From a virus, in the IMG/VR virus record IMGVR_UViG_3300020281_000145, positions 1-20,531 of that record: a stretch of DNA of 20,531 bases; one strand, given 5' to 3'. The position numbers and the translations under genes are program-made. Positions within the stretch are counted from its first letter, which is position 1. Each line of letters starts with the position of its first letter. The notes under the pieces are model-generated. The model was not told the origin of the DNA. It searched no databases and worked only from the letters and a program-made list of their open reading frames with translations. Shown piece by piece: positions 1 to 20,531 of this stretch.

Positions 1-2
1 CA

Positions 3-71
3 GCAGGACTTGTGCCTTTATCTGATGAAGATTTTGCAAAACAACAAGATGCATTAGCTTCTATAAAATAA
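3..71 (+). CDS. C-terminal end of an upstream gene (partial)
   Basis: This is an open frame of 22 codons running in from the window edge and ending in TAA. The residues end in ...LSDEDFAKQQDALASIK. The other two forward frames stop early. The mildly acidic, Ala/Gln-containing tail gives no family. It is followed by about 30 bases of A/T-only sequence and then a late promoter, so it probably ends a transcription unit. No function can be assigned. Confidence 0.5.
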   Translation, partial: AGLVPLSDEDFAKQQDALASIK

Positions 72-104
72 ATTAAATAAATAAAATATTATAAGTTCTG
101 ATTG

Positions 105-112
105 TATAAATA
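105..112 (+). promoter_or_regulatory. T4-type late promoter box TATAAATA
   Basis: TATAAATA at 105-112 matches the T4 late promoter -10 element exactly, in the sense direction. It lies 33 bases before the ATG of the synthetase gene. Transcription would start near 119, leaving a short leader with GGAG at 136-139. There is no -35 element, as expected for late promoters read by a phage sigma factor. The background is AT-rich, so the match alone is not proof, but its position just before a gene start supports it. Confidence 0.65.
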
Positions 113-145
113 AGCGAAGAAACATTTATACAATTGGAGCTTGTA

Positions 146-976
146 ATGACACAACTAATTTCCCCTCAAAAATTTACAGATACCGTTGGCCTTTTAAGGT
201 CATTTTTTTTGGACAAAGGTTTTCTGGAAGTCCATACTCAAAATAGATTAAGTATATTAGCAGCATGTGAAGATCCTTTCAACGTTGCAACGTATAACTA
301 TGCAGGTCAGATATGGCCGCTGCCACAAACAGGTCAAATGTGGTTAGAACACGAATTATTAAGTAGCCCCGATAGTAAGGGGTTTTTTTGTGTCTCTACT
401 TCGTATAGGCAGGAACCAAACGCAATACCAGGAAGGCATGATATTATCTTTCCAATGTTTGAATTTGAAATGCCTGGAGATATAAACGACCTTAAGAAGA
501 TGGAGTATGAATTAGTAGACTACCTAGGATTTAAAAAGCCAGAAGAAAAAACATATAAGGAATGGCAGAAACATTTTGACATGCAATATGTATGGGAACT
601 TGAAGCCAAACATGAAAATAAGATGTATGATGAATTTGGTACAGCCATGATCACAGACTTTCCTGAATTTACAAGTCCTTTCTGGAATATGAGTAGATAT
701 GATGATAAAGACGCATCTAAAAAGATTGATGTTATACTAGGTGGTATGGAAACAATAGGATCGGCTGAAAGATCTACAGATGTTGATATGATGAGAGATA
801 CATTCCATACAATCACAGATGGAGAATATTCTAAACTATTATTTAATTTATTTGGTAAAGATAGAGTTGAAGCTGAATTAGAAAAGTTCTTAGAATTCGA
901 TTTCTTTCCACGAGTAGGTGGAGGTATTGGTATGACAAGAATGATTGCAGCCTTGGACAAGAATGCAAAGAATTAA
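146..976 (+). CDS. Minimal class IIb aminoacyl-tRNA synthetase, AsnRS/AspRS type
   Basis: The 276-residue protein has the catalytic core of a class II synthetase of the Asn/Asp/Lys subgroup. Motif 1 region: GFLEVHTQ (25-32). Motif 2: SYRQEP (86-91), followed by RHD at 97-99 and EFE at 106-108. An AsnRS/AspRS-like stretch ITDFPEF...PFW lies at 169-180. GGMETIGSAER is at 199-209, and motif 3 GGGIGMTR (258-265) ends in the ATP-binding Arg. The chain starts about 25 residues before motif 1, so the N-terminal OB-fold that reads the anticodon in AsnRS and AspRS is missing, and the protein is far shorter than the usual 430-590 residues. The start at 146 is chosen because GGAG sits 6 bases upstream; an in-frame TTG at 134 overlaps that site. 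It is followed by a small overlapping gene and a tRNA with anticodon GUU, which suggests Asn charging. An AsnA-like or non-translational ligase role is possible. The family call is firm; the substrate is inferred. Confidence 0.85.
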   Translation: MTQLISPQKFTDTVGLLRSFFLDKGFLEVHTQNRLSILAACEDPFNVATYNYAGQIWPLPQTGQMWLEHELLSSPDSKGFFCVSTSYRQEPNAIPGRHDIIFPMFEFEMPGDINDLKKMEYELVDYLGFKKPEEKTYKEWQKHFDMQYVWELEAKHENKMYDEFGTAMITDFPEFTSPFWNMSRYDDKDASKKIDVILGGMETIGSAERSTDVDMMRDTFHTITDGEYSKLLFNLFGKDRVEAELEKFLEFDFFPRVGGGIGMTRMIAALDKNAKN

Positions 977-1148
977 AGAAATCATAGCTTGGTGTAAGAT
1001 TAACAGAAGAGACAGTATATCAGTATGGCATCTCTTTCCTCCAGGACCAAATTGGTTCTGGGGAGCTGTTTACAATTCAAGAGTATTTAAGCTTGAAAAA
1101 GAAGATGGAAAATATCCATATAAAAAGAATACACCAGGCGGTGCTTAA
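963..1148 (+). CDS. Small Trp-rich protein between synthetase and tRNA
   Basis: This 61-residue protein is not recognised. It overlaps the end of the synthetase by 14 bases, and its TAA stop (1146-1148) is immediately followed by the first base of the tRNA. It has a basic N-terminus (MQRIKEIIAWCKINRR), an aromatic/Pro-rich middle (WHLFPPGPNWFWGAVYN) and a basic tail, with no transmembrane segment. The start at 963 is the first ATG in frame; an in-frame TTG at 945 is the alternative. No clear ribosome site is present, so expression is probably coupled to the upstream gene. Its position suggests a role linked to the synthetase or tRNA, for example as a tRNA-binding partner replacing the missing anticodon domain, but nothing in the sequence proves this. 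Confidence 0.6.
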   Translation: MQRIKEIIAWCKINRRDSISVWHLFPPGPNWFWGAVYNSRVFKLEKEDGKYPYKKNTPGGA

Positions 1149-1237
1149 TCTGGGGTGGCGGAAAAGGTAGACGCGATAGGTTGTTTCCCTATTGTCTTGA
1201 GCAAGGCGTGGTGGTTCGAGTCCACCTCCCAGAGCCA
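1149..1237 (+). tRNA. Class II tRNA with anticodon GUU (Asn-type) and encoded CCA
   Basis: A full cloverleaf can be drawn. Acceptor 1149-1155 pairs with 1227-1233 (7 bp, one G-U). The D stem GCG/CGC is 1158-1160 with 1172-1174, with an 11-base loop containing GG. The anticodon stem ATAGG/CCTAT is 1176-1180 with 1188-1192, with loop TTGTTTC. A long variable arm spans 1193-1209 with a 5-bp stem (GTCTT/AAGGC, one G-U). The T arm GGTGG/CCACC has loop TTCGAGT. G73 is at 1234 and CCA at 1235-1237. The D arm and long variable arm resemble tRNA-Leu, but the anticodon is GUU (1183-1185). G73 and the U1-A72 pair match tRNA-Asn, whereas LeuRS needs A73. Position 37 is U, where a purine is usual. It is co-transcribed with the AsnRS-like gene and is probably a chimeric Asn acceptor. 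Serylation is an alternative, because SerRS reads the variable arm and accepts G73. Confidence 0.9.
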
Positions 1238-1270
1238 AAAAAATATTTATAAAAAAAACTAAAAAAAGTA

Positions 1271-1299
1271 TTTACATTACATACAAAATGTGATAGAAT
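1271..1299 (+). promoter_or_regulatory. Sigma70-like promoter for DNA polymerase (leaderless)
   Basis: TTTACA at 1271-1276, a 17-base spacer, then TAGAAT at 1294-1299 preceded by TGTGA. A run of A precedes the -35 box. The -10 box ends 7 bases before the first base of the polymerase ATG (1306), so the predicted start of transcription is the A of the start codon itself. Confidence 0.8.
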
Positions 1300-1305
1300 A
1301 GGTAT

Positions 1306-3810
1306 ATGCAGTTCTATACAAACGTTAGCCGCTATGGCAATTCTATTCTTTACAGGGGTTATGATCACGCTGGAAAGAAGATAATCAAGAAAATCTCGTA
1401 TAAACCCTCACTATATATAAAATCAAAAAAGAAAAGCCAGTGGAAATCATTGGACAACCAATCAGTTGATTCGGTTCAGTTTGACTCTATGAGAGATGCT
1501 AAGGCTTTCATTGATAAGTATAAGCATGTTGACAATTTTAAAATATATGGTCATTCAAATTTCATACAACAGTTTATTACTGAGGCATTTCCTCGAGATA
1601 TTGAGTTTGATAGAAAGAAAATAAACGTAGTATCTTTTGATATTGAGGTTGCATCTGATGAAGGATTTCCATATCCTAATGAAGCAAACCAGCCGATCAT
1701 ATCGATCGCATTAAAATCCAGCTTAAAGAATATCTACTACGTATGGGGTTTAAATGATTATGATAAATCAAAGTCCAACTATAATGTATCATATATAAAA
1801 TGTGATAGTGAAATAGAATTACTGAAAAGCTTCGCTGAATATTGGAGTGAGTTTGAAAGAACACCGGATATTGTCACCGGTTGGAATGTGAGGTTCTTTG
1901 ATATACCTTACTTAATTAACAGGACATTTAAATTACTAGGTCATGACTATATTAAAAAGTTCTCCCCGTGGGGACACGTAGATCATAGAACTGTCACTAA
2001 ACAAAACAAAGAGCATGATATATTTACGCTTAAGGGTATTGAAACGCTTGATTATTATGAGCTGTTTTTAAAGTTTGGTTACACTTATGGTCCTCAAGAA
2101 TCATATAAACTTGATCACATAGCAAACGTAGTCTTAGGTGAAAAGAAACTGTCTTATGATGAGTATGGCTCATTAAGAAACCTCTATAAAGAAAATCACC
2201 AGCTGTTTATCGATTATAATATTAAAGATGTCGAGCTTATTGAACGCATGGAAGAAAAGATGGGTTTGATAACGCTGGCTTTAACTATAGCGTATAAAGG
2301 TGGCGTTAACTATGGAGATACTTTCGGTGTAACAGCAATATGGGATTCCATAATTTACAGGAGTTTAAACTCACAGAAAACTGTAGCAGAAATTCAATCA
2401 AATCCTGATCGAGTAAAGAAGTCATTTGAAGGTGCTTACGTCAAAGAACCACAGGTAGGCATGCATGATTGGGTAGTTTCTTTTGATTTAAATTCTCTTT
2501 ATCCTAACCTTATCGTTGAATACAATATGTCTCCGGAAACACTGACTCATACAGGTCATGACTTCAAATCTAAAGTTGATTACTATCTAAATGATAAGGG
2601 CGAATCACTAAAGGCTATAGAACACAATGTCACCGTTGCGGCAAATGGTTCTACATATTCAAAAAGCTTTGATGGAATGATTCCTAAGATTATTATAGAA
2701 TACTATGATGAAAGAAAATCTATTAAGAACATGATGCTAGCTGCCAAGAAACAATATGAACTTCAAAAGACTGATGAGCTAGATACAGAGATAAACCAAC
2801 TTGAAAACAGGCAGATGGCAATTAAAATCCTTCTTAATTCTCTCTACGGTGCAATGGGTAACAGATGGTTCAGGTATTATGATCTTAAGATCGCCGAAGG
2901 TATAACTTATTCAGGTCAGCTTGCGATAAGATGGGCTGAAAAGGCTATGAACAGCTCGATAAATGAGTTACTGGAAACTGATGAAGATTACGTTATAGCA
3001 ATTGATACCGATTCTCTTTATGTAAACTTTGGTCCTCTTGTTAAAAAGTTCAATCCTAAAGATCCTGTTAAATTCTTAGATCAAATATGTAAAGATCATT
3101 TTGAAAAGAACCTAGAAAAATCATACAAAAAACTAAATTACAAGATGAACTGTCACACTTCAAGGATGGTCATGGCTAGGGAAGCGATCGCAGATCGTGG
3201 AATATGGACTGCAAAAAAGAGATATATATTAAATGTACATAATAATGAAGGTGTACAGTATACTAATCCTAAACTTAAGATTATGGGTATTGAAGCTATT
3301 AAGTCTTCTACTCCTCAAATAGTTAGGGATAAGTTTAAAGAAGTATTTAAGATTATAGTAAATGGCAATGAGGAAGAAACTCAAAAGTTTATAGAAGATT
3401 TTAAAACAGAATTTAAGAACCAACCTCCTGAAAATATATCCTTTCCTAGGTCAGCCAACAATGTTGATCAGTTTAAGGACAGGCATAGAGTATATAAGAA
3501 AGGTACTCCTATTCATATTCGTGGATCTATCTTATATAACAAGTTGTTAAATGAAGGAGGATTAGCAAATAAGTATGAGCCTATTTCAGGTGGAGATAAA
3601 ATTAAATTCGTCTACTTAAAAACTCCAAATGTTATGATGGAAAATATTATATCATTTCCTGAAGTATTGCCGAAAGAATTTAAATTACATGATTACATAG
3701 ATTACGATCTGCAGTTTGAAAAAACTTTTATAGAACCTATGAAGATAATACTCGATGCTATTGACTGGAAGGTAGAAAAGGTTTCTTCGCTGGAAGATTT
3801 TTTCGTATAA
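1306..3810 (+). CDS. 43: Family B DNA polymerase, T4 gp43 type, with 3'-5' exonuclease
   Basis: The 834-residue replicative polymerase is slightly shorter than T4 gp43 (about 900). The exonuclease domain has VVSFDIEVAS with D112 and E114, TGWNVRFFDIPYL near 193-205, and YNIKDVELI near 304-312. The polymerase domain has motif A SFDLNSLYPN (catalytic D394), motif B KILLNSLYGAMGN near 506-518, and motif C AIDTDSLYV (D567, D569). Motif A has Asn where Ser is usual (SLYPS). All catalytic acids are present, so both activities should be intact. The start at 1306 lies just 7 bases after the -10 box, with no room for a ribosome site, so the message is probably leaderless. The gene opens the replication/nucleotide region and is followed after 11 bases by a MazG-like gene with a good ribosome site. 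Confidence 0.97.
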   Translation: MQFYTNVSRYGNSILYRGYDHAGKKIIKKISYKPSLYIKSKKKSQWKSLDNQSVDSVQFDSMRDAKAFIDKYKHVDNFKIYGHSNFIQQFITEAFPRDIEFDRKKINVVSFDIEVASDEGFPYPNEANQPIISIALKSSLKNIYYVWGLNDYDKSKSNYNVSYIKCDSEIELLKSFAEYWSEFERTPDIVTGWNVRFFDIPYLINRTFKLLGHDYIKKFSPWGHVDHRTVTKQNKEHDIFTLKGIETLDYYELFLKFGYTYGPQESYKLDHIANVVLGEKKLSYDEYGSLRNLYKENHQLFIDYNIKDVELIERMEEKMGLITLALTIAYKGGVNYGDTFGVTAIWDSIIYRSLNSQKTVAEIQSNPDRVKKSFEGAYVKEPQVGMHDWVVSFDLNSLYPNLIVEYNMSPETLTHTGHDFKSKVDYYLNDKGESLKAIEHNVTVAANGSTYSKSFDGMIPKIIIEYYDERKSIKNMMLAAKKQYELQKTDELDTEINQLENRQMAIKILLNSLYGAMGNRWFRYYDLKIAEGITYSGQLAIRWAEKAMNSSINELLETDEDYVIAIDTDSLYVNFGPLVKKFNPKDPVKFLDQICKDHFEKNLEKSYKKLNYKMNCHTSRMVMAREAIADRGIWTAKKRYILNVHNNEGVQYTNPKLKIMGIEAIKSSTPQIVRDKFKEVFKIIVNGNEEETQKFIEDFKTEFKNQPPENISFPRSANNVDQFKDRHRVYKKGTPIHIRGSILYNKLLNEGGLANKYEPISGGDKIKFVYLKTPNVMMENIISFPEVLPKEFKLHDYIDYDLQFEKTFIEPMKIILDAIDWKVEKVSSLEDFFV

Positions 3811-3821
3811 AGGAGAAAAAT

Positions 3822-4247
3822 ATGTCTGATAACTGGGCAAAAGATATTAATGAAATGCACCATAAGTTTGGTGTTAAGAAATGGGTACAGTCTCAACAGC
3901 AGTCCGATGTTGATAACTCTATGCTGAATGAGTTTTTAAAATTTAGAATGAAAATGATTCAGGAAGAAGTTGATGAAACTAACCAGGCTATAGAAAATAA
4001 AAATCCAGAAGAAATAGTCGATGGATTAATTGACATGTGCGTATTTGCTATTGGTACTCTAGACGCATTCGGTATTGATGGAAATAAAGCTTGGAACCAA
4101 GTACATGAAGCAAACATGTCAAAGGAAGTTGGAATAAAAGAATCCAGGCCTAATCCATTTGGATTGCCAGATTTAATTAAGCCAAAAGATTGGAAAGGGC
4201 CAGAACATAGCGACAACCATGGAATACTTTCAAGAACACTTTCCTAA
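3822..4247 (+). CDS. MazG-like nucleoside triphosphate pyrophosphohydrolase
   Basis: This 141-residue protein has the all-alpha NTP-PPase pattern of the MazG / phosphoribosyl-ATP pyrophosphohydrolase superfamily: EEVDE (48-52) as the EExxE metal site, and EEIVDGLID (63-71) as the ExxD site. These are followed by a helix and the AWNQVHEANMSK segment typical of this group. The tail contains KPKDWKGPEH, also seen in phage and bacterial members. A strong ribosome site, AAGGAG, lies upstream. In a phage that makes hydroxymethyl-dCMP, such an enzyme could remove dCTP so that modified cytosine is used instead, as T4 gp56 does. The nucleotide specificity cannot be read from the sequence, so that role is inference. 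Confidence 0.8.
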   Translation: MSDNWAKDINEMHHKFGVKKWVQSQQQSDVDNSMLNEFLKFRMKMIQEEVDETNQAIENKNPEEIVDGLIDMCVFAIGTLDAFGIDGNKAWNQVHEANMSKEVGIKESRPNPFGLPDLIKPKDWKGPEHSDNHGILSRTLS

Positions 4248-4254
4248 AAAACTA

Positions 4255-4283
4255 TTTACATCGTCCTTAAACTGTGATACAAT
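4255..4283 (+). promoter_or_regulatory. Sigma70-like promoter for the primase-like gene
   Basis: TTTACA at 4255-4260, a 17-base spacer containing TTAAACTGTGA, then TACAAT at 4278-4283. It is preceded by AAAAAACTA. The ATG at 4292 is 9 bases after the -10 box, so the leader would be 0-3 bases long. Confidence 0.8.
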
Positions 4284-4291
4284 AATAATGT

Positions 4292-5254
4292 ATGGATTAT
4301 TCTTTAACACTATTTAAAAACATATACGATAATAAAACTCACAAGAGAATGAACTTTCCTACATGGGATTTGTTCGAAGGCTTGCTCTATGGTTTGTCAC
4401 AAAAGCCTGGAAGAAAGGGAATAGATTATGATAGAAACGGCACTAGTTCTCCTCTTATTAGTCCTGCTACTTACACACCCGATAGTACTCGTGCTAATAA
4501 AAATGTTATTAATTGGAGCGGTTGGGCTGCTATTGATGTTGATGATCATAGCTTTAACAACAGAAACCTCGAACAGCAACTTGCTCAACGATTTGGACAG
4601 TACTACTATATCTGCTACAGTACAGCTAGTTCAAGAGAAGATTACCCAAAGTTTAGGCTGGTTTTCAAATTATCTGAACCAGTTGTTAACAGACAAATAA
4701 AACACTTCTGGTATGCACTAAATACTGAGTTTGATAACCTAGGTGATAGGCAAACTAAAGATATGTCTCGTATGTATTATATTCCAGCTCAATATCCAGG
4801 TGCTTACAACTTTATATTTACAAATAAAGGTTTTGCTATAACTCCGGAAATACTTATGGAGAAGCACCAATTTGTAGAAAAAGATGACAATGATTCTTTC
4901 TTTGATCGTTTACCTAAAGCAATGCAAGACCAAGTTCTTCAATATATGGAAGATAAGATATGGGATGAAAAGGTTAACTTTGAATGGACTAGTTATCGCG
5001 ATTGTCCTTTCTTTCCAAAGAAACTTGCTTCAGAGTATATGGCCATAGGTGAAACAGGTTGGTATCATAAGATGTATCAAATAATGGTTGCAACTGCAAG
5101 CAATGCTATAAGAAAGAAATATCCTATTGAAGCTGATGAAATTGCCGAGCTATGTAGGCAGTTCGATAATGACAATGGTCAATGGTACAAGAATAGAAAT
5201 TTTGATACTGAAGCCGATAGAGCTATAGAATATGTATATAGAACTTCGATTTAA
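4292..5254 (+). CDS. Archaeo-eukaryotic primase-like (prim-pol) protein
   Basis: The 320-residue protein has features of the AEP primase-polymerase superfamily as found in plasmid and phage replication proteins. The strand GWAAIDVDDH (77-86) carries a DxD metal motif. A following segment, YYICYSTASS...PKFRLVFKLSEPV (105-131), fits the second motif plus a conserved Arg. The C-terminal 120 residues are helical and resemble the primase C-terminal regions of such proteins. The usual sxH motif is not obvious. No zinc ribbon is seen. It lies between the polymerase and the dCMP hydroxymethylase, consistent with a replication role. T4 uses a DnaG-type primase (gp61); whether this one substitutes for it cannot be told here. 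An ATG at 4288 leads to a short frame and was not chosen. Confidence 0.6.
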   Translation: MDYSLTLFKNIYDNKTHKRMNFPTWDLFEGLLYGLSQKPGRKGIDYDRNGTSSPLISPATYTPDSTRANKNVINWSGWAAIDVDDHSFNNRNLEQQLAQRFGQYYYICYSTASSREDYPKFRLVFKLSEPVVNRQIKHFWYALNTEFDNLGDRQTKDMSRMYYIPAQYPGAYNFIFTNKGFAITPEILMEKHQFVEKDDNDSFFDRLPKAMQDQVLQYMEDKIWDEKVNFEWTSYRDCPFFPKKLASEYMAIGETGWYHKMYQIMVATASNAIRKKYPIEADEIAELCRQFDNDNGQWYKNRNFDTEADRAIEYVYRTSI

Positions 5255-5267
5255 GAGAAAAAAACTG

Positions 5268-5296
5268 TTTACATTACTATTAAACTGTGATAGAAT
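5268..5296 (+). promoter_or_regulatory. Sigma70-like promoter before the DUF1599-like gene
   Basis: TTTACA 5268-5273, a 17-base spacer, TAGAAT 5291-5296 with TGTGA ahead of it. The 44-base block 5257-5300 differs at only two positions from the block at 16399-16442. A start near 5303 leaves a short leader with TGGAG at 5306-5310 before the ATG at 5317. Confidence 0.85.
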
Positions 5297-5316
5297 AAAA
5301 AGAAATGGAGTAAAAT

Positions 5317-5652
5317 ATGAAAGAATCTGTGAAAGTTCTTCAAGAATGTGCTGAGCTGCAAACTAAAAAATCTCAAGATTATCAAAATGAACAATCTAAT
5401 ATTGTTCAAGCTATGCACTATCGCCGTGGTGTTGACACTATCCATGATATGATATGGCAAAAACTAATTCGTGCTCAATCATTGCTTGAAGCCGGTGATA
5501 ATCCAAACTTTGAATCTCTTGAAGATACATATAAAGATCTTATTAACTATTCGTCTTTCGCTGTATCTTATATACGAGGTAAGATGGAAGGTCAAGATCC
5601 TAAGAGAGATATGTTTAACAAAAAGAAAAAAGCAAATGTTACCGATAATTAA
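5317..5652 (+). CDS. DUF1599-like protein (nucleotide-modification-associated domain)
   Basis: This 111-residue, mainly helical protein has a KKSQDYQNEQSN segment (17-28), then a helix with DTIHDMIWQKLIRAQSL (40-56) and SLEDTYKDLINYSSFAVSYI near 67-86. That order (DYxN, IxxMIxxKLxR, EDxxKDLINY) fits the DUF1599 family, which others have linked to phage DNA modification gene clusters. The tail is Lys-rich. A clear ribosome site GGAG lies 7 bases before the ATG. It overlaps the dCMP hydroxymethylase start by 17 bases, which supports a shared nucleotide-modification role. The biochemical activity of the family is not known to me. Confidence 0.6.
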   Translation: MKESVKVLQECAELQTKKSQDYQNEQSNIVQAMHYRRGVDTIHDMIWQKLIRAQSLLEAGDNPNFESLEDTYKDLINYSSFAVSYIRGKMEGQDPKRDMFNKKKKANVTDN

Positions 5653-6337
5653 TACAACACATATAAGAAAACATTTCATAGAACAGTTACAGAATAAAAA
5701 CTTTACCATAGATAAAACTGGTCAGAAAACAATTGAACTGATTGGTGCGTCTTTCATAGCCGATGAACCCTCTATATTTGGTACAGTTAATAGAGATTAT
5801 ATTAATTCTGAAATAGAATGGTACAAATCAATGTCTACAAATATAAACGATATATTTGGCGAAGATAGAGAACCACCTCGAGCATGGAAACTATCTGCAA
5901 ATAAACATGGTGAAATAAATTCTAACTATGGCTTACTATGTTTTTCTTCAAAGTATCATAATCAAATGTCAAACGCTATAGCTGAGCTAATGCGTAATAA
6001 AGATACTCGTCGAGCTACTATAGTCTACAATAGGCCTTCAATATGGTCTGAATATAATGAATCAGGTAAAGATGATTTTATATGTACCAATGCAGTATCC
6101 TACTACATAAGAAATGATAAGATACACTGTGTAGTTCAAATGCGCTCTAATGATGTAATATATGGATATAAGAATGATTTTGCCTGGCAGCAGTTCATGC
6201 ATCATGAAATCATAAATCTATATAATGAATCTCTTGACAGCGATGAAGATGAACTCGGTACAGGCTTTATATATTGGCAGGTACAAAACCTTCATGTCTA
6301 TGAACAACACTTTCATCTAGTAAAGGAACCAGAATAA
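5636..6337 (+). CDS. 42: dCMP hydroxymethylase, T4 gp42 type
   Basis: The enzyme converts dCMP to 5-hydroxymethyl-dCMP using methylene-tetrahydrofolate, so that DNA can contain hydroxymethylcytosine. The 233-residue protein closely follows T4 gp42 from end to end: FTIDKTGQKTIELIGASF (23-40), HGEINSNYG (91-99), TRRATIVYNRPS (124-135), DFICTN with catalytic Cys150, MRSNDVIYGYKNDFAWQ (169-185), and WQVQNLHVYEQHF (214-226). Asp181 takes the place of the Asn that selects dUMP in thymidylate synthase; T4 has Asp179 at this site, which is why dCMP rather than dUMP is predicted. The start at ATG 5636 gives a length and N-terminus like T4; the open frame extends upstream, but only inside the previous gene. 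The ribosome site is weak, so translation is probably coupled. Confidence 0.95.
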   Translation: MLPIINTTHIRKHFIEQLQNKNFTIDKTGQKTIELIGASFIADEPSIFGTVNRDYINSEIEWYKSMSTNINDIFGEDREPPRAWKLSANKHGEINSNYGLLCFSSKYHNQMSNAIAELMRNKDTRRATIVYNRPSIWSEYNESGKDDFICTNAVSYYIRNDKIHCVVQMRSNDVIYGYKNDFAWQQFMHHEIINLYNESLDSDEDELGTGFIYWQVQNLHVYEQHFHLVKEPE

Positions 6338-6900
6338 TGAATATTTTCGTATTACATAAAGATCCTACGCTTGCAGCTCAAATGCTGTGTGATAAACATA
6401 TACCAAAAATGATCGTTGAGTCAGCACAAATGCTAAGTACAGCTCATAGATTATTAGATGGCACACCAGAAAAAAGAAGATCTAAATCAGGTAAGACTAT
6501 ACAAACTTATTATTCTTTTAATGATGGAAGAGAAAGCCTGTATTATGCAGCAGTACATAAGTATCATCCTTGTACGACATGGACTACCGAATCAAAGGAT
6601 AACTATAAGTGGCACTATAAACATTTTGCTGCTATGGCTGATGAATATACGTTTAGGCGTAAAAAAGTTCATGCTACTTGGGAAAAACTAGGTGAACTAT
6701 TACATAGGCCTCCTACAAATATTCCTGATATTGGACTAACTGAGTTTGCTCAAGCTATGTCACACTATCCTGATTGTATAGTTCCAGGTGATGCTGTACA
6801 GGCATATCGTAATTATTATCATACGGCTAAGCCATTTGCTAAATGGGACTGGGGAAGGCCGGCACCAGATTGGTGGGAAGGATATAAAGGAGCTGCATGA
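6337..6900 (+). CDS. Conserved phage protein of unknown function
   Basis: This 187-residue protein starts at an ATG sharing one base with the previous stop (TAATG). It is rich in His, Trp and Tyr. The segment LCDKHIPKMIVESAQMLSTA (17-36), an HPCTTW motif (77-82) and a basic W/P-rich C-terminus (KWDWGRPAPDWWEGYKG) are characteristic of a family often seen in T4-like and other phages. The opening resembles the start of pyrimidine-dimer glycosylase family proteins (Pyr_excise), but I cannot confirm catalytic residues, so no activity is assigned. It sits between dCMP hydroxymethylase and dCMP deaminase, so a link to nucleotide metabolism or DNA repair is possible. Confidence 0.7.
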   Translation: MNIFVLHKDPTLAAQMLCDKHIPKMIVESAQMLSTAHRLLDGTPEKRRSKSGKTIQTYYSFNDGRESLYYAAVHKYHPCTTWTTESKDNYKWHYKHFAAMADEYTFRRKKVHATWEKLGELLHRPPTNIPDIGLTEFAQAMSHYPDCIVPGDAVQAYRNYYHTAKPFAKWDWGRPAPDWWEGYKGAA

Positions 6901-7358
6901 TCATTAATACCTTAATGAAAAACTGGAAGTGGCAAGAAAGATACTTGGATCTAGCAGAAGAAATTTCCAAGTGGTCTAAGGATCCTTCAACTCAATGTGG
7001 AGCAGTTGCAGTTGGTGACAAAGGACAAATACTATCTCAAGGATATAATGGATTTCCTAGAGGTATTCATGATAATATCGGTTTATTAGAAGATAAGAAA
7101 TCTAAATATGATAGGATAGTTCATGCCGAAATGAATGTCATATATAATGCATGTTATAACGGAGTTAGTTTAGATGGAGCTTCTCTATACATATATGGTT
7201 TGCCTTTATGTTCTAAATGCTGTCTAGGTGTAATACAGGTAGGCATAAAACGGGTCATTATGAAAGCACCAAAACTTCCGGAAAGGTGGAATGAATCCTG
7301 GCAACTATCTCAAAAATTATTGTCAGAGGCAAACATAAAATATGATTTACAAAGCTAA
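6897..7358 (+). CDS. cd: dCMP deaminase
   Basis: A zinc-dependent cytidine/deoxycytidylate deaminase of 153 residues. It makes dUMP from dCMP and so feeds dTMP synthesis. Motifs: DPSTQCGAVAV (29-39), GYNGFPRG (49-56), HAEMN (77-81; zinc His77 and proton-shuttle Glu79), and PLCSKC (103-108), whose two Cys complete the zinc site. The ATG overlaps the previous stop as ATGA, and AAAGGAG lies just upstream. The length is less than T4 Cd (about 190), without the extra zinc loop near the N-terminus. It competes with the neighbouring hydroxymethylase for dCMP, so together they set the balance between T and hydroxymethyl-C. Confidence 0.93.
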   Translation: MIINTLMKNWKWQERYLDLAEEISKWSKDPSTQCGAVAVGDKGQILSQGYNGFPRGIHDNIGLLEDKKSKYDRIVHAEMNVIYNACYNGVSLDGASLYIYGLPLCSKCCLGVIQVGIKRVIMKAPKLPERWNESWQLSQKLLSEANIKYDLQS

Positions 7359-7374
7359 GAAAGTGTGGTATAAT
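7346..7374 (+). promoter_or_regulatory. Sigma70-like promoter for GMP reductase (leaderless)
   Basis: TTTACA 7346-7351, a 17-base spacer ending TGTGG, then consensus TATAAT 7369-7374. It overlaps the last codons of the dCMP deaminase. The ATG of the next gene is only 6 bases past the -10 box. Confidence 0.8.
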
Positions 7375-7379
7375 AAATT

Positions 7380-8369
7380 ATGAGAGTTGAGAATGAAAAA
7401 AAATTAGATTATTCTGATGTACTTATCAGGCCTAAAAGATCTACTCTTACATCTAGGTGTGACGTTGATATGACAAGAACATATACTTTTCTCCACAGCC
7501 AGAGAAACTGGACCGGTATACCAATTATGTCTGCAAACATGGATACTGTCGGAACACCAGAAATGTACAAAGTATTGTTTAAACATAAGATGATTACTAG
7601 TCCGGCCAGACACTATTTAAAAAATAGTATTAACACATTTAAAGGAAAAAATCTTTGTATGATGGGTGGATTGGAAGACATAGATACTTTAGCCGATAAT
7701 AACTCAAAATGGGATTTTATGGGTATTGACGTTGCAAATGGATATACTATATCAGTCATAGATGCAGTAAAATCTTTAAGAGAGAAGGTACCGAATGCTA
7801 CGATCGTCGTAGGAAATGTTGTAACCGCAGACATGACGCAGGAACTGATTTTAGCAGGTGCAGATATTATTAAGGTTGGTGTAGGACCAGGATCTGTATG
7901 CACTACAAGAATAAAAACAGGTGTTGGTTATCCACAACTCAGCGCTGTTATGGAATGTGCAGACGCGGCACATGGATTAAATGCTCATATTATTGCAGAT
8001 GGTGGATGTAATTCTTCTGGTGATATTGTAAAAGCATTTGCGGCAGGTGCAGACTTTGTAATGATTGGTGGAATGTTATCAGGACACGATGAGTGCGATG
8101 GAGAAATCATAGATGGAAAGATGAAATTTTACGGTATGGCTTCTGAATCCGCTATGTCTAGACACAATGTTCCTCATAGAGAATATAGAGGGGTAGAAGG
8201 TAAGACGGTAGAGGTAGAATACAGAGGTCCTGTAGATAAAACTATTGTCGACATACTGTCAGGAATACGATCAGCGTGTACATACATTGGTGCAGAAAAA
8301 CTTAAGTCTCTATCAAAGTGTGCTACGTTTATCAGAGTAAATGATACACATAATAGAGTATATGAATAA
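7380..8369 (+). CDS. guaC: GMP reductase
   Basis: A 329-residue TIM-barrel enzyme converting GMP to IMP with NADPH. It follows bacterial GuaC (about 347 residues) rather than IMP dehydrogenase: there is no CBS-domain insert. The signature [20 protein letters not shown] (167-186) has catalytic Cys174 and Thr176. [20 protein letters not shown] and [10 protein letters not shown] follow, then [12 protein letters not shown] and [15 protein letters not shown] near the C-terminus. All of these are GuaC hallmarks. It has its own promoter and no ribosome site, so the transcript is predicted to begin at or next to the AUG. In a phage with AT-rich DNA it may move host guanine nucleotides toward adenine; that is inference. 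Phage-encoded GuaC is unusual. Confidence 0.95.
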
Positions 8370-8372
8370 ATT

Positions 8373-8504
8373 ATGAAAGATGAGTGGAAACATAACGGTA
8401 GCAATGATGGAATGAATAAATTTCTAGTTACATTAGTACTTTTATTTTTTGCTTGGGTAGGATATGAATTTTTTATTGCAGCAATTGAAAGGTTTACATT
8501 ATGA
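8373..8504 (+). CDS. Small single-span membrane protein, 43 aa
   Basis: A short frame of 43 residues starts 3 bases after the GMP reductase stop, and its TGA overlaps the ATG of the next gene (ATGA). Residues 17-38 (FLVTLVLLFFAWVGYEFFIA...) form one transmembrane helix after a polar N-terminus. No ribosome site stands out. The tight fit between both neighbours is the main evidence that it is real. Function unknown. Confidence 0.6.
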   Translation: MKDEWKHNGSNDGMNKFLVTLVLLFFAWVGYEFFIAAIERFTL

Positions 8505-8872
8505 ATAAAGTGATAGTGATAGGACACAGTCCTAATCCTAATAAAACAACTGAAACTTCTCCAACACTTGGTAAAGTTAGAAAGTGGATGATAAACGCAG
8601 GAGTAGATAAATATGATTTTGTAAATTTAGTTGATGAATTTATACCGAATCTTACTCTTAAGAAAGTTACTCTCAATACTAATAAACTTAAAAAATATGG
8701 AAAGATAATAACATTAGGTACTTTAGCAGATACATACTTAACTAGGAATAAAGTTAAGCATTTTAAAGCACCTCATCCTTCTGGATTAAATCGTCAGTTC
8801 AATGATAAGAGCTTTGAACCTAAAGTCATGAATGAAATAAAGGAGTACCTCAATGAAAATTGCAATAGGTAA
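8501..8872 (+). CDS. Uracil-DNA-glycosylase-superfamily-like protein
   Basis: This 123-residue protein opens with VIVIGHSPNPN (4-14), in the position of the GxxPG motif of UDG-fold enzymes. It continues with LVDEF, has IITLGTLAD (69-77) as a predicted buried strand plus helix, and ends with KAPHPSGLNRQ (89-99), matching the HPS motif found late in UDG families. At 123 residues it is much shorter than typical UDGs (180-230), so it may be a minimal or divergent member. It overlaps the next gene by 20 bases. Its place between nucleotide metabolism and a glycosyltransferase suggests action on modified bases or bases in DNA. The family call is by motif only. Confidence 0.5.
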   Translation: MNKVIVIGHSPNPNKTTETSPTLGKVRKWMINAGVDKYDFVNLVDEFIPNLTLKKVTLNTNKLKKYGKIITLGTLADTYLTRNKVKHFKAPHPSGLNRQFNDKSFEPKVMNEIKEYLNENCNR

Positions 8873-10097
8873 AATAGGAAAATCAATTAAGTTTGGCCCT
8901 GAAGAAAAGGGTAAAGGAAAGAAGGCTATGACTGCCGGTTCCATCGATGCCAGAATTATATTTCAAACTCTTATTAAATTTAATCCTGAACACACTTTTT
9001 ACTTAATAGGAAGATCTAATTATTCTAGGTTAAAACCTGAAATAAGAAATAAAATTGATCCTCATAAGAATGTAGTAGATGTATGGGCAAAGTTTAATGA
9101 CTGGTTTGATAATCAAGATGATAAAGATGAAACTACGGAATCTTGGAGGTTTATTGATCATGTCATAAAAACTGAAAATAAGTTTGACGTTGGAATCTTT
9201 ATTGCAGGTGGAGTTCTTGAATATGCTGTTCAAGGTAAAACTATGAAGGAAGGAAAACATATTAAGACATTGATGGCTGCCGCTAAATATGCCGGTCCTC
9301 TTCATCATTTTATCAATGAGACGAAAATTCCTTATACAGTTCTTTCACTTGATCCAAGATGTTATCCTAAGCCTACAAAGGATATATTAGTTCCACCTAA
9401 GAGAGTCTTACAGCTTATGAATGAAACTATGGATGTAGAACATAGAGTTTCATATGAAAAAGATGACATGGTTGTAGATAAAGTTCCAGCAGTATATTCA
9501 GGTTTGGAAACTCTTTATGTGGTTGAAGAGGAAGAACCATCAGGACTCGATTCTTTCTTTGATGAACCTGTAAAGAAAGAACGTGATATTAACATGGTTC
9601 TTTGGTTAAATGAAGGAAAACCGTCTAGATACAATGATCTTAAAAACTTTATACTTGACAGCGTTGAAGATGTGCAAGTTTATGGTGTATGGAATGAAAA
9701 GGCTCTTAAAGATCCTAGGATTCAACAAGTTGCTATGTCAGAACTATCTTGGCAGTTTCCAAGAACTAAGTATACATTCTGTATTCCAATAGCACCTGGC
9801 TGGGCAACTGGAAAATTCTGGGAAATGATTAAGCATGGAATAATTCCTTTCATGCATCCTAGCTACGATGAACAAAACAATATTGGATTTCCTGAAGAAC
9901 TAAGAGTTAAAGACTCGAAAGAATTATTAGAGAAAATAAACCTTTACAATTCCAATGAAATGTTGTATAATGAACTATACAACAAGCTACAAGATATGAT
10001 TACACCCGATAAAAAGAGTGGAAAGTATATAAATGATATTATTATGAAACATGCTGTGGAGGTAGCGAATGACAAAGGGAACGATAACATCACATGA
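8853..10097 (+). CDS. Glycosyltransferase-like protein (GT-B type suspected)
   Basis: This 414-residue protein has AGGAG 7 bases before the ATG. The N-terminal half begins with a Lys/Gly-rich strand (MKIAIGKIGKSIKFGPEEKG) followed by alternating strands and helices, with TFYLIGRSNYSRL near 48-60. A low-complexity acidic linker (VVEEEEPSGLDSFFDEP) spans about 220-240. The C-terminal half has YTFCIPIAPGWATGKFWEMI and KHGIIPFMHPSYDE (about 308-343), then FPEELRVKDSKELLEKI. This pattern (a Gly-rich turn, an HGIIP segment, then a short helix) is typical of the nucleotide-sugar-binding half of GT-B glycosyltransferases. With a dCMP hydroxymethylase nearby, a DNA hydroxymethylcytosine glycosyltransferase is an attractive role, but transfer to a surface glycan is equally compatible with the motifs. 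Confidence 0.55.
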   Translation: MKIAIGKIGKSIKFGPEEKGKGKKAMTAGSIDARIIFQTLIKFNPEHTFYLIGRSNYSRLKPEIRNKIDPHKNVVDVWAKFNDWFDNQDDKDETTESWRFIDHVIKTENKFDVGIFIAGGVLEYAVQGKTMKEGKHIKTLMAAAKYAGPLHHFINETKIPYTVLSLDPRCYPKPTKDILVPPKRVLQLMNETMDVEHRVSYEKDDMVVDKVPAVYSGLETLYVVEEEEPSGLDSFFDEPVKKERDINMVLWLNEGKPSRYNDLKNFILDSVEDVQVYGVWNEKALKDPRIQQVAMSELSWQFPRTKYTFCIPIAPGWATGKFWEMIKHGIIPFMHPSYDEQNNIGFPEELRVKDSKELLEKINLYNSNEMLYNELYNKLQDMITPDKKSGKYINDIIMKHAVEVANDKGNDNIT

Positions 10098-10410
10098 CAT
10101 ATCCGATTTTAAAGGCGGTTGGTTCATCGGTGATTTTAATCCTTCATTATTAAAAACTAAAGATTTTGAAGTATCAGTAAAAACTCATCCTAAAGGCGAA
10201 ATATGGGACAAGCACTATCATAAGATTGCTACTGAATATAACTATGTTATGGAAGGTGCAGTTGAAATTGATGGTGTGATTTATAAGAAGGGTGACTTAT
10301 TTGTTATACACCCTGAATTTATAGTTGATCCTAACTTTCTAGAAGACTGTTCAATAATGTGTGTAAAAACACCGAGCGTAGTCGGTGATAAGTACGTGGT
10401 GAAAAGATGA
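10069..10410 (+). CDS. Cupin-domain protein
   Basis: This 113-residue single-domain cupin fits motif 1 exactly, G(X)5HXH(X)4E(X)6G, from G43 to G63 with H49, H51 and E56. Motif 2 has G75 and H81. These four side chains would bind a metal. The tail CVKTPSVVGDKYVV is shared with cupins that sit beside sugar-nucleotide genes. GGAGG lies before the ATG, and the gene overlaps the end of the glycosyltransferase by 29 bases. It may be a sugar-phosphate isomerase, epimerase or metal-binding accessory enzyme for the cluster; which of these cannot be told. Confidence 0.8.
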   Translation: MTKGTITSHDISDFKGGWFIGDFNPSLLKTKDFEVSVKTHPKGEIWDKHYHKIATEYNYVMEGAVEIDGVIYKKGDLFVIHPEFIVDPNFLEDCSIMCVKTPSVVGDKYVVKR

Positions 10411-10844
10411 AGATCATAGCACACAGAGGATTAGTAAATGGTCCTGATAAAAATAAAGAAAATACTCTACCAACAATTATGTCTGCCTTAGGACTAGGAT
10501 TTGACGTTGAAGTTGATGTTTGGTTACAAAATAATCAATTAAAGCTAGGACACGATAAGCCAGGACCTACGGTTCCTAAATGGCTTTTTGAAAATAAAAA
10601 GGTGTGGTTTCATGCTAAAGATACCGGATCTCTTAAATATCTAGTTGAATGGGATAAGAGAGTTTTCTATCATACTAATGAAGATGTCGTAATGACATCA
10701 AAACGTGAATTATGGGCACTTCCTGGTAAGGGCTTCGATGGCTCATATATAGTACTACCAGAAAATACTGGAGAAAAAATTCTTAAAGGTACTTTAGGAA
10801 TATGCACTGACTATGCTATAAAATATAGGAGTATGTTTAAATGA
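10407..10844 (+). CDS. GDPD-like phosphodiesterase
   Basis: This 145-residue protein starts with IAHRGLVNGPDKNKENT, carrying the His6-Arg7 pair and the ENT motif of glycerophosphodiester phosphodiesterases. FDVEVDVW supplies acids E35 and D37, LGHD supplies H49, and HAKD supplies K71. The catalytic set is therefore present, but the protein is about half the usual 240-300 residues and the later barrel strands are abbreviated. It overlaps both neighbours as ATGA. Such short GDPD relatives occur in polysaccharide loci. It could hydrolyse or form a phosphodiester in a sugar- or glycerol-phosphate group made by this cluster; the substrate is unknown. Confidence 0.75.
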   Translation: MKIIAHRGLVNGPDKNKENTLPTIMSALGLGFDVEVDVWLQNNQLKLGHDKPGPTVPKWLFENKKVWFHAKDTGSLKYLVEWDKRVFYHTNEDVVMTSKRELWALPGKGFDGSYIVLPENTGEKILKGTLGICTDYAIKYRSMFK

Positions 10845-11929
10845 GAGTAATTATATCGATGGCAGGATTAGGTTCAAGGTTTACTGATGCTGGTTATAAA
10901 ACACACAAACCTTTAATTAAAGTAAACAATAAGAGCCTAATAAGATATACCGTTGAATCTTTAGGAATAAAGGGAGAGTACATATTTGTATGTAGAGATC
11001 TAGGAGGATCATATTTAAACGATTTGGAAATGGAGCTTAAGGATATAAATACTTTTTCCTGTGCGCCAACGATAAAAGTAATTGATCATGTTACTACTGG
11101 TGCTGCGGAAACTGCGCTATATGGTCTAGAAGATAATTATAATGGTGAACTAATCGTAACTAACTGTGATCAGTATTTAGATTGGAATCCTGATATATTC
11201 TTAAAAGAAGCAAGACAGTATCAAGGTTGCGTACTAACTTATAAATCAGATAAGTTGAAAAATTCATTTGCTGAATCTATTAATGGCTATGTCAGAAAAA
11301 TGACAGAAAAACCTGATAAACCTATAAAGGGCGGTGAGGCTTTGGTAGGTGTTCACTATTGGAGAAAAGCTAAAGACTTTAAAGAATCGACTCAAGATCT
11401 TCTTAAATCTTTCAGAGGTGAAACCTATGTATCTGAAACTTATAACTATCTAATAAAAAATAAAGCGTCTATAGGAACTAGCTCAATTGAACAGAACGGT
11501 ATAGGCAAATACTGGTCAACAGGAACTCCTGAAGATCTTGCATTATTTAAGGGAATGATCTCAGAATACTATACTAAGAAAAATAATACATACTTTATAG
11601 ATTTGGATGGAACAATATTTACTCACGCTCATCGATATTCAAATCTTAAAAATTCTGCAAAACTTCTTCCTGGTGTCAAGGAAACTCTTGATGAACTGGA
11701 TTCAAGAGGAGATACCATAATCTTAGTGTCTGCTAGGAAAGAAGGTGCTAGAAAATTTACAGAACAAATACTAGAAGATAACCTAATACCCTATGATCAA
11801 CTGATACTTGGAGTGTCACAAGGCTGTAGAGTTGTAATTAATGATATACTCACTCCCAACTGCTTACCGCGAGCTAGGGCAGTAAATGTTCAGGTTGATA
11901 AAGGATGGAGAACAGAGGACTTAGCATGA
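10841..11929 (+). CDS. Sugar nucleotidyltransferase-HAD phosphatase fusion
   Basis: A two-domain protein of 362 residues. Residues 1-245 form a GT-A-fold nucleotidyltransferase: ISMAGLGSRF (5-14), THKPLI (21-26; Lys contacts the phosphosugar), TTGAAETAL near 85-93, and TNCDQYL with metal-binding D110. Residues 249-345 form a HAD phosphatase: YFIDLDGTIF (D254 nucleophile, D256), LVSAR (295-299) as motif II, and GCRVVINDI (328-336) as motif III. The fusion would activate a phosphorylated sugar or polyol and dephosphorylate a related compound. It overlaps the GDPD-like gene by ATGA and is followed by the methyltransferase. It would supply the donor for the upstream glycosyltransferase. Confidence 0.85.
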   Translation: MRVIISMAGLGSRFTDAGYKTHKPLIKVNNKSLIRYTVESLGIKGEYIFVCRDLGGSYLNDLEMELKDINTFSCAPTIKVIDHVTTGAAETALYGLEDNYNGELIVTNCDQYLDWNPDIFLKEARQYQGCVLTYKSDKLKNSFAESINGYVRKMTEKPDKPIKGGEALVGVHYWRKAKDFKESTQDLLKSFRGETYVSETYNYLIKNKASIGTSSIEQNGIGKYWSTGTPEDLALFKGMISEYYTKKNNTYFIDLDGTIFTHAHRYSNLKNSAKLLPGVKETLDELDSRGDTIILVSARKEGARKFTEQILEDNLIPYDQLILGVSQGCRVVINDILTPNCLPRARAVNVQVDKGWRTEDLA

Positions 11930-13128
11930 ACCATACTTACGCTAGCATAGTTCCACTGATAGGTGGAGAAACTATTGCAATGCAAAACGTCTTTGGAAAA
12001 AAACCTGAATATATTTTAAGCTATGAAGATTTTAAAGCAAATGATAATCACCTTGTGGAATACTATAAAAGAGAAGTTCCCTATCATCTTATTGGAAGTG
12101 ATAGGTTACCTGACGTTCCTTCTGTCGATGTTATTAACACCGTGTGTCCTTGTGCTGGTTTGTCTAGCCTCAATACTTCAGCATCTTCTGATTCTTCTAC
12201 TAATGATTGGATGCGCACTTCAGCCACTCATGTCCTGGGTACACTCAAGCCTAAAGTATTCTGGGGCGAAAACGCACCAAGACTTGCTTCAAAGATGGGA
12301 GAACCAGTTGTCAAAGATTTACGAGAAATTGGAAAAAAATACGGATACACTTTTTCACTATATAAAACGAAATCTATTCTTCATGGATTAGGGCAGGTAA
12401 GAGATAGAGCATTCTACTTCTTTTGGAAAGGTGATAAGATACCTCCATTTGACTACTTTAAAAGAAAGCATAAGCCGATTGAAGATACGATAAGAAGTGT
12501 AACTAGAGATCCAAATGATCCTATGAATGTTTTAGCAAACGAAAAGACTCCTACCGATAATCCCTACTATCAATTTGTGTTAAAAGAAATGTGTGGTGGA
12601 ATGACACACAAAGAGTTCCAGAGAAGTTTAACGAAAACGATGAATGCTATGGATTATATTGAAGAACATGGTGTTAAATATAATAGAGTCTCATCATGGT
12701 TTATGGAGAACGGATACATCAAACAATCCGATAAAGCAATGGAAATTCATAAGAAACTGGAACAAGGCAACAACATAATGAGAAGACTAGTTACTATTCC
12801 TAAAGACTATATAGGAGCCTTTGTTGGTCATATGCCACTAGAACTCACACATCCAGATGAAGACAGGTTTCTAACTATTAGAGAATGTTTAACTATTATG
12901 GGTTTACCTGATGATTTCCAACTGCAAGGAGGAAAGAAGAATATTAACCATATATGCCAAAATGTTCCAGTAGGAACAGCATCAGATATGGCGGATCAAG
13001 TTTTAAAATTTGTAGATGGAAGACTGGATAACCAATTAATAGACGCTGAATTTATAGTTCAATGTAACAAATCAAGAAATGTAAGCTATGAAAAAACTGG
13101 TTTACAATTAGATGAATTTATGGTATAA
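11926..13128 (+). CDS. DNA (cytosine-5) methyltransferase
   Basis: A 400-residue C5 methyltransferase with the motifs in order. The SAM site is near residues 8-20 (IVPLIGGETIAMQ), diverged from FxGxGG. The catalytic loop is CPCAGLSSLN (74-83; Cys76 in a PC-A-G-L-S version of PCQxFS). GENAPR (114-119) stands for ENV. QVRDRAF (157-163) is the QxRxR motif. RFLTIRECLTIMGLPDDF lies near 306-323, and QNVPVGTASDMADQV near 336-350. The target-recognition region (about 170-300) is unique. The start at 11926 is preferred: it forms ATGA with the previous stop and GAGG lies 7 bases upstream; an in-frame ATG at 11905 would add 7 residues. Its co-existence with a dCMP hydroxymethylase is odd, because hydroxymethylated cytosines cannot be C5-methylated. 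Confidence 0.85.
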   Translation: MNHTYASIVPLIGGETIAMQNVFGKKPEYILSYEDFKANDNHLVEYYKREVPYHLIGSDRLPDVPSVDVINTVCPCAGLSSLNTSASSDSSTNDWMRTSATHVLGTLKPKVFWGENAPRLASKMGEPVVKDLREIGKKYGYTFSLYKTKSILHGLGQVRDRAFYFFWKGDKIPPFDYFKRKHKPIEDTIRSVTRDPNDPMNVLANEKTPTDNPYYQFVLKEMCGGMTHKEFQRSLTKTMNAMDYIEEHGVKYNRVSSWFMENGYIKQSDKAMEIHKKLEQGNNIMRRLVTIPKDYIGAFVGHMPLELTHPDEDRFLTIRECLTIMGLPDDFQLQGGKKNINHICQNVPVGTASDMADQVLKFVDGRLDNQLIDAEFIVQCNKSRNVSYEKTGLQLDEFMV

Positions 13129-13129
13129 T
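13101..13129 (+). promoter_or_regulatory. Sigma70-like promoter for the uvsX operon
   Basis: TTTACA 13101-13106, a 17-base spacer ending TATGG, then TATAAT 13124-13129. It lies in the last codons of the methyltransferase gene and would drive the 33-aa protein, UvsX and the helicase. Confidence 0.75.
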
Positions 13130-13148
13130 GTTAAAAAGGAGATTTGCC

Positions 13149-13250
13149 TTGGAAAGAAAAAGACTAACAAACAATATTATAATTGGAGTAACACTAGGTT
13201 TGCTCGCAGTTTTAATTGATATTTACCTTATACCAGGAGGAATGTATTAA
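13149..13250 (+). CDS. 33-residue membrane protein with TTG start
   Basis: A 33-residue frame begins with TTG at 13149, 7 bases after AAGGAG, and ends with TAA sharing its last base with the uvsX ATG. After a basic head (MERKRLTNN), residues 10-28 (IIIGVTLGLLAVLIDIYLI) form one membrane helix, then PGGMY. The ribosome site of uvsX (AGGAGG, 13235-13240) lies inside its last codons. A good ribosome site, the exact overlap and the clean hydrophobic pattern support it despite its size. Function unknown. Confidence 0.55.
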   Translation: MERKRLTNNIIIGVTLGLLAVLIDIYLIPGGMY

Positions 13251-14236
13251 TGTCAATAATGGATAAACTAAAAACTAACTCAAAGATAAAAGAGTCACAA
13301 GTACTCGCAGAATCTAAATTCTTCACTGAATCTGATATGGTACCAACTGATGTACCTATGATAAACGTAGCTTTATCTGGTTCAATGGATGGAGGATTGG
13401 CTCCAGGCCTAACAGTGTTGGCCGGCCCTTCAAAACACTTCAAGACATCATTCGGTTTAATTATGGCGAGCGCATATCTTAAAAAATACGATGAATCAGT
13501 ATTATTATTTTATGATTCAGAGTTTGGTTCACCGCAATCTTACTTTGAAAATTTTGATATTGATACTAATAGAGTTCTACATACACCTGTTACAAACGTA
13601 GAAGAATTAAAATTTGATATAATCAGTCAGCTAGAACAATTGGATAGAAAAGATAAAGTAGTTATAATGATAGATTCGATCGGTAATCTTGCGTCAAAGA
13701 AAGAATTGGAAGATGCGATCAATGAAAAATCAGTAGCCGATATGTCAAGAGCTAAAGCGCTTAAAGGTTTATTTAGAATGTGCACGCCTTACTTAAACAT
13801 GAAAGATATACCATTAATCGCTGTCAACCATACCTATCAAGAAATAGGTCTATTTCCAAAGGCTGTTGTTTCAGGTGGAACAGGAATATACTATTCAGCC
13901 GATAATATATGGATCTTAGGTAGGCAACAAGATAAAAAAGGACAGGACATTCAAGGCTACCACTTTGTAATTAACGTGGAGAAATCAAGATATGTTAAAG
14001 AAAAATCTAAAATACCTATTACCGTTTCTTGGGAAGGTGGCGTCCAAAATTATTCTGGCCTTCTTGATGTTGCCATTGATGCTGGGTATTGTAATAAGCC
14101 TTCCCCTGGATGGTATTCGATTAAAGACAGTGATAAGAGAGTCAGATACGATGAAACCCTTACCAAAGAATTCTGGGATCCTGTACTTAGCCAAACTGAT
14201 TTTAAGGAATACCTAAAGAAAAAATTCTCAATATGA
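13250..14236 (+). CDS. uvsX: UvsX recombinase (RecA family)
   Basis: The strand-exchange protein of T4-like phages, 328 residues (T4 UvsX is about 390). Walker A is the T4-like version GPSKHFKTS (59-67). FYDSEFG (87-93) holds catalytic Glu90, and VVIMIDSIG (136-144) is Walker B with Asp141. The L1-L2 region includes LKGLFRMCTPYLNMKDIPLIAVNH and the Gly-rich VVSGGTGIYYSAD, then INVEKSRYVKEKSKIP. It acts in recombination-dependent replication and repair with the gp41 helicase encoded just downstream. AGGAGG lies 9 bases before the ATG, and the gene is overlapped at its end by ATGA. Confidence 0.96.
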   Translation: MSIMDKLKTNSKIKESQVLAESKFFTESDMVPTDVPMINVALSGSMDGGLAPGLTVLAGPSKHFKTSFGLIMASAYLKKYDESVLLFYDSEFGSPQSYFENFDIDTNRVLHTPVTNVEELKFDIISQLEQLDRKDKVVIMIDSIGNLASKKELEDAINEKSVADMSRAKALKGLFRMCTPYLNMKDIPLIAVNHTYQEIGLFPKAVVSGGTGIYYSADNIWILGRQQDKKGQDIQGYHFVINVEKSRYVKEKSKIPITVSWEGGVQNYSGLLDVAIDAGYCNKPSPGWYSIKDSDKRVRYDETLTKEFWDPVLSQTDFKEYLKKKFSI

Positions 14237-14580
14237 AAGATTTAAAGTTTACTACTGCAGGAGAGTATATGTCACCGCCGAAAGAATATGAAGAGAATAT
14301 AGATTATGAATTAGTACCCGTTGATGGTAATGATGTAGGTTGGAATATTAGAATATTAGTAGGACAGTTTACTGAAACAGTTATAAGATTTGGAAATCTT
14401 GCAGCTAATGAAAAAGAAGGTCATCTCAGTTTTAATTTTAAAGTTATTGAATCTCCTGATTCTGAATTAAATGAAACAAATACTGAATTACAAGAAGAAG
14501 CCGGTAAGATATTAAATTCGATTATAGCAAGAGGATTACAAGATGGTTCAGTAGTAACAACAGAAAGAACTAAGAATTGA
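14233..14580 (+). CDS. Small acidic protein between uvsX and helicase 41
   Basis: This 115-residue protein overlaps uvsX as ATGA and the helicase start as TTGA. It is not recognised. The middle (WNIRILVGQFTETVIRFGNLAANEKEGHLSFNF) looks like a small beta domain, followed by an acidic helix (ESPDSELNETNTELQEEAG). T4 has gp40 in the same uvsX-40-41 place, but I see no similarity to it. Position alone suggests a replication or recombination accessory factor. Confidence 0.75.
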   Translation: MKDLKFTTAGEYMSPPKEYEENIDYELVPVDGNDVGWNIRILVGQFTETVIRFGNLAANEKEGHLSFNFKVIESPDSELNETNTELQEEAGKILNSIIARGLQDGSVVTTERTKN

Positions 14581-15947
14581 ATACAAATTTAGAACAAATA
14601 ATATTAAGAAACTTATTGACTGATGAAAGTTTCATGAGGAAGGTTCTACCTTTCATAAAGCCTGATTATTTTGAAGGAGTGTATAGAATCCTATTTAAAG
14701 AAGCAGGTAAATTTGTCGGGAAGTACAATAAGCTTCCTACGGTTGAGTCATTTAAAATTGAAGTAGACCAATCAGATAATTTCAGTAAAGAACATTATAA
14801 ACACGCAATAGAAATACTGCCAAATCTCTTCAGTAAAGAAAAGATAGATGAAAAATGGTTACTGGACTCAACTGAAAAATGGTGTCAAGATCGAGCAGTA
14901 TATAACGCCATAATGGAATCTATCCAGATAATAGATGGAAAACACTCAACTTTAACAAAGGGTGCCTTACCTAACATATTACAAAAGGCTTTAGGAGTTT
15001 GCTTTGATGCTAATGTAGGTCATGATTATATTGAAAACATAAACGAAAGGTTTGATTTTTATCATGCCGATGAAGAGAAAATACCTTTTGATTTAGAATA
15101 CTTCAATAAGATAACCAAAGGCGGTATACCGAATAAGACTTTAAATATATGCTTAGCCGGTACTGGTGTAGGTAAGTCATTATTCATGTGTCATGTAGCA
15201 GGATCTGCTCTGGTGCAAGGATACAATGTTCTATATGTAACATTGGAAATGGCAGAAGAAAGAATAGCTGAAAGAATTGATGCTAACCTATTGAATATTC
15301 CTATCGATCAAATTCCTAATCTATCTAAGGATATGTTCTCATCTAAGGTTCAAGATCTTGCTAGGAAAACTCAAGGCAAGCTCATCATTAAAGAATATCC
15401 GACCGGTCAAGCAAATACTTCTCACATGAGGTCATTGATAAACGAGCTCAAGTTAAAGAAAGATTTTGATCCGGATATAATATTCGTTGATTACTTGAAT
15501 ATCATGGCATCATCTCGAGTCAAATCCATGGGTGGAGCGATAAACTCATACACATATATAAAAACTATAGCTGAAGAATTAAGAGGCTTGGCTGTTGAGT
15601 TCGATGTACCAATATTTTCTGCCACTCAAACTACAAGGTCAGGATATACCAACTCCGATATCGGTCTTGAAGATACATCTGAAAGCTTCGGTTTACCTGC
15701 AACTGCTGATCTCATGTTTGCAATCATATCGACCGAAGAACTTGAAAATATGGGACAGCTTCTAGTAAAGCAGCTAAAGAACAGGTATAATGATCCTGTA
15801 AAAAACAAGAGATTTGTCGTAGGTGTTGATAGGTCCAAAATGAGATTATTTGACATAGAAGAAAGTGAACAAGATAACTTAGTTGATGATACGCCTGTCT
15901 TTGATAAAACTAAAGCAGGTGAAAAGTTCAAAGATTTTAAGCTGTAA
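14577..15947 (+). CDS. 41: Replicative DNA helicase, T4 gp41 type (DnaB family)
   Basis: This 456-residue protein (T4 gp41 is 475) has an N-terminal helical domain (1-150), then the RecA-like motor. Walker A is LAGTGVGKS (193-201), the H1a-type YVTLEMAEERIAERIDANLL lies near 220-240, Walker B is DIIFVDYLNIM near 300-310, and the H3/H4 region is IFSATQTTR...TSESFGLPATADLMFAI. It moves 5'-3' on the lagging strand and pairs with the primase. The start is TTG at 14577 in a TTGA overlap with the previous stop; the first in-frame ATG is 20 codons later, inside the conserved N-terminus, so TTG is preferred. The rare start may lower its level relative to UvsX. Confidence 0.96.
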   Translation: MNTNLEQIILRNLLTDESFMRKVLPFIKPDYFEGVYRILFKEAGKFVGKYNKLPTVESFKIEVDQSDNFSKEHYKHAIEILPNLFSKEKIDEKWLLDSTEKWCQDRAVYNAIMESIQIIDGKHSTLTKGALPNILQKALGVCFDANVGHDYIENINERFDFYHADEEKIPFDLEYFNKITKGGIPNKTLNICLAGTGVGKSLFMCHVAGSALVQGYNVLYVTLEMAEERIAERIDANLLNIPIDQIPNLSKDMFSSKVQDLARKTQGKLIIKEYPTGQANTSHMRSLINELKLKKDFDPDIIFVDYLNIMASSRVKSMGGAINSYTYIKTIAEELRGLAVEFDVPIFSATQTTRSGYTNSDIGLEDTSESFGLPATADLMFAIISTEELENMGQLLVKQLKNRYNDPVKNKRFVVGVDRSKMRLFDIEESEQDNLVDDTPVFDKTKAGEKFKDFKL

Positions 15948-16144
15948 TGGAAACATACGAAAAGATTCCACAAAAACCATTCTTCGAAAAATACCACTTA
16001 GATTGTATTAACAATCCAAAGTGGGTCAAGAGAATTATGAAAGAACAAGGATTGTCATTTAACTATCCTAAGCAATTAGAAAAAAATTTACTATTACAGG
16101 CGTACGCCGATTGGAGAAGAAAATATGGGAAAGAGAAGATCTAG
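15947..16144 (+). CDS. Small conserved-looking protein after helicase 41
   Basis: A 65-residue protein starting in a TAATG overlap with the helicase stop. It is basic and aromatic (NNPKWVKRIMKEQGLSFNYPKQ, ending YADWRRKYGKEKI), and predicted helical. I do not recognise it. Its coupling to the helicase suggests a replication accessory. It overlaps the next gene by 20 bases. Confidence 0.65.
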   Translation: METYEKIPQKPFFEKYHLDCINNPKWVKRIMKEQGLSFNYPKQLEKNLLLQAYADWRRKYGKEKI

Positions 16145-16370
16145 TAATGATTCATATAAATCAAAAGGTGAAAGACCAAATGTATCTAAGAAATGGACTA
16201 AACTCGTTAAAAGAGAAAGATCTTATGGTGATAGATTAGATGCTCAGTTCGAAGCTTTTCAAAAATTAAAGAATGTTATTCTTACAGTTCCTAATCCAAG
16301 TAAGAATACAACGAACAAAAGATTTATAAAGGTTCCTGCCTCAGAATACTGGAAACCTACAAAATCTTAA
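16125..16370 (+). CDS. Small basic protein, possible nucleic-acid binder
   Basis: An 81-residue, strongly basic protein (MGKRRSSNDSYKSKGERPNV..., WTKLVKRERSYGDRL). The N-terminal 30 residues look disordered; then a helix (YGDRLDAQFEAFQKLKN) and a basic tail ending YWKPTKS. It overlaps the previous gene by 20 bases. It ends the uvsX-41 operon, because a promoter follows. Function unknown; charge suggests DNA or RNA binding. Confidence 0.65.
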   Translation: MGKRRSSNDSYKSKGERPNVSKKWTKLVKRERSYGDRLDAQFEAFQKLKNVILTVPNPSKNTTNKRFIKVPASEYWKPTKS

Positions 16371-16384
16371 TAAATAATAGAATA

Positions 16385-16403
16385 TTTTCATTTTAAATGA
16401 AAA
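16385..16403 (+). other. AT-rich hairpin just upstream of a promoter
   Basis: TTTTCAT (16385-16391) pairs with ATGAAAA (16397-16403) around a 5-base loop. The 3' side runs into A-tract, so it is a poor terminator for the + strand, though the top is U-rich when read on the - strand. It sits directly before the promoter at 16410, like stem-loop/promoter cassettes described in T4-like phages. Confidence 0.35.
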
Positions 16404-16409
16404 AAACTG

Positions 16410-16438
16410 TTTACATTGCTGTTAAACTGTGATAGAAT
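16410..16438 (+). promoter_or_regulatory. Sigma70-like promoter for the hydrolase operon
   Basis: TTTACA 16410-16415, a 17-base spacer, TAGAAT 16433-16438 with TGTGA ahead of it. It is nearly identical to the promoter at 5268. The leader carries GAGGAG at 16452-16457 before the ATG at 16464. Confidence 0.85.
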
Positions 16439-16463
16439 AAAACTTATAGCAGAGGAGTAGGTT

Positions 16464-16973
16464 ATGAGATCAATTATATTATCAGTTTTTATTATCTTTT
16501 CATTAGTAACATCAGTTCGTGCTGAGTTCTATGATAGCAAACAATTATTATGTATTGCACAAAATATTTATTGGGAAGCTAGAAACCAACCATTTCGTGG
16601 TATGGTAGCAGTAGGACAAGTCACGATGAATAGAGTTAAGGATAAGAGATTTCCTGATACTCCATGTGAAGTTGTAGAACAAGGTCCTACTAAACCTTCT
16701 TGGAAGGATCCTTCAATAGAATATCCAGTTAGACATCGGTGTCAGTTCAGCTGGTACTGTGATGGTAAGTCAGATGAAATTCCAAAGATTGATGCAGACC
16801 TTTGGAATTATGTCTTAGCTATGTCTACTAAAATAGCATCTGGTTATTGGGCAGATATAACACATGGTGCTACACACTATCATGCTGACTACGTTACACC
16901 AGGCTGGGCTAAGAGCAAACACAAGACTGCAAAGATAGGAGATCACATATTTTATATTTGGAAAATTAGATAA
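16464..16973 (+). CDS. Exported cell-wall hydrolase, SleB (Hydrolase_2) type
   Basis: This 169-residue protein has a Sec signal peptide: a short basic head, hydrophobic core ILSVFIIFSLVTS, and likely cleavage after SVRA (residue 20). The mature part matches the SleB catalytic family of peptidoglycan lytic enzymes: LLCIAQNIYWEARNQPFRGM with the catalytic Glu in YWEAR, AVGQVTMNRV, CEVVEQG, CQFSWYCDG and, late, THGATHYHADYVTPGWA. Four or more Cys fit an oxidising periplasm. It probably acts as an endolysin or wall-remodelling enzyme that leaves the cell by the host Sec path without needing a holin. It is in one operon with the following small genes (TAATG overlap). Confidence 0.88.
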   Translation: MRSIILSVFIIFSLVTSVRAEFYDSKQLLCIAQNIYWEARNQPFRGMVAVGQVTMNRVKDKRFPDTPCEVVEQGPTKPSWKDPSIEYPVRHRCQFSWYCDGKSDEIPKIDADLWNYVLAMSTKIASGYWADITHGATHYHADYVTPGWAKSKHKTAKIGDHIFYIWKIR

Positions 16974-17185
16974 TGGAAAAACATGATCCAGACGCAATAT
17001 ATCCAAACACTATAAAATATACAGATAAAGAAACGGTATATTGTGATAACGATCATCCTAGAGTTTATTATAATGTACCTAAAGAAGGGTATGTAGTTTG
17101 TGGTTACTGTGATATAAAATTTATGAATAAAGAAAATGTTAAATCAGAAATGATTAAAGGTATACTAAAAAATGAGGTTATTTGA
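16973..17185 (+). CDS. zf-CHCC zinc-finger protein
   Basis: This 70-residue protein carries VYCDNDHPRVYYNVP and VVCGYCDIKF. C24, H28, C43 and C46 match the CHCC zinc site of the family that includes the small complex I subunit NDUFS6 and alphaproteobacterial homologues. HPRVY and the CxYC knuckle are diagnostic. It starts in a TAATG overlap with the hydrolase. What a phage uses it for is unknown; it may be a host-derived gene. The family call is fairly firm; the function is not. Confidence 0.75.
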   Translation: MEKHDPDAIYPNTIKYTDKETVYCDNDHPRVYYNVPKEGYVVCGYCDIKFMNKENVKSEMIKGILKNEVI

Positions 17186-17186
17186 T

Positions 17187-17519
17187 ATGTTAGTAAAACA
17201 AGACGTTGAAAGAATTAAGGATGATCAAAAAGTAGTCGATCTTCCTAAGATAGATTATAAATTCAGTGAAGATAAGAATATACACTTAATAAAAGATCAT
17301 ATTGATGATACATATAAAGCTCACTACTCAGAGAATAAATTTCAAGCTACTGAATTCATATTAGACAGTGGACACGGTACAGGATTCTGTATAGGAAATA
17401 TTCTTAAGTATGCTCAAAGATATGGTAAAAAGGGAAATCGAGAAGATCACAGAAATGATCTTATGAAAATAATTCATTACGCAATTATTCAATTGCACGT
17501 GCACGATAATTATAAATAA
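17187..17519 (+). CDS. DUF3310-like phage protein
   Basis: This 110-residue protein ends with a helical domain, FILDSGHGTGFCIGNILKYAQRYGKKGNREDHRNDLMKIIHYAI. The pattern GNxxKYxxRxGKKxxxExxxxDLxK is that of DUF3310, common in phages and sometimes called nucleotide kinase-like without proof. The N-terminal half is variable and charged. The start at 17187 is chosen over ATG 17172 because GAGG (17174-17177) lies 9 bases before it and it falls just after the previous stop. Its last codons contain a TATAAATA late box. Confidence 0.7.
   Translation: MLVKQDVERIKDDQKVVDLPKIDYKFSEDKNIHLIKDHIDDTYKAHYSENKFQATEFILDSGHGTGFCIGNILKYAQRYGKKGNREDHRNDLMKIIHYAIIQLHVHDNYK
17511..17518 (+). promoter_or_regulatory. 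T4-type late promoter box TATAAATA
   Basis: TATAAATA at 17511-17518 ends inside the stop codon of the DUF3310-like gene. Initiation near 17525 would leave a leader with AAGGAG (17537-17542) before the next gene at 17550. It is placed exactly between genes and in the sense direction, as is the one at 105. Confidence 0.6.
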
Positions 17520-17549
17520 TACTAATATTATGAAATAAGGAGAAAAATT

Positions 17550-17672
17550 ATGGATTTTACTACAGCTTGGAATGAGCTTACTTATATCGACGGCATACTA
17601 TTTACTGTATGGCTAGGAATTCTATATTATGGTAAATGTAGAATTGATCACCACTTCAAGTGGAAAGATTAA
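17550..17672 (+). CDS. 40-residue membrane protein
   Basis: A 40-residue frame with a strong AAGGAG 7 bases before its ATG. Residues 11-28 (LTYIDGILFTVWLGILYYG) form one membrane helix; the tail KCRIDHHFKWKD is charged. It directly follows a late promoter and precedes the structured RNA region. Small late membrane proteins include holins and inner-membrane exclusion proteins, but nothing here decides the role. Confidence 0.65.
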   Translation: MDFTTAWNELTYIDGILFTVWLGILYYGKCRIDHHFKWKD

Positions 17673-17673
17673 A

Positions 17674-17771
17674 GGTGGGGAACCAGCCTGGTCGTGCACG
17701 ACGTTTCGTAGCAGTTAGTTTAAGTCCATAGCTACCGAAATGGTTTCATTTCAAAGGAGAAGAAATGAACC
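17674..17771 (+). ncRNA. GC-rich structured leader with competing hairpins (candidate cis-regulatory RNA)
   Basis: This non-coding stretch between two small genes is markedly GC-rich at its 5' end. A perfect 12-base palindrome GTCGTGCACGAC is at 17691-17702. TTTCGTAGC (17704-17712) pairs with GCTA(C)CGAAA (17731-17740) around an 18-base loop. GAAATG (17737-17742) pairs with CATTTC (17747-17752). The same CATTTC with GGTT (17742-17752) can instead pair with GAAATGAACC (17762-17771), locking the start codon at 17765 in a stem with the Shine-Dalgarno in the 9-base loop. The three stems share strands, so they are mutually exclusive, as in a translational switch. No known riboswitch class is recognised. 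Confidence 0.45.
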
Positions 17772-17908
17772 TAGAAGAAAGAGTGTCAATGATTAAAATG
17801 AGAATAGATAAATTTAAAAAAGACTATTCACATATATTTAAACCGTCAGTTTACGAAAAACGAATTTGGAGTTACGAGGATAATTGTTTTTATGCGCCGA
17901 AAGAATAA
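17765..17908 (+). CDS. 47-residue charged protein under the RNA leader
   Basis: A 47-residue frame starting after AAAGGAG (17753-17759, 5 bases before the ATG). The sequence is helical and basic at first (MNLEERVSMIKMRIDKFKKD), then aromatic (IWSYEDNCFYAPKE). It overlaps the next gene by 17 bases. Its start codon can be sequestered by the upstream leader. Not recognised. Confidence 0.65.
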   Translation: MNLEERVSMIKMRIDKFKKDYSHIFKPSVYEKRIWSYEDNCFYAPKE

Positions 17909-18083
17909 CATAACGAGTCAGTACATAGATACTAGAATACTACAACTTAAAGAAGATCATGACAAGGCTAAAGATCCTCATGATCAAAAGTGGTACAATC
18001 GACTGATCCAAGAATTAGAATGGGCTAGGCAGGCTGTATCAGGTAAATTTGAAAAAGATTGCGCCTTGGAGATTTGGAAATGA
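17892..18083 (+). CDS. Small helical protein, 63 aa
   Basis: A 63-residue charged protein (MRRKNNITSQYIDTRILQLK..., HDQKWYNRLIQELEWARQAV). One long amphipathic helix is likely. GAGG lies 12 bases upstream, a little far, so coupling to the previous gene is likely. It ends in ATGA with the next gene. Not recognised. Confidence 0.6.
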   Translation: MRRKNNITSQYIDTRILQLKEDHDKAKDPHDQKWYNRLIQELEWARQAVSGKFEKDCALEIWK

Positions 18084-18271
18084 TTGCGATAGTTATGATG
18101 GCAGGTTTATTCACCTGGGAAAATATAGAATTCTTTAATACTTCTAGACAACAAATGAGTGAAGGATATAAATGGGAATATGTCGGAAAATCCAATACAG
18201 TCGGTGTTCCTGACTTACCTTTAATCAATCCTAGAACAGATGAGGAGACAATTTACTTTAAATTGAAATAA
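18080..18271 (+). CDS. Small protein with hydrophobic N-terminus, 63 aa
   Basis: The ATG at 18080 overlaps the previous stop as ATGA, with GGAG 8 bases upstream; a TTG at 18059 in the same frame is rejected for lack of a site. MIAIVMMAGLFTW is a short hydrophobic head, too short for a sure membrane span, followed by a polar tail. Not recognised. Confidence 0.6.
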   Translation: MIAIVMMAGLFTWENIEFFNTSRQQMSEGYKWEYVGKSNTVGVPDLPLINPRTDEETIYFKLK

Positions 18272-18276
18272 ACATT

Positions 18277-18543
18277 ATGAAATTTTTTATATTAGCTCTA
18301 ATGAGCGTGATGTATACGGATCCTTCCACTAAGTTGAGTTACGAACAATACTTCGTATTTCACACCCCGCACTTCTATTCCATAGATGACTGTAAAGAAT
18401 TTGCCAGAGAAAATACTGACATACTTTACTATAAGATATTTCAAGAATATGGATTGTCAAATTCTCCTAAAATGATATCCTGCGTTGATGAAGAAGTTAT
18501 AAAAGTTATATTAAACGAACAAAAAGAAAGATTGAGCACATGA
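18277..18543 (+). CDS. Small, possibly exported protein, 88 aa
   Basis: An 88-residue protein with a short hydrophobic head (MKFFILALMSVMYT) that could be a signal peptide, then a polar domain with two Cys (in DDCKEFAR and MISCVDEE) that could form a disulphide outside the cytoplasm. It overlaps the next gene as ATGA. No ribosome site is evident. Not recognised. Confidence 0.65.
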   Translation: MKFFILALMSVMYTDPSTKLSYEQYFVFHTPHFYSIDDCKEFARENTDILYYKIFQEYGLSNSPKMISCVDEEVIKVILNEQKERLST

Positions 18544-18959
18544 GAAACTTTGAATTTTATATAGGATCGATAGTATTATTTACTATTATATTGACAGTAT
18601 TAATAGTTGGAAAATCTTTCGGTGAAGATAATACGACATATGAAACTATGAACCCTAAATCCTTAGCTTATATAAACAAGGAGTTAGTTTGTGAAGAACT
18701 AGAAAGCGCTATGAACTTTTCACATGATGTACTAGGACAGAAACCGCTATTTAAATGGGAAGATGTTACTAATGATGTCACGTTTATGATGATGTTCAAT
18801 ACCAAATCTGGTGAATTTACTGTCTTTTCAAAACCTTCTAATATAGATACGAATATAATATGCTGGGAGTCACAAGGTGATAATATGCACGTTTATATAG
18901 ATGTATTTAAAGAATTTGTTGGAAAATACCAAAGCTATATCTTCGGAACTGGTACCTAG
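18540..18959 (+). CDS. Membrane-anchored protein, 139 aa
   Basis: Residues 5-25 (EFYIGSIVLFTIILTVLIVGK) form one N-terminal membrane anchor. The remaining 110 residues look like a small mixed alpha/beta periplasmic domain with two Cys (VCEELE and IICWES). It closes the operon; a strong terminator follows. Possibly an envelope or superinfection factor, but this is unproven. Confidence 0.7.
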   Translation: MRNFEFYIGSIVLFTIILTVLIVGKSFGEDNTTYETMNPKSLAYINKELVCEELESAMNFSHDVLGQKPLFKWEDVTNDVTFMMMFNTKSGEFTVFSKPSNIDTNIICWESQGDNMHVYIDVFKEFVGKYQSYIFGTGT

Positions 18960-18985
18960 AATACTGTGACATTTATATCACACTA

Positions 18986-19017
18986 ACGCATTATTTTCAT
19001 ATGATGCGTATTTTTTT
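18986..19017 (+). terminator. Rho-independent terminator
   Basis: ACGCATTAT (18986-18994) pairs with ATGATGCGT (19001-19009) with one G-U pair and a 6-base loop. After one A comes a run of seven T (19011-19017). It lies between the membrane-anchored protein gene and the next promoter, whose -35 box begins 2 bases later. Confidence 0.85.
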
Positions 19018-19018
19018 G

Positions 19019-19047
19019 TTTACATTACTTTTTTTCTATGATACAAT
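19019..19047 (+). promoter_or_regulatory. Sigma70-like promoter for the last small-gene operon
   Basis: TTTACA 19019-19024, a 17-base spacer ending TATGA, then TACAAT 19042-19047. It follows the terminator T-run almost directly. AAGGAG (19056-19061) precedes the ATG at 19071. Confidence 0.8.
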
Positions 19048-19070
19048 AAAATCATAAGGAGTAAAAAGAT

Positions 19071-19238
19071 ATGATTTCAAATGAATGGTTCGAAGAACAG
19101 GATATCAGAGAAGATATTAAATGGTCAGATGAATATGACAGAAGAGTCGAAGAGTTCATCAAAGAAGAAGGTTCTAATGTAGCAGATGCTCAATACTTTG
19201 TAATGGAAGAAATGTTAGAGGAAAGGAGAATATCGTAA
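19071..19238 (+). CDS. Acidic 55-residue protein
   Basis: A 55-residue, very acidic helical protein (MISNEWFEEQDIREDIKW, ending MEEMLEERRIS). AAGGAG lies 9 bases before the ATG, and its TAA shares one base with the next ATG. The acidity would fit an inhibitor or DNA mimic, but size and composition are the only evidence. Not recognised. Confidence 0.65.
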   Translation: MISNEWFEEQDIREDIKWSDEYDRRVEEFIKEEGSNVADAQYFVMEEMLEERRIS

Positions 19239-19453
19239 TGAAATTTAAAAGATATACAACCAAAGCTTACTACGTATATTATACCCCACAATTAGGTAGA
19301 CGTAAGGAAGGCTGGATCGGTGGTCTAGGTACAACCGAAGAAGAATCAGTAAAAGATGCAATTAAGGATTGCAAAAAATATAAAATACCAGTTGAAAGAA
19401 TCCAAAGATTCGAAACTAAAGAGTTTAATTTAGATTTAAAGGATATAGCATAA
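19238..19453 (+). CDS. Small protein, 71 aa
   Basis: A 71-residue basic protein. The first half looks beta (KAYYVYYTPQLGRRKEGWIGGLG), followed by a helix (EEESVKDAIKDCKKYK). This arrangement recalls small double-stranded-RNA- or integrase-N-terminal-like folds, but no family is assigned. TAATG overlaps at both ends; GAAAGGAG precedes it. Confidence 0.65.
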   Translation: MKFKRYTTKAYYVYYTPQLGRRKEGWIGGLGTTEEESVKDAIKDCKKYKIPVERIQRFETKEFNLDLKDIA

Positions 19454-19695
19454 TGCAACAGTATCAATGCACTTATAAGAAAAAATTTCCAGTAGACGAA
19501 TATGGTCGTCTAGGAGGTTTTTATAGTTTAGCAGATATACCTGTAGCCGGGTATGAAATTAAAGAACGTAGAGGAATTGTCCTAGGACAGTATAAGGATG
19601 AAGATATCTATGGAAATACTTTATATAAAGTACAAGATATAGAAAATCCATCTTACTTCTTCGCAGTTCCAGTTAAGGATGTAGAGATAGATTAA
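19453..19695 (+). CDS. Small protein, 80 aa
   Basis: An 80-residue, beta-rich protein (IKERRGIVLGQYKDEDIYGNTLYKVQDI) with aromatic residues throughout and no membrane segment. TAATG overlaps at both ends show tight coupling. Not recognised. Confidence 0.65.
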   Translation: MQQYQCTYKKKFPVDEYGRLGGFYSLADIPVAGYEIKERRGIVLGQYKDEDIYGNTLYKVQDIENPSYFFAVPVKDVEID

Positions 19696-19937
19696 TGAAA
19701 GACGGAAAGATAGTACAGTTTATAGGATTTAGAGGAGATGAATATTACTCTGCCGTAAAGATATGGGGAGAGCCTGACTTCATTCATCCTGTAAACGACT
19801 ATCGAGCCAATGTTGATATTGACTGGGAAAACGATATCATAATATTTGCAGGTAAAGAACGTCCAGGAGTTAAAAGATTTTATAGAAGAGAATATGCAGA
19901 TATGAACTTAGAAGGTACGAAATGGTTAAAACAGTGA
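19695..19937 (+). CDS. Small protein, 80 aa
   Basis: This 80-residue protein starts KDGKIVQFIGFRGDEYYSAVKIWGEPDF and includes a VDIDWENDIIIFAG strand pair. It is mixed in charge and soluble. Its ATG overlaps the previous stop, and its end overlaps the next small basic gene by 16 bases. Not recognised. Confidence 0.65.
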   Translation: MKDGKIVQFIGFRGDEYYSAVKIWGEPDFIHPVNDYRANVDIDWENDIIIFAGKERPGVKRFYRREYADMNLEGTKWLKQ

Positions 19938-20056
19938 AAAGAACTCGAAATCCTATAGCAAGAAAAGTAAAGACTCCAAGATATAGAAAGAGAGTTATAC
20001 AGGACAAGAAGAAAAAGATGAAGAGAGGATATAGTAAATATGTTGCATACACCTGA
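19922..20056 (+). CDS. Very basic 44-residue protein
   Basis: A 44-residue frame with 18 Lys/Arg and a single acidic residue (MVKTVKRTRNPIARKVK..., DKKKKMKRGYSKY). It is placed between two real-looking genes, overlapping the first by 16 bases and the second by 17. GAAGG lies about 8 bases upstream. The composition suggests nucleic-acid binding. It fills what would otherwise be a 102-base gap. Confidence 0.5.
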   Translation: MVKTVKRTRNPIARKVKTPRYRKRVIQDKKKKMKRGYSKYVAYT

Positions 20057-20336
20057 TATCAACCAAGAAATTAAGAATAGAATTAAACTATCTATCGCAG
20101 CATACGCCTATGAGTATAAGAGCGATCCTATCATGTCTGACGATGAATTTGATCAACTGGCTCTAAAGATCAACCCAGAAGAAAAAACTGGAAACATTAA
20201 GTTAGATAATTTCTTTAGAAAACACTTTGCAACTGACACAGGTTTATGGGTTCGTAAACATCCTGAGTTAAATAAATTGGAATGGCTATATAATGAGTAC
20301 TTTAAGAACAGTGATAAAAATGTCACAGTACAATAA
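20040..20336 (+). CDS. Small protein with ligase-N-terminus-like motif, 98 aa
   Basis: This 98-residue protein has AYAYEYKSDPIMSDDEFDQLALKI (14-37), which resembles the helical N-terminal Ia region of NAD-dependent DNA ligases (Y..DxPxxSDxExDxL). The rest (LDNFFRKHFATDTGLWVRKHPELNKLEWLYNEY) is not ligase-like, and no adenylation site is present. It is therefore not a ligase; the motif may reflect a shared helical fold. GAGAGGA precedes the ATG. Confidence 0.65.
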   Translation: MLHTPDINQEIKNRIKLSIAAYAYEYKSDPIMSDDEFDQLALKINPEEKTGNIKLDNFFRKHFATDTGLWVRKHPELNKLEWLYNEYFKNSDKNVTVQ

Positions 20337-20364
20337 TTTTTTTATATGAAAGTGAATTTAACTG

Positions 20365-20393
20365 TTTACTATGATAGAAAAATGTGGTATAAT
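20365..20393 (+). promoter_or_regulatory. Sigma70-like promoter near the right edge
   Basis: TTTACT 20365-20370, a 17-base spacer ending TGTGG, then consensus TATAAT 20388-20393. The preceding AACTG matches the other members of the set. AAGGAG (20417-20422) precedes the ATG at 20431. Confidence 0.75.
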
Positions 20394-20430
20394 GATATTA
20401 TAAATGACAACAAATTAAGGAGTAGAAAAT

Positions 20431-20531
20431 ATGTCAGGAATTAAAAGATTTATAGAAAATGTAGAAGAATTTGTTAACAATCATGAGTTAACATTTCCTT
20501 CAATGTCTCAAGAAGAAGTAGATACTATTCT
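20431..20531 (+). CDS. Start of a gene cut by the window edge
   Basis: An open frame of 33 full codons from an ATG 8 bases after AAGGAG, running off the window. It begins MSGIKRFIENVEEFVNNHEL, a helix, followed by TFPSMSQEEVDTI. Promoter and ribosome site both support it. No family can be assigned from this fragment. Confidence 0.75.
   Translation, partial: MSGIKRFIENVEEFVNNHELTFPSMSQEEVDTI

Follow-up and report, generated by a model that had tools for sequence, protein, structure and literature searches.

AsnRS paralogues recruited outside translation are of a kind already known, and it is among these that we file the ligase family described here. The archaeal asparagine synthetase (3p8t/3rex family) is a non-translational enzyme made, like our ligase, of the AsnRS core alone (about 290 aa); the two differ in that the ligase matches its profile more weakly than that of AsnRS, and in that the phage copies of the ligase have a linked tRNA. 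EpmA/GenX/PoxA is likewise a catalytic-core-only class II paralogue (Z 23.2), but it is lysine-type, and the ligase scores 15 bits against a cut-off of 286.9. AsnRS itself shares with the ligase the catalytic fold (Z 26), the [ST]GQxxxE pocket, motif 2 and the motif 3 arginine, whereas the ligase has no OB-fold, carries Thr264, Arg256 and the segment RLSILAACEDP, is about 20% identical and is linked to pyrimidine genes in cells. With the CarAB-PyrB-PyrC route we claim no kinship of sequence or fold; what is shared is the gene neighbourhood and a proposed end product, dihydroorotate, and the ligase would replace that route. On the side of the tRNA, passages of two reports place asparagine identity in the anticodon and G73, with U1:A72 serving GatCAB (PMC9976931, PMC4206432). 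The phage tRNA bears this identity set of the non-discriminating AspRS plus GatCAB system (GUU, G73, U1:A72), although its product would, in our proposal, be used by the phage ligase outside translation. It has GUU and G73 in common with elongator tRNA-Asn, but in the DNA studied here it combines U33 with U37, and has a 17-nt variable region instead of the short one of class I.

The whole stretch analysed (the window) is a virus contig of 20.5 kb. Some of its genes are T4-like, among them those for family B polymerase, UvsX and a DnaB-type helicase; others concern nucleotides, namely thymidylate synthase, dCMP deaminase and IMPDH/GMP reductase. The gene at 146..976 on the + strand encodes a 276-aa single-domain AsnRS-related ligase (PHROG 29758; labelled 'tRNA ligase' in P-SSM2/P-SSM7). 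Its reading frame opens with ATG at 146 and its stop ends at 976, and an alternative TTG start at 134 would give four extra residues. A tblastn search of 50,697 phage records found the ligase in nine. Three of these are P-SSM7, P-SSM2 and P-SSM5, where it is labelled 'tRNA ligase'; the others are huge metagenomic phages, whose copies are 45-49% identical to that of the window. Two of the huge phages, L004 and L005 (LR756501, LR756508), hold divergent copies on long branches and without a linked tRNA; another, LR756511, has a DHODH-like gene. In the passages that concern it, a published report names gene cluster 194, found in two cyanophages, only as 'tRNA ligase' (PMC3037559). Within the open-licence PMC literature, subscription papers lying outside it, we found neither this pairing of gene and tRNA described nor any part in pyrimidine synthesis for an AsnRS-like enzyme.

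The first-pass annotation had proposed an AsnRS relative of 276 residues reduced to its catalytic domain, with no OB-fold, and this was confirmed. In Pfam, tRNA-synt_2 (PF00152, E 1.2e-17) is the sole family matched at E up to 1; the AsnA family model is unmatched, and the OB-fold anticodon-binding domain is absent both by Pfam and by the AlphaFold model, which aligns to the catalytic half of AsnRS only. That model (pLDDT 91) superposes over its full length on this half (Z 26, 250 residues, 20% identity). In the fold ranking AsnRS comes at Z 26.2, with GenX and the archaeal AsnRS-derived asparagine synthetase (3rex) at Z 23.2 each; likeness of a predicted fold cannot decide the reaction. Bacterial AsnA does not appear in the 50 fold matches listed, an absence that carries no weight. 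The PDB profile match is 3e-11 for AsnRS versus 5.7e-4 for 3p8t, and both curated family scores are below cut-off (AsnRS 26.7 vs 414 bits; GenX 15 vs 286.9 bits).

We aligned the family with AsnRS and AspRS-type sequences from the same cellular genomes (8 AsnRS-labelled and 5 AspRS-type rows). Residues 62-68, TGQMWLE (329..349, +), form an AsnRS-type amino-acid pocket with Glu68, of the Asn-type [ST]GQxxxE and not the AspRS SPQxxKQ (the AsnRS rows have seven SGQ and one TWQ). Class II motif 2 (residues 87-108; 404..469, +) is complete, with R88, E90, RH98, E106 and E108. Motif 3 (residues 258-265; 917..940, +) retains its glycines and R265, so that the earlier claim of two intact motifs stands for motif 2 and, in motif 3, for everything except the acid before the arginine: this is Thr264 in 16/16 family rows displayed, versus E/D in the 13 reference rows. 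Arg256 occupies the place of the His of PHxG, and residues 34-44, RLSILAACEDP (245..277, +), are family-specific, highly conserved and missing from the aligned AsnRS/AspRS. Judged by its sequence, the ligase is an AsnRS-type catalytic core with no anticodon domain and with a changed motif 3. Phage and cell copies have the same strongly conserved residues; among positions conserved at about 90% or more in both sets, only position 93 differs (70 cell and 94 phage-type rows, L133 and L135 being dropped). The family, common to phages and scattered bacteria and archaea, is an undescribed, AsnRS-derived and catalytic-domain-only one, with a predicted ATP-dependent ligase activity.

One enzyme that such a core brings to mind is an asparagine synthetase like the archaeal AsnRS-derived one, which would make asparagine from aspartate, ammonia and ATP and so enlarge the Asn pool, the tRNA helping to use the Asn. 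The architecture is the same, an AsnRS core without anticodon domain (Z 23.2 to 3rex), and the profile of 3p8t is matched at E 5.7e-4; nevertheless the ligase sequence is nearer to AsnRS than to the archaeal synthetase family, and this reading would leave unexplained both the linkage to pyrF, pyrE and pyrD and the absent ATCase and CPSase, which are described below. We consider it quite unlikely.

Scanning 84,980 species genomes yielded 110 confirmed stretches. We kept the best 80 (49-93% identity) and sorted them into 72 cellular loci and 8 phage-type contigs; 'phage-type' here includes eight MAG contigs (L087-L093, L143) judged phage-derived. The cellular homologues are 49-63% identical to the window ligase and scattered over bacteria and archaea, the carriers among the best 80 of 110 being Patescibacteria, DPANN archaea, Midichloriaceae/Bandiella, Bacteroidota, Myxococcota, Dependentiae, Chlamydia and others; the complete chromosome of Pasteurella atlantica carries one. 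In a tree that took in 113 of 172 representatives, L108/L113/L115, each of which lies in a pyr operon, form the sister group of the window clade (SH-aLRT 94).

Of 23 carrier genomes surveyed for gene content, 13 have AsnRS above 230 bits, 10 of these over its cut-off; GatB passes its own cut-off in 16. An alternative route to Asn-tRNA (AsnRS or GatB) is present in 22/23, GatB occurring in 9/10 of those without AsnRS above 230 bits (the exception is G008). Because of this, the family must be dispensable for Asn-tRNA in cells, and a general role there as a substitute for AsnRS was rejected. The ligase is probably not an ordinary AsnRS. The earlier idea of an AsnRS serving translation is now in doubt: the closest cell relatives lie in pyrimidine clusters, the organisms that hold them mostly have an alternative Asn-tRNA route, and the linked tRNA breaks the rules for positions 33 and 37. 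The annotation had held that clustering with a non-tRNA ligase family would count against its reading; this is borne out in part, the ligase belonging to a family that in cells is unlikely to serve translation in the ordinary way.

Neighbour clustering found PyrE/PyrF-family neighbours at 18 of the best 80 of 110 loci, all of them cellular, with spacings of 1-100 nt from the ligase gene in L108, L109, L113, L115, L124, L128, L137, L142, L146, L158 and L162. DHODH-family neighbours occur at 13 cellular and 2 phage-type loci among the same best 80 of 110. In L108 (Midichloriaceae) the order is enzyme-pyrF-pyrE-DHODH-PRPP synthase, the last being what we take it to be from reading the sequence, and in L115 (Pasteurella) the enzyme is followed by pyrF at 1 nt and then by pyrE. 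Pfam and NCBIfam confirm representative pyrimidine neighbours; they recognise the short PyrE-like proteins of L108, L113 and L115 weakly, and no model of either collection matched the short PyrE-like phage protein of L020. This adjacency in bacteria suggests a role in nucleotide building rather than in ordinary protein synthesis. Gene content points the same way, with the limit that completeness figures are lacking and only Pasteurella atlantica is titled complete, so that absences may be assembly gaps: ATCase is over cut-off in 0/23 carrier genomes (two weak matches) vs 14/14 controls, multifunctional-type DHOase in 0/23 vs 11/14, and the CPSase large subunit in 1/23 vs 14/14. Sub-cut-off DHOase-like matches occur in five of the 23, four at 88-219 bits and a fifth at about 23 bits. 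The cell homologues, then, point to pyrimidine synthesis without carbamoyl phosphate.

Some phage copies have such neighbours too. A PyrE, PyrF or DHODH-like gene is found in 21/237 phage-type loci (14/106 non-redundant), and in L251 a short PyrE match begins 6 nt past the ligase gene. In reverse scans the ligase was found in 4/8 short PyrE loci (one being the query's own contig and two its close relatives) and in 1/2 DHODH loci, which is the query's own contig; it was not found within the records of the remaining loci, which are fragments. Searched with the short PyrE and the DHODH of phages, P-SSM2/5/7 gave no match.

DHODH was found at E 1e-8 in only 12 of 26 genomes with the ligase gene, and the PyrE model scores above 40 bits in only 11 of them; in a Patescibacteria sample, DHODH is present in 25/27 ATCase-positive genomes and in 9/27 negative for both ATCase and ligase. 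Across 192 Patescibacteria the ligase gene (4/192) and ATCase (38/192) have zero overlap, but four carriers are too few to inform and this anticorrelation was discarded as evidence. The main evidence against a pyrimidine role is that no such pathway was seen in most Patescibacteria and DPANN carriers, and in several Patescibacteria the ligase gene adjoins what we presume, from reading the sequences, to be dus and dnaX-like genes, not pyrimidine genes. The pathway there may be too diverged for recognition, the assemblies may have gaps, or the enzyme may be used for something else. A different neighbourhood is also seen in L153 and L157 (Cytophagaceae/Spirosoma MAGs), where the ligase gene comes after an argininosuccinate-lyase-like gene, preceded in L153 by an amidohydrolase-like gene. 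Taken together, we lean towards a pyrimidine role for the ligase.

Such a ligase would start or bypass early pyrimidine synthesis. Asparagine supplies N1, C6, C5, C4 and N3 of dihydroorotate, only C2 being lacking. Because asparagine holds all the other ring atoms, the reaction we favour is asparagine + bicarbonate + ATP to dihydroorotate + AMP + PPi, which would replace CPSase, ATCase and DHOase; by our own chemistry, C2 could come from bicarbonate with ATP, and PyrD, PyrE and PyrF of host or phage would then complete UMP. We know of no precedent for this conversion of asparagine, and as the actual reaction of the ligase, read from its sequence, it is rather doubtful.

The reading frame for a 61-aa protein at 963-1148 overlaps the end of the ligase gene and spans the gap up to the tRNA. 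Outside the window it turned up in just two very close contigs and in none of the phage records; it is thus not conserved, and as the partner protein that the annotation had suggested it was rejected. The tRNA itself lies at 1149..1237 on the + strand (ARAGORN; Rfam 43.2 bits), with anticodon GUU, a class II body and encoded CCA. Its U1 (1149, +) pairs with A72 at 1233; U33, the anticodon G34 U35 U36 (1183-1185) and an unusual U37 (1186) occupy 1182..1186 (+), the 17-nt variable region 1193..1209 (+), and the discriminator base G73 is at 1234 (+). The tRNA is genuine, with 97.7% paired cells and strong covariation across 22 relatives, from which a covariance model (CM) was built, loop bases being counted by a separate script.

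That enzyme and neighbouring tRNA belong together, as had been proposed, is upheld by the relatives, in which the pairing is kept well beyond chance. A G73 tRNA is present within 270 nt downstream in 78/100 non-redundant phage-type loci, typically 4-18 nt past the stop, in a count that omits six viral representatives with less than 330 nt downstream and proteins below 240 aa. GUU was parsed in 76 of these 78, and the other two are also GUU on reading. In the 24/100 loci without a parsed GUU tRNA, the CM finds one in six (L143, L204, L212, L230, L245, L278); in the 22 without a G73 tRNA within 270 nt, it has a match downstream in L143, L212, L245 and L278 (1 kb away). Among the 76 parsed tRNAs, U1:A72 is present in 75 and encoded CCA in 61. 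The class II body and long variable arm, on which recognition had been supposed to rest, did not prove general: arms range from 5 to 39 nt across the family, and the bodies of some partner tRNAs are of class I. Since its length varies in this way, the arm is not a constant recognition element, and variable-arm recognition as a general rule, the arm varying in sequence as well, was rejected; the constants are U1:A72, G73 and GUU.

U33 and a purine at position 37 matter in decoding. In the 76 partner tRNAs, base 37 is T in 62, A in 8, G in 4 and C in 2 (pyrimidine 64/76), and base 33 is T in 65, C in 5, A in 4 and G in 2 (non-U 11/76). An earlier pattern search had fixed pyrimidine 32 and T33, giving U33 by construction; the 76-row count was made without that constraint. 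Control tRNAs of the same loci have U33 in 88/88 and purine 37 in 87/88 (the one that lacks it is the partner-type tRNA of L278). The CM had 53 matches elsewhere, near-identical contigs left out; 52 of them are also ARAGORN calls, and the 46 distinct tRNAs among these all have U33 and purine 37, with the caveat for U33 that ARAGORN may favour it and that the CM itself was built from U33 tRNAs. By its bases, the partner tRNA retains the elements of charging (GUU, G73, U1:A72) and loosens those of decoding. Lacking an anticodon domain, the core would not be expected to read GUU, so that selection for this anticodon suggests a reader other than the ligase, either the ribosome or a host synthetase.

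These features bear on the possibility of a true mini-AsnRS that, to serve phage translation, charges its own tRNA with Asn via the acceptor end (U1:A72, G73), the odd tRNA body making the pair orthogonal to the host. The AsnRS-type pocket with Glu68, the best PDB profile and fold match, the linkage in 78/100 loci and the constancy of GUU, G73 and U1:A72 all agree with it. However, a tRNA with pyrimidine 37 and, at times, non-U33 would decode poorly; the cell homologues, although they share the conserved residues, have no adjoining tRNA and an alternative Asn-tRNA route, and pyrimidine neighbours occur in both cells and phages. We regard it as unlikely, yet as a serious rival. It is still less probable that the tRNA acts as a version of tRNA-Asn proof against host anticodon nucleases by virtue of its altered loop, which the ligase keeps charged during the host response. 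The changes do cluster at positions 33 and 37, and loop-changed phage tRNAs have been proposed, in passages of one report, to evade anticodon nucleases (PMC10264068), but the loops of the other tRNAs at these loci are normal, and the pyrimidine linkage and the tRNA-less cell homologues would be unexplained. This explanation is the least probable of those considered.

We propose instead that the linked tRNA of the phages would be a dedicated asparagine carrier. Host enzymes that read GUU and G73 would load it with Asn, these being AsnRS, or a non-discriminating AspRS followed by GatCAB (which reads U1:A72), and the phage ligase, not the ribosome, would take the Asn from it. A carrier role for the linked phage tRNA is possible, at rather less than even chances, and it cannot be general, no tRNA of the partner type adjoining the cellular ligase genes (0/64). 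The reading as a whole, an AsnRS-derived ligase in pyrimidine synthesis with an asparagine-carrier tRNA in phages, we hold tentatively and somewhat short of an even chance. Its strongest form, in which one enzyme bypasses the first three pyrimidine steps and a non-decoding tRNA makes phage pyrimidine synthesis tRNA-dependent, is improbable. Were the proposal right, there would be a second, so far unrecognised way into a core pathway, made from an enzyme of translation and serving symbionts, at least one bacterium whose genome is complete (Pasteurella atlantica) and common marine phages, and a phage tRNA family would work outside decoding. Read cautiously, the phages have a large family of AsnRS-like enzymes whose linked tRNAs violate the U33 and purine-37 rules, which opens two questions to direct test: which features are recognised by a synthetase core that lacks an anticodon reader, and what purpose phage tRNAs serve.

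Passages of one report give P-SSM2 a single tRNA (PMC3037559), consistent with a role tied to the gene and not to translation. In P-SSM2 (L002), GenBank puts tRNA-Asn PSSM2_199 at 6825-6910, about 2 kb off and inside another gene; ARAGORN and the CM place it at 4813-4900, directly after PSSM2_198, matching the order of the locus tags. The partner tRNAs of L252 and L256 have C33 and a different D-arm, and that of L252 ends in CCG instead of CCA. ARAGORN misidentifies partner tRNAs with variable arms of 28-31 nt, giving them as Ile, Asp or Glu tRNAs or as of unknown type (L008, L014, L019, L023, L049, L054). Ultra-long arms (L008-L010, L012, L014, L015, L027, L029, L030, L043-L045, L047, L051 and others) share a conserved tip, for example CTGCAA or GCAA, carried by a stem that can reach about 10 pairs, which is suggestive of a putative binding site.

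Follow-up and report, generated by a model that had tools for sequence, protein, structure and literature searches.

The four overlapping genes described here, from a marine phage, very likely make their own activated sugar-like donor and attach it to modified cytosines, a reading to which we assign a probability of about 0.85 and for which no chemistry has been measured. As part of the same main reading, and with the same confidence, they represent a single allele of a cytosine-decoration cassette whose versions are interchangeable. The window, i.e. the whole 20,531-nucleotide stretch analysed, carries the following features of relevance.

1306..3810, + strand: family-B DNA polymerase gp43 (PF00136, E 2e-32), with the C-terminus SLEDFFV to which the other tails are compared
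5636..6337, + strand: gp42 dCMP 5-hydroxymethylase (the listed ORF begins at 5471; ATG 5636 is the likely start)
6897..7358, + strand: dCMP deaminase, a conserved flank (PF00383, E 9.5e-18; gene order)
8501..8872, + strand: small ORF resembling the UDG superfamily (PF03167, E 0.012, below cut-off), frequently the first gene of the slot (position)
8853..10097, + strand: GT-B glycosyltransferase (GT), 414 aa, proposed hmC-DNA glycosyltransferase (predicted structure, gp42 linkage)
10069..10410, + strand: small cupin, 113 aa, possible sugar isomerase or epimerase of the donor module (sub-threshold Pfam match, phrog_24762)
10407..10844, + strand: short GDPD-like phosphodiesterase, 145 aa (conserved catalytic residues, match to a solved GDPD)
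10841..11929, + strand: nucleotidyltransferase (NTT, about residues 1-240) fused to a HAD phosphatase (about residues 245-362), 362 aa, proposed donor maker (PF00483, HAD)
11905..13128, + strand: C5-cytosine-methyltransferase-fold protein that closes the slot (PF00145, E 1.6e-18; likely start ATG 11926)
13108..13125, + strand: C-terminal tail LDEFMV of the methyltransferase homologue, a proposed sliding-clamp-binding tail

The cassette ORFs overlap successively by 29, 4 and 4 nt, and the methyltransferase ORF, as listed from 11905, also overlaps that of the NTT-HAD fusion. A preliminary description, made from sequence alone, had reported four overlapping ORFs with nucleotide enzymes on one side and a DNA methyltransferase on the other. 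Both statements held: all four ORFs stand at the positions listed above, and gp42, the dCMP deaminase and the C5-methyltransferase homologue were confirmed as neighbours. The names GT, cupin and GDPD had rested on weak similarity; because the Pfam matches of all three proteins are sub-threshold, profiles and structure were needed to confirm the names, and for GDPD (profile) and GT (predicted structure) these bore them out.

The best Pfam match of the 414-aa protein, Glyco_trans_1_2 (E 0.057), is sub-threshold, and no family scored above its cut-off. Structural comparison with DNA glycosyltransferases had been put forward in the preliminary description as a check, and when it was run with an AlphaFold model (pLDDT 82.7), T4 DNA β-glucosyltransferase (BGT) occupied ranks 1-6 of a Foldseek search of the PDB. 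The model superimposes on BGT with Z 21.3 and an rmsd of 3.7 over 313 aligned residues; the next unrelated enzyme reached Z 18.3 and the T4 α-glucosyltransferase (AGT) Z 16.5. Of the two profiles built for the GT family, A1 matches BGT (E 8.9e-9), A2 (19 members) does not, and none of the 19 A2 members matched the T4 BGT family PF09198 (T4-Gluco-transf) at E values up to 1, which leaves structure and profile A1 as the basis of the link to BGT. In T4 BGT, residues R195, R269 and E272 act at the donor site; in the A1 profile alignment they correspond to the GT-family invariant residues R259, K321 and E324, with one conservative change. We conclude that the window GT is a distant relative of T4 BGT that lies outside PF09198, its fold being assigned from a predicted structure. 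No paper describing this GT family or the slot was found in the open-licence PMC literature searched, which is not proof that they are unpublished. Bacterial or prophage carriers were also considered, but the sole relative from the genome scan, on a contig in a Flavobacteriaceae MAG bin, matches the IMG/VR contig L052 in length and contig range, and the two 28-kb contigs appear to be identical.

The substrate side of the proposal depends on gp42. Profile A4 matches the T4 dCMP hydroxymethylase 1b49 with E 9.6e-103 and 346 bits, against 91 bits for the next class, and an Asp occupies the position of thymidylate synthase (TS) Asn177 in 36/36 and 134/134 sequences. By sequence profiles and this diagnostic residue, the window gp42 is of the true dCMP-hydroxymethylase type and not a thymidylate synthase. 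Among GT-bearing contigs, a gp42/thymidylate-synthase gene is present in 48 of the 49 that extend at least 5 kb upstream, and the C5-methyltransferase homologue in 82 of 85; in contig L112 a TS relative is present only ~20 kb away. The preliminary description had held that its proposal would fall if the four genes occurred mostly in phages without gp42. With 48/49 the GT passed. The other three families, NTT, cupin and GDPD, have relatives in gp42-less cyanophages; seven complete cyanophage genomes with relatives of NTT, HAD, cupin and/or GDPD in glycan clusters carried neither gp42 nor a GT of the window family. The GT alone, and not the donor genes, is therefore diagnostic of DNA modification. 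Unrelated phages, namely Pseudoalteromonas phage vB_Psh_XG4 and Enterococcus 9183/Planchet, also keep a GT together with HAD, NTT and a dCMP-type TS; vB_Psh_XG4 and 9183 are isolates.

The three remaining genes form the putative donor module. The cupin matches Cupin_7/Cupin_2 below threshold (E 0.0016) and phrog_24762 with E 9.8e-34. The GDPD-like protein is sub-threshold in Pfam (E 0.18); its profile matches solved GDPDs (3i10, E 2e-5), and residues H6, R7, E18, N19, E35, D37, H49, D50 and K71 are kept in 11/11 relatives. The 362-aa protein combines an NTP_transferase domain (PF00483), above the curated cut-off, with a C-terminal HAD domain, and matches the solved NDP-sugar pyrophosphorylase 4evw (E 3.8e-19). 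Every window-type GT contig that includes both flanks (60/60, among 114) has an in-slot HAD and nucleotidyltransferase (NTT or CTPT) of one of three kinds. A function of the GDPD as an editor of DNA or CDP-glycerol was considered and set aside, there being no evidence for any specific substrate. Ribose-1,2-cyclic phosphate is conceivable as a donor precursor, a conjecture without data.

Support that is independent of the checks proposed in the preliminary description comes from two observations shown by comparison of related contigs: established DNA-modifying families take the place of the slot contents, and modules are swapped. Eight further contigs (L005-L012; GT identity ~86-87%) have all four genes in unchanged order, flanked by gp42/dCMP deaminase on one side and by the methyltransferase on the other, and in a ninth, L013, the final portion of the GT is present along with the three remaining cassette genes; this shared order makes the arrangement more than chance. 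In sister phages the slot is filled instead by AGT (PF11440, E 7.3e-33; 1xv5, E 6.1e-36), by a TET-associated GT (TAGT; PF20691, E 3.7e-21) or by a 5-hmdU-DNA-kinase-like protein (HMUDK_hel) with an inositol-phosphate synthase, and eight contigs hold a lone TAGT without donor genes. Donor genes also cross between transferases: an NTT-kinase is 63% identical between GT locus L046 and AGT locus L214, and a HAD-kinase 51% identical between GT locus L054 and AGT locus L220. L023, L024 and L026 pair the window-type module itself (NTT-HAD plus cupin and/or GDPD) with TAGT, and their NTT-HAD fusions are 50-52% identical to that of the window; the cupin adjoins NTT-HAD and TAGT in L023 and L024, and a TET/JBP dioxygenase lies beside the module in L023 (E 6e-13) and L026 (E 2e-13). 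The window slot contains neither a TET/JBP dioxygenase nor a TAGT. Because different decorating sets occupy the same spot in related viruses, the locus looks like a plug-in site through which viral DNA is disguised.

Several features of the survey qualify these counts. Gene maps were built from longest-ORF calls and iterative profiles, and where loci on the same contig overlapped, they were merged through a hand-copied mapping. The AGT, TAGT, HMUDK and UGM locus labels derive from such iteratively built profiles; in Pfam spot checks, AGT was above cut-off in 6/6 cases and TAGT in 4/5 (L026 fell below), and one HMUDK and one UGM locus were checked. Some HAD-kinase genes carry the label 'HAD/NTT' owing to a kinase domain that is shared. 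The contigs are fragments from metagenomes; many stem from near-identical populations, which were not collapsed in the counts, and the collection scans covered only the best 80 of 111, of at least 587 and of at least 580 relatives. L001, the window's own sequence, was left out of the slot-layout survey and later counts, and the 60-contig and 8-contig tallies come from a survey made before all duplicates were merged (97 GT contigs, later replaced by 85).

The slot is closed by the C5-methyltransferase-fold protein. Its structure superimposes on M.HaeIII with Z 24.1, the catalytic PC, EN and QxRxR motifs are present, and C83, E122, N123, Q164, R166 and R168 are invariant. C5-methyltransferases have a motif I consensus of FxGxG for SAM; the homologues do not meet it and instead carry P-L-[IV]-G-G (PLIGG in the window), with C[AS][AG]LS as motif IV, each in 137/137. 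The protein is classed as a C5-methyltransferase by fold only, methyl transfer being untested. In all 77 contigs that extend 6 kb or more upstream, the homologue is linked to gp42.

Its C-terminus resembles that of the DNA polymerase. An L-E/D-x-F tail ends 84/91 family-B polymerases and 128 of 138 distinct methyltransferase homologues, as well as AGT (31/36), TAGT (12/14), HMUDK (15/16) and, less consistently, the GT family (24/53). It is absent from TS (0/132), dCMP deaminase (0/120), NTT (0/41), HAD (0/50), SDR (0/93) and CTPT (0/49), and occurs in 21 of 2062 unassigned proteins. GTx371, a slot holder called a transferase from position alone, lacks it (0/18), so the tail is not universal among slot holders, and the window GT also does without it. 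Enzymes expected to act on DNA, with the window GT as an exception, have a polymerase-type tail in common; this distribution is shown, and clamp binding is inferred from it.

The cassette can be placed among several known systems. It resembles T4 hmC glucosylation in its dCMP hydroxymethylase for hmC, in a GT-B fold nearest BGT and in a slot near DNA polymerase and uvsX, but differs in having its own NTT-HAD donor genes, a GT unrecognised by PF09198 and a C5-methyltransferase-fold protein at the end of the slot. With the 5-arabinosyl-deoxycytidine system of RB69 and other Mosigvirus phages it shares a dedicated phage donor cluster. That cluster, located between DNA polymerase and uvsX, comprises an NTP-transferase/kinase, a HAD and a TS-family gene (PMC6024577, PMC13390438), and RB69 reportedly uses 5-hydroxy-dC (PMC13390438). 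In the window, by contrast, the NTT is fused to the HAD, no kinase is found among the cassette genes, and a cupin and GDPD are present. The HAD and NTT-kinase of the window's sister modules are homologous to the RB69-type genes; compared directly, the window NTT-HAD is not significantly similar to the RB69 HAD, to which it connects only through the L046 HAD (E 3e-8). Direct kinship with the RB69 cluster was accordingly not upheld, as the GT shows no detectable similarity to p050 (annotated 'peptidase') or to its Klebsiella F48 counterpart, and only the sister modules connect the two. The TET/JBP-TAGT phages (L023, L024, L026; TET seen in L023 and L026) have the same NTT-HAD with cupin and/or GDPD; there, however, hmC would arise by TET oxidation and the transferase is TAGT, whereas the window pairs gp42 with a BGT-like GT. 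Finally, the glycan clusters of Kyanoviridae hold NTT, HAD, cupin and GDPD relatives side by side, but amid many other sugar genes and outside the replication block.

In the mechanism we propose, gp42 would make hydroxymethyl-dCMP, which would enter DNA as hmC, an inference from the enzyme family. The NTT-HAD, cupin and GDPD-like proteins would convert a phosphorylated precursor into a sugar or polyol activated by a nucleotide: judging by their families, the HAD would remove a phosphate and the NTT add a nucleotide, the cupin may isomerise, and the GDPD may act by opening either a phosphodiester or a cyclic phosphate, with the order of steps and the product unknown. The GT-B enzyme would then move the group onto the hydroxymethyl of hmC in double-stranded DNA, and the C5-methyltransferase-fold protein would work on the same DNA, probably clamp-tethered by its C-terminal tail, in a reaction that is unknown. 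The chemistry, the substrate and any clamp binding of the cassette proteins are thus inferred. The earlier proposal, that DNA bases are decorated from a donor which the phage makes itself and which is not UDP-glucose, is supported, the DNA decoration strongly so; the nature of the transferred group, sugar or polyol phosphate, is not shown.

Three other readings must be weighed. The first, which includes the surface-glycan role named in the preliminary description as the main alternative, is that the cassette makes a surface or virion glycan or alters the host envelope, as is thought for cyanophage glycan clusters. In its favor, Synechococcus phages without gp42 or the GT hold NTT, HAD, cupin and GDPD relatives in long sugar clusters that include several GTs, epimerases and heptose genes, and the L046 HAD relative matches, below cut-off, the EcbF-BcbF 'capsule biosynthesis phosphatase' model. 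It is the donor genes, however, and not the window GT that occur in gp42-less cyanophages; that GT is nearest a DNA glucosyltransferase by structure, is linked to gp42 and occupies a slot that in sister phages belongs to enzymes of AGT, TAGT or HMUDK type. The same NTT-HAD module recurs with TAGT, twice with TET, and a polymerase-like tail is found on nearly half of the GT family and on nearly all methyltransferase partners. A glycan function is consequently rejected as the main reading and appears very unlikely.

We consider it equally improbable that the GT draws on host UDP-glucose, as T4 BGT does, with the cupin, GDPD and NTT-HAD serving some other purpose. The BGT-like fold and the eight sister contigs with a lone TAGT would fit such a scheme, but the HAD and nucleotidyltransferase are present in all 60 window-type GT contigs with both flanks, and the window genes overlap translationally. 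Nor is there much to recommend modification of a mononucleotide (dCMP or dCTP) before incorporation, in place of polymerised DNA. The cassette does lie among nucleotide enzymes and the window GT has no clamp-like tail; against this very unlikely reading, the slot alternatives AGT, TAGT and HMUDK bear the DNA-polymerase tail, and the structural relatives of the window GT, BGT and AGT, are enzymes that act on DNA.

Beyond cytosine decoration by this one cassette, a bolder reading can be entertained, which as a whole we would not yet bet on: marine T4-like phages would own a plug-in hmC-decoration locus with tail-recruited transferases and a repurposed methyltransferase-fold partner. On this joint reading, gp42 and dCMP deaminase would flank one side and the clamp-tailed C5-methyltransferase-fold protein, followed by uvsX, the other, with an exchangeable middle from which each lineage would make and attach a different group. 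Gene content offers hints as to which groups: UDP-galactopyranose mutase in some loci suggests galactofuranose, inositol-1-phosphate synthase with the 5-hmdU-DNA-kinase-like protein inositol, UDP-glucose dehydrogenase with an epimerase uronic or pentose sugars, and an HldE/TagD-like cytidylyltransferase heptose- or polyol-type groups, all of them inferred; the NTT-HAD/cupin/GDPD set of the window would add a further group of unknown identity. The polymerase-like tail would bring the transferases to new DNA, and the partner with its altered cofactor motif would be repurposed for hmC-containing DNA in place of simple cytosine methylation.

The findings pose the question of what role a C5-methyltransferase-fold enzyme plays in a genome expected to hold hmC. 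Because the slot is exchangeable and its flanks fixed, the contest of restriction (type IV enzymes, DNA glycosylases) with decoration is open to swap experiments, and the transferase/donor pairs are potentially usable for 5hmC labelling. The locus points to many unexplored DNA chemistries in abundant ocean viruses.

The four-gene cassette noticed in the preliminary description, encoding a glycosyltransferase (GT), a cupin, a GDPD-like protein and a nucleotidyltransferase (NTT) fused to a HAD domain, is confirmed; all four ORFs were found, with translational overlaps between them. That description's further suggestion, that these genes decorate DNA, is strongly supported, and we regard it as very likely (probability ~0.85); the transferred group is unidentified and the chemistry is inferred, without experimental data. 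The 5' side of the cassette is occupied by a nucleotide block composed of gp42, a pyrimidine-dimer-glycosylase-like protein, dCMP deaminase, GMP reductase and a small UDG-like ORF, and on the 3' side lies a C5-methyltransferase homologue, with UvsX and a DnaB-type helicase beyond it. The window is a viral record of 20.5 kb, and its polymerase is nearest those of marine T4-like (Kyanoviridae-type) phages (46–53% identity). Features discussed here are:

134-976, 280-aa class II tRNA-synthetase-like protein (tRNA-synt_2), below full-synthetase length, possibly an asparagine-synthetase-like enzyme
3787-3807, polymerase C-terminal tail, SLEDFFV
6337-6900, Pyr_excise / phrog_624 'DNA binding protein' adjoining gp42, an arrangement repeated in part of the loci
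7380-8369, phage-encoded GMP reductase (460 bits to PRK05096), uncommon among sister loci (2 matches, the window's own copy included)
8853-11929, the cassette
11905-13128, methyltransferase-fold protein
13108-13125, its C-terminal tail, LDEFMV (the protein ends LQLDEFMV)

Profile libraries returned only a sub-threshold GT match for the 414-aa GT. A profile of seven relatives (A1) matches T4 beta-glucosyltransferase (BGT) at E 8.9e-9, and a second profile of 19 members (A2) gave no match to that enzyme. The AlphaFold model is a confident GT-B fold (pLDDT 82.7, pTM 0.85) whose top six Foldseek matches in the PDB are all T4 BGT, and on structural re-alignment BGT scored Z 21.3, the next enzyme 18.3 and the T4 alpha-glucosyltransferase (AGT) 16.5. 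In the A1 alignment, BGT residues R195, R269 and E272 lie opposite R259, K321 and E324, which are invariant among the GTs.

The upstream thymidylate synthase (TS)-family enzyme is a dCMP hydroxymethylase, as judged from its profile score and a diagnostic residue. A profile built from the window protein and 16 relatives ranks T4 dCMP hydroxymethylase as the top class with 346 bits, the second class scoring 91. An Asp replacing Asn177 separates dCMP enzymes from dUMP enzymes, and Asp occupies this position in 36/36 aligned sequences and in 134/134 distinct sequences. The protein closing the interval has a clear C5-methyltransferase fold (Z 24.1 to M.HaeIII), and its homologues invariantly carry the catalytic C83, EN at 122-123 and Q164/R166/R168. 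The usual motif I consensus is FxGxG; in 137/137 relatives the motif reads P-L-[IV]-G-G. A dCMP-type TS lies near this homologue in all 77 contigs that reach 6 kb or more upstream, and in 100/103 when the minimum is 4 kb. Cyanophages S-TIM54 (L116) and S-TIM5 (L117) encode an annotated ThyA with Asp at the Asn177 position as well as a PLVGG methyltransferase homologue, near which we recognized no slot enzyme.

The GT is tightly linked to both partners. Among 85 distinct GT-bearing contigs and phage records (here given L numbers), 82 carry the methyltransferase, the exceptions being L003, L004 and L112. Co-occurrence with gp42, proposed earlier as a check, was passed for the GT: 48 of the 49 GT contigs with at least 5 kb upstream carry the TS/gp42 gene, and the sole exception, the 94-kb record L112, has a TS relative ~20 kb away. 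Pseudoalteromonas phage XG4 holds the full set (dCMP-type TS, HAD, NTT-kinase, GT, second ORF and methyltransferase). Enterococcus phages 9183 and Planchet, whose PolIII-alpha-type polymerase is unrelated to the window's, encode consecutively dTMP kinase, dCMP-type TS, dUTPase, HAD, NTT-kinase and GT.

The genes filling the slot between gp42/dCMP deaminase and the methyltransferase differ among phages. Two scans, with the methyltransferase homologue (at least 587 relatives) and with gp42 (at least 580), were surveyed at their best 80 loci each. In the 80 loci of the gp42 scan, the downstream slot held a window-type GT (4 loci), AGT (14), AGT plus a TET-associated GT (TAGT) (2), TAGT (5), a 5-hmdU-DNA-kinase-like (HMUDK) protein (9), GTx371, called a transferase from position only (10), the unknown family X344 (23), an inositol-phosphate synthase truncated by the contig end (4) or nothing recognized (9); the methyltransferase closes it in 33/80. 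Pfam confirmed the labels for AGT (L131, E 7.3e-33; L150, 6e-34; L214, L220, L250 and L257, above cut-off), TAGT (L195, 3.7e-21; L198, 2.2e-19; L250, 2.4e-7), HMUDK_hel (L172, 1.8e-9), inositol-1-phosphate synthase (L168) and UDP-galactopyranose mutase (L153, 8.8e-51). In two loci (L153:7127-9995 and L204), the slot pairs UDP-galactopyranose mutase with an epimerase and with GTx371, an unnamed protein of 338-381 aa, and might yield galactofuranosyl-hydroxymethylcytosine (hmC). In two others (L168:6194-10010 and L172), it comprises inositol-1-phosphate synthase, a HAD-like ORF, an HMUDK_hel protein and the unknown 344-aa family, conceivably for inositol decoration.

Three kinds of donor module accompany the GT:

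Module A: HAD, plus NTT fused to an APH/choline-kinase-like kinase
Module B: HAD-kinase fusion, plus a cytidylyltransferase nearest the HldE domain II model (E 4e-22)
Module C (the window's): cupin, GDPD, and NTT fused to HAD

Window-type GTs occur in 60 of 114 contigs holding both gp42 and methyltransferase (B 31, A 20, C 9), a set that favours the GT because it was pooled from three scans. The modules recur beside other transferases. The NTT-kinases of L046 (GT locus) and L214 (AGT locus) are 63% identical, and the HAD-kinases of L054 (GT locus) and L220 (AGT locus) 51%. The window's NTT-HAD shares 50–52% identity with fusions in L023, L024 and L026, all neighboured by TAGT (which passes the Pfam cut-off in L023 but not in L026), with a cupin in L023 and L024, GDPD in L024 and L026, and an adjoining TET/JBP dioxygenase above cut-off in L023 (E 6e-13) and L026 (E 2e-13). 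The same donor genes therefore serve different DNA transferases and different hmC routes, and nothing else speaks as strongly for a DNA role of the window's donor genes.

An objection is that seven complete cyanophage genomes carry NTT, HAD, cupin and/or GDPD relatives but lack gp42 and this GT. The donor genes are thus general sugar-activation genes, and the case for DNA rests on the GT and the slot rather than on them. One of the closest published systems is that of RB69, in which a donor cluster located between the DNA polymerase gene and uvsX encodes, among others, an arabinose-5-phosphate isomerase and a protein of the NTP-transferase type (PMC6024577); a 2026 study assigned 5-arabinosyl-dC to the RB69 group, in which an isomerase, an epimerase, a kinase and an NTP-transferase are encoded close by (PMC13390438). 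Type A modules resemble this cluster (HAD to RB69 p051, E 4e-12; NTT-kinase to its Klebsiella F48 counterpart, E 2e-13), suggesting a working logic of kinase, phosphatase, then nucleotidyltransferase. Unlike these, the window's module has no kinase, so we speculate that its precursor may already bear an anomeric phosphate or be a phosphodiester that the GDPD-like protein would open.

Polymerase-like L-E/D-x-F tails are common to the locus' DNA-acting enzymes and missing from its metabolic ones. Scored as L-[acidic/small]-x-F at the C-terminus, the tail is present in polymerases (84/91), methyltransferase homologues (128/138), AGT (31/36), TAGT (12/14), HMUDK (15/16), X344 (30/40) and window-family GTs (24/53). 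It is absent from TS (0/132), dCMP deaminases (0/120), NTT (0/41), NTT-HAD (0/11), HAD (0/50), SDR (0/93), cytidylyltransferases (0/49), GDPD (0/18), cupin (0/11) and GTx371 (0/18), and rare in UvsX (1/116) and unassigned ORFs (21/2062; shuffled-tail control, 12/2062). The TET/JBP dioxygenase beside NTT-HAD and TAGT ends in an LDEFF/LDSFF-type tail (L023:8567-12284, L026:8512-12649). The window GT has no C-terminal tail, as is the case for most GTs without a methyltransferase directly 3'; when only GTs of 380 aa or longer are counted, the tail occurs in 24/26 with the methyltransferase next and 0/26 of the remainder. T4 gp43, gp55 and gp33 bind the clamp via a short hydrophobic-acidic C-terminus (PMC2988020), and T4 alpha-GT, but not beta-GT, co-purifies with gp45 (PMC13216743). 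That the tails of these locus enzymes bind the clamp is an inference, made without binding data.

We found no description of the exchangeable-slot layout in the open-access literature searched. The cassette represents a new, variant form of phage hmC glycosylation built on this layout.

Follow-up and report, generated by a model that had tools for sequence, protein, structure and literature searches.

A conserved, predicted structured RNA over the translation start of a small open reading frame in a restricted phage lineage

The locus and its relatives

The window, i.e. the whole stretch of viral DNA that was analysed (20,531 nucleotides), carries two small open reading frames (ORFs) on its + strand, one of 40 amino acids (17550–17672) and one of 47 amino acids (17765–17908). 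A conserved element at 17672–17778 (+ strand) comprises the intercistronic RNA and the opening codons of the second of these ORFs; it lies immediately 3' of the upstream gene's stop codon, with hairpins in tandem between the two cistrons. An earlier note on this DNA had described the region as GC-rich in an AT-rich genome, which was borne out: the GC content is 46.9% for the 98-nt stretch 17674–17771 versus 33.8% for the window, and 65.6% for positions 17672–17703.

The upstream ORF, a member of PHROG 9048, occurs widely among marine phages and cyanophages that lack the RNA; in these other phages different genes follow the 40-amino acid gene directly. The PHROG 9048 protein itself is conserved among cyanophages and in numerous marine phages, in varied gene neighbourhoods. 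The downstream ORF varies most at third codon positions and is for that reason probably coding, as judged from the sequence. Its relatives' proteins are 72–98% identical, and all six members give a weak match to PHROG 16775 (function unknown); the 47-amino acid protein has no Pfam match and belongs to no known family.

The window encodes a phage DnaB-like helicase (PHROG 19) and a UvsX-like recombinase with its best annotated match in Phage C48C1 (Kyanoviridae), and these two proteins indicate that it stems from a T4-like phage. The cyanophage-type relatives suggest a marine setting.

DNA-pattern and protein searches located the element in the window and in nine other IMG/VR contigs, the nine representing a handful of distinct versions. 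The sequence of one of the IMG/VR relatives (L088, 28,041 bases) was also present in a contig of equal length from a genome collection (L197), binned in a metagenome-assembled genome labelled RS438. A search with the downstream protein returned nine contigs, all nine with the element. Searched against annotated phages, the element had no credible match at the DNA level. Sequence-only and structured models, applied to some 150 more distant phage loci and to 12 whole records, yielded no credible homologue; they returned weak matches only, which were not retained, and those that were examined lie inside long ORFs. Pattern matches outside the clade were likewise discarded as GC-rich coding sequence or chance. 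No tRNA or tmRNA was found at the element. Elsewhere in the window, ARAGORN reports a tRNA-Asn (gtt) at 1149–1237, which at 89 bases is long for that tRNA and may be a miscall or carry an unusual arm.

Conservation of the element

Conservation was assessed in an alignment of six sequences, and the keeping of base pairs was counted over 8 distinct aligned sequences. Positions 17672–17778 form the most conserved 107-nt stretch of the alignable neighbourhood, with 96 of the 107 columns invariant in the six sequences. Outside the loop of stem A (see below) only five columns vary, namely 17680, 17705, 17706, 17752 and 17761. The pairwise difference in the non-coding part of the element is 7.5–10%, mostly in one loop; it amounts to 22–33% at the third codon positions of the flanking genes, and the intergenic stretch 17520–17549 is about one third divergent. 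Codons 2–4 of the downstream ORF (AAC CTA GAA) are degenerate and invariant, while 58% of the comparable degenerate codons elsewhere, with the amino acid conserved, vary; with three codons only, this is a suggestive signal of selection. The degree of conservation greatly exceeds chance, and at the level of sequence comparison the element is shown to be under strong purifying selection that appears to extend into the first codons of the ORF. Second in conservation (0.88 invariant over 107 nt) is the stretch 18045–18151, which spans the end of the ORF at 17892–18083 and also covers the start of the overlapping ORF at 18059–18271.

Predicted hairpins

The RNAalifold consensus of the eight aligned sequences consists of four hairpins: P1, P2, the core of stem A, and C. 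The two 5' hairpins, P1 and P2, were absent from the earlier note, which had proposed stems A, B and C at coordinates that all match the sequence. P1 (17673–17689, + strand) pairs AGGUGG (17673–17678) with CC-A-(G bulge)-CCU (17683–17689), giving 6 bp and one bulged G, and is closed by a GNRA tetraloop at 17679–17682. The tetraloop occurs as GGAA, GAAA and GUAA, and the predicted energy is −5.9 kcal/mol in each of the three loop versions. P1 is invariant except for position 17680 (G, A or U), the free N of the tetraloop, which is also the sole variable base in the first 33 bases of the element. P2 (17691–17702, + strand) is a perfect 12-base palindrome (GTCG-TGCA-CGAC), invariant in all relatives; its predicted formation varies with the length of RNA folded.

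Stem A of the window pairs 17704–17712 with 17731–17740 (9 bp, C bulge). Its core (17707–17737, + strand), formed by CGUAGC (17707–17712) and GCUAC-C-G (17731–17737), comprises the inner six pairs and is kept in 8 of 8 sequences, but the outer pairs are broken at 17705 in 5 of 8 and at 17706 in 3 of 8. The loop of stem A (17713–17730) is variable on its 5' side and in its length, and has a conserved 3' side, AGUYCAUA. Stem B (17737–17752, + strand; GAAATG at 17737–17742 with CATTTC at 17747–17752) and hairpin C (17742–17771, + strand; 17742–17752 with 17762–17771, 10 bp and one bulged U) keep their pairs in all 8 sequences; the change of 17752 from C to U in L013 converts a G-C to a G-U pair in stem B as in stem C. 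The stem of C contains the AUG at 17765, and its 9-nt loop holds the Shine-Dalgarno sequence AAAGGAG (17753–17759, + strand), which is invariant in the relatives.

Variable columns are concentrated in unpaired positions (12 of 59 unpaired versus 1 of 50 paired columns; Fisher p = 0.003), a result that leans largely on the loop of stem A, and the single change in a paired column leaves a G-U pair in place. Two-sided (compensatory) changes are absent from all pairs in the 8 sequences, in which paired columns hardly ever vary; this follows from the near absence of any variation in the element. As judged from this alignment, covariation is thus silent and speaks neither for nor against the fold.

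Folding energies

The minimum free energy of 17674–17771 has a z-score of −1.1, with 27 of 200 shuffled sequences folding equally well, and that of a 131-nt stretch has a z-score of −1.5. The folding energy does not significantly exceed chance in either case, and energy-based support for the element was rejected on these grounds. Roughly 2% of the window's 30-mers fold as stably as hairpin C. When 33 start regions of the window were compared, the one at 17765, with the AUG predicted to be paired in the local fold, came out lowest in local energy at −8.7 kcal/mol, the next-lowest being −8.1 and −8.0 kcal/mol. On their own, hairpins C, A and B have predicted energies of −7.5, −7.1 and −3.3 kcal/mol, respectively, from which A plus C would be the default fold and B a minor one.

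A long-range pairing of P1 and P2 with the upstream ORF was also considered, as the fold of 17601–17707 reaches −35 kcal/mol. It was rejected because synonymous shuffles equal it in 3–45% of the cases and genes of phages that lack the element pair about equally well.

Alternative folds

In the earlier note stems A, B and C formed the logic of a translational switch, with A and B as well as B and C mutually exclusive and C able to lock the start codon. The exclusivity of B and C holds, and stem C pairs the start codon in each of the 8 distinct sequences. A and B are strictly exclusive only when stem A forms its outer pairs; with the core alone the two stems share only base 17737, and the three-way logic is weakened because these outer pairs are lost in relatives. 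The three-stem switch is only partly supported; a conserved, structured RNA does lie directly before the ORF. The AUG is paired in C, but the Shine-Dalgarno sequence lies in the open loop and is not hidden. Hairpin C would therefore be a clamp on the start codon and not a full lock.

At the length of the element, C is the main fold in 6 of 6 sequences, with a probability of 0.94–0.98 in five of the six and of 0.59 in L009, and B is minor in all but L009. The Shine-Dalgarno sequence is unpaired with a probability of 0.98–0.99 where C dominates. When more downstream sequence is folded, folds with stem B become competitive in L004, L009 and L010. In a further, hypothetical alternative, fold D, the 3' arm of stem A (CUACC) would pair with GGAG of the Shine-Dalgarno sequence, while the loop of stem A would take up the start codon through pairing of its AGUYCAU with AUGAACCU. 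For L004, L009 and L010, folding of longer stretches predicts a D-type structure as the minimum; at element length the probability of fold D is 0.30 in L009 and 0.001 or less in four of the six sequences, in which it lies 3.6–6.7 kcal/mol above A plus C. Most sequences have a C at 17726, which creates a mismatch with the start-codon arm, and fold D can compete only with a U at this position or where longer stretches are folded.

Comparison with known systems

The earlier note had recognised no known riboswitch class, in agreement with an Rfam search that gave no match above the gathering threshold in the window or the relatives and nothing relevant at E-values up to 10 for positions 17500–18000. 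T4-type hairpins over ribosome-binding sites with a late-promoter bypass are known for I-TevI, segB, Aeh1 mobE and genes e and soc; there the hairpin hides the Shine-Dalgarno sequence, and the late promoter is sited so that late transcripts begin inside the hairpin and are unable to form it (PMC2988022). The present element resembles these in that a hairpin of a phage mRNA pairs part of the translation start of the downstream gene, and differs in having the Shine-Dalgarno sequence in the loop and a conserved 5' domain of several hairpins. No late promoter (TATAAATA) occurs near hairpin C; the nearest one is at 17511–17518, more than 200 nt upstream, and the number of TATAAATA sites in the window equals the chance expectation. 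A late-promoter hairpin of the T4 type was rejected, as the Shine-Dalgarno sequence is unpaired and no promoter is in place.

The operators of T4 genes 43 and 32, to which the respective gene products bind, are a hairpin about 40 nt and a pseudoknot 67 nt upstream, respectively (PMC3014915). The element shares with them a compact fold upstream of the start, the binding region in the T4 cases reaching the ribosome-binding site; in contrast, the downstream protein here has 47 amino acids and belongs to no known family, and there is no match in sequence or family. The likeness to an autogenous operator is an analogy of layout.

Glutamine riboswitches of the glnA type occur in Melnitz-like methylophages and some pelagimyophages (PMC9004378). 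They too are structured regulatory RNAs of marine phages, but the element has no Rfam riboswitch match and differs from them in sequence and context. In Candidatus Pelagibacter ubique, candidate structured RNAs were derived from GC-rich intergenic regions, which in AT-rich marine genomes are an established source of structured RNAs; some of these candidates have near-invariant stems with variable loops, and some lack covariation because they hardly vary (PMC2704228). The element is likewise a GC-rich intergenic stretch of an AT-rich marine genome; unlike these candidates, it is carried by a phage and is matched by no Rfam model.

Proposed role and alternative explanations

On the strength of the sequence comparisons, we consider the element a real, conserved, structured and lineage-restricted RNA over a translation start. 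Its most probable role, to which we assign a probability of roughly 0.55, is that of a lineage-specific, cis-acting RNA that sets or regulates translation of the 47-amino acid ORF in marine T4-like phages; orientation, spacing and the Shine-Dalgarno sequence are compatible with control of the downstream ORF. Hairpin C would display the Shine-Dalgarno sequence in its loop and clamp the start codon in its stem, and initiation would require C to be opened, either by the ribosome or by refolding. With the Shine-Dalgarno sequence exposed, repression by C may be weak. The 5' part (GNRA hairpin P1, palindromic P2 and the core of stem A) would act as a binding or stabilising domain, the partner of which would more likely be a phage or host protein than a metabolite. 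A metabolite riboswitch is, from the sequence, one possibility among several, in which the conserved 5' hairpin domain upstream of the ribosome-binding site would be the putative aptamer.

Few structured regulatory RNAs from marine phages are known. The present element is more constrained than any other stretch of its neighbourhood, lies outside every Rfam family and covers the start of a small gene. If the proposed control of translation is true, it offers a way to study how T4-like marine phages regulate expression after transcription, and what the 47-amino acid protein does.

The element could instead be a free-standing or processed small RNA that acts in trans and ends by chance at or near the start of the next gene. 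Its 5' 60 nt are compact, GC-rich and conserved, as in a structured RNA, and it immediately follows the upstream stop codon; conservation, however, runs on into the start codon and the synonymous sites of the ORF, the same ORF is always next in line, and no terminator-like site is present nearby on the + strand, and we regard this explanation as unlikely. Slightly less probable again is an element for mRNA processing or stability, whose hairpins would stop a nuclease or place a cleavage between the cistrons and so give the downstream mRNA a stable 5' end, in keeping with tandem intercistronic hairpins just past a stop codon. Stability hairpins, on the other hand, seldom require a near-invariant sequence. 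The GGAG of the Shine-Dalgarno sequence in the loop is the core of T4 RegB sites, but the bases that follow it, in the window (GGAGAAGAAAT) as in L009 (GGAGACGAAAT), do not fit the consensus of strong RegB sites, GGAGRAYARAA (PMC3014915).

A function at the level of DNA, as a protein-binding palindrome, an origin or a recombination site, appears improbable. The invariant, perfect 12-bp palindrome GTCGTGCACGAC would fit such a site, but P1 is an imperfect palindrome that varies exactly at the N of its GNRA loop, the core arms of stem A are constant although its loop differs in both length and sequence, and conservation crosses the ribosome-binding site and the start. Equally doubtful is a new class of phage-borne translational switch, in which the GNRA-capped hairpin domain would sense a protein or a ligand, with stem A's loop and 3' arm either closing on themselves or capturing the Shine-Dalgarno sequence and the start codon. 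A bistable translational riboswitch that alternates between A plus C, with the Shine-Dalgarno sequence free, and fold D is the least probable of all. It would account for the AGUYCAU conserved inside an otherwise variable loop and draws on the D-type folds of L004, L009 and L010 described above, but is opposed by the mismatch at 17726 in most sequences and by the low probability and unfavourable energy of fold D in four of the six.

Other features of the window

The ORF at 7380–8369 resembles, by eye, a protein of the IMP dehydrogenase/GMP reductase type, with deaminase-like and thymidylate-synthase-like ORFs nearby. A 70-amino acid ORF at 16973–17185 matches the zf-CHCC zinc finger (Pfam PF10276), and this stretch is absent from at least one aligned relative.
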